Part shown: piece by piece, positions 1 through 64,000 of the stretch
Numbering within the stretch: the stretch's first letter is position 1
Layout: each line of letters begins with the position of its first letter
Assembly (NCBI GenBank): GCA_944548615.1
Contig: OX155976.1
Coordinates: 8,851,476-8,915,475 of the forward strand
From: Micropterix aruncella
Taxonomy: Eukaryota; Arthropoda; Insecta; Lepidoptera; Micropterigidae
Reading direction: 5' to 3'
DNA length: 64,000 nt
Program-made: the position numbers and the translations under genes
Notes under the pieces: generated by a model
The model's database searches: none
What the model saw: only the letters and a program-made list of their open reading frames with translations
Told to the model about the DNA's origin: nothing

Positions 1-361
1 ATAGGAACAATCTACGCATACTGGTAAGGGCGCTCACGGGGCATTGTGGCCTGAACAAACACATGTTCAACCTCAAGCTCAAAGACACAAAAATGTGCAG
101 GTTCTGCCAAGGGGCAGAGGAAACTCCCCAGCACCTCATGTGCGAGTGTGGCCCGCTGATGCGTAAAAGATACAACCACCTGGGTGGTCACTACCTCCAA
201 CCTGAGGAGGTAAAACAATCTGGCGCCAAAAGCCTGCTGCGGTTCTTAAATGACACGAGGCTTAGCGCAGAACTATAGTAGGTGGCGAGCACAATAGATC
301 AGCAATGGTCGCAGTGTTACAAGGCTCATAAAGACCTTAGAAAAGCCCCACTCAACAAATA
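1..361 (+). mobile_element. 3' end of RNase H-bearing non-LTR retrotransposon, cut by window edge
   Basis: This stretch matches 38236-38596 with only three substitutions that I can count over about 360 bases, so it is a second copy of the LINE described at 35505-38596. It holds the end of ORF2, a short 3' UTR and an A-rich tail (CAACAAATAAAAAAAAA). The 5' part lies outside the window. The near-identity points to recent activity of this family. Confidence 0.9.
3..278 (+). CDS. LINE ORF2 C-terminus (zinc-knuckle end), partial
   Basis: The open frame enters from the left edge and stops with TAG at 276-278. It encodes the terminal domain of a LINE polyprotein: a basic stretch (NNLRILVRALTGHCGLNKH) followed by a zinc knuckle CRFCQGAEETPQHLMCEC, spaced C-x2-C-x8-H-x4-C, then a short tail. 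In RNase H-bearing LINEs this part follows the RNase H domain and is thought to bind nucleic acid. It is the same frame and almost the same sequence as the end of the frame finishing at 38513. No stop interrupts the visible part, but whether the rest is intact cannot be seen. The initiator is not here; the first ATG at 63 is internal. Confidence 0.85.
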   Translation, partial: RNNLRILVRALTGHCGLNKHMFNLKLKDTKMCRFCQGAEETPQHLMCECGPLMRKRYNHLGGHYLQPEEVKQSGAKSLLRFLNDTRLSAEL

Positions 362-1481
362 AAAAAAAAGATCAGGCTATGCCACCGCCGTTGACCTACT
401 CCTACCACTGAGCTGGTTATCGCACTCGACTGACATTTTAAGCGAAAATGAGGTAAAAATACCGAAGTACCTATTTTTCTATATCGATGGACAAAGACTC
501 CAAATACATCTAGCCAATATTTTCAGAGATAATTAAAAAGGTCGATTATGCTCATGTTGCATATCTGGAACCCTCAAAAAGGGAGGGTAATAGTAAAACA
601 GTGGGGCTTCCTCGATCCCTGCTTACCAGTTTTGGAAAAAATACTTCTACCACCGAACTGGTAATCGCACAACGTCATTGCATCTCAAGGTCATACGGTA
701 TAGTAGTTACGAGGTCATACGAGGCCCGCTGGTATAGTTGTTAGGTCGTCTGATGTTGATGATTGTTCACAGTAAGTCACTGAGGTCGGGTGGCCAATGA
801 GCAATGAGTTAACGGCTTACTAGTCAGAAACTATACTAAGTAGCTATTTGAGTTGATCACTTAAGTACACCATAAGTATTCATAGACAATCAAAAATCGA
901 GTCAAAATAGTTAGGGAGCTAATAACTCTATACATGTCGCAAAAATGAAGTTCCTGCAAGTACACCGGTACTTATCAGTAACTATTACGCATCGGTCTAA
1001 TGTGCCGCGCAATACATACAATGGACTTAATTTTTGTGACATGTATGGAGTAATGCTGACGCCACGCATTATATTGATAAGCATTCTGAACATTTGTTTC
1101 GAGCTCTGTATTGCATCCACTGACTACTGATGAATTTTCAGCTTTTCCAAAACACTTTGAGTGTAATAATTAAAGTTATACTTTTCCTAGTACGCCAGCG
1201 CCAGGTGTCCCGGAGTCTGGCCTACTAACTCTACTTCAGCATTCTACGGACAAAATACTAGCTGATCTGAAAGTATCAGCTTTTACAAAACTCTTGCACT
1301 TTTTTATTGCTGCCTCTTGGTCTAAAACGGCGGACATTTCTTAAGTATAGAACCGTGTGATTTAAGGTTCGTCGGGGACTCACTTTGATGATTATTTTGC
1401 TGCTTTGTCGTGTTTTGTGCGTCAAACCCTAATTTATATAGCATAGGATGATTTTACCGATTTCACGATGCATATTTCATT
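362..1481. other. No gene seen; possible decayed SINE head near 720-800
   Basis: I recognise no coding region. Two lines of similar sequence (near 400-425 and 650-675, both around CTGGTTATCGCAC / CTGGTAATCGCAC) suggest an old local duplication. At 722-750 GCCCGCTGGTATAGTTGTTA resembles the A-box region of the SINE at 62567, but the B box is not clear. The rest is unassigned. Confidence 0.35.
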
Positions 1482-1958
1482 TTATTTCCCTAATTATATT
1501 TGCATATAAATCGATTCAAGGAACTATTTATTTTCCAGAGATACTATCTAAGTTTGAATTGTACGTACCGGTAAATTACACAGCGAGGAGATCGCATCTA
1601 TTGCTTAATGTGCTGTACCATCGTACAAATATTTTTGTAGACAGGCCAGTGGGAAGGGTCATAGCTCTTCTTAATTCCTTACCCACAGAATTGGACATCT
1701 TTTGTATATCCCTTTGGCAGCTAAAAAGGCAACTCCCTGCTATCTCATGTTTATCATAATCTGTCTTTTATTTAGTTTTATATTTTTATGTTTTTTGCTT
1801 GTTCAATGTTAGCATTAATTTGTAATTCCCGTTATGTAATTAATTTATTTTTAGACTTACACTCTAGCTTTAATATTCAAGGGCGAATCGGATTCGTATG
1901 TAAGGCTCTTGAATAATATTTGAAACTAATAATTAATTAAATAAATAAATAAATATGA
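1482..1958 (+). mobile_element. 5'-truncated LINE (CR1/Jockey-like), copy 1 of a family
   Basis: The open frame to 1759 encodes the last ~90 residues of a reverse transcriptase polyprotein (IQGTIYFPEILSKFELYVP, then ARRSHLL and a C-terminus ending in ISCLS). It is followed by a ~180-base 3' UTR and an (AAAT)n tail at about 1931-1955. The same protein end, UTR and tail recur at 39323-40003. The homology begins near 1482, so the ATG at 1448 lies in flanking DNA. Clade assignment (CR1/Jockey-like, no RNase H) is by resemblance. Confidence 0.75.
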
Positions 1959-2345
1959 AGGTTTATGGAAAAGAACAATCGAATATCAATTTTTAAAATA
2001 TACTAACTTAAAATACGACCTTTTAGGCAGGCTTTGTTCAAGTGAGAAGAATATATATTTTGTCTGCAAATCAAATACAATTGAGTTTCTAAAAAAAATA
2101 CTTTTACTCAAATTTATATTCCATAGAAATTATCTCATCTTAAATAGTCAAATTTACTTTAAAAATTCTTCTTCGTAAGCCTTCATATTGAAGACGATCC
2201 GCGTTGTTATTCTGTTAAAAAAAAGCGTAACATTAAAATAGCTTCTTGACATAAACAGCTTAAATAGTCAATATATTAAAAATAGTAAAAAAATACGACT
2301 GCCGTTACAGAAATTAAACTATTGTATTTATAATTATTTTTATTA
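1959..2345. other. AT-rich stretch without recognised features
   Basis: No frame, terminal repeat or similarity to other parts of the window was noticed here. It separates the LINE tail from the MITE at 2346. Confidence 0.4.
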
Positions 2346-2632
2346 CGGTTTTTTTATAAAATATTTGTGATTTATGCATTTGTCCATATAGATAGATGTA
2401 TATTTCCGGAATGTACTCAATCAGACCATTCATTTGACAATAAACACGATATATTTACATTAATTTATTGACATTTGGACATTTAGACAAGTATTTTTTT
2501 GTCATTTGAACAGTTTAGATTTAGGTAGAGGAGAGTACCATATGACGGGACGACATAATGATTCTAACAATATCACACACATCTAAATCGGTTCAGGCGT
2601 TTAGAAGCTATGGTAGAATAAGAAATCAAGGT
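2346..2632 (-). mobile_element. MITE of the 'CTAAACGCTGGAACC' family, reverse copy
   Basis: Read on the minus strand it matches 4462-4790 and 8033-8345: a block around TTCTAAACGCTGGAACCG, then TTAGAATCGTTATGTC, then a series of AAATGTC/CCAAATG motifs, ATAAATATATCGTGTTTA and a GAGTACATTCCGAAAATATA end. The family appears five or six times in the window on both strands. It has no coding capacity. Class is unknown because I could not define clean termini. Confidence 0.6.
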
Positions 2633-2794
2633 TTCATAAATAAATACAAACGGAGCTGCCATGGAATTCACCGACCGGAGTCGGGCCCATCATAATACTA
2701 TTTTTTTTACACTTCTGGGGGGTGAGCAGTGGATTCCGGACTTACGAACCGGCTGTGGTAGGTTTAGGACAGCTGTCTTGCCACATGTGAGCGT

Positions 2795-3234
2795 TCACCT
2801 TACCACCCATTCACTCCCTCTTCGAAGCCGTAGAATTTGAGATGCGCAAATCGCAGTTTTAGATAATTTTTCAAAGAAAGAGTTGATTATTTTTCTGGAA
2901 AGGCCAAGATCTTTAAAGAGGTGAAATAGAGATTTAGCTGGCAGGCCACGAGCGCCAACTTCCACCGCGTGAAGGTGAACAGTGAAGCCGTTCCGGGTTA
3001 CGGCATTTGCAAGATCATGGTATTTATTTAATTTGTACTCGTGGTCTTTTGGGATATTTGATTCCCATGGAACAGTTAATTCTACGATAAGAGCCACCTT
3101 CCGAGATAGAGAGTAAAGAGTTATATCTGGACGGAGGGCTGTGCATCCGAGACTTTCAGGGAATTTATACTGCTTAGAGACCGAATCAACCTCCAGAATC
3201 CAATCTGTAGCTTTCTCGATTATTGAGAAAGGTT
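2795..3234 (-). pseudogene. C-terminal endonuclease-like domain of a non-LTR element, fragment
   Basis: On the minus strand a frame runs from about 3234 to a TGA at 2795. It contains RPDITLYSLSRKVALIVELT, then a PWE motif, NKYHDLANAV and EVGARG. The order 'RPDI..., ELTVPWE..., KY..L..., EVGxRG' is one I associate with a domain found downstream of reverse transcriptases in R2/R4-like and related LINEs, with a PD-(D/E)XK-like look (D of RPDI, E of ELT, E of EVG). The GTG at 3097 is not a real start, since the frame continues upstream for about 45 codons before a stop. No reverse transcriptase precedes it, so it is a lone fragment. The family call is by memory and moderate. Confidence 0.55.
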
Positions 3235-3501
3235 ATTAATACATACCGGTTATTCCGAGTTCAATTTGTAGTTTTATAACTTTCCAAAATGTTTGTTTGG
3301 AATAAAAATGGTAAGAACCAAAAACGGCTGTTTAAAAATCGGTAATATTTTGTGGAGTGCAATAGGTAATTAAACACATTCTATAATTTACTTCGCTAAT
3401 TAATTATTCCAAATATTTCTTTTCGTTACTAGGCCTATCGGATCTATTCCTGACGGCTATGCAGGAGAAGAACGTCAAATGATAACCTGTCAAAAAATTA
3501 A

Positions 3502-3744
3502 TGTCAACACGCAACACGCACCCGTGGTAGCTCCCTTTTATGCGTACCCCGAATACGACTGGCAAAAGTACAGAAAAGCTACTTGTACCTTAGCATTAAA
3601 TTCTATAATCTACTCCCTACAAAATTTAAACAGCTGGAGGACATAAAATTTAAAAAACACATCAAGGAGATGCTGATAGGCCACCCTTTCTATAATTTGG
3701 CCGAATTTGAGGGCCACGATTTTTCAAATATTGTGCCCATTTAA
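3502..3744 (+). pseudogene. LINE reverse transcriptase C-terminus, truncated
   Basis: An open frame of about 80 codons ends at TAA 3742-3744. It reads SSLLCVPRIRLAKVQKSYLY and continues to a C-terminus ending FSNIVPI. The same protein end, with a frameshift, is on the minus strand at 46361-46710. This region is typical of the part after the reverse transcriptase fingers/palm in CR1/Jockey-like LINEs. Upstream of 3502 the frame is broken. Confidence 0.65.
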
Positions 3745-4112
3745 ATTACTTAAAAAAGTAGAGCCTTATTGTCTGATTATTTTATATGGTCTTATATCTG
3801 TACTTTTAGTTGAAAATGCATAACGTAGATTTAATTTGATTATTTAACATTTTACTGACAATTTGAATATTACGATAAATAATTTTACTACGTATCTTTT
3901 CGAATCACTAACTACTTCAAATATTAAGCTTCTATTTTGATTATTTATATTTATAGTTTGACAATCTAGTAGTTAATTCTTGACTAACTATGTATGTTCA
4001 GTAAAGAGTAGTAGCGAAACTTACTACATAACCCAATTATTTTGACACGTCCAAGAGCGGTCTTTAGCCGTCAATTGAACACGACGAAAATGTAATGTAA
4101 TGTAATGTAACA
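3745..4112 (+). mobile_element. 3' UTR and (TGTAA)n tail of the LINE fragment at 3502
   Basis: The UTR matches, in reverse, 46007-46360. It ends in a short pentamer microsatellite (TGTAATGTAATGTAATGTAA, about 4090-4110), as expected for a LINE that uses a short repeat instead of poly(A). Confidence 0.65.
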
Positions 4113-4145
4113 CGGCGGTTTATATTAAAGACGCTGCTTTCTCTT

Positions 4146-4325
4146 TATAATAAGAGAGCAAGGGGTAGCGGCACGTACCCTATGATACTCGGAGGACAAA
4201 ACGATTCTAACAATACGAGAAACTTTTAAATCGGTAGAAGCGTTTAGAAATTATGGTGGATAAAGAAACTGAAAACAATAGATTAATCCTGAACACATAA
4301 CACTTCTTTTGGGCAGTCATGCAAA
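4146..4325 (-). mobile_element. MITE of the 'CTAAACGCTGGAACC' family, partial reverse copy
   Basis: Minus-strand match to the left half of the family: the GACTGCCCAAAA start near 4325, the TTCTAAACGCTT core and TTAGAATCGTTTTGTCCTCC, ending near the GAGTATCATAGGGTAC motif. It lies head to head with the copy at 4462, separated by ~135 bases that include a run of 12 G (about 4427-4438). Confidence 0.5.
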
Positions 4326-4461
4326 AAGAGTGGGCTGAAGACAATGCTGTTGTTTGTCTTAAACCGCAGGTTACCGATTCCGGCAATAGATATAGAATTA
4401 TTTATCTACAACCTGGTGCTTTCTGGGGGGGGGGGGGGGTTATCTTCAGCCGCAAAAAATA

Positions 4462-4790
4462 CGATTCATTTGTACACGATTGCCCAAAATATGAGTGGCA
4501 TGTGTTTAGGACTCATGTATGTATGTTTTCCGATTCTTTATTCCACCATAAATTCTAAACGCTGAAACCGGTTTAGAAGTGAGTGGTATTGTTAGAATTG
4601 TTATGTCCTCCCGAGTATCACAGACTACCTGAAGTTCTCAAATGTCAAATAAATAATCATCTAAAGGTCCAAATGTCTATAAATTGGGATAAATATATCG
4701 TGTTTATTATCAAATGAAAAGTCTGGTGGAGTATATTTCGGAAATATATATGTATCTATACGGATAAATACACAAATCACAAATATTTCA
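4462..4790 (+). mobile_element. MITE of the 'CTAAACGCTGGAACC' family, forward copy
   Basis: Forward copy running from ACGATTGCCCAAAATATGAG through TTCTAAACGCTGAAACCGG, the TTAGAATTGTTATGTCCTCC block and ATAAATATATCGTGTTTA to AAATACACAAATCAC. It is inverted relative to 2346-2632, so these two form a ~300-base inverted pair around 1.8 kb of LINE fragments. The ORFs crossing it (4319-4565) have no recognisable content. Confidence 0.6.
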
Positions 4791-5861
4791 TGAAAGAAAA
4801 CCTTTTTATTACTTGAGCACCGAGGGCAATCGACTAAAGTGCAGCGGCGGCGCAGCGGTGCGTGATCGTTTCATGATACCTGCCGCAGGGCGCAGAACGA
4901 ACACTATTCTCTTACAAAACTTGCTTTTCAGCGGTATTTTTTGTTGTAATAATTCTAAATACTTGTACATTGTGCAATAATTGTTTGTACGGAGTCGTTT
5001 TTCTTAATTTTTGAAATTATTGTTCTTGTTACAAGAATCGTATTACGGTTTACAAACAAAGACGACGACAAACAAGAAATTCATTAATGCATAGATAAAG
5101 TAGATAAAAAACTACTATTCATTAAACGTCAATCGCAATCAGCAGTTGCCGGATGACTTCACATTTTTTTTCAAAGATGACGAAACTTCTATATAGCTGT
5201 AATGAGTATGAAGTATAATAGGAGACCCAATGTAGAAATGATACCAATTGCTTGAGGATCTTAAGTATCTACTTACTGAAGGGAGTACTTAAGTGAAGGC
5301 TATGAACGGCTATTTTGAGGGTGGTACTTATGTGTCACACGAGCGAGGTTCGATCGATCTGTGAATACTCCAGTTAGAGTTCGTTTAGGAAATTTTGCCA
5401 TATATCCTTCTAGCCGTGTTCGGCCATAGCGACTGCATTGTAGATTCTAGTGACTTCTTTAGTCTTCTCAGAGTCCATTGTTCGGAAGCAGTCAAGTGCG
5501 CAGGCTATATTATAGTGCACAGGTGGGCGCGCGACCACGAGTGCACTCTCTCTTCCTCCCTCTTCTGAACCCGATGGAACGGAGACCGTTACAACCAGAG
5601 AAAAGTTTGGATGCAGATAAAATAAAATAAATTAATTAATCGCCAACACAGCAATGGCGGTCATTGTTAAATTTGTACTCAATATTGCAGAGCTATTTTT
5701 TTCGGATTTAGTTCGTTTTTCACACTGTCATTTATGAAATTGGTTATGGCTTGTGGTGATGTTTGAGGTTTTTCTGAAATGTTACTATGAGCGGGTTTAT
5801 TACCGTACTACAATCTCTTCCAACCAACCCTACTATGGGGAGCAAAGGGGTCGTTAAACAG
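4791..5861. other. Unassigned; possible short coding remnant on the minus strand at 5400-5575
   Basis: Most of this region is unrecognised. On the minus strand 5575-5400 a frame of about 55 codons with coding-like composition reads ALDCFRTMDSEKTKEVTRIY then NAVAMAEHG before a TAG. I have the impression of having met this peptide in lepidopteran repeats but cannot name the family. A GC-rich patch lies at 4835-4910. Confidence 0.35.
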
Positions 5862-5945
5862 CCCTGAACAATGCTGTGGCATACCAAAGAGATTTGCAAA
5901 CCGAATGCTCAAAAAAAATATGTTTAAAACAATCACGTGTCTTAT
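5862..5945 (+). pseudogene. Fragment of LINE ORF2 linker between RNase H and zinc knuckle
   Basis: The sequence CCTGAACAATGCTGTGGCAT and what follows parallels 38071-38150 of the near-intact LINE, at roughly three quarters identity by eye. It encodes CCGVPKRFANRMLK where the intact element has CCGVPKSLANLMLK. It is an old, diverged relative of that LINE; the overlapping minus-strand ORF is a shadow. Confidence 0.5.
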
Positions 5946-6194
5946 TAATAAAACATGTCATTCCTAAACAATGTAATATTTTAAAGTAAATAACATTCTG
6001 TATTCTTTTTTTTTGTTGGGGAACGCGTTTAACAAAAATCACGATGCATTTGAAAAATCACGCATGCTATTAACGACCGCTATTCTTTTCTCGGCCGGGC
6101 CAATATCGCAATACTTGGAAGAGCAGTGGCGAAATCATTTTATTATGATCGTTATCGCCGTGGACAGACAATGAAAAAAGAACTGCTCTTTAGC

Positions 6195-7032
6195 TAGCGC
6201 ATGTCATAATGTTATATGACGACACTGGCCTTCAGGTTATAGCAATCAGACATCACACGCTATTCGTTCGGTTCGAGCGTCTTAAACTGTCATAACGTAC
6301 GGTAACAAAGCAGTTTTATATATTAGCATTGATTATATATGGTACTAGTTATATATGATTATATTGTAGCATTGATTAGCATTTGTAATATATTGTATTA
6401 ACATATTTTGATATAATAGACAAAATTTTGCCAAAAAAAACAGACTCCATTTTTTTTAAATAAGTGAAGCAGCCATGTCATGGTGATACTTAGAACGAGC
6501 TATCATAATTGAATGCGTATACAAAATTTTGTGTCTGGTGCTGTTGACCGTTGAGGAGTTCCCTGGTTGGAAGCCAACCCTGGATGCCGCAGTCCTGTCT
6601 TGGTGAAACTAAATAGCGCATGTCATAATGTTATATGACGACACTGGCCTTCAGGTTATAGCAATCAGACATCACACGCTATTCGTTCGGTTCGAGCGTC
6701 TTAAACTGTCATAACGTACGGTAACAAAGCAGTTTTATATATTAGCATTGATTATATATGGTACTAGTTATATATGATTATATTGTAGCATTGATTAGCA
6801 TTTGTAATATATTGTATTAACATATTTTGATATAATAGACAAAATTTTGCCAAAAAAAACAGACTCCATTTTTTTTAAATAAGTGAAGCAGCCATGTCAT
6901 GGTGATACTTAGAACGAGCTATCATAATTGAATGCGTATACAAAATTTTGTGTCTGGTGCTGTTGACCGTTGAGGAGTTCCCTGGTTGGAAGCCAACCCT
7001 GGATGCCGCAGTCCTGTCTTGGTGAAACTAAA
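6195..7032. repeat. Perfect tandem duplication of a 419-bp unit
   Basis: 6195-6613 is repeated as 6614-7032; following both copies line by line I found no difference. Each unit starts TAGCGCATGTCATAATG and ends CTTGGTGAAACTAAA. The second half of the unit carries one copy of the ~119-bp minisatellite that continues to 7240. Either a very recent duplication or an assembly artefact. Confidence 0.9.
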
Positions 7033-7250
7033 AACGGGCTGTCGTAAATGAATGCATATACAAAATTTCGTGTCTGTGCTGTTGAGTCTTGATGAGTCCC
7101 CTCGTCGGGAGCCAACCCTGGTTGCATCAGCCATTTCACGATGAAACTTAGAACGGGCTACTATAATTGAATGAGTATACAAAATTTCGTGTCTGTGCTG
7201 TTGACCGTTGAGGAGTCCCCTAGTCCGGAGGCAACCGAGGATGTATAATC
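6903..7250 (+). repeat. ~119-bp minisatellite, three adjoining units
   Basis: The landmark TGAATGCGTATACAAAATTT (with variants) occurs near 6929, 7048 and 7168, spacing 119-120. Each unit also has TGTCTGTGCTGTTGACCGTT and a CAACCCTGGATGC block. A further unit is present in the first 419-bp copy (6484-6610), a single diverged unit at 38612-38745, and reverse units at 16847-17005. Confidence 0.75.
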
Positions 7251-7495
7251 AGGTCATGCTTACCATTAAAAAATACCACTGTCATCGGAAACAACATGTA
7301 AATTTTCAACTTGATATGATAATATTTGAGGAGTTCCATCAAATTCCTTTTGGATCCCATCATCAGAACAGGATTTTGATAAAATGGGACCAATCTGAAA
7401 GTATATCCTTTCAAATAAAGAAAGAGTATTAAAAATTGGTTCATAGCAAACGTTAAAAAAAAGATACAACCGAATTGATAACCTTCTCCTTTTTT
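7251..7495 (+). mobile_element. Dispersed element paired with the 119-bp minisatellite
   Basis: This part (AAAATACCACTGTCATCGGA, then GGATCCCATCATCAGAACAG, then AAAGTATATCCTTTCAAATA) matches the reverse strand of 16590-16830, where it is again next to the minisatellite. So minisatellite plus this block form one mobile unit, about 550 bases long. It ends near AACCTTCTCCTTTTTTAGAA, which resembles a common lepidopteran repeat end. No coding capacity is convincing, although short frames overlap. Confidence 0.55.
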
Positions 7496-8032
7496 AGAAG
7501 TTGGTTAAAATTAAGATATTAATGTTATCTCGTGGCTCTTTCCCATCCGAATCGAAGCATGAATCGGTTGACGAAAGAAAGATGCCAGCCACGCTGTGAT
7601 GGTGGACATCCACGCTGTGATAGTGGACCTTAATCAGTCTTTCCTATCAGGTCCAGAGGTGGGGTTGATGTCTGGTCACCGCAAGACTTTTCCGGCATTT
7701 AGACACCCCTCTCCCCCCCTCCCAGCCTCCCCACCAACCCATCCTCTCGCTGCGCGCCAATTCGTAGTATATTTGATGACCCTCCGGTTGACGCTGGGGA
7801 GGAATTGTGATGGAGACATTGATGAAAGCCAATTTTCGTTTTTATACTGAGGTATAATTCAAGTAAAATTGTTGTAGTTCTTATTATTGTAGTATTCGCT
7901 TTTTTTTCTAAGGTGTAATTTAAGTGAAATGTGTTTTTTTTAAACTTAAATATATTTTGCTACAGACAATATATTTTGATACAGACAAAATATATTTTGC
8001 TCTTAATCAAACCCTTACTAAAATGTATTTTT
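7496..8032. other. No recognised feature
   Basis: Contains a local duplication (CACGCTGTGAT.GTGGAC twice, 7590-7632) and a pyrimidine-rich patch (7705-7745). The short ORFs here have no family resemblance. Confidence 0.35.
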
Positions 8033-8345
8033 TTACACGACTGCCCAACAAAAAGGACTGTGGTCTGTTCAGGGTTCATCTATATATGTTTTCCGTTTCT
8101 TTATTCCACCATGACTTCTAAACGCTGGAACCGATTTAGAAATGTGGCATTGTTGTTAGAATCGTTATGTAATCTTGAGCGCCACAACTTAACTATCCAA
8201 ATATCAAGTAAATAGTTGATTAAGTCCAAATCTCCAAATGTTTATAAGTTAACATAAATATATCGTGTTAAGTGTCAAATGAAAGGCCTGATCGAGTACA
8301 TTCCGAAAATATATGTATATGCATCTATGTAGATAAATATATCTG
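8033..8345 (+). mobile_element. MITE of the 'CTAAACGCTGGAACC' family, forward copy
   Basis: Best-preserved copy: starts ACACGACTGCCCAACAAAAA, passes through CCATGACTTCTAAACGCTGG and TAGAATCGTTATGTAATC, and ends with TTCCGAAAATATATGTATAT. Aligns over its length with 4462-4790 and with the split copy at 49914-51262. Confidence 0.6.
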
Positions 8346-8811
8346 ATTTTTTTAATTCAAAATCTGGTGGTAAAGGGGTGAGGGAAAATAATAACCCACC
8401 CTGGGCGGCAATCTGTTTGTCTGCCTGTACTGCGGTATAACAACAATGATAGTGGTAAAACTGTGAAATTAATATTAGCAGTTATTATGTTAAAACTGCT
8501 CTGGCCGTTACTTGCGCAGAGGCATAGTTGAGCAACGCGAACGCAAGCGATCACGCCGCAGCGCCGCTGTTTCAGTTGCACATTTCATAACTTTACGCAT
8601 TTCAACATGAGAATAACCAGTTCAAGGAGCTCGGTTTGGCGCAAACCCACCGCCAGACACGAGCTGAGTTGACTCTACTAATAAGCGTAGACGGAGGATC
8701 TATCTCGGCGAAAGAGCGAAACGATTCGCGTCTGTAATTCCGACTTTTCAAAATTAAGTTCCTTGGCCGTAGGATACATATCGTTCCCTGTGATTGTCCC
8801 ATAGATCTAAT
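8346..8811. other. No recognised feature
   Basis: Locally GC-richer (8500-8760) but without a recognisable frame, terminal repeats or match elsewhere in the window. Confidence 0.35.
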
Positions 8812-9302
8812 AGGCCCTTGCTGAGGTGGCCACGAAGACCTATTTGCTCAGGGTCGGTCACACTCACGGGTTAACATCCGGCGTCCTGCACGTATGAAGC
8901 GAGAGCCCGGGTAGGACGCTGGCCTTAGAGCTAGTTTCCCCTAGGAGTCAATCTTCTGGCGCTCGATTGTGCATTCTGAGTAACAGTCGGGGGAGTCTGG
9001 AAGCTGTACTGTTTCGTATAGAGCGGGGGTGGTTGCTGACCTTACGGCGACTGCTCTTGAAACGACCATCGGCCACTCGATTCCGGGCGAAGAGCCGGGC
9101 AAAGGATGCCGTGGTTCGAGATAGATTAGGTTGACACCGTTTCACCGCTACGTAAGGGAGCAAATGGAAGTAAGGGCGTGAGTGTAAGCCCGCTGGGTAA
9201 CACTCCTGGCTATATCGCGGTTAAGGCGTTGGCCTCTTACGGGCATGTCCAAGTCTTCTGCGCTCACTCCAGGGAGATAGAACGACTAATCGTTAAAACT
9301 TC
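8812..9302 (+). mobile_element. AB repeat, forward copy with unoccupied insertion site
   Basis: A GC-rich repeat that I call AB, seen in at least eight full or partial copies here. Part A (8812-8971) starts near GGCCCTTGCTGAGGTGGCCA and ends at the site; part B (from ~8985) starts CAGTCGGGGGAGTCTGGAAG and ends with the ATAGAACGACTAATCGTTAA block. The site between them is a variant, ATTCTGAGTAAC (8972-8983), with nothing inserted. About 60 bases of B are missing near 9152. This copy shows what an empty AB element looks like. Confidence 0.75.
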
Positions 9303-9894
9303 CTTTTGTACTGTATTATATAAATTTGGGGTTTTCTGAAGAATAAAATTATACTACAAGTCCATGACTTCCCTATGTTCAACTACAGCAACACAGAAAT
9401 ATGGCCAAAACTGGACATTTATAAAATTAATTATTCCAAATTTCGTATACATAGTATTTCTCCATCAGTTCTTATTCTTCTATGATAAAAACTAATGTGC
9501 CCAAAAATAAAATACGCGGCCGATCTAAGAGGTTTGGGCCAATGGATGTTTCTAACAGCCGCACCTTTCTGAGCGGATTCTTTTTTTCTTCTGATTTTCG
9601 TATTCTACCTCCATTTAAAATTAATCATCAAAAACATAGATACGTGAAAAAGTATATACGAAGATTATTGTCCGAAAACGTTTCTGGCAAGTAGCCTTAT
9701 GAAGGGATTTTGAGCGTAATTTCCCTTCGGAAAGGAGGTTGACCTGATTGAAAGGGGTAGTCGGCGACGAGCGCAGATAGTGAGAATACAGCGCATTAAA
9801 TGCAAATATACTGACTGGCAAAAAACAAGACATCTGTGTACCAAATTTCAAGTGTAATATTCCAATATTTCGAGATAATTATAATATTTCGAGA
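9303..9894. other. No recognised feature
   Basis: AT-rich at first. No frame with family resemblance and no repeat partner noticed in the window. Confidence 0.35.
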
Positions 9895-10110
9895 TTGAAA
9901 TATGGCTAGTACGCCCCCCCCCCCCCCTGGTGAACCGATCTCAGCCACAACCTTTGCTACTCTTGCCATGACCAAATAATACCTGCATGCCAAATTTCAG
10001 CTCAATCGGTTTAAGCGTTTGGGCGTTATCGTGGAGGAATACACACAGAAACTTAGTCAGTCACACAGACAGACTTTCATCTGGAATTTGTCGTAATTTT
10101 CTCAAAATAA
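9895..10110 (+). repeat. Dispersed repeat with poly(C) tract
   Basis: A run of about 15 C (9914-9928) is followed by GCTACTCTTGCCATGACCAA, TTTCAGCTCAATCGG and CGTGGAGGAATACACACAG. The same order is found in reverse at 17840-18160, where a (TG)n tract takes the place of the terminal CACACAGACAGAC. Wording of the 'TTTCAGC..TCGG' block resembles the right end of the Helitron-like element at 33780. Confidence 0.5.
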
Positions 10111-10744
10111 ATATTTCAGTCTTCATTTCGAAACAAATCCCTTTTTATCGGTCGGTTGGTGGATTGTGAAAGTAAAATGTACATATGTGTGACAATTTTT
10201 AAATTATTTTGAACTCTATTTTTTCAATTAAATATCCGAAATTCAAACAAGATCTAACGAAAACCCGAAAAACATGAACAACATATTTAAAAAATACGAT
10301 ATCAATCCCATTCTCCAATAAAAGTATCCCTCGACCCTCTTTATGCATATTTCGTGCTTATTTTTCTCATAGGCGGAAATAAAGAGGAAATATTCTAGGT
10401 AACCGAGCCAACCTTGACAATCGATTCCGGATTCGATCATTACGAGTCAATTTTTTAAGTCGATTACGCAATATCTTCGACCTCTACGGTTAGTTTATAG
10501 CAGCCAAAAAAAACGGAGACGGCACTCCAAGAAAAGAAACAGAGGAAGTGACTATTATTTATATTATTAATATTGTTTTTTATAATGCTTCCGCAAGTTT
10601 AATATAATATATGCTAATAGTGCATTGTGATGCAACGAACGCGTTGATCTTGGAGTAAATTGCTGCGATATTGTTTCGTTTCAATGATATCAAGTTATTG
10701 AGATTTTATTATATTTACAGTATGTAGAAAAAAATATAGGGCGG
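10111..10744. other. No recognised feature
   Basis: AT-rich spacer between the dispersed repeat and the satellite array. No supported gene. Confidence 0.4.
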
Positions 10745-12035
10745 TCTTGTCTTCGGTTATGGGAGATCATGCCTTTTTTTTGACCCATGCGGCTCATATG
10801 CTCCTAATGCATTATTAATTTTTGGACGGTTGTATCTTCAGCATAACTGTACCGATTTATATAGCAGTGGTTAGAATTCCTTAGATTTTATTATATGTAT
10901 CTCGTTAAAAATGTACCATATGCGTCTCATATGCTCCTAATATGTATATTATTTATTCTTGGACGTTTCTATCTTCAGCATAGCTGTACCGATTTACAGG
11001 CCAATGGTTATATTTCAATAGCTTTTATTATATTTATTAATTTCGTTAAAAAATATACCCACTCGTCTCATATACTCATAATATATTATTAATTTCTGGG
11101 CGTGTGTATCTTCAGCATAACTGTACCTATTTACATGGCAGTGATTAGAAATTGAAAGCTTTTATTATATTTATTTATTTCGTAAAAAAATATACCCCAC
11201 GAGTCTCAGAGGGTCCTAATACATTATTAATTTTTGGACTGTAGTATCTTCAGCATAACTGTACCGATTTACATGGTAGTGGTTATAATTCGATAGCTTT
11301 TATTTTATCTATTTATTTCGTTAACAAATATACCTTTAAATATAAAAATACTAGTACGTCTCATATGCTCCTAATGCAGTATTCATTCTTGGACGGTTGT
11401 AGTTTTAGCATAACTGTACCGATTTACATGGCAGTGTTTAGAAATCGATAGCTTTTATTACATTTATTTATTTTGGTAATAAATATACCCCATGCGTCTC
11501 ATACGCTCCTAATACATTAATCATTTTTGGATGATCGTCTCTTCAGCATAACTACGGATTTACATGGCAGTAGTTATAATTCGATAGCTTTTATTATGTC
11601 TATTTATTTCGTAAAAAAATATACCCCAAGCGTCTCATATTCTCCTGATACATTATTCATTCTTGGACAATTGTATCTTCAGCATAACTGTACCGATTTA
11701 CATGGCAGTGTTTAGAAACCGATAGCTTTAATTATATTTATTTATTTCGTTGAATAATATACCCTACACGTCTCATATGCTCCTAATACATTACTCATTC
11801 TTGGACGGTTGAATTTTCAGCATAGCTGTACCGATTTACATGGCAGTGTTTATAAAACGATAGCTTTTATTATGTTTATTTATTTCGTTGAAAAATATAC
11901 CCTATGCGTCTCATATGCTCCTAATATATTATTCATTTTTGGATGGTGGTATCTTCAGCATAACTGTACCTATATGGCAGTGTTTAGAAATCGAAAGCTG
12001 TTATTATATTTATTTATTTCGTTTAAAACAAAGAT
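10745..12035 (+). repeat. Satellite array, nine ~140-bp monomers
   Basis: The landmark CGTCTCATATGCTCCTAAT recurs near 10789, 10923, 11065, 11201, 11356, 11496, 11629, 11767 and 11906, giving periods of 133-155 bases. Each monomer also has GGACGGTTGTATCTTCAGCA, TAACTGTACCGATTTACATG and a T-rich ATTATATTTATTTATTTCG stretch. Monomers are visibly diverged from each other, in contrast to the array at 25-33 kb, so this array is old. The short ORFs within it follow the period and are not genes. Confidence 0.9.
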
Positions 12036-12532
12036 TTTTGTCCAAAAAAAAAAAAACAATTGCAAAACTTACCGGTATGTCAGCTGCAGTATTCCAACAA
12101 AAAACAGCGATACAGTTTTTTTATGGTAATATCCAAAAAAGCGCAGCACAAACACCAGAAAAATCACACAAAACAGTCCTTTTTGTCGATTTTGCGAAAG
12201 TAAATTCACTTAGTCTTTTTTTAAGACGGTTCAGACGATACACAAAGTCACGAAAATCCGAAAGTCACTGTTATTCACTTTGTATTTTAAAAAAATGTTT
12301 TGTTTTGAAAAATAAAGTTTTTCGGATGCGTCCAGCCTCACACTGGGCGGACGCTAGATAGACGCGCGTTCACGGCGACTGTCAGAGCAACACTGGACTC
12401 TTTTCGCTGTAATTGCAGCGGCGGCAGCGGGCGTCGTAGCATGTGGCGGCGCCGACTGTGCTCTTGAAACGAAGCCGCCCGCGAATAACTGCATTTGAAA
12501 GTGCCGAATGGGTAGTGGAGTTGCCAGAACTA
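12036..12532. other. Unassigned, with GC-rich patch
   Basis: Starts with an A-run at the edge of the satellite. 12330-12490 is GC-rich (GCGGCGGCAGCGGGCGTCG). No terminal repeat or family resemblance seen; the long frame entering from the satellite has no recognised content. Confidence 0.35.
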
Positions 12533-13380
12533 TACTTTTTATGCGACATACTCAAGCCCGTGATTTTCTCGATTCATATCCTTGCCCGTTTAAGGGATAT
12601 TAAATGACACTACAGTCAATCAAATCGGTTTTGTAGTTCCGGGGATATTGCAGACCATTTTATTCAATTTGATAATGACGAGTCTGTTTGAATTTGAAAT
12701 GTAGTGAAGCCTCTATATCTCATCTGAAGGTTGTCGATACTATTAGGAGCTCATGCGAGAGTAGAAGTGTCTTCTCCCAAATCCCACATTGAAACTGTTG
12801 TATGTACTTCGTGACGTTACACACATACTCATAAGTGGACGATACACACATTTCATGTACTTTTTATGTGGCACAGATAATCCAGCGATTCTCTCGATTC
12901 GTATCCCTGCTTGTTGTATCCCACAGTCTATCAAATCGGTCCAGTAGTTCCGGAGATATGACAGTACATTTTATTACATATCATTTTTCGTCATATTGAA
13001 AATGACGAGTCTGTTTGAATTTGAAATGCAGGGAAGTGTCTATATCTTTACTTATTTATTTATTACTTCAGAAAATAATACACCGTTATTACTTAGATAT
13101 AGTTTGTGTCGCTTCTAACTAAGTGGAACCTGTTCTAAGGAATACCAAAGATACATATATAAAATATGTGAAAATATATCAAAATATATGTTTTTTTTCC
13201 ATAGACCATAATGATTTTGCAACTCTATGGCATCTGAGCGGAAGCTTTACGATTCTATAAGTTCATGCGAGATTCTATGTGCACCTACTTACATTAGGAG
13301 CTCATCCGACAGTAGGAGTGTCTTCACCCGAATCTGTACGTACGTCGTGACGTCACACACATGCTAATAGGCCTGAGGCC
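12533..13380 (+). repeat. Imperfect tandem duplication of a composite unit
   Basis: Block X (TTTTTATG.G.CA, GATT.TCTCGATTC.TATCC, AATGACGAGTCTGTTTGAAT) occurs at 12533-12722 and 12857-13050. Block Y (AGGAGCTCATGCGAGAGTAG and TACTTCGTGACGTTACACAC) occurs at 12747-12840 and 13297-13365. The order X-Y-X-(130 bases)-Y indicates a ~320-550-base unit duplicated and then interrupted. Function unknown. Confidence 0.6.
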
Positions 13381-14492
13381 GCCATGTAGGAAGTCTCGTC
13401 TCATCCTGCCTACTGCACCAACGGCTGCATCTCTTCGCCGAACATGTATTCCTAATACCTCAATCCCGAATCATGACAACCATAGGATTGCTTGTAGTAA
13501 ATTTGATAGGTATTCGCTAGATGTATGTTTTCAATTATAGAGGGGGCACTCATTTTAGTTTCGTGGAAGGGAGGGGGGGAGGGGAGATTTGAAGCATGAT
13601 GCTTAAAAAAAATAAAACAAACCTATCGTGAAACTGTTTACTAAACATACTCATACTAATGCTACCACTTCATTATAATTACACACTAAATGCGATGTAT
13701 TTGATTAAGTACTTAAGGTTACTTATTTATTATTACAGTTTAGTACAATGTTTAATAGATTTCAAATGATAATGATGAAAATAAATTGTCTATCTTAGAA
13801 CAGGCGGTAGTCTAGTTAGGGTTGACTATTGCAAATTATAGCTGTTGCGAATCTCAAAATTAATAAATCAATTTGAATTTAAATTTGAGTGAAAGTTTTA
13901 TGTTTCTCAGAAATTTTACTATACCTGGCTTTTCCAATATCTTACAAAAAAATCCGATGCACTCTCATCGCGTATACTCCAGTCGGCCTGTCATCTCCCG
14001 TACTTATATTATTCTAGAATGGACTGGAACTTTTCGTCTCGTTTCAATGACAAGTTATGGCGAAATTATTAATGTCTCATTTTTGTCTTGCGTAGACACG
14101 TTTGTTAAAGGCGTTGGAATTTGGACTTCCAACTCGAAATTATCTAAGTGGCCAGTTTTTAAATAGGACAGTTTGGAAATATGAAGGCGAGGATCGATAC
14201 ATGCTTCACAATTTGTATTGCGATAAAGTATGTTGTTATATATTCTTTTGACAATTATTTGAATTTTTATATGACTATGTATTATGTTTGATATGATCTG
14301 GCCAGACACGACCGTGGCCTGAGTGCCTAGCAAGGCGGGCTCGGTTTCACTTTATTCGGCACATTAGGAATACAAACTTTTACATATAATTTAAGCACAA
14401 TTTGGCCTGGGCACAGACAGATGTATGCCTACATTTAGAAGCATAATATAGCGGTATTTTCTGGGTTGTACATTACATTATTTTGTGCTCTT
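13381..14492. other. No recognised feature
   Basis: A purine-rich stretch lies at 13565-13590. Two overlapping frames of about 95 codons (13873-14166 plus, 14055-14333 minus) show no family resemblance, so I do not call a gene. Confidence 0.35.
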
Positions 14493-14692
14493 NNNNNNNN
14501 NNNNNNNNNNNNNNNNNNNNNNNNNNNNNNNNNNNNNNNNNNNNNNNNNNNNNNNNNNNNNNNNNNNNNNNNNNNNNNNNNNNNNNNNNNNNNNNNNNNN
14601 NNNNNNNNNNNNNNNNNNNNNNNNNNNNNNNNNNNNNNNNNNNNNNNNNNNNNNNNNNNNNNNNNNNNNNNNNNNNNNNNNNNNNNNNNNNN
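14493..14692. other. Assembly gap of 200 N
   Basis: Exactly 200 N. It removes most of a hAT transposase remnant. A round 200 suggests a placeholder and not a measured length. Confidence 0.98.
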
Positions 14693-14804
14693 CCAAGTAC
14701 CTGATGCTTATACTCAGTTGCTCTGTACCACTAGCATCTGTTTTTTCGTCGCCAAGTACAGCGTAATATTTTGCTTTTTTCACTTTTTTTATTATATTTT
14801 TCAT
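14693..14804 (-). pseudogene. hAT-type (DUF4371/ZMYM-like) transposase fragment, cut by gap
   Basis: On the minus strand the frame from 14804 into the gap reads AKYYAVLGDEKTDASGTEQL then SISIRYL. This matches the signature 'KYFSVIADETTDI..TEQLS..IRYV' of the catalytic region of hAT-related transposases that resemble ZMYM1/DUF4371 proteins; the first catalytic aspartate would be the D of GDEKTD. In full-length members this motif sits some hundreds of residues into the protein, yet here the element end (15009) is only ~200 bases upstream, so the copy is internally deleted or spliced. Confidence 0.65.
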
Positions 14805-14947
14805 AATTAGAGTATGGCAACATTCAATCAGCTGATTCTGGGTTGTTTTACTTAGATATGTAGCATTTTTTGGAGCTGTCTCTAAATTTTGAGCTGAACT
14901 AACAGATTTTTAATATACAGTTTAGTAACAAATCTGAAAGTCTTGTT

Positions 14948-16589
<1,642 letters not shown>

Positions 16590-17010
16590 TATGTCTCTTA
16601 TCTCAGAACTCCGTTATTTATGAACAGATTTGGAAAATTCTTTTTTATTTCAAAGGATATACTTCCAGATTGGTCTCTTTTATAACAAAATCCATTTTTG
16701 ATGGTGGGATCCACGAGGAATTGAGGGAACTTCTTAAATATTATCATATGAAGGTAAAAATTCACATCTTGGTTCAGTTCCGATGACAATACGTTTTTGT
16801 ATGGTAAGCATGATCTGATTCTACGCCTGGGGATAGCTCCCGATGAGAGGACTCCTCAAATGTCAACAGCACAGACACGATATTTTGTATATGCATTCAA
16901 TTAGCATAATATATGATTGACTTTTAATGAGGGAAGAAACGAAATATTGTATATGCATTAAATTATAATAGCCCGTTCTAAGTTTCACCATGACATGACT
17001 GTTGCACTTT
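16590..17010 (-). mobile_element. Second copy of the 119-bp minisatellite plus linked block, reverse
   Basis: On the minus strand 16830-16590 matches 7251-7440 (CATCGGAACTGAACC, GATCCCACCATCAAAAATGG, AGTATATCCTTTGAAATAAA), and 17005-16847 holds about one and a half units of the minisatellite. The conserved pairing shows that the two parts move together. Confidence 0.6.
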
Positions 17011-17839
17011 TACAAGTCGTATATTTGAAGTCGGTTTTTTTATTTTTTATATTTTGTATTGTTTTTGATAATTATGTTAGCCTAATTTTTCCGCTTACAA
17101 GTTAGGTTGTCTTAGATTAGGTAGTTCTATTTTGGATAATTATTTATTCTCATTTTATTTCCATTTTTAATATATAGACAAAGTAATTGTTTATTTTGTA
17201 CATATTATTGTCATTGTATTTTTGTATTTTTATTTTTTAAGTCGATTTGGTTCTATTTGGAATATTTTGTATTTGTCATTATACTTTTTAATTAATATTT
17301 AAAAAGTTACACAATATTTTTTTTTTTTTTTTAAATAATCATTTTAGTTATGTTTAATTTAGAGTAATAAAAATAAACATTTAGAGATTAGACTAATCAA
17401 ATTCGAGCTTAGTTTCGAAAATAGTTTTTTTTTTCAAATGTAGCTTTTTGCAAATTTAAATTTAAACGCAAATTCATTATTTATTAAAAATCATAGAAAC
17501 AGATACAAAATAAGCTAATTAAATCGCACGAGATGTCCACACTAACGTAGGCTCAGATACGTATAATTAAATACTGCCTAATGCTAAATAAAATAATACA
17601 TTGAAGTATGCCGTGAAATCAATTAAAAATAGGTATTAATTGAAATATCAATTTATTTTTTCCGATTTCAATCTAATTTCTTATACATATATAAACCTTT
17701 CTATAATCCTTCAATTTACTTTTTTCTGTATATTAAGTATATTCTGTATATGCTAATGTATATGTTACGTACATGTTATGAAAATATTGTGATCGCGTTA
17801 AAAGAAATTGAGATGAAGACGGAACTATCTATTTGGACC
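17011..17839. other. AT-rich stretch without recognised feature
   Basis: Many T/A homopolymers, e.g. a T-run at 17310-17330. No gene or repeat partner recognised. Confidence 0.4.
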
Positions 17840-17966
17840 TCGCCCCCCCTGAGATGATTAAAACTATTTTCAGATTAAAGTCTGTCTATGACTCTGTGTG
17901 TCTGTGTGTCTGTGTGTGTCTCTGTGTAGGTGTGTGGGTGTGAGTATGTGTGATGTCTGTGGGTGC

Positions 17967-18015
<49 letters not shown>

Positions 18016-18175
18016 TATGTGTATTCCTCTACGATAGCGCATAAACGCTTCATCTGATTGATCCGAAATTTGTCATGCAGCCATCATTCGGTCATGGCAA
18101 GAGTTGAAAAGAATCGGAAATGACACAGACACACAGAAGCGCGTTTACAAGACTTTCCCTCTGCCGGGAAGGTAA
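17840..18175 (-). repeat. Dispersed repeat with (TG)n/(GA)n tract
   Basis: 17893-18000 is a TGTG-rich tract followed by a short (GA)n (18000-18014), then TATTCCTCTACGATAGCGCA, TGATCCGAAATTTGTCATGC and GGTCATGGCAAGAG. Reverse-complemented, the latter part matches 9955-10050. The microsatellite appears to have grown from the CACACAGACAGAC terminus seen in the other copy. Confidence 0.55.
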
Positions 18176-18559
18176 AAAATTTGTTGAAAAACTATGAGGT
18201 TTTTTACAATAATTTATTTTTATTTATAACGAATAAAAAAATATTATAAAGACACGCATACTGTTGTACTTACATTAAGAATCATTAAAAAGCACATAGC
18301 TCTATGCATATAAATATGCTAGCATATCCGAAATGAGACGAAATCGCACAACTAACTAGACCTAGAAGGTCTGTATCTGGCTGTGCTGTATTATACCAAC
18401 TGTGTGTTTGTTGACTCGCGAACTGACAAGAAAACAATATCTATGCAATTAGGTCTAAAAAGGGTTACATTTAAAAACGCATAACAAACCTACCCATGCA
18501 CGCTCTCTATAATTTGGATGAAATTGACGAGGCTGGCTTAAATATAAATTTAAATATAG
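18176..18559. other. No recognised feature
   Basis: AT-rich. The segment 18490-18560 (GCACGCTCTCTATAATTTGG) resembles the C-terminal coding end of a LINE (compare CCACCCTTTCTATAATTTGG at 3682), so a tiny LINE scrap is possible. Confidence 0.35.
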
Positions 18560-18989
18560 CATTCATAAAATACTGATATATGGGGGAATGCCACAGACAG
18601 TTCTAGAGTTTTCATTTTACAGAAAAGTTCACTGAGAGCAATTGCAGGAGTATCCCATGACAGGCACTGCGAACCATACCTACAAGTACAAAATACTAAC
18701 TTTTGCGTCTGAACATTTTTTAAAATGTCTACTATATGCTAAATCTAATATTAAGGAACAAGAGGTAAACGGGAATATGCACTCTTACAATACACGCAGA
18801 CGTGATGATGTTATCCTGCCTAAAGTACGCCTTACGCAGACACAAAAGTCCTTTAGATATTTGAGCCATAAGCTCTTTAACCATCTACCACTCTCCACAA
18901 GAAAGATGGAAACAAAGGCGCTTAAAAGATTTAATAAACAAAAGCTGCAATCCACACATGCTTTCTATAAGCTGGGTGATTTTTTTTGA
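18560..18989 (+). pseudogene. LINE reverse transcriptase C-terminus, frameshifted
   Basis: Two frames together give the usual end of a CR1/Jockey-like reverse transcriptase: first QKSSLRAIAGVSHDRHCEP (about 18620-18680), then after a frameshift ILTFASEHFLKCLLYAKSNI and HSYNTRRRDDVILPKVRL, ending in STHAFYKLGDFF with TGA at 18987-18989. The ATG at 18642 is out of the true frame for the first part and is not a start. About 470 bases of 3' UTR follow, finishing with a TGAATAC-type repeat tail (19440-19462). Confidence 0.7.
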
Positions 18990-19465
18990 GCATGCCAATT
19001 CTTTCAAATGGGAATAACATTAATATGTAACTTTCAGGTACCTAATTTTAGTTTTTATTGTTAAATAATAATATTATGCATTTAATATTTAATATGTAGA
19101 TTACAATGTTTAACGTAACATACCTGACCACATACATACGTTGTTTTTTTCCAATTTCGTTTTGATACTTTCGATTCTGTGATATTTTTTTGTATCGAGT
19201 GCCTAAGATGACTATTAATATTCTTATAATAATTATTTATTTTATATGTTTTTTTAAATTTTTTATTTGTCTGCCGTGTTAAGCCGACTATAGTCAACGC
19301 TATTGTCAAATGAATATTTCTGCTTTAATAGTTTTATATCTACATATATTAATATATTACTAGCAACTGACGAATTCTAATATACGATAATTAGTTTTAA
19401 TTGGTAATTCATTCTTTTATTGTATATTCTGAATGAATAAATTGAATACTGAATACTGAATAATT
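18990..19465 (+). mobile_element. 3' UTR and (GAATACT)n tail of the LINE at 18560
   Basis: Ends AATAAATTGAATACTGAATA plus a further unit, a short microsatellite tail as used by CR1-like LINEs. No coding content. Confidence 0.55.
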
Positions 19466-19499
19466 AGTCCTCTCATATAAGTTGTAGTAGTAGTAAAAG

Positions 19500-20421
19500 G
19501 TGAGGGGGGGGGGGTCTTGTATCCAGCCCTTGATGTCATCTGGATCTATAAGATCTTTGTATATACCCACTTTGTGGTTGGGTCAGTGGTCAGCTAGTAG
19601 CCCGGTACTGATTACCAGTCCATGCAGATCACTGACCTTCAAGTTGTGTAGATCACTGGGTTCAGGAAAGGCTCGTCCCAGTAAACTGTCTTTTTGCGAC
19701 GAGGCCTGGGCAGCGACCAAGATGTGTATGCTGTCTTCAGGTTCATATTTATTTATTTATTTTATTTTCGGGAAACATACAGCGCTTCATTAATTATTAC
19801 TAATTATTCTAATACAGTGTTTCACTGATCGATTATTTGTTTCCTACATTATTTGCATTGCACTAAATTAAATTAAATTAAATTACAATCGAACTATTGC
19901 AAGGATAGGAAAGGAGAGGGATGGGGTATATGTAGGATAGGATATAGGTATTCAAATTATACTCTTTGCTATCCTCATTTTCGCTCTGAGTGTTTTGAAA
20001 AAATTTGTATACTTACTACATAATCACTTCATAGACGTCTAGTGAGCTAAGGACAGCCTCGCTGAATTTAGGTTGATTTTAGTAAAAAATGTCGATATCT
20101 TCGAATCGACTGTTATAATATGTGGTCATCAAGCGGTGCATAACAGAGTTTTGGGCGTAACTATTCGTGTTTTGGGCGTGCATATTTTGCAGTCCTTGCT
20201 CTCGGTCAAGCCATGGTTGAATAAATATGTTCTAAGGGTCCAGTGAGGAGACCGATAGTTGTTCTAAGGTTCTTCTTGCTCATGTCAAGTAGGGCCTTGG
20301 TTTTCTTAGGGAGTGGTTGCTCCATCATGGCCTTTGCCTGGCGACATCCTTGGCTCTGTTTCCAGGATACCCAATGTTCCTGCTCCAAGCAGTCCCTGAT
20401 GATTTTCTTCTTCGCTCTCAT
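19500..20421 (-). pseudogene. RNase H-side C-terminus of a LINE, split by an insertion
   Basis: 20421-20206 on the minus strand encodes LEQEHWVSWKQSQGCRQAKA then KTLRTTIGLLTG-like sequence (KKNLRTTIGLLTG), the linker that follows RNase H in I/R1-type LINEs, comparable with NNLRILVRALTG in the LINE at 35505. A frameshift near 20200 leads to a degenerate CKIC knuckle. After an insertion (about 19745-20080) the frame resumes at 19742 as LLGRAFPEPSDLHNLKVSDL, typical of the extreme C-terminus. Joining these into one old element is inference. Confidence 0.55.
19745..20080 (-). mobile_element. 5'-truncated LINE 3' end inserted in the element above
   Basis: On the minus strand it ends in an AAATAAATAAATAT tail at 19745-19765, next to TTTCCCGAAAATAAAATAAA. 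It separates two parts of the RNase H-type LINE remnant. The right boundary is approximate. No coding part is retained. Confidence 0.45.
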
Positions 20422-20425
20422 TTAA

Positions 20426-20855
20426 ACATTATAAAGAACGATATGGCTGTTTTAATGTAATATCAATCACTTTGAATTTTTACCATTAAAAGGCTCGAAC
20501 ACCTAAAGGTCATCATTGCGGCAGTAACTAACCAAACATTATTTTTTCCCCTTGATCTATATACCATAGAACATACTTTCCGTATAGGGAGGTTTTGAAT
20601 TAGTAAACTATGACTATGACTATGATAATGATTGTGACTGTCAAGCGCTAGCACAGGGACAAATGATAAAAAAATACTTCACTACTCCAGATTCCGCATT
20701 TTGGATAACCTTGAATCGCCTCCGCAAACCGGATGTATGTAGTTTAAAACGCGGAAACCGAAACGTCGCATTCAGGTTTATTAGAAAGTGGCAGTGAGAT
20801 TCGAAAGAGATAATTATGCTCTTGCGACTTGACCCAGTTGGCCGTAACACTGAGC
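20426..20855. other. No recognised feature
   Basis: Contains a short CTATGACTATGACTATGAT run near 20606. No family resemblance. Confidence 0.35.
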
Positions 20856-21249
20856 GATTTACAATCTGGCACAGGGGGCCAAACATTACCAATTATTATT
20901 TAATGCCAAATAATCACTATTTTTGCTTGTTACCTTTGCTGATATTATCGAAGGGCTAATAGTATACGATATCGAGATATTGTTGGTGAAAAAAATCTTT
21001 GTATTAGTCTTTATACCATCAGAAATATTGCATATATTTACACGATTAGGTTCCCAGAAGTATCTACAATCTGGCACCTTACTAAATATTATTTGATGCC
21101 ATATAATCACTATTTTTGATGGTTACCTTTGCTAATATTCTCAAGGGGCTAATAGCAAACGGTTTCAAGACAATTTTTTTTAAAAATCTTTGTATTTGTC
21201 CTTATACCATCAAATAACGTTGCAAATAATCGATTAGATGGCCAGAAGC
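20856..21249 (+). repeat. ~205-bp satellite, left part (two monomers)
   Basis: The landmark ACAATCTGGC occurs at 20861 and 21066. Each monomer continues with ACAGGGGGCCAAACATTACC, TAATGCCAAATAATCACTAT, GGCTAATAGCAAACG and AATCGATTAGGTGCCCAGAA. The second monomer is broken at CCAGAAG (about 21249), where a LINE fragment begins. Confidence 0.75.
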
Positions 21250-21895
21250 ATTTTATTGATATGCTCTCTAAAAGTCAGGTGCTCGTCGTGAAGTATTCCT
21301 AGATCTCTTACACTTTTTGTAGATTTTAGTGTTGAATTGCCGATAGAGTAAGGGTAGTCTTTAATTTGCTTATTTCTAGTGAAACGAATAATTTGACATT
21401 TTTCAACATTCAGTTCCATTCTATTAGATTCACACCATTTTTTCAATTCGCAAAGATCTTTCTGTAGTGCATTGCAATCCTCAATTGTCAGTATTTCTTT
21501 GAATATTTTTAAATCATCTGCATACATTAGATGCCGACAGCGTAGACTCTTAGAGAGATCATCAATGAATATTAAAAATAGAAGTGGTCCGAGATTTGAT
21601 CCCTGAGGCACACCAGATTTAACTAAGGCAGGGATCGATGTATATCTTTTCACACGAACAATTTGTGTCCTATTTGATAGGTACGACTTCATCCATCCAA
21701 GTAGGTTACCGTGAATACCGTTATTTGCAAGTTTCATATGTAATATGTCATGATTAACTTTGTCAAACGCTTTAGCGAAGTCGGTATACACGGCATCCAC
21801 CTGGTGTTTCCTATTAAACGCGGATGAAATGTACTGGTTGTACTCCAACAGGTTAGTTTCCACCTATCGGTTTTTGGTGAATCCATGTGGTACGG
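21246..21895 (-). pseudogene. LINE reverse transcriptase domain, internal fragment
   Basis: The minus-strand frame covers the palm of a CR1/Jockey-like reverse transcriptase: HGFTKNR followed by an in-frame TAG (where serine is expected), then VDAVYTDFAKAFDKVNHDIL (first catalytic Asp), KSGVPQGSNLGPLLF, CRHLMYADDLKIF (YADD) and a thumb part ending LGILHDEHLTFREHINKM. It stops abruptly at 21246 where satellite begins, and its upstream end meets satellite at about 21895. So both ends are cut and neither a 3' UTR nor a tail is present; this is not a normal LINE insertion. Confidence 0.85.
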
Positions 21896-22370
21896 ACAGA
21901 TTATGTAATGATTATGTAATGCCAAATAATGGCTATTTTCGCTGTTTATATTTGATGATATTTTCGATGGGCTAATAGCAAACGATTTCGAGATATTCGT
22001 GGTAAAAAAAATCTTTGTATTGGTCCTTATGCCATTAAAAAACATCGCAAACAATCGATTAGGTGACCAGAAGGATTTACAGTCTAGCACAGGGGGCCAG
22101 ACATTACCAATTCTTAATTAATGTTAAATAATCACTATTTTTGATGGTTACCTTTGCTGATATTCTCGAAGGGCTAATGGCAAACGACATCGAGATATTT
22201 TTGGTAAAAATTTACTTTGTTTTGGTCCTCAGAACATCGAAAAACATTGCATATACTCGATTAGGTACCCATAAGTATTTACAATCTGGCACAGAGGGCC
22301 AAACATTACTAATTAAAATACGTAATGCCAAATATTCACTACTTTCAGTGGATACCTTTAGCTGACTTTA
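21896..22370 (+). repeat. ~205-bp satellite, right part
   Basis: Continues the satellite after the LINE fragment: landmarks ACAGTCTAGC at 22079 and ACAATCTGGC at 22281 (spacing 202). It resumes inside a monomer at TATGTAATGCCAAATAATGG, about 40 bases further into the monomer than where the left part stopped. Confidence 0.7.
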
Positions 22371-23277
22371 TAAAGAATTTATTTATTTATTAACCCTTCG
22401 ACTAGCGGCATAATTTCATGGCAGACCGCGGCAATTTTTTGGATTTTTTTGCAATATCGTCGTGCTCGACAAAAAGTACTATAACTATGGAACTACTATA
22501 GCAATCATAAAAATTATAACTGTGCAATGATCACATTGAAGTATATAGAATATTGAAATATCAGTTTGTAAAACTCTCATCTATCATTTCTCATATTTAT
22601 TCATAATTAGATAATTATGAACAAATACGAGAAAGTCGAAAAAGTGAAAAAAACTCAGCGTTTCTAACTTGTACTTGTCTTACGGAAAAATACGGAATAC
22701 TATTTAGAAATTGCATATACAGTCATGATCTTTGTTAAATTCTCTATCAAACGTAATATTTCGTTTTGCTTATTTACATACAAAAATAATTAGATATTAA
22801 CTCATAAAGACCAATAAAATTTTTGATGATTTCTCGAAAAAAAAAAATTATGATGTTTGACAATGGAATTTTACCATAAATATCCGCGAAATGACGCATG
22901 AAATTATTCTAGCGGCGGTCTATGTATCTATGGTAATAATAAGATATTTGGTATGGATTTTAGGATGCGTTCGAATTAGAAAATAATATTAATGTGCGCT
23001 CCTCCCGGGAGCAAGACGCCAATATTGGTCGTTACGTAGTCAACGGTGTTCTGATGTGCAACCAAATTTGGTCGTTACGTAGCCGAAGGGTTGAAAAATA
23101 ATTATCTATAAAATATTGAATTTGATTAAAAAATATTAGGAACTGAATAGCAAAACCATAACCTCATACTTAATTGATTTGTCACACAAATTAGGCTAAC
23201 CCGTTCTAGGATGGACAGAGAGATTAAATAATACATTAAAGTATGCGTATAAAGTTGTAGTAAAATGCTCATAACAC
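22371..23277 (-). other. Mostly unassigned; LINE 3' UTR resemblance at 23125-23230
   Basis: Starts near ATTTATTTATTAACCCTTCG, a possible LINE tail on the minus strand. 23130-23225 (AACTGAATAGCAAAACCATA and TAACCCGTTCTAGGATGGAC) resembles the 3' UTR of the LINE family at 42692 and 57041. The rest has no recognised content. Confidence 0.4.
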
Positions 23278-23870
23278 TTAAGGCGACATATCTTAAGAAC
23301 GAACATATCTTAGGAATTTTAGTTTTATGAGTTTTTTGAAAAATATAAGCATTAATTGAAAAAAGTTTCTAAGTGAATCCCTCGATAAGAAACCAATTTT
23401 AAATTTGGACTCAAAACAGTTGCTCATTGCCTTGGACATTAAGGCTTTAAACTGACTTCGAAAACTTTCAGGCGCGTTTACTCTGACAATGTAAGCGGTG
23501 AGTGTATTTTATTATAATTTCATTATATTGACTGGTTAATTTTCTAGGGCAGCACTTAGCCACATTTTTTATTTAGGTCTTAAATTAATTACAATTAATT
23601 AAAACGCGAGAGCGCTCTGAGAGTTACGCTTAATATGCTTTGACATTAACACCCTTATACCACCGATGCGTAAAGATAATTATTATGTGCTAGCGCTGCG
23701 ATTGACCGTTTAGTATGCGTCTGGTTCCCGGCGCTAGCGGACGTGGAATCTGCGCTTGACGCTTTGTCAACGCTGGATTTTTATTGGTCAAACCCTACAA
23801 AATTGACTCCGCCTATTTTTTCGGGTGTCCGCACATTTCGGATATTTTTTGAGGTCTCATGTCGCCTTAA
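23278..23870. mobile_element. MITE with TTAA target duplication (piggyBac-like)
   Basis: TTAA at 23278-23281 and 23867-23870 flank a 585-base non-coding element with inverted ends GGCGACATAT / ATGTCGCC. TTAA duplication is the hallmark of the piggyBac superfamily; the terminal sequence itself is not one I know. Two incomplete copies in the other orientation lie at 57969-58498 and 59128-59230, both keeping the same end and a TTAA. Interior contains GCGCTAGC and AATTAATTACAATTAATT motifs shared by the copies. Confidence 0.75.
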
Positions 23871-23994
23871 TTGCCTTTAAACGCTGTCCTCAAAAAAATA
23901 ATTCGTAATTGCATTGTAAAATCAGCATTTAAATTAAACACAACATTCCGTTAAATAGAGTGAGAAAAATGGAATAGACTTGAACTTGTAACTA

Positions 23995-24259
23995 TATTTT
24001 CTAAGAATACGAAGAATAAGAATAAGAATAATTTATTTCCAAAAACCCGATCTGGGTATAAAAATTACATATCTAGTGGTATTTCTACAAATCAAATTTT
24101 TCATAAAATTATAGAAAAGTCTTGAAAAAACCAATAATTCAAAAAAGACATAGACATTTAAAAATTCAATAACAAAGACATAAAAACTAGAAAAAAAAAA
24201 CAACAGAAATAATGAGAAAACATAGAGAATCAGCAATTCAATAACAAAAATATATAAAA
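23995..24259 (-). mobile_element. LINE 3' end with (TTATTC)n-type tail
   Basis: On the minus strand the stretch finishes AAATAAATTATTCTTATTC and further units (24002-24035), a tail type I associate with lepidopteran LINEs. Upstream is AT-rich UTR-like sequence; no coding part is kept. Confidence 0.4.
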
Positions 24260-24539
24260 ACTAGCTGTTGCCCGCGGCTTCGCACGCGTTAAATTTGGGT
24301 TAAGATATATACCTTTTTCCCAGTCAAGGGGTAAGTTTTTGCGTGTAATATATAAAGGTATCTAACGTCCTTCTCTGTAGGTACTCCTGTCAATATGTAC
24401 TTCATGATGATCAACTAAGTAATTAAGGCGTGAAGATGTGACGATCGCGGTGCTTGCGCTACGCATGTTATCTAGACAAATGATGAATTTATAATGAGGT
24501 TCTAGTGCCTTCTCACGTCCGGGAACCGTCGCGCGCGAC

Positions 24540-25193
24540 TTCTATTTTGATTTTTAGGGTTATTTACCCCTTCTCACCCCCTAAGTGGTTGATTTTAGAA
24601 AAATATGACACATGCATTTGCTTATTTGTTTATTACCATTTAAACCCCTTTTCGCCACATTAGGGGTTGAATGAAAAAAATACTAAATACGTATTTGCCT
24701 AAATGTTTGTTAGAGTATACAATTTCCATCTAATATCGTTTCTCCATACAAATTTTAAACCCCTTTTCACGCCGTTAGGGGCTGAATTGTGAAAAAACGC
24801 GAAAGACGTATTTAATTATTTGTTTATTAGAGTTATCCTACAAAGTTTCAAAATAAAAAGTCTAGATCTAATATCGTTTCTCCATACAAACTTAAACACC
24901 CCTTTTTACACCTTTAGGGGTGAAAATTAAAAAAAATACGAAACACATATTTGCTTAGATGGTTTTTAAAGTAATCCTACAAAGTTCATCTAATATCGTT
25001 TTTTCATACAAATTTTGAAACCCCGTTTCACCCCTTTAGGGGTTGAATTTTGAAAAAACACAAGAGACATATTTGCTTATTTGTTTATTCGAGTAATCTT
25101 ACAAAGTTTCGAATTAAAAAGTATATCTATATCGTTTTCCATACAAATTTCGAAACCCCTTTTCACCCCTTTAGCTGTGGAATTTTGAAAAAA
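24540..25193. repeat. Diverged flanking monomers of the ~136-bp satellite (left edge)
   Basis: Five to six monomers with the CCCCTTT(A)GGGG core (near 24650, 24765, 24900, 25030, 25165) that differ clearly from each other and from the array interior. Divergent edges around a homogenised centre are usual for satellites. Confidence 0.8.
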
Positions 25194-28100
25194 TATGAAA
25201 CACCTGTTTTCTTATGTGTTTATTAGAGTAATCTTACTAAGTTTCGAATTAAAAAGTACATCTATATCGTCTCTCTATAAAAATTTCGAAACCCCTTTTC
25301 ACCACTTTAGGGGTTGAATTTTGAAAAAATATGAAACACGTGTTTCCTTATTTATTTATTAGAGTGACCTTACAAAGTTTCGAAATAAAAACTCCATCTA
25401 AAATCGTTTATCCATACAAACTTTAAAACCCCGTTTTACCACTCTAAGGGCGAAATTTTGAAAAACCATGAAAGACCCATTTGTTTATTTGATTATGAGA
25501 GTAATATTACAAAGTTTTGATTTAAAAAGTATATCTATATCGTTTCTCCTTACAATTTCACCCGTTTAGGGGTTGAATTTTGAAAAACCACGAAAGACGT
25601 ATTTTCTTACTTTTTTATTAGAGTAATCCTTCCAATTTTCGAAATAAAAAGCACATCTAATGTTGTTTATTCATACAAAGTGTGGAACCCTGTTTCACCC
25701 CTTTAAGGGTAGAATAAAAAAAAAATTAAACACCTATTTTCCTATTTGTTTAATAGAGTAACCTTACAAGGTTTTGAATTAAAAAGACCATCAATAACGC
25801 TTCTTCATAATAATTTTATAACCCCTTTCCACCCCTTTAGGGGTTGAATTTTGGAAAAACCACGAAAAACGCATTTTGTTATTTTTTTATTAGAGTACCT
25901 ACTCCTACATGAATTCGAAATTAAAAGCACGTCTAATATTGTTCATTCATACAAATTTTGAAACCCCGTTTCACCCCTTTAGGGGTTGAATTTTGAAAAA
26001 ACATGAAACACCTGTTTTCTTATTTGTTTATTAGAGTAATCTTACAAAGTTTCGAACTAAAAAGTACATCTACATCGTTTCTTCATAAAAAAAATCGAAA
26101 CCCTTTTTCACCCCTTTAGGGGTTGAATTTTAAAAAAATATGAAACATTTGTTTCCATATTTATTTATTAGAGTAATCTTACAAACTTTCGAAATAAAAA
26201 GTCCATCTAAAATAGTTTATCTACACAAATTTTAAACCCCCGTATTACCCCTTTAGGGGCGGAATTTTGAAAAACCATAAAACACCTATTTGATTATTTG
26301 TTCATAAGAGTAATCTTAAAAAGTTTCGAATTAAAAAGTACATCTATATCGATTTTCCATACAAACTTTGGAACCCCTTTTCACCCCTTTAGGGGTTGAA
26401 TTTTGAAAAAATATGATACACGTCTTACCTTATTTATTTATTAGAGTAATCTTACAAAGTTCCGAAATAAAAAGCACATCTAATATTGTTCATTCATACA
26501 AATTTTGAAACCCCGTTTCACCCCTTTAGGGGTTGAATTTTGAAAAAACATGAAACACCTGTTTTCTTATGTGTTTATTAGAGTAATCTTACTAAGTTTC
26601 GAATTAAAAAGTACATCTATATCGTCTCTCTATAAAAATTTCGAAACCCCTTTTCACCACTTTAGGGGTTGAATTTTGAAAAAATATGAAACACGTGTTT
26701 CCTTATTTATTTATTAGAGTGACCTTACAAAGTTTCGAAATAAAAACTCCATCTAAAATCGTTTATCCATACAAACTTTAAAACCCCGTTTTACCACTCT
26801 AAGGGCGAAATTTTGAAAAACCATGAAAGACCCATTTGTTTATTTGATTATGAGAGTAATATTACAAAGTTTTGATTTAAAAAGTATATCTATATCGTTT
26901 CTCCTTACAATTTCACCCGTTTAGGGGTTGAATTTTGAAAAACCACGAAAGACGTATTTTCTTACTTTTTTATTAGAGTAATCCTTCCAATTTTCGAAAT
27001 AAAAAGCACATCTAATGTTGTTTATTCATACAAAGTGTGGAACCCTGTTTCACCCCTTTAAGGGTAGAATAAAAAAAAAATTAAACACCTATTTTCCTAT
27101 TTGTTTAATAGAGTAACCTTACAAGGTTTTGAATTAAAAAGACCATCAATAACGCTTCTTCATAATAATTTTATAACCCCTTTCCACCCCTTTAGGGGTT
27201 GAATTTTGGAAAAACCACGAAAAACGCATTTTGTTATTTTTTTATTAGAGTACCTACTCCTACATGAATTCGAAATTAAAAGCACGTCTAATATTGTTCA
27301 TTCATACAAATTTTGAAACCCCGTTTCACCCCTTTAGGGGTTGAATTTTGAAAAAACATGAAACACCTGTTTTCTTATTTGTTTATTAGAGTAATCTTAC
27401 AAAGTTTCGAACTAAAAAGTACATCTACATCGTTTCTTCATAAAAAAAATCGAAACCCTTTTTCACCCCTTTAGGGGTTGAATTTTAAAAAAATATGAAA
27501 CATTTGTTTCCATATTTATTTATTAGAGTAATCTTACAAACTTTCGAAATAAAAAGTCCATCTAAAATAGTTTATCTACACAAATTTTAAACCCCCGTAT
27601 TACCCCTTTAGGGGCGGAATTTTGAAAAACCATAAAACACCTATTTGATTATTTGTTCATAAGAGTAATCTTAAAAAGTTTCGAATTAAAAAGTACATCT
27701 ATATCGATTTTCCATACAAACTTTGGAACCCCTTTTCACCCCTTTAGGGGTTGAATTTTGAAAAAATATGATACACGTCTTACCTTATTTATTTATTAGA
27801 GTAATCTTACAAAGTTCCGAAATAAAAAGCACATCTAATATTGTTCATTCATACAAATTTTGAAACCCCGTTTCACCCCTTTAGGGGTTGAATTTTGAAA
27901 AAACATGAAACACCTGTTTTCTTATGTGTTTATTAGAGTAATCTTACTAAGTTTCGAATTAAAAAGTACATCTATATCGTCTCTCTATAAAAATTTCGAA
28001 ACCCCTTTTCACCACTTTAGGGGTTGAATTTTGAAAAAATATGAAACACGTGTTTCCTTATTTATTTATTAGAGTGACCTTACAAAGTTTCGAAATAAAA

Positions 28101-31100
28101 ACTCCATCTAAAATCGTTTATCCATACAAACTTTAAAACCCCGTTTTACCACTCTAAGGGCGAAATTTTGAAAAACCATGAAAGACCCATTTGTTTATTT
28201 GATTATGAGAGTAATATTACAAAGTTTTGATTTAAAAAGTATATCTATATCGTTTCTCCTTACAATTTCACCCGTTTAGGGGTTGAATTTTGAAAAACCA
28301 CGAAAGACGTATTTTCTTACTTTTTTATTAGAGTAATCCTTCCAATTTTCGAAATAAAAAGCACATCTAATGTTGTTTATTCATACAAAGTGTGGAACCC
28401 TGTTTCACCCCTTTAAGGGTAGAATAAAAAAAAAATTAAACACCTATTTTCCTATTTGTTTAATAGAGTAACCTTACAAGGTTTTGAATTAAAAAGACCA
28501 TCAATAACGCTTCTTCATAATAATTTTATAACCCCTTTCCACCCCTTTAGGGGTTGAATTTTGGAAAAACCACGAAAAACGCATTTTGTTATTTTTTTAT
28601 TAGAGTACCTACTCCTACATGAATTCGAAATTAAAAGCACGTCTAATATTGTTCATTCATACAAATTTTGAAACCCCGTTTCACCCCTTTAGGGGTTGAA
28701 TTTTGAAAAAACATGAAACACCTGTTTTCTTATTTGTTTATTAGAGTAATCTTACAAAGTTTCGAACTAAAAAGTACATCTACATCGTTTCTTCATAAAA
28801 AAAATCGAAACCCTTTTTCACCCCTTTAGGGGTTGAATTTTAAAAAAATATGAAACATTTGTTTCCATATTTATTTATTAGAGTAATCTTACAAACTTTC
28901 GAAATAAAAAGTCCATCTAAAATAGTTTATCTACACAAATTTTAAACCCCCGTATTACCCCTTTAGGGGCGGAATTTTGAAAAACCATAAAACACCTATT
29001 TGATTATTTGTTCATAAGAGTAATCTTAAAAAGTTTCGAATTAAAAAGTACATCTATATCGATTTTCCATACAAACTTTGGAACCCCTTTTCACCCCTTT
29101 AGGGGTTGAATTTTGAAAAAATATGATACACGTCTTACCTTATTTATTTATTAGAGTAATCTTACAAAGTTCCGAAATAAAAAGCACATCTAATATTGTT
29201 CATTCATACAAATTTTGAAACCCCGTTTCACCCCTTTAGGGGTTGAATTTTGAAAAAACATGAAACACCTGTTTTCTTATGTGTTTATTAGAGTAATCTT
29301 ACTAAGTTTCGAATTAAAAAGTACATCTATATCGTCTCTCTATAAAAATTTCGAAACCCCTTTTCACCACTTTAGGGGTTGAATTTTGAAAAAATATGAA
29401 ACACGTGTTTCCTTATTTATTTATTAGAGTGACCTTACAAAGTTTCGAAATAAAAACTCCATCTAAAATCGTTTATCCATACAAACTTTAAAACCCCGTT
29501 TTACCACTCTAAGGGCGAAATTTTGAAAAACCATGAAAGACCCATTTGTTTATTTGATTATGAGAGTAATATTACAAAGTTTTGATTTAAAAAGTATATC
29601 TATATCGTTTCTCCTTACAATTTCACCCGTTTAGGGGTTGAATTTTGAAAAACCACGAAAGACGTATTTTCTTACTTTTTTATTAGAGTAATCCTTCCAA
29701 TTTTCGAAATAAAAAGCACATCTAATGTTGTTTATTCATACAAAGTGTGGAACCCTGTTTCACCCCTTTAAGGGTAGAATAAAAAAAAAATTAAACACCT
29801 ATTTTCCTATTTGTTTAATAGAGTAACCTTACAAGGTTTTGAATTAAAAAGACCATCAATAACGTTTCTTCATAATAATTTTATAACCCCTTTCCACCCC
29901 TTTAGGGGTTGAATTTTGGAAAAACCACGAAAAACGCATTTTGTTATTTTTTTATTAGAGTACCTACTCCTACATGAATTCGAAATTAAAAGCACGTCTA
30001 ATATTGTTCATTCATACAAATTTTGAAACCCCGTTTCACCCCTTTAGGGGTTGAATTTTGAAAAAACATGAAACACCTGTTTTCTTATTTGTTTATTAGA
30101 GTAATCTTACAAAGTTTCGAACTAAAAAGTACATCTACATCGTTTCTTCATAAAAAAAATCGAAACCCTTTTTCACCCCTTTAGGGGTTGAATTTTAAAA
30201 AAATATGAAACATTTGTTTCCATATTTATTTATTAGAGTAATCTTACAAACTTTCGAAATAAAAAGTCCATCTAAAATAGTTTATCTACACAAATTTTAA
30301 ACCCCCGTATTACCCCTTTAGGGGCGGAATTTTGAAAAACCATAAAACACCTATTTGATTATTTGTTCATAAGAGTAATCTTAAAAAGTTTCGAATTAAA
30401 AAGTACATCTATATCGATTTTCCATACAAACTTTGGAACCCCTTTTCACCCCTTTAGGGGTTGAATTTTGAAAAAATATGATACACGTCTTACCTTATTT
30501 ATTTATTAGAGTAATCTTACAAAGTTCCGAAATAAAAAGCACATCTAATATTGTTCATTCATACAAATTTTGAAACCCCGTTTCACCCCTTTAGGGGTTG
30601 AATTTTGAAAAAACATGAAACACCTGTTTTCTTATGTGTTTATTAGAGTAATCTTACTAAGTTTCGAATTAAAAAGTACATCTATATCGTCTCTCTATAA
30701 AAATTTCGAAACCCCTTTTCACCACTTTAGGGGTTGAATTTTGAAAAAATATGAAACACGTGTTTCCTTATTTATTTATTAGAGTGACCTTACAAAGTTT
30801 CGAAATAAAAACTCCATCTAAAATCGTTTATCCATACAAACTTTAAAACCCCGTTTTACCACTCTAAGGGCGAAATTTTGAAAAACCATGAAAGACCCAT
30901 TTGTTTATTTGATTATGAGAGTAATATTACAAAGTTTTGATTTAAAAAGTATATCTATATCGTTTCTCCTTACAATTTCACCCGTTTAGGGGTTGAATTT
31001 TGAAAAACCACGAAAGACGTATTTTCTTACTTTTTTATTAGAGTAATCCTTCCAATTTTCGAAATAAAAAGCACATCTAATGTTGTTTATTCATACAAAG

Positions 31101-33496
31101 TGTGGAACCCTGTTTCACCCCTTTAAGGGTAGAATAAAAAAAAAATTAAACACCTATTTTCCTATTTGTTTAATAGAGTAACCTTACAAGGTTTTGAATT
31201 AAAAAGACCATCAATAACGTTTCTTCATAATAATTTTATAACCCCTTTCCACCCCTTTAGGGGTTGAATTTTGGAAAAACCACGAAAAACGCATTTTGTT
31301 ATTTTTTTATTAGAGTACCTACTCCTACATGAATTCGAAATTAAAAGCACGTCTAATATTGTTCATTCATACAAATTTTGAAACCCCGTTTCACCCCTTT
31401 AGGGGTTGAATTTTGAAAAAACATGAAACACCTGTTTTCTTATTTGTTTATTAGAGTAATCTTACAAAGTTTCGAACTAAAAAGTACATCTACATCGTTT
31501 CTTCATAAAAAAAATCGAAACCCTTTTTCACCCCTTTAGGGGTTGAATTTTAAAAAAATATGAAACATTTGTTTCCATATTTATTTATTAGAGTAATCTT
31601 ACAAACTTTCGAAATAAAAAGTCCATCTAAAATAGTTTATCTACACAAATTTTAAACCCCCGTATTACCCCTTTAGGGGCGGAATTTTGAAAAACCATAA
31701 AACACCTATTTGATTATTTGTTCATAAGAGTAATCTTAAAAAGTTTCGAATTAAAAAGTACATCTATATCGATTTTCCATACAAACTTTGGAACCCCTTT
31801 TCACCCCTTTAGGGGTTGAATTTTGAAAAAATATGATACACGTCTTACCTTATTTATTTATTAGAGTAATCTTACAAAGTTCCGAAATAAAAAGCACATC
31901 TAATATTGTTCATTCATACAAATTTTGAAACCCCGTTTCACCCCTTTAGGGGTTGAATTTTGAAAAAACATGAAACACCTGTTTTCTTATGTGTTTATTA
32001 GAGTAATCTTACTAAGTTTCGAATTAAAAAGTACATCTATATCGTCTCTCTATAAAAATTTCGAAACCCCTTTTCACCACTTTAGGGGTTGAATTTTGAA
32101 AAAATATGAAACACGTGTTTCCTTATTTATTTATTAGAGTGACCTTACAAAGTTTCGAAATAAAAACTCCATCTAAAATCGTTTATCCATACAAACTTTA
32201 AAACCCCGTTTTACCACTCTAAGGGCGAAATTTTGAAAAACCATGAAAGACCCATTTGTTTATTTGATTATGAGAGTAATATTACAAAGTTTTGATTTAA
32301 AAAGTATATCTATATCGTTTCTCCTTACAATTTCACCCGTTTAGGGGTTGAATTTTGAAAAACCACGAAAGACGTATTTTCTTACTTTTTTATTAGAGTA
32401 ATCCTTCCAATTTTCGAAATAAAAAGCACATCTAATGTTGTTTATTCATACAAAGTGTGGAACCCTGTTTCACCCCTTTAAGGGTAGAATAAAAAAAAAA
32501 TTAAACACCTATTTTCCTATTTGTTTAATAGAGTAACCTTACAAGGTTTTGAATTAAAAAGACCATCAATAACGTTTCTTCATAATAATTTCATAACCCC
32601 TTTCCACCCCTTTAGGGGTTGAATTTTGGAAAAACCACGAAAAACGCATTTTGTTATTTTTTTATTAGAGTACCTACTCCTACATGAATTCGAAATTAAA
32701 AGCACGTCTAATATTGTTCATTCATACAAATTTTGAAACCCCGTTTCACCCCTTTAGGGGTTGAATTTTGAAAAAACATGAAACACCTGTTTTCTTATTT
32801 GTTTATTAGAGTAATCTTACAAAGTTTCGAACTAAAAAGTACATCTACATCGTTTCTTCATAAAAAAAATCGAAACCCTTTTTCACCCCTTTAGGGGTTG
32901 AATTTTAAAAAAATATGAAACATTTGTTTCCATATTTATTTATTAGAGTAATCTTACAAACTTTCGAAATAAAAAGTCCATCTAAAATAGTTTATCTACA
33001 CAAATTTTAAACCCCCGTATTACCCCTTTAGGGGCGGAATTTTGAAAAACCATAAAACACCTATTTGATTATTTGTTCATAAGAGTAATCTTAAAAAGTT
33101 TCGAATTAAAAAGTACATCTATATCGATTTTCCATACAAACTTTGGAACCCCTTTTCACCCCTTTAGGGGTTGAATTTTGAAAAAATATGATACACGTCT
33201 TACCTTATTTATTTATTAGAGTAATCTTACAAAGTTCCGAAATAAAAAGCACATCTAATATTGTTCATTCATACAAATTTTGAAACCCCGTTTCACCCCT
33301 TTAGGGGTTGAATTTTGAAAAAACATGAAACACCTGTTTTCTTATGTGTTTATTAGAGTAATCTTACTAAGTTTCGAATTAAAAAGTACATCTATATCGT
33401 CTCTCTATAAAAATTTCGAAACCCCTTTTCACCACTTTAGGGGTTGAATTTTGAAAAAATATGAAACACGTGTTTCCTTATTTATTTATTAGAGTA
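25194..33496. repeat. Higher-order satellite: 1355-bp unit of ten ~136-bp monomers, 6.1 copies
   Basis: The unique marker ACTCTAAGGG falls at 25441, 26796, 28151, 29506, 30861 and 32216: five intervals of exactly 1355. Within one unit the core CACCCCTTTAGGGGTTGAAT or a variant appears ten times (25301, 25438, 25560, 25697, 25832, 25974, 26111, 26249, 26383, 26520), giving monomers of 122-142 bases. Copies are near identical. One base differs in a block: AACGCTTCTTC in units 1-3, AACGTTTCTTC in units 4-6; unit 6 alone has ATTTCATAACC. The core CCCCTTTAGGGG is a small palindrome. Confidence 0.95.
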
Positions 33497-33735
33497 ATCT
33501 TACAAACTTTCGAAATAAAAAGTCCATCTAAAATCGTTTGTCCATACAAATTTTAAACCCTCGGTTTTCCCCTTTAAGGGTAGAATTTTGAAAAAACATG
33601 AAACACCTATTTCCTTATTTGTTTATTAGAGTAGTCTTTCAAAGTTTCGAATTAAAAAGTACATCTATATAGGTTTTCCATACAAACTGTGAAACCCCTT
33701 TTCACCCCTTCAGGGGTTGAATTTCGAAAAATCCG
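33497..33735. repeat. Diverged flanking monomers (right edge)
   Basis: Two more monomers with altered cores (CCCCTTTAAGGGTAGAAT near 33570 and CACCCCTTCAGGGGTTGAAT near 33703) end the array. Identity with the higher-order unit stops at about 33496. Confidence 0.8.
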
Positions 33736-33894
33736 CCCTTAGTGAGCGTTTGCGTCCTAAAAGGAACCTATGTTAAAAATTTCAGCCTTCTAGGTCTAAG
33801 AGTTTAGGCTGGGCGTTGATGAGTCAGTCAATGAATGAATGAATGAATCGGAACTTCTCTCTTTATATATGAGACTAGAAGAATAGAAAGCATC

Positions 33895-34182
33895 CAAAGA
33901 GTTCTACATAAACTACATTTAATAAGGATTAAACTATCGATCAACAATCAAGAAATAGAAAAATGTATCGACTCTCCAAAGAACAAAAAATCTACTGGTC
34001 TCGATGACATACCTGTTAGTGTAATTAAAATCCATAAACGTGTACTGGCACCCTGTCTAACATATCTTTACAATTTAAGCTTTTCAGAGCGAATATTTCC
34101 AGATTGTTATAAAGTAGCCTAGATTACACCGATATATAAAAAAGGGCGATCCCACGAGCGTAGAAAATTATCGACCTCTAAG
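33895..34182 (+). pseudogene. LINE reverse transcriptase N-terminal part, with stop
   Basis: The frame reads INNQEIEKCIDSPKNKKSTG, then LDDIPVSVIKI, APCLTYLYNLSFSERIFPDC, then YKVA, a TAG, and ITPIYKKGRSHER. These are motifs 0-1 of CR1/Jockey-like reverse transcriptases ('KSTGxDxIP', 'LYNLS...FPDxxKxAxxxPIYKKG'). It breaks off before the catalytic palm, at the point where a unit of the ~205-bp satellite begins (34183). Confidence 0.75.
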
Positions 34183-34290
34183 GGCTAATAGCAATCGGTT
34201 TCCAGATATTGTTGGTAAAATTTTTCTTTGAATTGTTCCTACTGCCATTAATCAGCGTTGCAAATTATCGATAAGGTGCCCAGGAGGACT
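34183..34290 (+). repeat. Partial monomer of the ~205-bp satellite
   Basis: GGGCTAATAGCAATCGGTTT, TATTGTTGGTAAAA and CGATAAGGTGCCCAGGAGGA correspond to the middle of the monomer at 20856-22370. Here too it abuts a cut reverse transcriptase fragment. Confidence 0.65.
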
Positions 34291-34502
34291 CATATCCCAT
34301 ATCTTTTCTGAAGAATAAGAATATAGCATGCGCGCGAAAGAGACGTGCGCAGTCCACGCTGAGCAATTTTCGATCCAAGACTCTGGGATAAGAGAGTTAA
34401 AAACACAGCTCTCTATCTCTTTATCGCTTGCGTGGGATAATTTGCGATCCACGTCGCGCAGTCTTCGTTTCAATTTTCTAACTCTACTGACATTAGACGT
34501 AT
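34291..34502. other. No recognised feature
   Basis: Contains CTCTGGGATAAGAGAGTTAA and GAGCAATTTTCGATCC / GATAATTTGCGATCC, a weak local repetition. No gene supported. Confidence 0.35.
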
Positions 34503-34815
34503 GGGGCTCTCTAGAAGATCAAGCATGCTTGTCAAGCATCGCGTCGCTGGCTGACAAGGGATAGTAAACCGCAGGAATAATGCAAATATTTTTTTTCAAA
34601 TGTTTACCAAAAATGCCTAATTTTGTAGTTTATACCACGGAGTCACATTAATTAGACGTAATTGATTGATAAATGACGCGACCGCCTGGTATTAAACTAC
34701 AAAATTAGGAATTTTTAGTAAATATTTAAAAAAAATATTTGCTTGTTTCTTGCGGTTTACGATCCCTGCCCACATGCGATGCTTGACAAGCATACTTGAT
34801 CGTCTAGAGAGCCCC
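34503..34815. mobile_element. Foldback MITE, ~313 bp, PIF/Harbinger-like flanks
   Basis: Long imperfect inverted arms: GGGGCTCTCTAGAAGATCAA at the left and TTGATCGTCTAGAGAGCCCC at the right, continuing through AAGCAT.CTTGTCAAGCATCG and the AACTACAAAATTAGG segment. TAT and TAA flank the ends, which would fit a 3-bp TWA target, but one base differs. A truncated copy lies at 55275-55516. Confidence 0.7.
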
Positions 34816-34940
34816 TAACGATTTTTGTTAACGCTAGATTTTACTACCCATGAAATTGTCGTACCGGGGGCTTTAAATGAAACCGATCTTTAAGGAGTAA
34901 ACTCCAAAAAATTGGCTAAATATGCATATTTGGTACTTGG

Positions 34941-35174
34941 TTGTTCCTCGGGTACTTGCAATTCAGAATTAAATCATACATTCCTAGCTATTCAACGCGT
35001 TGTGAGAAATTCTTGATTCTCCCACTATCCAAAAGAAGGAGCATAGCCGACCTGTCCTATCTTCTAAACATTGCAAATGGAAAGGTTGACTATCCCGAGT
35101 TACTTAGACGTTTGGGCTTACGTACCCCTGCTGCGCGTCTCAGGCATCCCAACCTACTTTACGTGCCCAACTAG
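34941..35174 (+). pseudogene. LINE reverse transcriptase C-terminus fragment
   Basis: LPLSKRRSIADLSYLLNIAN, GKVDYPELLRRLGLRTPAAR and a tail RHPNLLYVPN resemble the region after the thumb of CR1/Jockey-like enzymes ('LxxRRxxADLxFLYKLxNGxIDxPxLL'). Stop at 35172-35174. It joins the AB repeat immediately downstream; no tail is visible, so it is a cut fragment. Confidence 0.6.
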
Positions 35175-35179
35175 AGTAG

Positions 35180-35493
35180 TCAACTACAACGGGCGAACCC
35201 GTCACCTCTGGAAGTTTTAACGATTAGTCGTTCTATCTTCCTGGAGTGAGCGCAGGGATAGCCAGGAGTGTTAGCCAGCGGGCTTACACTCACTCCCTTA
35301 CTTCCAATTGCGACCAGATTACTCCAGTCTCTCGATTGGTTACGAGTTCGAGGTCGCTTGCGCGATCCTCTCTTTACGAAGCGGTGAAACGGTGTATACC
35401 GAATCTATCGCGGACCACGGCATCCTTTGCCCGGCAGTTTACCAGGATCGGGTAGCCGATGGTCGTTTCAAAAGCAGTCGCCGTAAGGTCCGC
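35180..35493 (-). mobile_element. AB repeat, B part, truncated by LINE
   Basis: Reverse B part: from GTCAACTACAACGGGCGAAC (its outer end) through TTCTATCTTCCTGGAGTGAG, CCAGTCTCTCGATTGGTTAC and CGGTGAAACGGTGTATACCG to GTCGCCGTAAGGTCCGC, where the LINE at 35494 takes over. The frames across it are also open in other copies, but antisense to the element, and I do not call a protein. Confidence 0.75.
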
Positions 35494-38400
35494 AAAAAAA
35501 AAAATGGCATGTCAGGGATGACACTTCAATGTCTGATCACAGACAAATAACCTTTAAACTACTAAACACCGTAGACTGTCAAACCACAACTTTCAGGAAT
35601 CCTAAAGCCACCGACTGGGACGCTTACCGTACCACACTAAGGCTTAACCTTGAAACAATACAAAAAAATATAAAAACACGCGAGAGTCTAGAGTTGGCCG
35701 TGGCGGATACCACAAAAGGCATTATAAACGCCTATGAGGAAAGCTGCCCACTCAAGACAAAGACCTCCAAAAGAAAAGTTCCATGGTGGAACCCGAAGTT
35801 GGACAAACTAAGGAAGGAAACCCGGAAACTATTTAATAAGGCTAAACAAACTCTCAACTGGGAGGAATACAAAAAAGCCTTAACCGAGTAAAACAAAGAA
35901 ATTAGGAGAGCCAAAAGAGCAACATGGAAAAGCTTCTGCGAGGACATAGTGGAAACGCCTCAAGCAGCCAGAGTACATAGACTGCTCGCAAAGGACAAAC
36001 CTAACCATATTGGTCTTCTGAAAAAACCAAACGGAACCTTTACAACAAATGAAAAGGAAACTTTGGAGGAACTAATATCGACCCACTTCCCAGGTGCTGT
36101 GACAACTAGCAACGCCGCCACTGCTCCATACAGACCTCGAAACGAGGACTGGAGTAGGGCTGCTAGAATCATAAGGCCCGATCAAGTTAAATGGGCCGTA
36201 AAATCCTTTAAACCTTACAAATCATGCGGGGACGACGGAATCATGCCCGTGCTTTTGCAACAGGGTATCGACATTCTAACCCCATATCTGGTTAAAATCT
36301 TCAGAGCAAGCTATGCCTGGGGACATATACCAGAAGAATGGACCAAGGTCAAAGTGCTATTCATACCCAAGGCTGGCAGGAAGGACTACGCACTGTCAAA
36401 GTCCTTCAGGCCAATTAGCCTAACATCCTTTCTACTGAAAGCGATGGAAAAGATACTGGATAGCTATATCAGGGAAAAAATCCTAACGGTCAACCCTATC
36501 AGCTGTAACCAACACGCCTACCGCAGAGGCAAATCCACGGAAACCGCTCTGCTCTACCTAGTAGACAGAGTGGAAAAGGCGTTGGAAGACAAGCAAATCG
36601 CAGTATGCGCATTTTTAGACATTGAGGGCGCCTTCGACAAAACCCCAATTAAATCACTGGTGAAGGGACTAGAGTCAAAACAAGTTGACAACACCACAAC
36701 CAGATGGGTGAAAGCGATGCTCTCAAACTGCACGGCCAAGGTAGCTCTTCACGGAACAAACCTTGAAGTCACCACTACAAGAGGCTGCCCGCAGGGAGGC
36801 GTAGTACTCTCGCCCCTACTATGGACTCTTGCAATAGATCAACTCCTGCATAGGATGGCAGAGGCCAGGATAGACACACAGGGCTATGCTGATGACCTAG
36901 TAGTCATTGTCCGGGGCTTCTGCCAAAACACGATCTCACACATAATGCAAAAAGCGTTAACAATCGTTAGCAATTGGTGCAGAGAGAACGAATTATCGGT
37001 CAACGCCGATAAGACCGTCCTCGTGCCATTTACCAACAAACGTCAACTAGGTCGACTAAAAATGCCAATCTTAAACCACAGGCAGATTCCTTTCTCCAGG
37101 GAAGTAAAGTAACTGGGAGTCACGCTCGACCAGAGACTCACCTGGAACAGCCACCTAGATAAAACAATTCAAAAAGCTAAAAGTGCTTTGGGTATAAGCA
37201 GAAGACTGGCGGGGAAAAACTGGGGCCTTAACCCCAAGATCTCCCACTGGCTATACACTGCCATTGTGAGGCCGATAATCTCGTACGCCTCGGTGGTATG
37301 GTGCAACAAAGCCAACCAAAAAACTGTGATTACCAAACTAAACAATATCCAAAGGACGGCGTGCCTCATGACAACTGGCGCAATGTCCTCCACTCCTGGA
37401 GCAGCTCTAGATGCACTGCTGAACTTACCGCCCCTACACATTCATTTGCAACAGGTGGCGAAAGCCAGCATGTACAGGCTATCTGCCCGAGAGAAGGTAA
37501 ACTGGATCTCACAAGCACTAAGATCAGTTCTTGACTCAGTCAGTGAAAATCCAACCCTCGACATGGTATCAGACACCATGCTCCCACTCCTAAACTTTGG
37601 AAAACTTTTTACAGTGGAACTGCCGCCCAGAGACGACTGGCTAAAAAGCCAACTGCAATGGGAGGCCGGTAGCCTTAAATGGTATACTGATGGGTCCAAA
37701 TCGGGACTTGACGTAGGCTGTGGTATATATGGAGAGCGACCCAACTTCGAAAGAAGTGTAAACTTGGGAAAATACGCCTCCATATTCCAAGCGGAGGTTT
37801 ACGCCATTATTGAATGTGCGGATATCAACCTCAAAAAGGACTACGCCAACCACCGTATCTATATCCACTCGGATAGCAAAGCAGCTCTTATGGCACTAGC
37901 CTCGAATACCATTAATTCAAAGCTAGTGCAAAACTGCATATCACTACTGAATTCCCTGGGCGAAAAGAACAGGGTAATACTAAGATGGGTTCCCGGCCAT
38001 GCAGGAATCGAGGGAAATGAAAAAGCCGACGAACTTGCTAGGACGGGAGCAAAGGGAGCGTTGTGCGGCCCTGAACCTTGCTGTGGCGTACCAAAAAGCC
38101 TTGCAAACCTAATGCTCAAACAAATGTGTTTAGAACAATCCGTCAACCACTGGAACAACACGCCAGGGTTGAATCATTCCAAAGCGCTTATTAAGCCTTA
38201 CGACCGTAAGACGGCCCGTGAGGCCCTATCGCTAAATAGGAACAATCTACGTATACTGGTAAGGGCGCTCACGGGGCATTGTGGCCTGAACAAACACATG
38301 TTCAACCTCAAGCTCAAAGACACAAAAATGTGCAGGTTCTGCCAAGGGGCAGAGGAAACTCCCCAGCACCTCATGTGCGAGTGTGGCCCGCTGATGCGTA

Positions 38401-38596
38401 AAAGATACAACCACCTGGGTGGTCACTACCTCCAACCTGAGGAGGTAAAACAATCTGGCGCCAAAAGCCTGCTGCGATTCTTAAATGACACGAGGCTTAG
38501 CGCAGAACTATAGTAGGTGGCGAGCACAATAGATCAGCAATGGTCGCAGTGTTACAAGGCTCATAAAGACCTTAGAAAAGCCCCACACAACAAATA
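35494..38596 (+). mobile_element. Near-intact RNase H-bearing LINE (I/LOA/R1-group), 5'-truncated
   Basis: About 3.1 kb: an 11-A run at the left junction, ORF2 from inside the endonuclease domain to the end, a short 3' UTR and a tail AACAAATAAAAAAAATAAAA. The left flank is an AB repeat and the right flank a unit of the 119-bp minisatellite, so no target duplication can be read. Its 3' end is nearly identical to 1-361. Confidence 0.85.
35505..38513 (+). pseudogene. LINE ORF2 polyprotein: endonuclease end, reverse transcriptase, RNase H, zinc knuckle; two nonsense codons
   Basis: One frame of about 1000 codons, interrupted only by TAA at 35889-35891 and 37110-37112. It would reverse-transcribe element RNA at a nicked target. 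Order: end of the endonuclease (SMSDHRQITF); reverse transcriptase with FRPISLTSFLLKAMEK, AVCAFLDIEGAFDK (first Asp), RGCPQGGVVLSPLLW and YADD (36885-36896); RNase H with WYTDGSKSG (Asp codon 37689), FQAEVYAIIE, IHSDSKAAL and WVPGHAGIEGNEKADELA, all catalytic acids present; zinc knuckle CRFCQGAEETPQHLMCEC. Both stops replace expected tyrosines: the second sits in the conserved K-Y-LGVTLD motif. Presence of RNase H separates it from the CR1/Jockey-like pieces nearby. Exact clade is not settled. Confidence 0.9.
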
Positions 38597-38754
38597 AAAA
38601 AAATAAAATCATAATTAAACGCGTATGCAAAAAATCGTTTCTGTGCTATTACCCGTTGAGGTGTTCCTTCTTCGGGAGCCAATCCTGGGTGCAGCAGCCC
38701 TGTCGCGGTGAATTTTAGAACAGGCTATCATAATTGAATGCATCTGGCGGGTTT
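38597..38754 (+). repeat. Single diverged unit of the 119-bp minisatellite
   Basis: TTAAACGCGTATGCAAAA, TTTCTGTGCTATTACCCGTT, GGGAGCCAATCCTGG and AGAACAGGCTATCATAATTG follow the unit order at 7034-7150. It forms the right flank of the LINE. Confidence 0.6.
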
Positions 38755-38960
38755 TTAATCATAGACAATTTCTTACAATCAACCTTACTATGAAGTTTTT
38801 ATATGTACCTACCTATGTTTGCTTTTGGGTTTGATGGACAGAATTAAAATGCGATTCCGTTAATTTTATCCCAGCGGAAAATGGTCGTCCAACCGGGCAT
38901 CGAACCTGGAACCTTACAATGTATGATCAGGCGACCTAACCTCTATGCCACCGAGCCGTA
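38755..38960 (-). mobile_element. tRNA-derived SINE, reverse copy
   Basis: Minus strand: GGCTCGGTGGCATAGAGGTT (A-box region, 38957 down), then GATCATACATTGTAAGGTTC, a B box GGTTCGATGCCCGG, then the body AAATGCAATTCCGTTAAT-like and GTAAGGTTGATTGTAAGAAA at the 3' end. Matches the forward copy at 62567-62811. Confidence 0.75.
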
Positions 38961-39322
38961 CTTGACCATCGTTATATCTAGATGACTAATTTATCATCAT
39001 TAACTGCCAACTACTACTAAGGATAATATCGAAGCTATAAATACTAAACATTATGCTCTTTCTGTTTAGCAATATTAGCATCTATCTAGTTATATTTCTT
39101 TGTTTATTCACTTCTTGTATCTTTTTATTATATGTGAAAACTTTTAATTGACCTTCAGCACTTATTTCTCAATGTGTACCTATATAATATGTTTAACCAG
39201 CTGTAAGTTTTCCTAAGAAATTAAAATAAAATATAATACTATTGATTATTACATAAATAATAAGGTAAGATGAGATTAATATCACGCTATAATATCACGC
39301 ATCAATCAATAATATTTATGTA
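38961..39322. other. AT-rich stretch, no recognised feature
   Basis: No frame or repeat partner recognised between the SINE and the LINE tail. Confidence 0.4.
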
Positions 39323-40003
39323 ATGTTTCTACTATATAATTATTTAGTCCGTAGCATACTTGAATATAACTCGGTCATCTGGTGTACAAGTGAAAACAAA
39401 TACATTCAGATGGTAGAGCGCATTCAAAGAAAAATTTTAAGATATGTTTATTACAGAAAATACAATATTTATCCATACTTATTTCCGCCCGATTTTGTGC
39501 TAGGAATGGTAGGATACAACAGTCTTGAAACGCGTCGATATATTTCCCTAATTATATTTGCATATAAATTAATCCAAGGTACTATTTATTTGCCAGAGAT
39601 ACTATGTAAGTTTGAATTGTACGTGCCGGTAAATTACACAGCGAGGAGATCGCATCTATTGTTTAATGTGCCGTACCATCGTTCTAATATTTTTAAAGAC
39701 AGGCCAGTGGGAAGGGTTATATCTCTTCTTAATTCCTTACCGACAGAAATAGACATCTTTTGTATATCCCTTTGTCAGCTAAAAAGGCAACTCCCTGCTA
39801 TCTCATGTTTATCATAATCTGTCTTTTATTTAGTTTTATATTTTTTATGTTTTTTTCTTGTTCAATGTTAGCATTAATTTAGGTATGTAATTCATTTATT
39901 TTTAGACTTACACTCTAGCTTTAAAATTCAAGGGCGAATTGGATTCGTCTGTAATGCTCTTGAATAATATTTGAAACTAATAAATAATAATAATAAATAA
40001 ATT
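39323..40003 (+). mobile_element. 5'-truncated LINE (CR1/Jockey-like), copy 2
   Basis: The frame 39323-39817 gives SLVRSILEYNS-like sequence (YLVRSILEYNSVIWCTSENK), VERIQRKILRYVYYRK, GMVGYNSLETRRYISL, ARRSHLLFNVPYHRSNIF and the same ISCLS terminus as the copy at 1482. This is the post-thumb part of a reverse transcriptase polyprotein. A ~160-base UTR and an (AATAAT/AAAT)n tail (39979-40003) follow. The ATG at 39323 is internal to the original protein. Confidence 0.8.
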
Positions 40004-40685
40004 TAAATATCAAGCTAATCAAGTCGCTTTCACAAAATATTTATCAGTGTATTCGTACCTATATACATTGGAAAATTAATGGATAAAATTGTATCCACAT
40101 AAAATTTTAGACATTTCTTTAACTATTATATCAATATATAAAAATCAATCATTCGATTGAATTCAAAATTTCCTAATGCTCATCTTCTGGGTCAATATCA
40201 ACGAGCCAGCATGTTGCGAAATTATTAATTTGTTGTTCATGTAATTTAAAAAACTATAGTTTTAATGGCGGATATCGATTTCGAATTATTGCCAGGCTCG
40301 CTTTATGTTACGACGTTTCTTATGCAATGCGATTTTTAAACGGTCTTCGTATTTATAACTGAGTATCGCGAAATGTGGGATTTCGGCAAGTTTTCGCCAT
40401 AACTTTTGCGAAAATAATAGGTTTTTCCTTTGATTGATGATTGCTGACGTGAGCGTGACATAAATACGTAGAATAGATATTTCATTAGGAGCTTCATTTA
40501 AATCATTTACATTTTTAATATAAATTTACATGGGAGTCACAAAACTCAAATACAATAAAGAATACCAAACACCTTTAAATTCAGTTACTTTTGGGCATTT
40601 TTTGCCATGTCTTTTGCGAAAGTAATAGGTTTTTCCGTTAATTGATAATCCAACGTTGACGTGAGTGTGACATGAATACGCAGTA
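40004..40685. other. Unassigned, with a ~208-bp diverged tandem duplication
   Basis: TTTTGCGAAAATAATAGGTT and GACGTGAGCGTGACATAAAT (40404-40465) recur as TTTTGCGAAAGTAATAGGTT and GACGTGAGTGTGACATGAAT (40612-40675). 40004-40395 has no recognised content. Confidence 0.5.
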
Positions 40686-41208
40686 CTTATTTATTTATTT
40701 ATTTATTTAGGTACATAGGATTAGGTATACAGTTCATTCATAGGTCATGTAATATTATAATAATTATATAAATTATTTAATAATTAATATAGGGAGGTTT
40801 AACACATCTTACATGACCTTTACTGCCAATAGCACATCTAACTAGGCGATAATTTGGCCCGTCTCTAGATGTGCATAATTTTATGCAATTTTAAGAAATG
40901 AAGTGTTTTTTTTTAAATAAATTATTTGGACCCACCACCTGTATATACACATAAATATACCAATTTTATAAAAAATATAGCTATGTAATAAATATATACA
41001 TTTATAGTTGTAATTTAATAAAATTTAAATTAAGAAAAATAGATAAGTGATACTAAATAAATTGTCGTGCGTTGCAAAGAAGTTGTCGTGCGTTGCAAAG
41101 AAGTACTGATCCTATATTACGAGCTTTACAGGATGGTAATCAATCAATCAATCAAAAATTGTTTATTTTGTTAAAAACTCTTGCAGTTGTGCTAACTTTA
41201 TTTTACAG
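40686..41208 (-). mobile_element. LINE 3' UTR with (AAAT)n tail
   Basis: Minus strand ends in (AAAT)n at 40686-40712, next to CTAATCCTATGTACC. Above 41050 a 21-base segment (TTGTCGTGCGTTGCAAAGAAG) is directly repeated (about 41061-41103). No coding part kept. Confidence 0.4.
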
Positions 41209-41852
41209 CAGTGTATTTCAACCTTTTTTAGATCGCGACTCCCTTTTACTTAAAAATAAAATACGTGTGGCACTCGGGGACTGCCGCGGTAAAGCTGTTG
41301 CATATCATTTTAAACAACTTATGCAATTATAATTATTTATTTATTTTATTTTTTCTTATATCAGATAACCGCGCTCTATCGGAAAACGTTGAAATTATTC
41401 CGAATCATTTGCGGCTGCGGAATCAAATGATTCGGAATAATTTAAACGTCTTCCGATAGAGCGCCCGGCACGGTTTTTTTATTCGATAAAGCAAAAAAAC
41501 GGATTATTCGAAAAAAATCGTTAATGAAAAGATAGATAATTAAGTTATCTTTAAAATGGTGCAGGTTTCATAATAATACGCCAGATAGTATTTGCGTAGT
41601 AGTCGTTTTTGTGTTCGGTTAGATCTAATTTCACAAATTAATTACACTATGTAATATAAACAAAATCTAAAATATTCAACGCTACGAATATTAGGAAAAT
41701 ATTCTTGTTTAACATATATTTTTTTGAATCGTAAGCAGTACTCGTTTAGACGTAATTATCAGTTTAAAATCATAAATTTTCGTTAAGAATTTTCTTCATT
41801 CGGTCGCCGCGCTGGTCTAGGCCCGCGATAAAAGCTATGCAATAGCTTAAAA
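41209..41852 (+). mobile_element. hAT-like end plus hairpin MITE 'TGTGGCACTCGGGG', copy 1
   Basis: Starts CAGTGTATTTCAACCTTTTT, a common hAT terminus, then GATCGCGACTCCC and CGTGTGGCACTCGGGGACTG. From ~41262 it is shared with 59430-60046 (reverse) and 60536-61141 (forward). A long perfect-looking hairpin (GCGCTCTATCGG... ...CCGATAGAGCGC, 41372-41463, arms ~40) sits inside; the right end is GCGATAAAAGCTATGCAATA followed by GCTTA. No opposite hAT end was found, so the CAGTG may belong to a different, older element. Confidence 0.6.
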
Positions 41853-42203
41853 ACTTTTTGCTATCCCATTTTAGCCTCCTGGGTACAGTTGTACTATACA
41901 TAGTACGTAAGAAAAAAATAATTCAGAGGTTTAAAATGGCGACACCGAAATACGAATAAACAGATTTTCCAGAGTAGGTTTTTTTTACTATTTTTCTCAT
42001 AATAAGTCATTATTAATGAGTGTACTGGTAGTTTTAAAAAAAATCCAAAAAGGGCATTAGGAACTTAAGACGTTAGACTGATGTCTCTTCCACAGCTGTA
42101 GCTGTAACCATCTAATAAATGAAGTTTTGTGGAAACGATGACGAAATCCACATTATTTTTACCCGATTTTCACATTCGAAGCTGTACGTATTTGTTTCCA
42201 TCT
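41853..42203. other. No recognised feature
   Basis: Contains a short palindrome GTACTATACATAGTAC (41892). Nothing else supported. Confidence 0.35.
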
Positions 42204-42672
42204 TAAGGTTCTTTGTTTCGCATCAACTCTGATCCGCGCACCTGCAACTGCTCTAGTAGTGGATACGTTGGCGCTACTGGAGCGTGCAACGTTGCACGCT
42301 CCGCGGCGAGCGCTCTGAGCGGTGGCGGTAAATGCGCGAACACAAAGTGATGCGCAGTGCGTTCGTGGACGCGAACAAAGCGAGATATAGGTGGGTACGT
42401 CTTGCGCATCACGTTCGGCGTTCAGTAAGCGTGAATCCATCGCTATGGAGTGGGCCGGAGAGAAATGTCTAGCTCTAATCGAGGAGTATCGAAATTATAC
42501 AGTGCTGTGGGATCCGAAGGATGAGAAAATTAAAAATAAATTCTGGCGAAGACATGTTCGCTCAGCGTTCGAATGAAAACTGCGGAGCACTCGTTGTTCT
42601 TGAGTTGATGCGCGCACCGTCTCCATTTGAGCAGTTGCAGATGCGCGGAGCAGGGTTGATGCGCGAACCTAA
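42204..42672 (+). mobile_element. PIF/Harbinger-type element with TAA duplication, MADF-like ORF inside
   Basis: TAA at 42204-42206 and 42670-42672 flank a 463-base element with inverted ends: left GGTTCTTTGTTTCGCATCAA, right (minus) GGTTCGCGCATCAACCCTGC, matching further through CCGCGCA.CTGCAACTGCTC. A 3-bp TAA target is characteristic of PIF/Harbinger, which carry a transposase plus a Myb/SANT/MADF-type DNA-binding protein. Only a piece of the latter is present here. Confidence 0.75.
42445..42576 (+). pseudogene. MADF/Myb-SANT-like N-terminus within the Harbinger element
   Basis: The 43-residue frame MEWAGEKCLALIEEYRNYTV then LWDPKDEKIKNKFWRRH matches the start of MADF domains ('LIxLYRxxPxLWDPxxxxYKNKxxR'). 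In the full domain a further ~45 residues would follow, absent here because of the stop at 42574-42576. In an autonomous Harbinger this protein would help nuclear import and end binding of the transposase; that role is from family knowledge. Confidence 0.65.
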
Positions 42673-42691
42673 TGGATACCCACCTTAAGAT

Positions 42692-43701
42692 TTCTTTATT
42701 TATTTATTTATTTAAGAATTAATTACTATAAAACATTGATTAACTTACAAAAACTTCAGGAACCGAATGGCAAAACCTTAACCTTTTGCTTATTTGTTTC
42801 TGTCACCCAACTGAGACTAGCCCGTTCTAGGGTGGACGGGACTCCAATATTACAATCAAGTTTGCTTGATTGCTTGGTTGCCTACAAATGTACAAGTTTT
42901 AGAAAAAAGCTAATGACACTAAATTTCCCTAAAATGTGGTCTTTAGAATAAAATAAAAAATATTATAATAAAAAAAATATTAAAAATATATAATAAATAA
43001 AATGCAATTCCATTATTAAATCGGCAATAAATATAATATAAAATTCGATTAAATAATATAAATAAAGTTATATTTGAGAAAAGAAAGAAACAGTCATTAA
43101 TATTTAATATTATGTTAAGTAATATAGGATTTAACATAAAAATACCTAGTCTAAAAGTATAATTCATTGTCAAAGTCAAATATTTTTTGGTAGTTAGTTC
43201 AATGTTAAAAAATACTTAATATATAAGTTTAAAAATATGTTAATAATTTGTGCACCTAAGTTTTATTATACTATTATTTCTAACATTTGATGTATGGTTA
43301 GTCTGTCATGATTTGATAACCATTTTTTTAATTTATTTTTGAATTCCCTAAATGTCAAATTCATTTTTATTTCCATATTGATCAGATTGTAAAATCTCGG
43401 CGCAATGAAAGAGTAATGTCTTTGTCCAAATTATGTTTTCCTTCTGGGTATTATTAAGCTATTTTCTAAAACTTGTCTCGTTGGTCGCCGGTTCTGAATT
43501 ATTCCTAAATTTGAGTTATTGTCCAAAAATAGCCTTAAGAGGGAGGTTATTAGAAAAAGTTGCCTACAATCAAGAACTTTAGCTTCCTTATACAGTTCAT
43601 TAGTGGGATGGCGATATGGTCTACGTAGAATAATTTTTAATATAAATTTCTGCGCAACTTGCAATGGCTCTAGCAGGGTTTTACCACATCCACCCCATCC
43701 A
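42692..43701 (-). mobile_element. 5'-truncated LINE, 'RHPTNELYKEA' family, copy 1
   Basis: Minus strand: coding end 43701-43266, 3' UTR with CCCACCCTAGAACGGG-type block and an (AAAT)n tail at 42695-42712. The same family is at 56012-57968 and 60049-61658. The left edge touches the MADF-containing Harbinger element within ~20 bases. Confidence 0.75.
43266..43700 (-). pseudogene. LINE reverse transcriptase C-terminus with one nonsense codon
   Basis: The frame reads VAQKFILKIILRRPYRHPTN, ELYKEAKVLDCRQLF and LIIPRRKT, then TAA (43428-43431) where the intact copy at 61185-61658 has serine (TCA to TAA), then FGQRHYSFIAPRFYNLINME to the stop near 43266. A single nonsense mutation in an otherwise conserved end indicates a fairly young copy. 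Confidence 0.75.
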
Positions 43702-43889
43702 GATCAACATAAAGTTTACTAAAAGCAGTAGCAAAATACACAATAATTATGTTTTTCTTCCGAAGCTGTAAATGTTTGCATATTATACAAATACAGATTT
43801 TGTAATATTCTCAATTATTATTTTTAAATAACCTGCGCCCCGCCCCCCCCCCCCCCAGGGGGAGCCGACCCACCGGTTGAAAATCACTG
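43702..43889 (+). mobile_element. hAT-like terminal fragment
   Basis: Ends GACCCACCGGTTGAAAATCACTG at 43867-43889 (quoted in two parts: GACCCACCGG, TTGAAAATCACTG); reversed, CAGTGATTTTCAACCGGTGG is a frequent hAT terminus. A ~15-C run (43842-43857) precedes it. The other end is not identified. Confidence 0.55.
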
Positions 43890-44043
43890 TTGCAAAAGTT
43901 ACATTAGTTAAATACTGTACACTAATACATCCAATCGAATACTGTGGAGAATATTTTTGGGAGCTAATTCGTTCCACAGTATAAGACCGCATATTTTTGG
44001 AGAGACATGTCCTAAAAAACACCGGACACGTTAAAAAATAAAC
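43890..44043. other. Short unassigned spacer
   Basis: No family resemblance. The 79-codon minus frame through here and the hAT end has no recognised content. Confidence 0.35.
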
Positions 44044-44796
44044 AAAAAGAAACGGGCGAACCCGTCACCCTAGGCTGAATGAATGAAAATCTCTTTATTG
44101 CACAATAAAAATAAGGTAAAATGGCAGATTTATTGCTACACTACAACAATATCTTCCAGTCAACCAACATGCGGGTGTGAAAAGAAGAGTAGGCAACAAA
44201 ATTATAGGTATAACGATATGTGATCGTTCTTTGGGCCGTGTGATAAACGTAGAAGACTTAGAGACAAGACAATATACTGTCTAGCTCCGCCAACAAGCCC
44301 GTTAGAGGCCCTCGCCTTGCAGCGAGGCACCGGGAAAGGTAAACAGCGGGCAGCCTCGCCCCCTAACTACCAGTTTTGGTAGGATATCTCCGTCTGAAGT
44401 TAAGTTAAGGATACCTGCGTCCTCTCGACTGGTTATGAGTCCGAATCTGCTTACGCGGCCTTTACCTGCTGTATTACAGCGGTAATTCAATTTGAATTTA
44501 TCGCAGACCTAGGCGTCTTTTGCAGTCATTTCAAGAGTGTTACACTTGTAGGTATTTCTTCAGGCAGGTCAACATCCACTCCCACTGCTTAGGAGAAGTG
44601 TATTTGCATAGTCTCCAGACTCCTTCAGCAATTAGTCTGAGTGCCCAATCGATTGGCGTCGCAGAACGGTGCGCAAACCGGCCCAGAAGCGCCGGGAAGC
44701 AATCGCACCGGGAGAAACCGGTCCACCAGATTGTGAGGCCTGTGACTCGGGATTCATACCCGGGGTAGCTTTCCACACGAGGAGGCGTCTGAATTT
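44044..44796 (-). mobile_element. AB repeat, old diverged full-length copy, reverse
   Basis: B end GGGCGAACCCGTCACC at 44054, then an insert of about 120-150 bases (near 44076-44215), then TGATCGTTCTTT, ACAAGCCCGTTAGAGG, CTCTCGACTGGTTATGAGTC and the A part (GCCCAATCGATTGGCGTC, AACGGTGCGCAAACCGG, GATTCATACCCGGGG). It is much more diverged than the other copies, so the family is old. A LINE tail interrupts it at 44797. Confidence 0.65.
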
Positions 44797-45425
44797 ATTT
44801 ATTATATTTATTATTTATTTGATTATTCGCTTATTACTAACCGACATTACAGTGAAAGCAAGACATTGAAAAGTAAAATTAATAAAGACGTCACCGTAAT
44901 TATACAAATAAAATGACACTTATAATACTAGCTATAATATAATAATAAATAATTAATAGTCTGCAATTTAAACGAGTGAGGGTTAATGGTAAATATAGCA
45001 AAAGCTGGTGCCATCGAGTGAATTTTATTTAAGCGCCGCAAAGCACGCGCCAACAGATTCCAACTCGCAAGTTTAGTGCGCGAGAATGGCTCCGCGAAAA
45101 TTTGGTGCGATCGAACACAAAGATAATTATTTGGTACGAAAAGATCCACCTTGGCTAGTAAGCTAGGGTTATCAGTTTTACCACGAGTTAGATTCAAAAC
45201 ATAGGACATAGTCAACATTTCTCATCTGAGACAGAGAGAATTATAGCCAACCATTCCTGTGATAATAAGATTCCAGAGCAAATGAAAAGCCTTGGAGAGG
45301 ACCAATTTAAAAAGATAATTATACATAATTTGGTAAGAAACCCAATTTATGGTATAAGGGAGTTTGAAAATTCTGAGTTTATTTTCCATGTTGATGATTA
45401 ATGAAATGCGTAAAGTTTTAAACAT
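44797..45425 (-). pseudogene. LINE C-terminus with one nonsense codon, plus 3' UTR and tail
   Basis: Minus strand 45425-44928 in one frame: ENKLRIFKLPYTINWVSYQI, GMVGYNSLCLR, then TGA (45222-45224, where CGA for arginine fits), then EMLTMSYVLNLTRGKTDNPS, FVPNNYLCVRSHQIFAEPFS and the end. This is the same C-terminal type as the LINE at 39323 but another subfamily. The UTR runs to an ATTTATTT-type tail at 44797-44820. Confidence 0.7.
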
Positions 45426-45728
45426 AATGGTATTATGATAGCTGACATTCTAATTTTCATATAATTAAATTCATTTTTTAAAAAAAATACGAAGGCATAT
45501 TGCTGGATTGGCAATAAAATATATATTTTTTTATTATTCTACATAGAATTTGCATTTCTATTTTAATATATTATTCTCCCTGACTCATTACATTAGCATA
45601 TTTTGATTATTTGTATGTAGGTAATATTGAATATAATATTACAGCCATGACAACTATCACGATAGTTATGTTTATAATAATGAAATTTTTAGCATTTAAT
45701 TTTGTGACGCATCCAAGTGTAGGAATGC
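45426..45728. other. AT-rich, no recognised feature
   Basis: No frame or repeat partner noticed. Confidence 0.4.
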
Positions 45729-45914
45729 CTATCTACTGGAGTAGTTGATTGAATTGTATTGTATTGTATTGATAAATGCAGTCGGATACAAAAATGGATT
45801 ACATCTGTACTGCTTGACGCACAAAAATCTCAAAAAACACTTCTGTACCTTTTCCAGCATGAGGGTATATGTAGGTATCTTCATGTGAATTCCAAATAGC
45901 TGCATTCGAGTCAA
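45729..45914 (-). pseudogene. LINE reverse transcriptase scrap
   Basis: QLFGIHMKIPTYTLMLEKVQ then KCFLRFLCVKQYRCNPFLYP recalls the 'xIIWNPY....IExIQRKFLRYLC' segment of CR1/Jockey-like enzymes. It meets a (TATTG)n run (45752-45772) that looks like the tail of another LINE. Short and cut at both ends. Confidence 0.55.
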
Positions 45915-46006
45915 TGACTTCTAACAATCGAGTACAACGTGCGCTTAACCCGAATATTACTGAAGTGTTTGGATTGCCGTATCACAAACCCTAGAAGCTT
46001 GAAATA

Positions 46007-46830
46007 AATTACATTGCATTTTCGTCGTGTCCAATTGACGGCTAAAGACCGCTATTGGACGTGTCAAAATAATTGGGTTAGGTAGTAAGTTTCGTTAATA
46101 ACTATATTTCGTTATAATAAATTAAGAATTAACTACTAAATTGTCAAACTATAAATATAAATAATAAAAATAGAAGCCTAATATTTAAAGTAGTTAGTAA
46201 TTCGAAATGATACGTAGTAAAATTATTCATCGTAATATTCAAATTGTCAGTAAAATGTTAAATAATCAAATAAAATCTACGTTATGCAATTTAAACTAAA
46301 AGTACAGATATAAGACCATATAAAATAATCAGACAATAAGGCTCTACTTTTGTACGTAATTTAAATGGGCACAATATTTGAAAAATCATGGCCCTCAAAT
46401 TCGGCCAGATTATAGAAAGAGTGGCCTATCAGCATCTCCTTGATGTTTTTTGGAATTTTATGTCCTCCAGCTGTTTAAATTTTGTAGGGAGTAGATTATA
46501 GAATTTAATGCTAAGGTGCAAGTAGCTTTTCTGTACTTTTTCCAGTCGTATTCGGGGTACGCATAAAAGGGAGCTATTTCGGGTATGATGCAAGTGAATG
46601 TCTGCCTTAATTGGTGTTTCTGCTAGGTGCTGTCTAGTATATGAACACTGGTATATAAACGCCGAATACATAGTCATTACCCTTGCCTTGCTGAAATATC
46701 CATTTTGCATGAGGTCCTAGTCGTTAACTGATACATGCTGCGCAGTGCTCTCTTTTGCAAAAGGAAGATTCTTTTACTGGTGTTTCAGCATTTCCCCAAT
46801 TGTAGATGAAATAAGTTGTGAATTCCTATT
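46007..46830 (-). mobile_element. LINE copy related to 3502-4112, reverse, frameshifted
   Basis: Coding part 46800-46361 needs at least two frameshifts: IFLLQKRALRSMYQLTTRT, then (from 46710) MQNGYFSKARVMTMYSAFIY and SSLLCVPRIRLEKVQKSYLH, then a one-base loss near 46452 before the FSNIVPI end (stop 46361-46363). The 3' UTR mirrors 3745-4090 and ends at an ACATTGCATTTTCGTCGTG-like tail at 46007-46030. Confidence 0.7.
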
Positions 46831-47215
46831 CTGAATCGTCAGTTGAGCCGATCCGAGATCAAAATGGATCTTGTGGCACAAGCTACACGAAACCGTTCGC
46901 TGCCCAAGTTATTGGTCATTCGGGAAAAATGCGTTTATACTTTCGTCTTAATCTCAAAAAAAAAATGCGCGTTCACAATACTTTCCCTAACCGTTATTTG
47001 TTTATAAAGTTAACATATTGGCGTTTTGCTTCCCAGTCATTAGGCTACTCGAAGTAGGAATGCTTTCTGTGAAATTACTGCGGAATTGCCAAAAAAATCA
47101 AGGAGTTGACTTTGATCGTTATCTCCAGTACCTTTCATATAATATATGAAGAGTACTGGAGATATTCTCTAACAAATATATTTATTTGTTTTTTTTTTAT
47201 ATGAGTAATGCAAAT
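46831..47215. other. Unassigned, with a small hairpin at 47119-47165
   Basis: ATCTCCAGTACCTTTCATAT and ATATGAAGAGTACTGGAGAT form a hairpin with arms of about 20 bases. The frame 46818-47057 has no recognised content. Confidence 0.4.
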
Positions 47216-47910
47216 CTATACTGTATTATAAATAAGTAATGTTTGTAAGCTCGTATGTAGAATAATGTAATAAGTTTATATGTAGGATAATCTACGAAAC
47301 TACTCATCCGATTTCAACAATTCTGTAACTAATGAAAAGCTCCATTACTGACGAGTTCTATAGGATATATTTTATTTTGATAAATATTGGTTTTCAATAC
47401 GAAATAATGATTTATGTATATCAAGTTGGACAAAAATGAGCTGGTGGGTTGCTTTATCGGCGTACGCTGATGAAACGGTTTGATACTTATGAAAATAATA
47501 TATGACAAAAACATCCGCCTCAGAGAGATCTATAAAAAAATCAGCCACAGCGTATATCCAACTTTTATATTTAAGCTACAATAACTGTTTTTAGGTTTTA
47601 AAAAAATAAGTAGGCAGTGTTTGTTGAAGACATGTAAAATAAATTTATCCATTATCACGGGTGGTTAATAAAGATATAATTAGCCATTTACTGTAAGTTT
47701 TTAGGTGAAATTAGTAACTCGTGCAAGCACCCCGAAATACCTAGCAGGCGGCAGCGGCAGCCAGCCCAGCAAGGTCAGCGTCGGCGAGGGGGCGAGGAAT
47801 AAGACGTACGTCTATGATATAGGTAGCGTGCATCTGTGGGGGACGTCTTGCTTAAAATATCAAATCGATTCGAAACTTTACGCGAAGCGAAGCTGCGGGC
47901 AACAGCTAGT
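47216..47910 (+). mobile_element. Small Helitron-like element, copy 1
   Basis: Starts near CTATACTGTATTATAAATAA and ends GCTGCGGGCAACAGCTAGT at 47892-47910, a hairpin (GCTG..CAGC) abutting CTAGT. The start and the 'ACTCATCCGATTT' block parallel 48349 onward. Non-coding. The end matches, in the other orientation, the left end of the large element at 24260. Confidence 0.65.
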
Positions 47911-48348
47911 ATAAAATGATAGTAAAGAATTTCAGCATAGGAATTATTCACACAAGACTTTTTCGTGGTTGTCGGATTTGCAAAGAAGTCGGAGAAAAAA
48001 CGGTCGAACGAAAACGTTTCTGACTAACGCTGCCTTAACGATGACAGATATATGATTAAGCTCTAGAGAAAAGTTGTAGAGCTTGATAATGCCTACAAAA
48101 AAGTCAGCAACAGTATATGTCTAACTTTTATATTTAAGTCACAAAAAGTAGTATTCTATATTTAAAAAAATAATTTAAATTGTAAGGTCATGTTTATTGG
48201 TCATATTATCAACAATTATGAATTCTTATCAAAATAAGTAAATTTATCGTCTCAAGTATTTAAAACAAAAGACTTTTCCCATTTACTGCATAAAAAGTTA
48301 AAGAGATAATACGACATAGGTATGGAACTTCGACCGTGTCGTGATCTA
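47911..48348. other. Spacer related to the interior of the neighbouring Helitron-like copy
   Basis: AAAGTAGTATTCTATATTTA and CTCAAGTATTTAAAACAAAA (48126-48275) recur at 48475-48600 inside the next element, so part of this spacer is another fragment of the same family. Confidence 0.45.
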
Positions 48349-48879
48349 TTTATACTAATATTATTTATACTAATATTATAAAGAGGTAAAGTTTGTGAGG
48401 TTGTAGGAAGTAATCTCTGGATCTAATGAACCGATTTTGAATATTCTTTTACCAATAGAAAGCCTCTTATACAAAAAGTAGTATTTTATATAAAAAAAAT
48501 CATTTAAATCGCTAGGTCATGGTCATATTATCAACAATGATGAATTCATATAAAAATAAGTAAATTTATCGTCTCAAGTGTTTAAAACAAAAGACTTTTC
48601 CTTTTACTGCATATAATTTCCCTTTTACTGCATAAATGGTTAAAGAGAAAAGACACTCACAAATAAGGCACTCACAAGAAGACACTCACAAATAATTGTA
48701 ATATAGTCAAATTGGCATGCAAATACATACATACATATGCAGTAAAAATATAACCCTTCTTTTGTCAGTCAGGAAATAAATCATAGCAATGAGTAATGAG
48801 TACGAACCGAACCACACTCATAATTTCATCATATGTAAAAAGTTTTACCGCCCAACGAAGTGGACGCGGGTCAGCTAGT
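48349..48879 (+). mobile_element. Small Helitron-like element, copy 2
   Basis: Starts with a doubled TTTATACTAATATTA (48349-48378), then AGAGGTAAAGTTTGTGAGG and TGAACCGATTTTGAA, and ends GTGGACGCGGGTCAGCTAGT at 48860-48879. Typical lepidopteran non-autonomous Helitron look; no coding capacity. Confidence 0.65.
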
Positions 48880-49160
48880 AATATTAATAAAAATAAAATA
48901 ATAATAGGATATCATAATATAATATAAGATTCAAAATATTCAAATGTCCAGGTTAGATTTTAATGTCCAATATTTTTTTAATTTCTTGTCTTTCTCTTTT
49001 ACAAGCCAATTTCTAAGCAGCCTTTTAAAGTAGGTCTATTTTGCGACGATTTTATGTCACCAGGAAGAAAGAGCATTAAAAAACCTTTGGGCAATGAATG
49101 TGTAGGTGCGCTGACCAAAAGTAGTATACCCTCTGGGTACTATCATATTGAGTACTATTG
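48880..49160 (-). pseudogene. Degenerate LINE C-terminus
   Basis: Minus strand near 49125-49065: FGQRTYTFIAQRFFNALSSW before a TGA, comparable to FGQRHYSFIAPRFYNLINME in the family at 61185. Downstream sequence to ~48900 is LINE-like but full of stops. Confidence 0.45.
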
Positions 49161-49913
49161 GTCTTACATATGTATGCTATGTAAGAGTATATGTTATGTT
49201 GGCATTAACAACAATTCACGCTGCGATAAATTATGTGTGACTGTGTGTTGTGTGTTGTGGGGTGACTACACTGTGGTTTTGAAGGTTTTTGAGGTCGCCA
49301 ACTAGCCCGAACGACTGCGTATCATCTGCATTCGTGAAGGGCGCGGCTGTTGAACTGTGACAATTGACAAAAACGACCAGACAATGATTGCACTGCAATT
49401 GCAGTTGAATGTTTTTAATCTACTTAATATAAATTGACTGGGACATACTGAAAGTTTCTGGAATTTATTAAATAATAATACTTGTGATGTTTGCTTCTTT
49501 TTATACGACTGCCCAAAGAAAAAGGATTGTTGGTTGCACGCAAAGAATCTTTGCATCATCATTTGAATAGTGTATATGGATGTTCGATGTCACTGACAGA
49601 TGTTGACTCCGAAGAAGAATAAGAACGACTTGAACGCTGCCAGTACTGCGTTTGCTCGAAAAATGCCTACCCCCCGTTAGTTTATATAACTATCCACCGC
49701 GCCGTCAGAAAGACAGCATATATATTTTTCAGAGGTGTTTGCGTACTCTCGTGACTCTGTACCGCTTTTATTTATCGCCTTCTTAGTACCCACATATTAG
49801 ATTCTATTAATTTATTTTGTTTATTTTAGTATAATTTATTCACGGTTATGATCCCGCCGTTGTTCAACTATTTACACGTTAAACAACCAAGTGTTATGTG
49901 ATTAGAATTCTTG
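49161..49913. other. Unassigned; start of the split MITE near 49500
   Basis: TACGACTGCCCAAAGAAAAA at 49503 is the left start of the 'CTAAACGCTGGAACC' MITE, separated from the rest (49914 onward) by ~380 bases of unrecognised sequence. No gene supported. Confidence 0.4.
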
Positions 49914-50290
49914 TGTGTATGATTTCCGTTTGTATGTATGATTCCACTATGACTTCTAAACGCTCCAACCGATTTAGAAGTATCGGGTATTGCTAAAAAT
50001 GTTATGTCATCTCTAGTATCGTAGGGTACCTTAACTGTCAAAATATTAACACTCTTACCAATAAAATTATCTTATAACCGCGTTAAACCCTTGTTATTGT
50101 TATACCCGGTATAGCCGAGTTATAACGAAGTTGTAAAATCGTGACCAATAAATCAGTTATAACGCGGTTATAACTATTCCCTGAAACCAAAGACAAGTCA
50201 TATTTCTAGCATGGCAACGCCCGCTTGGAAGCAGTGTGGCCAACTGAAGCGGCATGAAATGCACATGAAATGTCACTTTTTGTTGTCATA

Positions 50291-50483
50291 GGCCGTTTAC
50301 ACTCTCGCGCGAGGCGCGAGGCGAGACGCAAAACCATATCAGTAAACAAATGGAACAGAGGCAAAGCTTCTAACGAGCGTACAAAATGTTTACCTACTTG
50401 CTAGAAGCTTTGCCTCTGTTCTGTTTGTTTACGCACATGGTTTTGCGTCTCGCCTCGCGCCTCGCGCGAGAGTGTAAACAGCC
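50291..50483. mobile_element. Nested foldback element (~193 bp)
   Basis: Arms GGCCGTTTACACTCTCGCGC and GCGCGAGAGTGTAAACAGCC, with further pairing through GAGGCGCGAGGCGAGACG, CAAAACCAT and CAGAGGCAAAGCTTCTA/TAGAAGCTTTGCCTCTG. Almost a full-length palindrome. It replaces or interrupts the transposase just after residue ~80. Confidence 0.85.
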
Positions 50484-50485
50484 CA

Positions 50486-50743
50486 TCAGAAAGCCCTTGC
50501 CCATTGTTTTGTTACGCGAATGCTGATCGAATTTATAGTGGTATTTTGCAGGTCAGCTCTCAGGATATCGATGATTCTTGCGGCGTATGGCTTAGTGAAA
50601 CGATATTTAGTTTTAAAATTGTAATCATCCAAATCGAACGGGTCGTATCGCAATTTGTAAATTTTTGGTCGCCTATCACGACGCATTTTGATTTCTTCCA
50701 ATAAATCCAGATCGATCATATCATCCAAGTCGACAAAATCCAT
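50486..50743 (-). pseudogene. HARBI1-like transposase N-terminus, truncated
   Basis: From the ATG at 50743: MDFVDLDDMIDLDLLEEIKM, RRDRRPKIYKLRYDPFDLDD, YNFKTKYRFTKPYAARIIDI and a short tail. The 'DDxxFxxRFRxxKxxxxxxI' pattern is the N-terminal signature of PIF/Harbinger nuclease transposases; the catalytic DDE domain should follow but is missing. An upstream in-frame ATG (50848) adds 35 residues without family character. The frame ends at the nested hairpin. Confidence 0.75.
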
Positions 50744-51262
50744 TATTCGGCTAAAACGCAGGATTTCACAGCAGTATAAAAGGCGTATCCTCGTCGTAAC
50801 ACGGCTAATTACAACGAAAGCGCACGATTCGCGAACGAGAAGCTCCACGTCCGCGGCTGTCAGGTGGCTGTCAGTTTGAAACAGCTGTTACGCCGGTCGG
50901 CCATTTTTAAGTTAATACTCCGTTAAACCGCTGTTATACCTGGCATAGGGGTGGTATAGCGGAGTTATAGTGCGGATGGAAATCCAGTACCACTATTCCA
51001 TGCTTATACCCGAGATGATCAGTGGTGTAAGCTATACCGCGTTTATTGGTCACAGATTTTCTTATACCTAGTAATAACAGAGGTATAAATTTTACAACTC
51101 GTTTATTGGTAAGGCTGTAAGTAAATAGTTATCTAAATGTCCAAACCTCCAAAGGTCAATATATTACCATAAATATATCGTGTTGTGTCAAATTAAAGGT
51201 CTGATTGAGTACATCCCGAAAATATATATCTCACATATGTATCGAAAATATATACCGAACAC

Positions 51263-51518
51263 TTACTGGATATTTGAATAAGTATTTTCACTGCATCTTT
51301 TATGCCGCTAGAGGGCGCAGCGAGCGGTTGGCCAATGGAGGTGTGAAGTAAACACGCAACGCGCGAGGGAGCATTCGTACGACGTTCGAGTTGTAGGATT
51401 CAATACTAAAATCTAAGTAGAATTGAATACTAAATCGAGAGTATCAACAGATTCTTAATATTATCCAACAAATTGATTGGGACGTAATAAAAGTTTGTGG
51501 ATTTCGATAAATTAAAGT
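51263..51518. other. No recognised feature
   Basis: Includes a GC-rich patch (51305-51390, e.g. GCTAGAGGGCGCAGCGAGCG). No gene supported. Confidence 0.35.
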
Positions 51519-51980
51519 ACTTATGCTTGTGAGACATGGACACTGACTGCTGGGATGATCCACGAGCTTAAGGTGGTGCAGCGTAACATGGAGCGAGTCA
51601 TGCTCGGCATATCGTTGCGCGATCGAGTCCGAAACGAGCTCATCAGACAGCGCACGAAGGTGGTCGACGTGGGTCAAAGAGTGGCCAAGCTGAAATGGGC
51701 TTGGGCCGGCCACGTGGCCCGACGACACGACGAACGGTGGCGCAAGCCTGTTTTGGAGTGGAGACCCCGGCTTAGCAGAAGAAGTGTGGGCAGACCACCG
51801 GCCCGATGGTCCGATGAAATCAAGGAGACAGCTGGACCTGTCTGGATGAGGGAAACGGACAACCGATCCGGATGGAGAGTAATATGGTACTGTCGAAGTG
51901 ATCTGATGATGGAGTCGGAAGATATGAACTGGAACTTCACGATGGAACATTCGTATCATAGCTGTGTTTGGACTTGTTAG
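51519..51980 (+). pseudogene. RTE-clade LINE polyprotein C-terminus, fragment
   Basis: The frame reads YACETWTLTAGMIHELKVVQ, RNMERVMLGISLRDRVRNEL, KLKWAWAGHVARRHDERW and VLEWRPRLSRRSVGRPPARW followed by SDEIKETAG. 'YGCETWxLT...RAMERxMLGxSLRDRxRN...KWxWAGHxxRR...GRPxxRW.DD' is the classic end of RTE-like reverse transcriptases in animals. After GWRV (about 51885) similarity fades. The frame starts upstream of the ATG at 51555. No nonsense codon is seen in the conserved part; the piece is cut at its 5' side. Confidence 0.85.
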
Positions 51981-51989
51981 AAAAGTCTT

Positions 51990-52155
51990 GGAATGAACTT
52001 TGACCACGATTAGGTTTCAAGGTCTGATGATGAAGCCGGAAGATAGGCACTTGCATTCCATGATGGAACATCGTGTTTCCATGATGGAACATTCCATTCC
52101 ATTCCATGATGTTTCCATGATGTTTCCATTCCATGATGGAACATTCCAACATGGA
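51990..52155. repeat. Minisatellite of CCATGATGGAACATTCCATT type
   Basis: Repeats of CCATGATGGAACATTCC and TTCCATGATG between 52055 and 52150, preceded by two copies of a GATGATG(A/G)AG.CGGAAGATA phrase (51904 and 52025). Local expansion; non-coding. Confidence 0.7.
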
Positions 52156-52253
52156 AAAGCGTGTTTTTAGTGTTTTTTTTAACTATTTATTTATTTAGAT
52201 CGCGACCCCGTTTTTGGTAAAAAAAACTATTACGCGAGGCCCTTAGACTGTAA
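52156..52253. other. Spacer with TTTAGATCGCGACCCCGTTT block
   Basis: The block resembles the sequence behind the hAT-like end at 41231 (GATCGCGACTCCCTTTT), so a hAT scrap is possible. Confidence 0.35.
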
Positions 52254-52470
52254 CTTGGTTCTCTCGATCTGGGAGCTAATAGGCCCTTGAGGGGTTAACC
52301 ACGAAGACCCATTCTGTTCAGGGTTGGTCACACTCACGGGTCAACACCCATCCGCATGAAGTGCGACCCTGGGCATGACTCTGGACTTAGGGCAAGTTTC
52401 CCTTGGGAATCAACCTTCTGGCGCTCCTGGACGGCCTGCGCACCGTGCGGCGTAAGCCAATCGATTGTGC
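52254..52470 (+). mobile_element. AB repeat, A part of the host copy
   Basis: Forward A part, from TCTGGGAGCTAATAGGCCCT to GCCAATCGATTGTGC, directly followed by the occupied site ACTCTGACTAAC (52471-52482). Its partner B part lies 2.7 kb away at 55160-55268; everything between was inserted at the site. Confidence 0.85.
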
Positions 52471-52711
52471 ACTCTGACTAACAGTTAAGAGTTTCAAGGC
52501 GATAGGTGAGGGCAGCAAACCCCGCCCACCGCCCGGGCAGTTATAACGACGAGGGTCGTCTTGTCTGCCCAGGATGTCGTGCTACGACAACCCTGCGCGT
52601 ACCAGAAGGGTAAAACGCGCTGGGGGTGAAATAGGGTAAACCACCCCCCCCCCCGTACCGCCCCGAGAACCCATTTATTCGAAAAATAAAAGTTAAAAGA
52701 CTCTGACTAAC
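52471..52711 (-). mobile_element. R1-clade LINE, 3' UTR only, between 12-bp direct repeats
   Basis: ACTCTGACTAAC at 52471-52482 and 52700-52711 flank ~217 bases that match the 3' UTR of the R1-clade LINE at 53390 (AGTT.AGAGTTTCAAGGCGAT, CGCCCGGGCAGTTATAACGA, TACCAGAAGGGTA, CCGAGAACCCATTTATT). The 3' end is at the left, without poly(A). Extreme 5' truncation with a target duplication is what target-primed reverse transcription produces. Confidence 0.85.
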
Positions 52712-53377
52712 ATCTTGCGGTGTCAACTACAACGGGCGAGCCCGTCACCACAGGACGTTTTAACGATTAGTCGTTCTATCGCCCTGCAGTGAACGTAGAG
52801 ACTTTGGACAGTACATTCTACGTCCAGCTACGTCACAACCCGTGAGAGTCCAACGCCTTACCGCGAGTAAGCCAGGAGTAAACCCGGCGGGCTCGAGAAC
52901 TCGCGCCCTCACTTCCAATTGTGACCAGATTTCTCCGGTCTCTCGATTGGTTCCGAGTTCGAGGTCGCTTGCGCGGTCCTCTCCCTTATGAAGCGGTGAA
53001 ACGGAGTGCACCGAATCTTCGCGGACCAAGGCGTCCTTTGCCCGCCTCTTACCCGGGATCGGATGGCCAATGGTCAATTCCAGAGCAGTCGCCATAAGGT
53101 ACGCGACCACCCCCGCTCTATAGGAAACAAAACAGTTCCCAGACTCCCCCGACTGTTAGTCGGAGAGCACAACCGATTGGAGCAAACCCCGCACGGTGCG
53201 CAGACCGTCCAGGGGCGCCAGAGGTTTGATTCCCAGGGGAGACTGGTTGACCCAGTGTCCTACCCAGGCCTCGCACCCCATGCGAGGAGGCCGTCGGATG
53301 GGTGTTGACCCGTGAGTGTGACCGACCCTGTACACATGGGTCATCGTGGCCAACTCATCATGGGCCCGTTAGCCCCC
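52712..53377 (-). mobile_element. AB repeat, full-length insert in reverse orientation
   Basis: Complete B'-A' copy of about 666 bases between ACTCTGACTAAC at 52700-52711 and 53378-53389. It starts ATCTTGCGGTGTCAACTACA (B end) and ends GGGCCCGTTAGCCCCC (A end). Its own internal A/B junction (near 53155) reads CGACTGTTAGTCGGAGAGCA and is empty. Confidence 0.85.
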
Positions 53378-54440
53378 ACTCTGACTAACAGTTTAGAGTT
53401 TCAAGGCGATAGGTGAGGGCAGCAAACCCCGCCCACCGCCCGGGCAGTTATAACGACGAGGGTCGTCTTGTCTGCCCGGGATGTCGTGCTACGACAACCC
53501 TGCGCGTACCAGAAGGGTAGAACGCGCAGGGGGTGAAATAGGGTAAACCACCCCCCCCGTACCGCCCCGAGAACCCATTTATTTATAATAATAAAAGAAT
53601 TTACAAAGTAAAAATTTACAAAAATAATACTAAATTTACCATTTTCACAAAATAAAAAAATAAAATAAAACAACAAATAACAAATTTAGGGCCGGTAAGT
53701 GGGGTAGAGGACGCTCCAGAAACGATGATGGTGGAGGCGCACGGTCCGTGGGCAGGTCTCGGAGCAGCCACGGGGGGGAGGAATCCCTGGATCCTGCAAA
53801 GAACGAAACGCCCTTCGGGGCGGTAAAGAGACGGACACAAAGACGGGCACTTCGGGCTGGAAGTAGCCGCCGAATCACGCCACCAAGGAAGAGGGTACCC
53901 CTGGGGGGTATCCCGAGGCCTCATGCTTTCCCAAGAAGCCACCCAGTGCTCCACAAGCTCGCCAAACGACTGGAAGCAGCTCCTACAACTGACCAGATCC
54001 GGGTACCAAATCGGAGAGCGCCCAACGCACGCGCCCACTGCATCCATCAATTTCTCCCGTGCAGCCGCTAGAATTGGGCAAGACCAAATTACGTGTTCCG
54101 CAGTTTGGCGACCATACCCACAGGCGCATCGGGGGTCATCGGCAAGTCCAAAGTCAAATAGTTTGGCTCTGAACTCTCCGTGGCCCCCGACCAGCTGCGT
54201 GGTATGGTGGTCGAACCGCAGAAACGAATTTGCCATCCGCACTGCGACGGACGGGAAAAAGCAATGGGTGAGGCCGGTCGGGGTGAGGCGGCCCGTACCC
54301 CCGGCGTCCCATCTAGCCTGCCAGACACGCAAGGACTCCAACCGAATCAGGCGGGCAAACTCCCCAGCTCGGTGCGCCACCGGGTCGATCGACAGGCCAT
54401 GAAGGACTACCGGCTCGCCGGCGGCGGTACTCTGACTAAC
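53378..54440 (-). mobile_element. R1-clade LINE, 5'-truncated, at the same 12-bp site
   Basis: ACTCTGACTAAC at 53378-53389 and 54429-54440 flank a LINE end on the minus strand: coding 54428-53616, then 3' UTR to 53390 (ending, in sense, CGCCTTGAAACTCTAAACT) with no poly(A). Truncation at the 5' side lies within the part after RNase H. The orientation is antisense to the host AB copy, like every other insert here. Confidence 0.9.
53616..54428 (-). pseudogene. R1-clade LINE ORF2 C-terminus (zinc knuckle), 5'-truncated
   Basis: About 270 residues in one open frame. LRVWQARWDAGGTGRLTPTG, HCFFPSVAVRM, TTQLVGGHGEFRAKLFDFGL and the knuckle CACGYGRQTAEHVIWSC (C-x-C-x8-H-x4-C) are the standard order at the end of R1/TRAS/SART-type polyproteins ('LRxWQxRWDxxxxGRxTxxFFPxV...TGHGxFxxxLxRFxL...CxCG...T..HxxxxCP'). 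The ATG at 54455 is in AB sequence across the junction and is not a real start. No stop interrupts the frame, so decay is only by truncation. R1-clade elements are often site-specific, which suits the setting. Confidence 0.88.
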
Positions 54441-55147
54441 ATCTTGCGGTGTCAACTACAACGGGCGAGCCCGTCACCACAGGACGTTTTAACGATTAGT
54501 CGTTCTATCGCCCTGCAGTGAACGTAGAGACTTTGGACAGTACATTCTACGTCCAGCTACGTCAACAACCCGTGAGAGTCCAACGCCTTACCGCGAGTTA
54601 GCCAGGAGTAACCCGGCGGGCTCGAGATACTCGCGCCCTCACTTCCAATTGTGACCAGATTTCTCCGGTCTCTCGATTGGTACCGAGTTCGAGGTCGCTT
54701 GCGCGGTCCTCTCCCTTATGAAGCGGTGAAACGGAGAGCACAACCGATTGGAGCAAACCCCGCACGGTGCGCAGACCGTACAATCTTCGCGGACCAAGGC
54801 GTCCTTTGCCCGCCTCTTACCCGGGATCGGATGGCCAATGGTCAATTCCAGAGCAGTCGCCATAAGGTACGCAACCACCCCCGCTCTATAGGAAACAGTA
54901 CAGTTCCCAGACTCCCCCGACTGTTAGTCGGAGAGCACAACCGATTGGAGCAAACCCCGCACGGTGCGCAGACCGTCCAGGGGCGCCAGAGGTTTGATTC
55001 CCAGGGGAGACTGGTTGACCCAGTGTCCTACCCAGGACTCGCACCCCATGCGAGGAGGCCGTCGGATGGGTGTTGACCCGTGAGTGTGACCGACCCTGGA
55101 CACATGGGTCATCGTGGCCAACTCATCATGGGCCCGTTAGCCCCCAA
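54441..55147 (-). mobile_element. AB repeat, second full-length insert in reverse orientation
   Basis: B'-A' copy of ~707 bases between ACTCTGACTAAC at 54429-54440 and 55148-55159. Nearly identical to 52712-53377 except for a ~44-base extra piece at 54737-54780 (AGCACAACCGATTGGAGCAA and GCACGGTGCGCAGACCGT) that is a duplicate of part of its own A' region (54936-54980). Confidence 0.85.
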
Positions 55148-55268
55148 ACTCTGACTAACAGTCGGGGAGTCTGGAAGCAGTATTGTTTCCTATAGAGCGG
55201 GGGTGGTTGCGGACCTTACGGCGACTGCTCTTGAAACGACCATCGGCTACCCGATCCTGGGTGAACAG
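55148..55268 (+). mobile_element. AB repeat, start of B part of the host copy
   Basis: Site ACTCTGACTAAC (55148-55159) then AGTCGGGGAGTCTGGAAGCA to CCCGATCCTGGGTGAACAGC, the expected continuation of the A part that stopped at 52470. The remainder of B is lost where a MITE fragment begins (55275). Confidence 0.85.
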
Positions 55269-55274
55269 CGGGAC

Positions 55275-55516
55275 CAGCAGGAAATATGCAAATATTTTTT
55301 TTTAATTTACCAAAAATGCCTAATTTTGTAATTTTATACCTAACAGTCAGGTTAATTAGACGTAATTGATTTATGAATGACATGATTCCCTGGTATGAAC
55401 CACAAAGTTAGGTTTTTTTTGTAAATAATAAAAAAATGCATATTTCCTCCTATTTAAGATCCCCTCCCAGCCCGCGATTCGATGCTTGACAAGCATGCTT
55501 GATCGTCTAGTGAGCC
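55275..55516. mobile_element. Foldback MITE, truncated copy of the 34503 family
   Basis: AAATATGCAAATA, ACCAAAAATGCCTAATTTTG, TTAATTAGACGTAATTGAT and the right end CTTGATCGTCTAGTGAGCCC match 34580-34815. The left terminus is missing. Confidence 0.7.
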
Positions 55517-56011
55517 CCTAAAGTGAAGATGAAGAAGATCACCTTGATCGAGGAAAAATCCCGCCATGAGTCTTACGATCGATCGACAAAGACGTCTTAT
55601 TTGGTAGCGTTGCGAGTTTGCGAACTCGTTATTAATCGTCCAGGAAACGGCGGAGGCTTGCGCCCTTCGACGGGCCGAGCCGACGACCTTGTCGGCGAGT
55701 GGTCCGCTGGCGCCCCGCGACCCGAGACTGCCTCGCGACTCCCATCGTCGGTCGACTTCTGACTCAGCGAACCATCTCTTTGTCTGCGCTGCCTAAATTT
55801 AAACCAGCCAACCCTGAACGCATGCGTTCCGCCATCGCCACCGCTGCTATGCCCACCAAGCGACTTGTGCAGCGTTCGGCACTCGGCATTACACGGATGC
55901 AGTGTCGAGTAGTCGTAGATATAACGTAGTGCTGCCAACTCTTACGCCCCCCTAATCAACATGTGTAGAACTGGCCAATAAGATAAATTAGCGGAAAGTA
56001 CCACCCTGAAA
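55517..56011. other. GC-rich stretch, unassigned
   Basis: 55520-55930 is GC- and CpG-rich with overlapping open frames on both strands (55523-55762 plus, 55597-55938 minus). Neither has recognisable motifs. Composition suggests a piece of a coding mobile element, possibly R1-like, but I cannot support that. Confidence 0.35.
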
Positions 56012-56070
56012 GTTTTATTTATTTATTTATTTAAGAATGAATTACTATAAAACATTGATTTGCTTACAAA
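56012..56070 (-). mobile_element. LINE tail, 'RHPTNELYKEA' family copy 2 (3' part)
   Basis: (AAAT)n tail and the first UTR bases (TTAAGAATGAATTACTATAA) on the minus strand. The same LINE resumes at 57041, so 56071-57040 (AB repeat) was inserted into it. Confidence 0.7.
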
Positions 56071-56283
56071 AGGGAGTTAATGGGCCCTTGCTGAGTTGGC
56101 CACGAAAACCCATTCTGTTCAGGGTTGGTCACACTCACGGGTCAACACCTATCCGACGGCCTCCACGCATGAAGTGCGAGCCTGGGTAGGACTTTGGCCT
56201 TATGGTCAGTTTCCCCTAGGAATCAATCTTCTGGCGCTCCTGGACGGTCTGCGCACCGTGCGGCGTAAGCCAATCGACTGTGC
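56069..56283 (+). mobile_element. AB repeat, A part of a second host copy
   Basis: GGGAGTTAATGGGCCCTTGC to GTAAGCCAATCGACTGTGC, ending at the site ACTCTGACTAAC (56284-56295). Its B part is 56586-57030. Confidence 0.85.
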
Positions 56284-56585
56284 ACTCTGACTAACAACAA
56301 GGGTTGTCGACTACAACGGGCGAGCCCGTCACCACAGGAATTTTTAACGGTTGTTCGTTCTATCTCCCTGGAGTGAGCGTAGAAGACTTGAGGACAAAAA
56401 CAGTCCACTATCTAGCTACGTCACAAGCCCGTAAGAGGCCAACGCCTTAACCGCGAGATAGCCAGGAATGTTACCTGGTGGGCCGACACTCACGCCCTTA
56501 CTTCCAATTGTGACCAGATTACTCCGGTCTCTCGATTGGTTATCTCGATTGGTTACTCCGGTCTCTTGTAACCACTCTGACTAAC
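56284..56585 (-). mobile_element. AB repeat, 5'-truncated reverse insert between 12-bp repeats
   Basis: ACTCTGACTAAC at 56284-56295 and 56574-56585 flank a B' piece of ~278 bases that starts with the B end (GGTTGTCGACTACAACGGGC) and breaks off after TACTCCGGTCTCTCGATTGG, where a short local duplication (CTCGATTGGTTA twice) is seen. Keeping the B end and losing the rest shows that the B end is the 3' end. Confidence 0.88.
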
Positions 56586-57030
56586 AGTCGGGGGAGTCTG
56601 GAAGCAGTACTGTTTCCTATAGAGCGTGGGTGGTTGCGGATCTTACGGCGACTGCTCTTGAAACGACCATCGGCTATCCGATCCTGGGTGAACAGCCGGG
56701 CAAAGGACGCTGTGGTCCGCGATAGATTCGGTATACACCGTTTCACCGCTTCGTAAGGGAGAGGACCGCACAAGCGACCTCGAACTCGTAACCAATCGAG
56801 AGACCGGAGTAATCTGGTCACAATTGGAAGTAAGGGCGTGAGTGCAAGCCCGCCAGGTAACACTCCTGGCTACTCGCGGTTAAGGCGTTGGCCTCTTACG
56901 GGCTTGTGACGAAGCTAGATGGTGGACTGTTATGTCCCAAGTCTTCTACGCTCACTCCAGGGAGATAGAACGACTATTCGTTAAAACTTCCTGTGGTGAT
57001 GGACTTGCTCGTTGTAGTCGACAACCCAAG
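56586..57030 (+). mobile_element. AB repeat, complete B part of the second host copy
   Basis: AGTCGGGGGAGTCTGGAAGC through GAAACGACCATCGGCTATCC, CGTTTCACCGCTTCGTAAGG and CGAGAGACCGGAGTAATCTG to GCTCGTTGTAGTCGACAACC. The best example of a whole B part (about 445 bases), so a full AB element is roughly 670 bases. Confidence 0.85.
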
Positions 57031-57040
57031 TTGCGTACAA

Positions 57041-57968
57041 AAATAACAGGAACCGAATGGCAAAACCTTAACCTTTTGCTTATTTGATTGTCACCCAACT
57101 AGGACTAGCCCGTTCTAGGGTGGACAGGACTCTAATATTACAATCAAGTTTGCTTGATTGCTTGATTGCTTACAGATGTACAAGTTTTAGTAAAAAGCTA
57201 ATAACACTAAATTGCCCTAAAATTTGGTCTTCAAAAAAAAAATAGAAGTAAAAAAATAAAAATAATATTAAAAAATATTAAAAGATAATACCTATTATAA
57301 ATAAAATGCAATTCCATTATATAATCGACAATAATATAAAATTCGATGAAATAATATAAATAAAATTAAATGTGAGAAAAAAAGAAACAGTCATTAATAT
57401 TTAATATATTATGTTTAGTAATAAAGGATTTAATATGAAAATATCTAGTCAAAAAAAAGTACAATTCATTGTCAAAATAATATCAACAAAGTCAAATAAT
57501 TTTTGGTAGGTAGTTCAATGTTAAAATATATTCAACATACATGTTTAAAAATATGTTAATAATTTGTGCACCTAAGTTTTATTAAACTACCCTATTATTT
57601 CTAACATTTGATGTATGGTTAGTCTGTCATGATTCGATAACCACTTCATTAATTTATTTTTAAATTCTCTAAATGTCAAATTCATTTTTATTTCCATATT
57701 GATCAGATTGTAAAATCTCGGCGCAATGAAATAGTAATGTCTTTGTCCAAATGATGTTTTCATTCTGGGTATTATAAGGCTATTTTGTATAACTTGTCTC
57801 ATTGGTCTTCGGTTCTGAATTACTCCTAGATTTGAGTTATTGTCCAAAAATAGCCTTAAAAGGGAAGTTTTTAGAAAAAGTTGCCTACAATCAAGGACAT
57901 TAGCTTCTTTATAAAGTTCCTTAGTGGGATGGCGATATGGTCTACGTAAAATAATTTTTAATATAAAT
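57041..57968 (-). mobile_element. LINE, 'RHPTNELYKEA' family copy 2 (coding and UTR)
   Basis: Coding end 57962-57587: ILRRPYRHPTKELYKEANVL, DCRQLFLKTSLLRLFLDNNS, SLIIPRMKTSFGQRHYYFIA and the end LTIHQMLEIIG, without a stop inside. The ATG-like start at 57847 (TTG) is internal. The UTR continues to 57041 and, after the AB insert, to 56012. A MITE takes over at 57969. Confidence 0.75.
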
Positions 57969-58498
57969 TAGGGTCAATTTTGTAGGGTTCGACCAATAAA
58001 AACCAGCGTTGACAAAGCGTCAAGCGCAGATTCCACGTACGCTAGCGCCGGGAACCAGACGCATACTAAACGGTCAATCGCAGCGCTAGCACAGAATAAC
58101 TATCTTTACGCAGTGGTGGTATAAGGGTGTTTATGGTAAAGCATATTTAGCGTAACTCTCAGTGCGCTCTCACGTTTTAATTAATTGTAATTAATTTAGG
58201 GCCTAAATAAAAAATGTGTCTAAGTGCTGCTCTAGACAATTAACCAGTCAATAAATTGAAATTTTAATAAAACACACTCACCGCTTACATTGTAGGAGTA
58301 AACGCGCCTGAAAGTTTTCGAAATCAGTTTAAAGCCTAAATGTCCAAGGTAATGAGCAACTTTTTTGAGTCCAAATTTTTAATTGGTTCCTTATTGAGGG
58401 ATTCACTTAGAAACATTTTTAGTGCTCATATTTTTCAAAAAACTCATAAAACTAAAATTCCTCAGATATGGTCGTTCCCAGAGTTCATGTCGCCTTAA
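57969..58498. mobile_element. TTAA MITE, copy 2, one end missing
   Basis: Reverse orientation relative to 23282-23866. Shares GTCAATTTTGTAGGGTT, AGCGTTGACAAAGCGTCAAG and CGCTAGCGCCGGGAACCAGA, and ends CATGTCGCC plus TTAA (58495-58498). The GGCGACATGAGACC end is absent, so the left side was cut, apparently at its junction with the LINE. Confidence 0.7.
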
Positions 58499-59127
58499 AA
58501 TGTGCAACCAAACTCCAAGGCCTGGTAACTGGCAACCCATTGCGGATTGCTCGCGCTTGCGGCTACGGTTCGGTTGCGGGGCGCGGGCCGAGTGGCGCAT
58601 ATTATACTCGTATGAACAATGACCGAAAGTGTGAATCAAGGTGACATCGCAAAACGCCTACGCAACCGAAGCAAAAACTGCGACGGACGCTTAACAACAA
58701 AATATCGAGGATGTTTCCGTATATTATATGACTTATTAAATGCAACAACAATACATAGTCATAGTCATATCTTATTAATTCTAAAAAGTACATACTGTGG
58801 AATAAGTCATTCTACATTTGCTAGAAGTTATTCACAACTTCATTTGTATTTGTGTTTTTTCTTTAAAATATCTTCTTGTATGATAATTTGTGGAATTATC
58901 CAATATTTGTTTGATTCCTTAGTACTATTGTCCAAATGAAAATTCTACGAAATTATGTAAGAATTTTTATTGAAAATATTGTAAAATTTTGTTTCCTCTA
59001 TATAACCTAGAAAATCTGCGCTTGGATGTTCAACGTTCATACCTTGCGATACCGAAGTTTATACCTTATACCTTAATAGGTATATATTTAAATATTATAC
59101 TTGTTATTTTTGTTATCCTTATCCAGG
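58499..59127. other. No recognised feature
   Basis: 58540-58690 is GC-rich. A 106-codon frame at 58619-58939 has no family resemblance. It lies between two same-orientation ends of the TTAA MITE. Confidence 0.35.
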
Positions 59128-59230
59128 GATTCACTTAGAAACTTTTTAAAATTAAGCTTATATTTTTCAAAAAACTCATAAAACCAAAATTCCTCAGATA
59201 TGGTCGTTCCCGGGTATCATGTCGCCTTAA
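59128..59230. mobile_element. TTAA MITE, copy 3, terminal ~100 bases
   Basis: AGGGATTCACTTAGAAAC, AACTCATAAAACCAAAATTC and CATGTCGCC plus TTAA (59227-59230) repeat the right end of copy 2. Confidence 0.7.
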
Positions 59231-59429
59231 ATTAAAGAAAAATATACAATGACTATAATTATGCAATATTATAAAAAAAACATTCATTATTATTATTTAC
59301 TGCTTGAAAAAGTAATAACATAATATGCATACACTATATTATTATTTTATTTTACTTTTTATTTTTATATTATTTTATTCGGTTAACAAACAGCGTTTAT
59401 ATATAACAAATTTATTTATTTAATTTTAA
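59231..59429. other. AT-rich spacer
   Basis: No feature recognised. Confidence 0.4.
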
Positions 59430-60046
59430 GCTATTGCATAGCTTTTATCGCGGGCCTAGGCCAGCGCGGTGACCGAATGAAGAAATTTCTTAACGAAAAT
59501 TAATGATTTTAAACTAATAATTACGTCTTAACGAGTACTGCTTACGATTCGAAAAAAATATATGTTAAACAAGAACATTTTACTAATATTCTTAGCTTTC
59601 AATATTTTAGATTTTGTTTATATTACATAGTGTAATTAATTTGTGAAATTAGGTCTAACCGAACACAAAAACGACTACTACGCAAATACTATCTGGCGTA
59701 TTATTATGAAACCTGCACCATTTTAAAGATAATTTAATTATCTATCATTTTATCTACGATTTTTTTCGAATAGTCAAAGAAAAGAATAATATCCGTTTTT
59801 TTTGCTTTATCGAATAAAATTCGTGCGCAGCGATCTATCGGAAGACGTTTAAATTATTCCGAATTCCGAATCATTTGCTTCCGCAGCCGCAAATGATTCG
59901 GAGTAATTTCAACGTTTTCCGATAGAGCGTAAGTTATCTGATATCAGAAAAAATAAAATAAATAAATAATTCTAATTGCATAAGTTGTTAAAAATGATAT
60001 GCGATAGCTTTACCGCGGCAGTCCCCGAGTGCCACACGTATTTTTT
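59430..60046 (-). mobile_element. Hairpin MITE 'TGTGGCACTCGGGG', copy 2, reverse
   Basis: Begins TAAGCTATTGCATAGCTTTT and ends CAGTCCCCGAGTGCCACACG. The internal hairpin spans 59832-59930 (CGATCTATCGGAAGACGTTT to GTTTTCCGATAGAGCG). It sits where the tail of the next LINE copy should be. Confidence 0.75.
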
Positions 60047-60048
60047 GT

Positions 60049-60535
60049 TATTTAGGAATTAATTACTAGAAAACATTGATTAGCTTTCAAAAATAACAGG
60101 AACCGAATGGCAAAACCTTAACCTTTTGCTTTCTGTCACCCAACTGGGACTAGCCAGTTCTAGGGTGGACAGGACTCCAATATTACAATCAAGTTTGCTT
60201 GATTGCTTGGTTGCTTACAAATGTACAAGTTTTAGTAAAAAGCTAATGACACTAAATTGCCCTAAAATGTGGTCTTCAGAATAAAATAAAAAAACATAAT
60301 AAACGATAATATAATAAATAAAATGCAATTCCATTATTTAATATAAAATTCGATTAAATAATATAAAGAAAGTTATATGTGAGAAAAGAAAGAAACAGTC
60401 ATTAATATTTAATATATGTTAAGTAATATAGGATTCAATATAAAAATACCTTGTCTAAAAAGTATAATTCATTGTCAAAGTCAAATAATTTTTGGTAGTT
60501 AGTTGAATGTTAAAATAATACTTAACATATAAAAA
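60049..60535 (-). mobile_element. LINE 3' UTR, 'RHPTNELYKEA' family copy 3 (3' part)
   Basis: Minus strand UTR matching 42715-43230, with the AGGAACCGAATGGCAAAACC and CTAGCCAGTTCTAGGGTGGA blocks. Continues at 61142 after a MITE insertion. Confidence 0.75.
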
Positions 60536-61141
60536 ATACGTGTGGCACTCGGGGACTGCCGCGGTAAAGCTATTGCATAGCATTTTTAACAACTTATGCA
60601 ATTATAATTATTTATTTATTTTATTAATTTTATTTTTTCTGATATCAGATAACTGCGCTCTATCGGAAAACGTTGTTTATTATTATTCCGAATCATTTGC
60701 GGCTGCGAAAGCAAATGATTCGCAATAATTTAAACGTCTTCCGATAGAGCGCCGGGCACGATTTTTTTATTCCATAAAGCAAAAAAAAAACGGATAATTC
60801 GAAAAAACTCGTAGATAAAAAGATAGATAATTAAATTATCTTTAAAATGGTGCAGGTTTCATAATAATACGCCATATAGTATTTGCGTAGTAGTCGTTTT
60901 TGTATTCGGGTAGACCTAATTTCACAAATTAATTACACTATGTAATATAAACAAAATCTGAAATATTCAAAGCTAAGAATATTAGGAAAATGTTCTTATT
61001 TAACATATATTTTTTTCGAATCGTAATCAGTACTCGTTTAGACGTAATTATCAGTTTAAAATCATTAATTTTCGTTAAGAAATTTCTTCATTCGGTCGCC
61101 GCGCTGGCCTAGGCCCGCGATAAAAGCTATGCAATAGCTTA
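60536..61141 (+). mobile_element. Hairpin MITE 'TGTGGCACTCGGGG', copy 3, inside the LINE
   Basis: AAATACGTGTGGCACTCGGG to AGCTATGCAATAGCTTA. It interrupts the LINE UTR; comparison with 43215-43235 suggests a short ATATA-like duplication of the target. The internal hairpin is at 60655-60751. Confidence 0.75.
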
Positions 61142-61184
61142 ATATATTTAAAAATATGTTAATAATTTGTGCGCCTAAGTTTTA

Positions 61185-61658
61185 TTATACTATTATTTCT
61201 ACCATTTGGTGTATGGTTAGTCTGTCATGATTTGATAACCATTTCTTTAATTTATTTTTGAATTCCCTAAATGTCAAATTCATTTTTATTTCCATATTGA
61301 TCAGATTGTAAAATCTCGGCGCAATGAAAGAGTAATGTCTTTGTCCAAATGATGTTTTCCTTCTGGGTATTATTAAGCTATTTTCTAAAACTTGTCTCGT
61401 TGGTCGCCGGTTCTGAATTATTCCTAAATTTGAGTTATTGTCCAAAAATGGCCTTAAGAGGGAAGTTTTTAGAAAAAGTTGCCTACAATCAAGAACTTTA
61501 GCTTCCTTATAAAGTTCATTAGTGGGATGGCGATATGGTCTACGTAGAATAATTTTTAATATAAATTTCTGCGCAACTTGCAATGGCTCTAGCAAGGTTC
61601 TACCACATCCACCCCATCCAATTATGCCGTAATTAATTAGCGATTCACATAAATACAA
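61185..61658 (-). pseudogene. LINE reverse transcriptase C-terminus, 'RHPTNELYKEA' family, best copy
   Basis: 157 codons without interruption: SLINYGIIGWGGCGRTLLEP, LQVAQKFILKIILRRPYRHP, TNELYKEAKVLDCRQLFLKT, LIIPRRKTSFGQRHYSFIAP, RFYNLINMEIKMNLTFREFK and the end LTIHQMVEIIV. 'Y(G/C)IIxWGG......LQVxQKFILKI' is the typical post-thumb region of CR1/Jockey-like enzymes. The ATG at 61658 lies near the truncation point and is not the original start. It serves as the reference for the two damaged copies. Confidence 0.8.
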
Positions 61659-61989
61659 AATATAACAATAAAACTATGACTAATTATATGTTAACACTAT
61701 TTACCGTATCTAAACACTAACACTATTTACCGTTCTAATTACATTTATTTAGCAGTGATTTATTTATAGACAAAAGAGAAAGAACATAAAACAAATCAAA
61801 ATTAAATTTTACGTTAAGATTATAACCACTATTAATTATTTTGTACCAAAAATATATTGTTTTAAATGTTCATGTAAACCGTAGTCATTAGATGAAATAG
61901 GGGGGACAAAGGACTGATAAGACTTTTTAATGGTTTCCTTAAAGTGACTTTTATCATATTATCATATTATCTACGTCATATTATCAGTG
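61659..61989. other. AT-rich, no recognised feature
   Basis: Contains a direct repeat ACACTATTTACCGT (61697 and 61719). No gene supported. Confidence 0.4.
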
Positions 61990-62130
61990 TTTATTTTTGA
62001 TCGCAACCGAAGCATCAAAGATTTAAGCTTTTTAACTGCCCCCCTCTCCAAAGCAGACTTCTGGAATTGAAAATGTTTGAAAGCTTTATAAAAATAAATT
62101 TGGCATCCACACATGCTTCCTGTGCTACGG
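61990..62130 (+). pseudogene. Scrap of a LINE C-terminus related to 18560-18989
   Basis: KMFESFIKINLASTHASC (about 62068-62122) parallels the KALKRFNKQKLQSTHAFY end of the LINE at 18989. Upstream KIKDLSFLTAPLSKADF-like reading is degenerate. Confidence 0.45.
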
Positions 62131-62566
62131 TGGACGGCGGACGGTGGACGAGTGCTATAGCAGTGCTGAATCGTTTGTAGTCTAGAGGTTCTTTATAATG
62201 ACCTTTTTATTGCTCTATTTAAAAGATTCAGAGCTACACTTCTAAACTTGTATTTAAATATTGGCGCCTTACTCGATCATTATGGATTAATTTTTATTAT
62301 TATTGGACATTTATTATTGGATTTTACAAATCATTTTATTAAACCTTAAATGGGTTTTCTCTACAATTATTTTTAGTTTTTTTTATTTGTTGTTTATACT
62401 AAAGATATTCTCTTTTTAATTCTTGATCATTTACTCCAAATTGTTACTTTGACTATTTCAACAAATCGTTTTTTCAAAATTGTATCTACCTAAAAGTTTG
62501 GATTTTATGTTTTGAGATTTAAGTTTTAATATTTAAGGCCTATGTCTATATTTTGTTATGACACAC
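62131..62566. other. Probable LINE 3' UTR, otherwise unassigned
   Basis: Follows a LINE C-terminal scrap and has a small CGGTGGACGGCGGACGGTGG run (62139). No other feature. Confidence 0.35.
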
Positions 62567-62811
62567 GGCCCGGTGGCATAGTGGTTAGGTCGCCTGATCT
62601 TACATTGTAAGGTCCCTGGTTCGATTCCCGGCTGGGTTACCATTTTCCGTTGGGATCAAATTAACGGAATTGCATTTTCAATTCTGTCGATCGAATGCAA
62701 TAACAAGACACACAGTTGCACACATGTAAAACGCACACATACATATAACCCGTCATAGTAAGGTTGGTTGTAAGAGATTGTCATATGACAATAAACACGC
62801 CGCGGACGCCT
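62567..62811 (+). mobile_element. tRNA-derived SINE, forward copy
   Basis: A tRNA-like head GGCCCGGTGGCATAGTGGTT (A box 62574-62584) and a B box GGTTCGATTCC (62618-62628), the two internal RNA polymerase III promoter elements, then a body and an end GTCATATGACAATAAACACG. A second copy is at 38755-38960 (minus). The head cannot fold as a normal tRNA with certainty, so I call a SINE and not a tRNA gene. It adjoins a truncated AB repeat. Confidence 0.8.
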
Positions 62812-63128
62812 TGGTCCGCGATAAATTCGGTATACACCGTTTCACCGCTTCGTAAGGGAGAGGACCGCGCAAGCGACCTTGAACTCGGAACCAATCGAGA
62901 GTCCGGAGAAATCTGGTCAAAATTGGAAGTAAGGGCGCGAGTGTCTCGAGCCGCCGGGTATTATTCCTGGCTATCTCGCGGTAAGGAGTTGGTCTCTTAC
63001 GGGTTGTGGCGTAGCTGGACGTCGGATTGTTTTGTCCAAAGTCTTCTACGCTCACTGCAGGTCGATAGAACGACTAATCGTTAAAACGTCCTGTGGTGAC
63101 GGGCTCGCCCGTTGTAGTCGACAACTCA
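62812..63128 (+). mobile_element. AB repeat, B part, 5'-truncated
   Basis: Begins inside B (GGACGCCTTGGTCCGCGATA) and runs to its end GTAGTCGACAACTCAATAT. Directly followed by the reverse site GTTAGAGTGCAC and an A' part, so this is again a B end joined to the site, antisense to the neighbour. Confidence 0.75.
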
Positions 63129-63355
63129 ATATGTTAGAGTGCACAGTTGATTGGCTTACGCCGCACGGTGCGCAGACCGCCCAGGAGCGCCAGACGGTTG
63201 ATTCCTAGGGGAAACTGACCATTAGGCCAGAGTCCTACCCAGGCCCGCACTTCATGCGTGGAGGCCGTCGGATAGAAGTTGACCCGTGAGTGTGACGAAC
63301 CCTGAACAGAATGAGTCTTCGTGGCCAACTCAGCAAGGGCCCATTAACTCTCAAT
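63129..63355 (-). mobile_element. AB repeat, A part, reverse
   Basis: GTTAGAGTGCACAGTTGATT (site lacking four bases) through ACGCCGCACGGTGCGCAGAC and GACCCGTGAGTGTGACGAAC to CTCAGCAAGGGCCCATTAAC. Host for the B insert at 62812; the host's own B' part is not seen on the left, where a SINE lies. Confidence 0.75.
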
Positions 63356-63841
63356 GTAATGATCAGAATGATTTCAAATATTTACGATTTACACATGTCA
63401 AGGCCATCTATCGGATGGCGGTTTTTTTTCTACAGTTACATTATATGCGGGCGGAAACATTTTAAATGTTATTTTAAATCGAAGCAGGTAATAAGAATCA
63501 GGCAATTAAGTGTTTTATTTGAGAAATTTTCCAATAAATCAATGCTTCTAGATTCGTCGCGCCCCTTATAATCTCTCTACGTCCCCCGAGATGGGCACGT
63601 ACCACAGACAATTATTTTGCGTTTGAATTGCGGACGTCATTGCTGCAAGGTGACCGCAGAGGGCGTCGGTGCTTTGCCGTTCGTTGCATTGAGTAATTGT
63701 TTACGCCATTTACTGTGATTATTTGTGTCTTTATGCTTTGTCCCTCGGAAGGATATCGTATTGGCGCGGCGCAATGCTGTTATGTCCCCATCATTTATTG
63801 CCACTAATCATAATGACCAGTGTGTTAAATATATACAACCG
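63356..63841. other. No recognised feature
   Basis: Mixed composition, GC-richer after 63580. Frames at 63311-63571 and 63791-63997 have no recognised content. Confidence 0.35.
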
Positions 63842-63942
63842 ATAAGGCAGGTAAGTCACGCGGTCGCAACGTACACGGCATTGACATAGGTTAGGCACTG
63901 CGCTGCTCTGCAACTGTATGCGTTTTGTACCTGCCTTATTGC
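63842..63942. mobile_element. Possible small MITE with 13-bp inverted ends
   Basis: GATAAGGCAGGTA at the left and TACCTGCCTTATT at the right enclose about 75 bases. No target duplication is clear, and there is no second copy in the window. Confidence 0.4.
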
Positions 63943-64000
63943 ACAAACAACGGATTAAAAATACTTGCATTGGCGTACATGCAAGATAAACGTGCATATT

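Follow-up and report, generated by a model that had tools for sequence, protein, structure and literature searches.

We find that an R1-type LINE and AB, a short SINE-like repeat that probably depends on it, are best explained as one retrotransposition system whose preferred target lies inside the non-autonomous partner itself, a reading to which we assign a probability of roughly 0.7. The locus in question lies in the window (the whole 64,000-nt stretch of DNA analysed), where five exact copies of the 12-mer ACTCTGACTAAC flank four inserts within a single AB repeat, host AB copy 1. The inserts are, in order, a LINE 3′ end, an AB, a LINE C-terminus and another AB, all antisense to the host. 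The inserted AB copies form a subfamily (ABi) whose identity to the host type (ABh) is only about 84%.

52271..52470, + strand: 5′ half of host AB copy 1, of the ABh type (52271-52485 aligns with ABh positions 2-228)
52471..52482, + strand: target 12-mer copy 1 (12-mer search)
52483..52699, − strand: R1-type LINE, 3′ UTR end only, 5′ truncated (LINE 3424-3634 at 52483-52695, 96%)
52700..52711, + strand: target 12-mer copy 2 (12-mer search)
52712..53377, − strand: first AB insert, 666 nt, of the ABi type (a contig C1 copy is 99.4% identical)
53378..53389, + strand: target 12-mer copy 3 (12-mer search)
53390..54428, − strand: R1-type LINE, ORF2 C-terminus and 3′ UTR, 5′ truncated (LINE 2663-3634; identity 88% with the L031 copy and 97-98% with many copies elsewhere in the genome)
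54429..54440, + strand: target 12-mer copy 4 (12-mer search)
54441..55147, − strand: second AB insert, also ABi, internally duplicated (a contig C1 copy is 99.7% identical)
55148..55159, + strand: target 12-mer copy 5 (12-mer search)
55160..55272, + strand: 3′ half of host AB copy 1, truncated (ABh 214-339, 95%)

The preliminary description had placed the 12-mers at 52471, 52700, 53378, 54429 and 55148, and each is exact and where it was said to be; alignment of the window also bears out the order and antisense orientation it gave for the inserts. Its start for the host repeat, 52254, needs correction, as the alignment begins at about 52271 instead. Two further 12-mers occur at 56284 and 56574, and a search of the window that allowed up to one mismatch found seven in all, every one exact, compared to 0.15 expected. 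None of 100 shuffled windows reached seven.

These two additional 12-mers flank a second nest: host AB copy 2 (56071-57033) is split at the same base as copy 1 by one antisense AB insert. The alignment suggests a further nest in a third AB, at 62804-63350.

56071..56283, + strand: 5′ half of host AB copy 2 (alignment to ABh)
56284..56295, + strand: left target 12-mer of host copy 2 (12-mer search)
56296..56573, − strand: AB insert in host copy 2, host-like subfamily, 5′ truncated (ABh 429-673 at 56295-56542, 91%)
56574..56585, + strand: right target 12-mer of host copy 2 (12-mer search)
56586..57033, + strand: 3′ half of host AB copy 2 (alignment to ABh)
62804..63132, + strand: ABi-type 3′ end abutting, at a shortened site, a host AB in antisense (alignment)
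63133..63350, − strand: 5′ half of host AB copy 3 (ABh 4-221, 94%)

Across the genome the exact 12-mer occurs 17,601 times, compared to 61 for the reversed control. Where a target-specific LINE would have nearly all of its copies at one site, 26 of 40 LINE 3′ ends chosen by body similarity were at the site, and 17 of the 40 had the exact 12-mer. These are the best 40 of 1,763 candidates, those closest to the window's copy, after the window's own row and C2:13723201-13723621 were left out of 42 rows; they include L053 and L090, which are stacked at one locus. L068, with the site about 40 bp away, was scored off-site, and L085 and L088, with deletions at the site, were scored on-site by eye. Among the off-site ends, L054, L063, L079 and L082 adjoin AB 5′-end sequence.

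Exact on-site counts, which were not chosen via the 12-mer, require an exact 3′-end match and leave ABi copies with other 3′ ends uncounted, came to 352 LINE and 1,159 ABi 3′ ends, with 0 in the reversed controls. The on-site share was about 63% of LINE ends and about 25% of insert-type AB ends, compared to a chance level of about 1 in 100,000, when extrapolated from the first 100 of 399 listed LINE places and the first 100 of 3,338 listed ABi places, with an added third for unseen off-site flanks beginning with A. At the preferred site, insertions show a fixed base, one orientation and a duplication of fixed length, the base being uncertain by one owing to shared junction letters. Both elements thus have a strong preference for the site, and the specificity is not strict. 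The earlier claim of site specificity therefore holds in that the majority of sampled LINE ends are on site, but not in its strictness, given that 14 of the 40 LINE ends and about three quarters of insert-type AB ends (extrapolated) are elsewhere. Unrelated flanks at most copies, the observation that the preliminary description had set against its own proposal, are what we see for AB, because of these off-site ends and the varied flanks of host-type copies, but not for the LINE.

Occupancy of the site was also read at 46 left half-sites, taken from the window and from the genomic regions extracted. Of these, 26 were empty (counting one ABi copy's own site, R3302000 4840, and one with a small deletion), 15 carried an AB 3′ end and 5 a LINE 3′ end. 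Apart from the window, the loci behind these half-sites and behind the local ABi and ABh sets were picked for the exact 12-mer, which biases occupancy towards the site.

The LINE's endonuclease pieces matched R1Bm (2EI9) at 6.6e-9 and 1.7e-9 and TRAS1 at only 0.0027; within solved structures, the first piece matches no endonuclease but R1Bm, and for the second R1Bm is the best match among endonucleases. The endonuclease domain matches Exo_endo_phos_2 at 2.3e-14. A near-complete copy (L047, about 2650-8508) is bounded by the 12-mer on either side, and a second LINE copy adjoins it at the same site. Read by eye, its ORF1 contains two CX2CX4HX4C motifs and a looser third, with no Pfam match, and its ORF2 is spread over two frames; L047 7800-9000 has no Rfam match that would point to a 5′ ribozyme of the LINE. 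Judged from these sequence features, two ORFs with a CCHC ORF1 and an APE-type endonuclease closest to R1, the element would fall in the R1 clade, and the R1-like endonuclease, with R1Bm the best among solved structures, agrees with the clade first proposed for it.

AB is about 670 nt long. Host-type copies have varied flanks, and by eye several of 30 rows show duplications of about 10-13 bp, one W row of the flank table joining halves from two different hosts. AB is short and non-autonomous, with variable target duplications, and is dispersed in the manner of a retroposon. We limit its name to "SINE-like" because it has neither a tRNA match nor an Rfam match at the gathering score. The idea of a tRNA or other known RNA head was dropped, the only Rfam match being a chance-level one to HOTAIR_3 (18.4 bits, cut-off 80). 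A LINE-derived tail was likewise dropped: the 3′ end of ABi shows no likeness to that of the LINE, with 71 of 500 shuffles scoring as high.

The best evidence for a machinery common to the LINE and AB is their shared secondary targets, of which there are 21 matching pairs compared to a null mean of 1.4 and maximum of 8 (1000 shuffles). Thirteen of the 21 pairs fall at one site of one other repeat family, and a further pair comes from a single locus; the remaining 7 pairs (5 targets) are above the null mean but below its maximum. In this second repeat, at TCTAGACGGGAC, which differs in sequence from the AB site, AB and the LINE hit the same base, and AB there has a 13-bp duplication. Of 100 ABi flanks, 6 match it; one further matched flank, TCTATAGGAGAC, is not that site. 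Five of the six LINE copies examined there have nearly identical flanks and may, on that resemblance, be one insertion amplified as a passenger. The preliminary description left it at either the same machinery or a shared target: the target is common, and the secondary targets indicate that AB probably uses the LINE's machinery as well.

According to this pair model, the LINE endonuclease would favour the site of about 12 bp, ACTCTGACTAAC, within AB and would nick the AB top strand after ACTCTGACTAA or one base on. Target-primed reverse transcription of both RNAs from that strand would give the single orientation and the 12-mer on either side. Because a 12-mer remains on both sides of every insert, each leftover copy could be targeted again, and LINE and AB would stack. 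The suggestion that self-nesting creates new sites fits the 12-mers that stay beside each insert; a second route may be the leaky preference itself, through which off-site landing of site-bearing AB would scatter new landing pads. What counts against the pair model, besides the off-site ends and the concentration of shared pairs in one repeat family, is that the 3′ ends of ABi and the LINE are unlike, which is unexpected for R1, described as recognising its own 3′ UTR (PMC3414825). It is tempting to speculate, at about even odds, that the pair forms a self-expanding target system, in which the partner, dispersing leakily, supplies thousands of pads, both elements home to them and stack, and AB is recruited without 3′ UTR likeness, perhaps via read-through RNA pairing with the nicked target.

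The 3′ unlikeness would also be accounted for if AB were moved by a different, unseen LINE whose 3′ end resembled that of AB and whose endonuclease was similar, the window's LINE sharing no more than the target. Host-type AB, with a similar 3′ region, varied targets and the duplications seen by eye, behaves as a less specific partner predicts. We nevertheless consider this possible but unlikely: the LINE and AB share the primary site, a second site to the base and probably others, and none of the LINEs encountered in passing has an AB-like 3′ end. A refinement of the pair model, and not an opponent of it, is read-through priming, in which transcripts of nested copies would enter the antisense AB flank and pair with the nicked target, so that any landed RNA would be a good template with no need of a LINE-like 3′ UTR. 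It would suit the missing 3′ homology, and since the inserts are antisense to the host, read-through RNA would complement the primer strand; with some three quarters of ABi ends off-site (extrapolated), we find it doubtful.

It is far less probable that the AB site is a hot-spot, fragile or hairpin-forming and open to any retroelement with no shared machinery. The empty site does have a small inverted repeat, GACT-AAC-AGTC (by eye), but elements other than AB and the LINE occupy none of the 46 left half-sites read, and a secondary target unlike it in sequence is common to the LINE and AB. That the stack arose by tandem duplication or misassembly, without repeated insertion, seems extremely improbable, even though the alternation of LINE, AB, LINE, AB resembles a doubled unit. 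The same junctions recur hundreds of times genome-wide, and empty sites are present. Simple tandem duplication of one LINE and AB unit is disfavoured by the two LINE pieces, whose 5′ truncation points differ, and by the AB inserts, which are about 93% identical to each other and have their nearest relatives (16 copies compared) on another contig, at 99.4% and 99.7%.

The targets known for site-specific LINEs are mainly multicopy sequences of the host, such as RNA genes, telomeric repeats and microsatellites. Like R1 (28S rDNA), TRAS and SART, the LINE described here has an endonuclease of the AP type whose nearest solved structure is that of R1Bm, inserts at one base in one orientation and stacks LINE in LINE at its site. 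Unlike them, it prefers a site inside a non-autonomous repeat that is abundant and interspersed over rDNA, telomeric repeats or microsatellites, and 14 of its 40 sampled copies are off-site. Tx1L of Xenopus, a Tx1-clade LINE that inserts in the Tx1D DNA transposon, is similar in combining an AP-type endonuclease with a fixed site inside another mobile element; Tx1D is not known to be Tx1L's own non-autonomous partner, whereas here the target element appears to be just that. Zepp of Chlorella forms self-nesting LINE arrays and resembles our LINE in this respect, but is not known to nest at an exact site within a dispersed SINE-like repeat, as seen here. The 12-mer on either side of the inserts recalls the target duplication of R1, given as 14 bp in one account (PMC3414825). 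The R2/R1 hybrid SIDEs of Drosophila are described there as having the R1 3′ end (PMC3414825), in contrast to AB, which has no detectable LINE 3′ sequence, does not share the 3′ end of the autonomous element as an R1-dependent SIDE would (ABi vs LINE shuffles) and itself contains the target. Transposons are listed among known LINE targets (PMC4640811). In the titles and abstract openings of the papers listed by the literature search, in a collection without most subscription papers and Repbase, we found no description of a LINE that targets its own SINE.

A favoured landing site carried by the non-autonomous partner would couple target supply to parasite load. With copies on and off the site, both variants of the site, another target in common and long LINE copies, this one genome offers a natural test of R1-type template and target choice, and a nuclease that naturally favours a new 12-bp site could be of practical interest for targeted insertion.

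The inserted subfamily itself carries an altered site. Among 13 readable ABi copies (one further copy is unreadable), 11 have TCTCCGACTAAC, one TTTCCGACTAAC and one ACTCCGACTAAC, and none has the host form. Self-immunity of ABi through this altered site was ruled out, because TCTCCGACTAAC still receives both elements: 25 LINE and 4 ABi insertions lie there, each counted among the first 100 of the listed flanks that start with a letter other than A.

A single host copy of AB, a short, SINE-like, non-autonomous repeat, is interrupted at the 12-mer ACTCTGACTAAC by four consecutive inserts in the order LINE, AB, LINE, AB, the LINE being a non-LTR element of R1 type. An exact 12-mer bounds each insert, and the 3' ends of all four point to the 5' half of the host.

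Inserts in the stacked AB host of the window, from left to right
Insert 1, antisense to host: LINE, about the last 211 bases
Insert 2, antisense to host: AB, 666 nt
Insert 3, antisense to host: LINE C-terminus and 3' UTR, about 1 kb
Insert 4, antisense to host: AB, 707 nt

The preliminary description of four antisense inserts in one AB, with the same 12-mer at each boundary and 3' ends on the same side, is borne out, down to exact copies of the 12-mer. A second host AB (56071-57033) holds one antisense AB insert that splits it at the same base as in the stack, and the AB at 62804-63350 looks like a further nest with a shortened site. Allowing up to one mismatch, the 12-mer matches the window 7 times, against 0.15 expected. 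Across the M. aruncella assembly (1.08 Gb, 742 contigs) the exact 12-mer occurs 8,852 + 8,749 times (17,601), compared to 33 + 28 for the reversed pattern; given 17,601 sites and both strands of the 1.08 Gb, about 1 in 100,000 insertions would land at the 12-mer by chance.

Using the 3' part of the LINE as a DNA query gave 1,763 first-look candidates, 40 of which were scored, yielding 42 rows. We examined 101 bases at each 3' end in 40 of these rows, excluding the window's own and C2:13723201-13723621. In this best-scored set from the 1,763 candidates, 26 of 40 LINE 3' ends are on site, that is, joined to the 12-mer site (24 directly or one base later with at most 2 mismatches, 17 being exact, and 2 with deletions), and 14 of 40 are off site. 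Exact-pattern counts over the genome give 352 LINE ends joined to an exact copy of the 12-mer and 399 whose flank starts with a base other than A; the first 100 listed of these 399 comprise 25 with the site version of ABi (the insert type of AB), 18 with other AB-site variants and 57 elsewhere, which extrapolates to an on-site share of about 63%. For ABi itself, the corresponding counts are 1,159 and 3,338, with 7 AB-site-like flanks among the first 100 listed of the latter, extrapolating to about a quarter on site. Direct reading of C1:1-5.09 Mb found 8 ABi ends at the exact site versus 14 listed with another non-A-starting flank. The question raised earlier, whether the 12-mer flanks most copies, can thus be answered positively for the sampled LINE ends, site variants included, but not for ABi. 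Preference for the site is very strong without being exclusive, and by arithmetic from the genome counts the on-site enrichment over chance is on the order of tens of thousands.

We also tallied 46 left half-sites in the window and in regions around the first 12-mers of C1: 26 are empty, among them the own site of an ABi copy, 15 carry an AB 3' end and 5 a LINE 3' end, a ratio that is only indicative given that the C1 regions were picked by 12-mer. Elements other than AB and the LINE occupy 0 of these 46. Because these half-sites hold only AB or LINE 3' ends or nothing, all inserts there have one orientation.

Off site, the ABi (93) and LINE (57) flanks listed share 21 near-identical 12-mer pairs (at most 2 mismatches); as the null, 1000 column shuffles gave 1.4 on average and never more than 8. 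Thirteen of the 21 represent one target within another repeat, TCTAGACGGGAC and its variants, which is similar to the primary site (TCT-GAC...AC), is found on contigs C2, C3, C4, C5 and C6 (regions L091-L098) and is used by both LINE and ABi. LINE copies in L091-L096 lie at one base of this second repeat. An ABi at C6:11.13 Mb occupies this base too, flanked on each side by ATCCAGACGAGAC, a 13-bp duplication, and a LINE 3' end follows on the second ATCCAGACGAGAC copy. Since the flanks of 5 of the 6 LINE copies are nearly identical, these five may be one insertion carried by amplification. Among the other eight pairs, one (TTTTCAAC) comes from a single locus that holds both elements, and the last seven (5 targets) exceed the null mean and fall within its maximum. 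What counts as strong evidence is therefore that both families hit, to the base, the primary site as well as the site in the second repeat; further common targets are suggestive. Because both sites are common to the two families to the base, they would most simply be accounted for by LINE and AB using the same endonuclease.

ABi may have another recurrent landing point inside AB, at GTTTCCTATAGA (flanks TCTATAGGAAAC and variants, about 5 of the first 100 listed ABi flanks); by eye, the orientation there is apparently that of the host AB.

No 3' likeness between ABi and the LINE was detectable, 71 of 500 shuffles reaching as high a score. PMC3414825 describes recognition by R1 of its own 3' UTR, on the basis of hybrid elements in Drosophila that carry R1 3' ends. 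Because the inserts are antisense in the host, their read-through transcripts would contain sequence pairing with the nicked strand, and such pairing could let AB RNA serve without a LINE-like 3' UTR.

Every insertion leaves a 12-mer at either side, and the next can take either one; stacks form because the 12-mer remains on both sides, and one host AB in the window has taken four inserts. It had been proposed that self-nesting at a site carried by the element creates new landing sites. This holds insofar as the 12-mer is left on both sides of inserts, but the inserted AB is mostly without an intact site, though the altered ABi site also receives insertions. Judging from these copies, an intact site within the inserted AB is not needed for stacking. 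Copies of ABh, the host type, that are off site would carry intact sites to new locations and so spread landing pads.

The ABh (about 673 nt) and ABi (about 666 nt) types are about 84% identical. ABh resembles a dispersed repeat spread by retroposition without strict target choice, because its flanks vary between copies and inspection of 30 rows by eye showed duplications some 10-13 bp long in several of them, such as CATAAATCTGT and CGAATATTTTA. The host form of the site is present in 0 of 13 readable ABi copies, which have TCTCCGACTAAC (11), TTTCCGACTAAC (1) or ACTCCGACTAAC (1). ABi copies look younger than ABh; top nearest-neighbour identity is 99.7% (n=16) in ABi versus at most 96.6% (n=23) in ABh. 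In one region (L042, C1:4338500-4348400, around 4264-5431) ABi and ABh stand in tandem with TCTCTTTGAAAC after each, next to sequence that seems to resemble a partial 5S rRNA gene.

PMC4640811 covers target-specific LINEs of the R1 and Tx1 clades as well as transposons that serve as targets, and PMC3414825 covers non-autonomous elements at the R1 site. Among the open-licence papers listed in literature searches, none was found to report a LINE that favours its own non-autonomous partner as a target.

Longer LINE copies in regions L031 (3.6 kb) and L047 (about 5.9 kb) each lie in an AB host with the 12-mer at both sides. In L047, a 5'-truncated LINE lies between the host 5' half and the long copy, the 12-mer bounding each, so that LINE is stacked upon LINE. 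ORF1 of L047 has, by eye, a pair of CCHC motifs plus a third, looser one. ORF2, split across two frames, contains reverse transcriptase (RVT_1, 7.2e-34) and Exo_endo_phos_2 (2.3e-14) domains; in separate searches its two endonuclease pieces match R1Bm (2EI9) at 6.6e-9 and 1.7e-9, and only the second piece also matches TRAS1 (0.0027).

Elsewhere in the window, 35487-38513 (+) is a separate LINE that encodes an RVT_1 domain and whose frame is interrupted by two stop codons, and a piece of a different reverse transcriptase lies at 21234-21863 (-) (RVT_1, 2.3e-23). A run of N lies within two open frames at 14439-14909, and a long TA-rich simple repeat at 14976-16133 gives spurious open frames.
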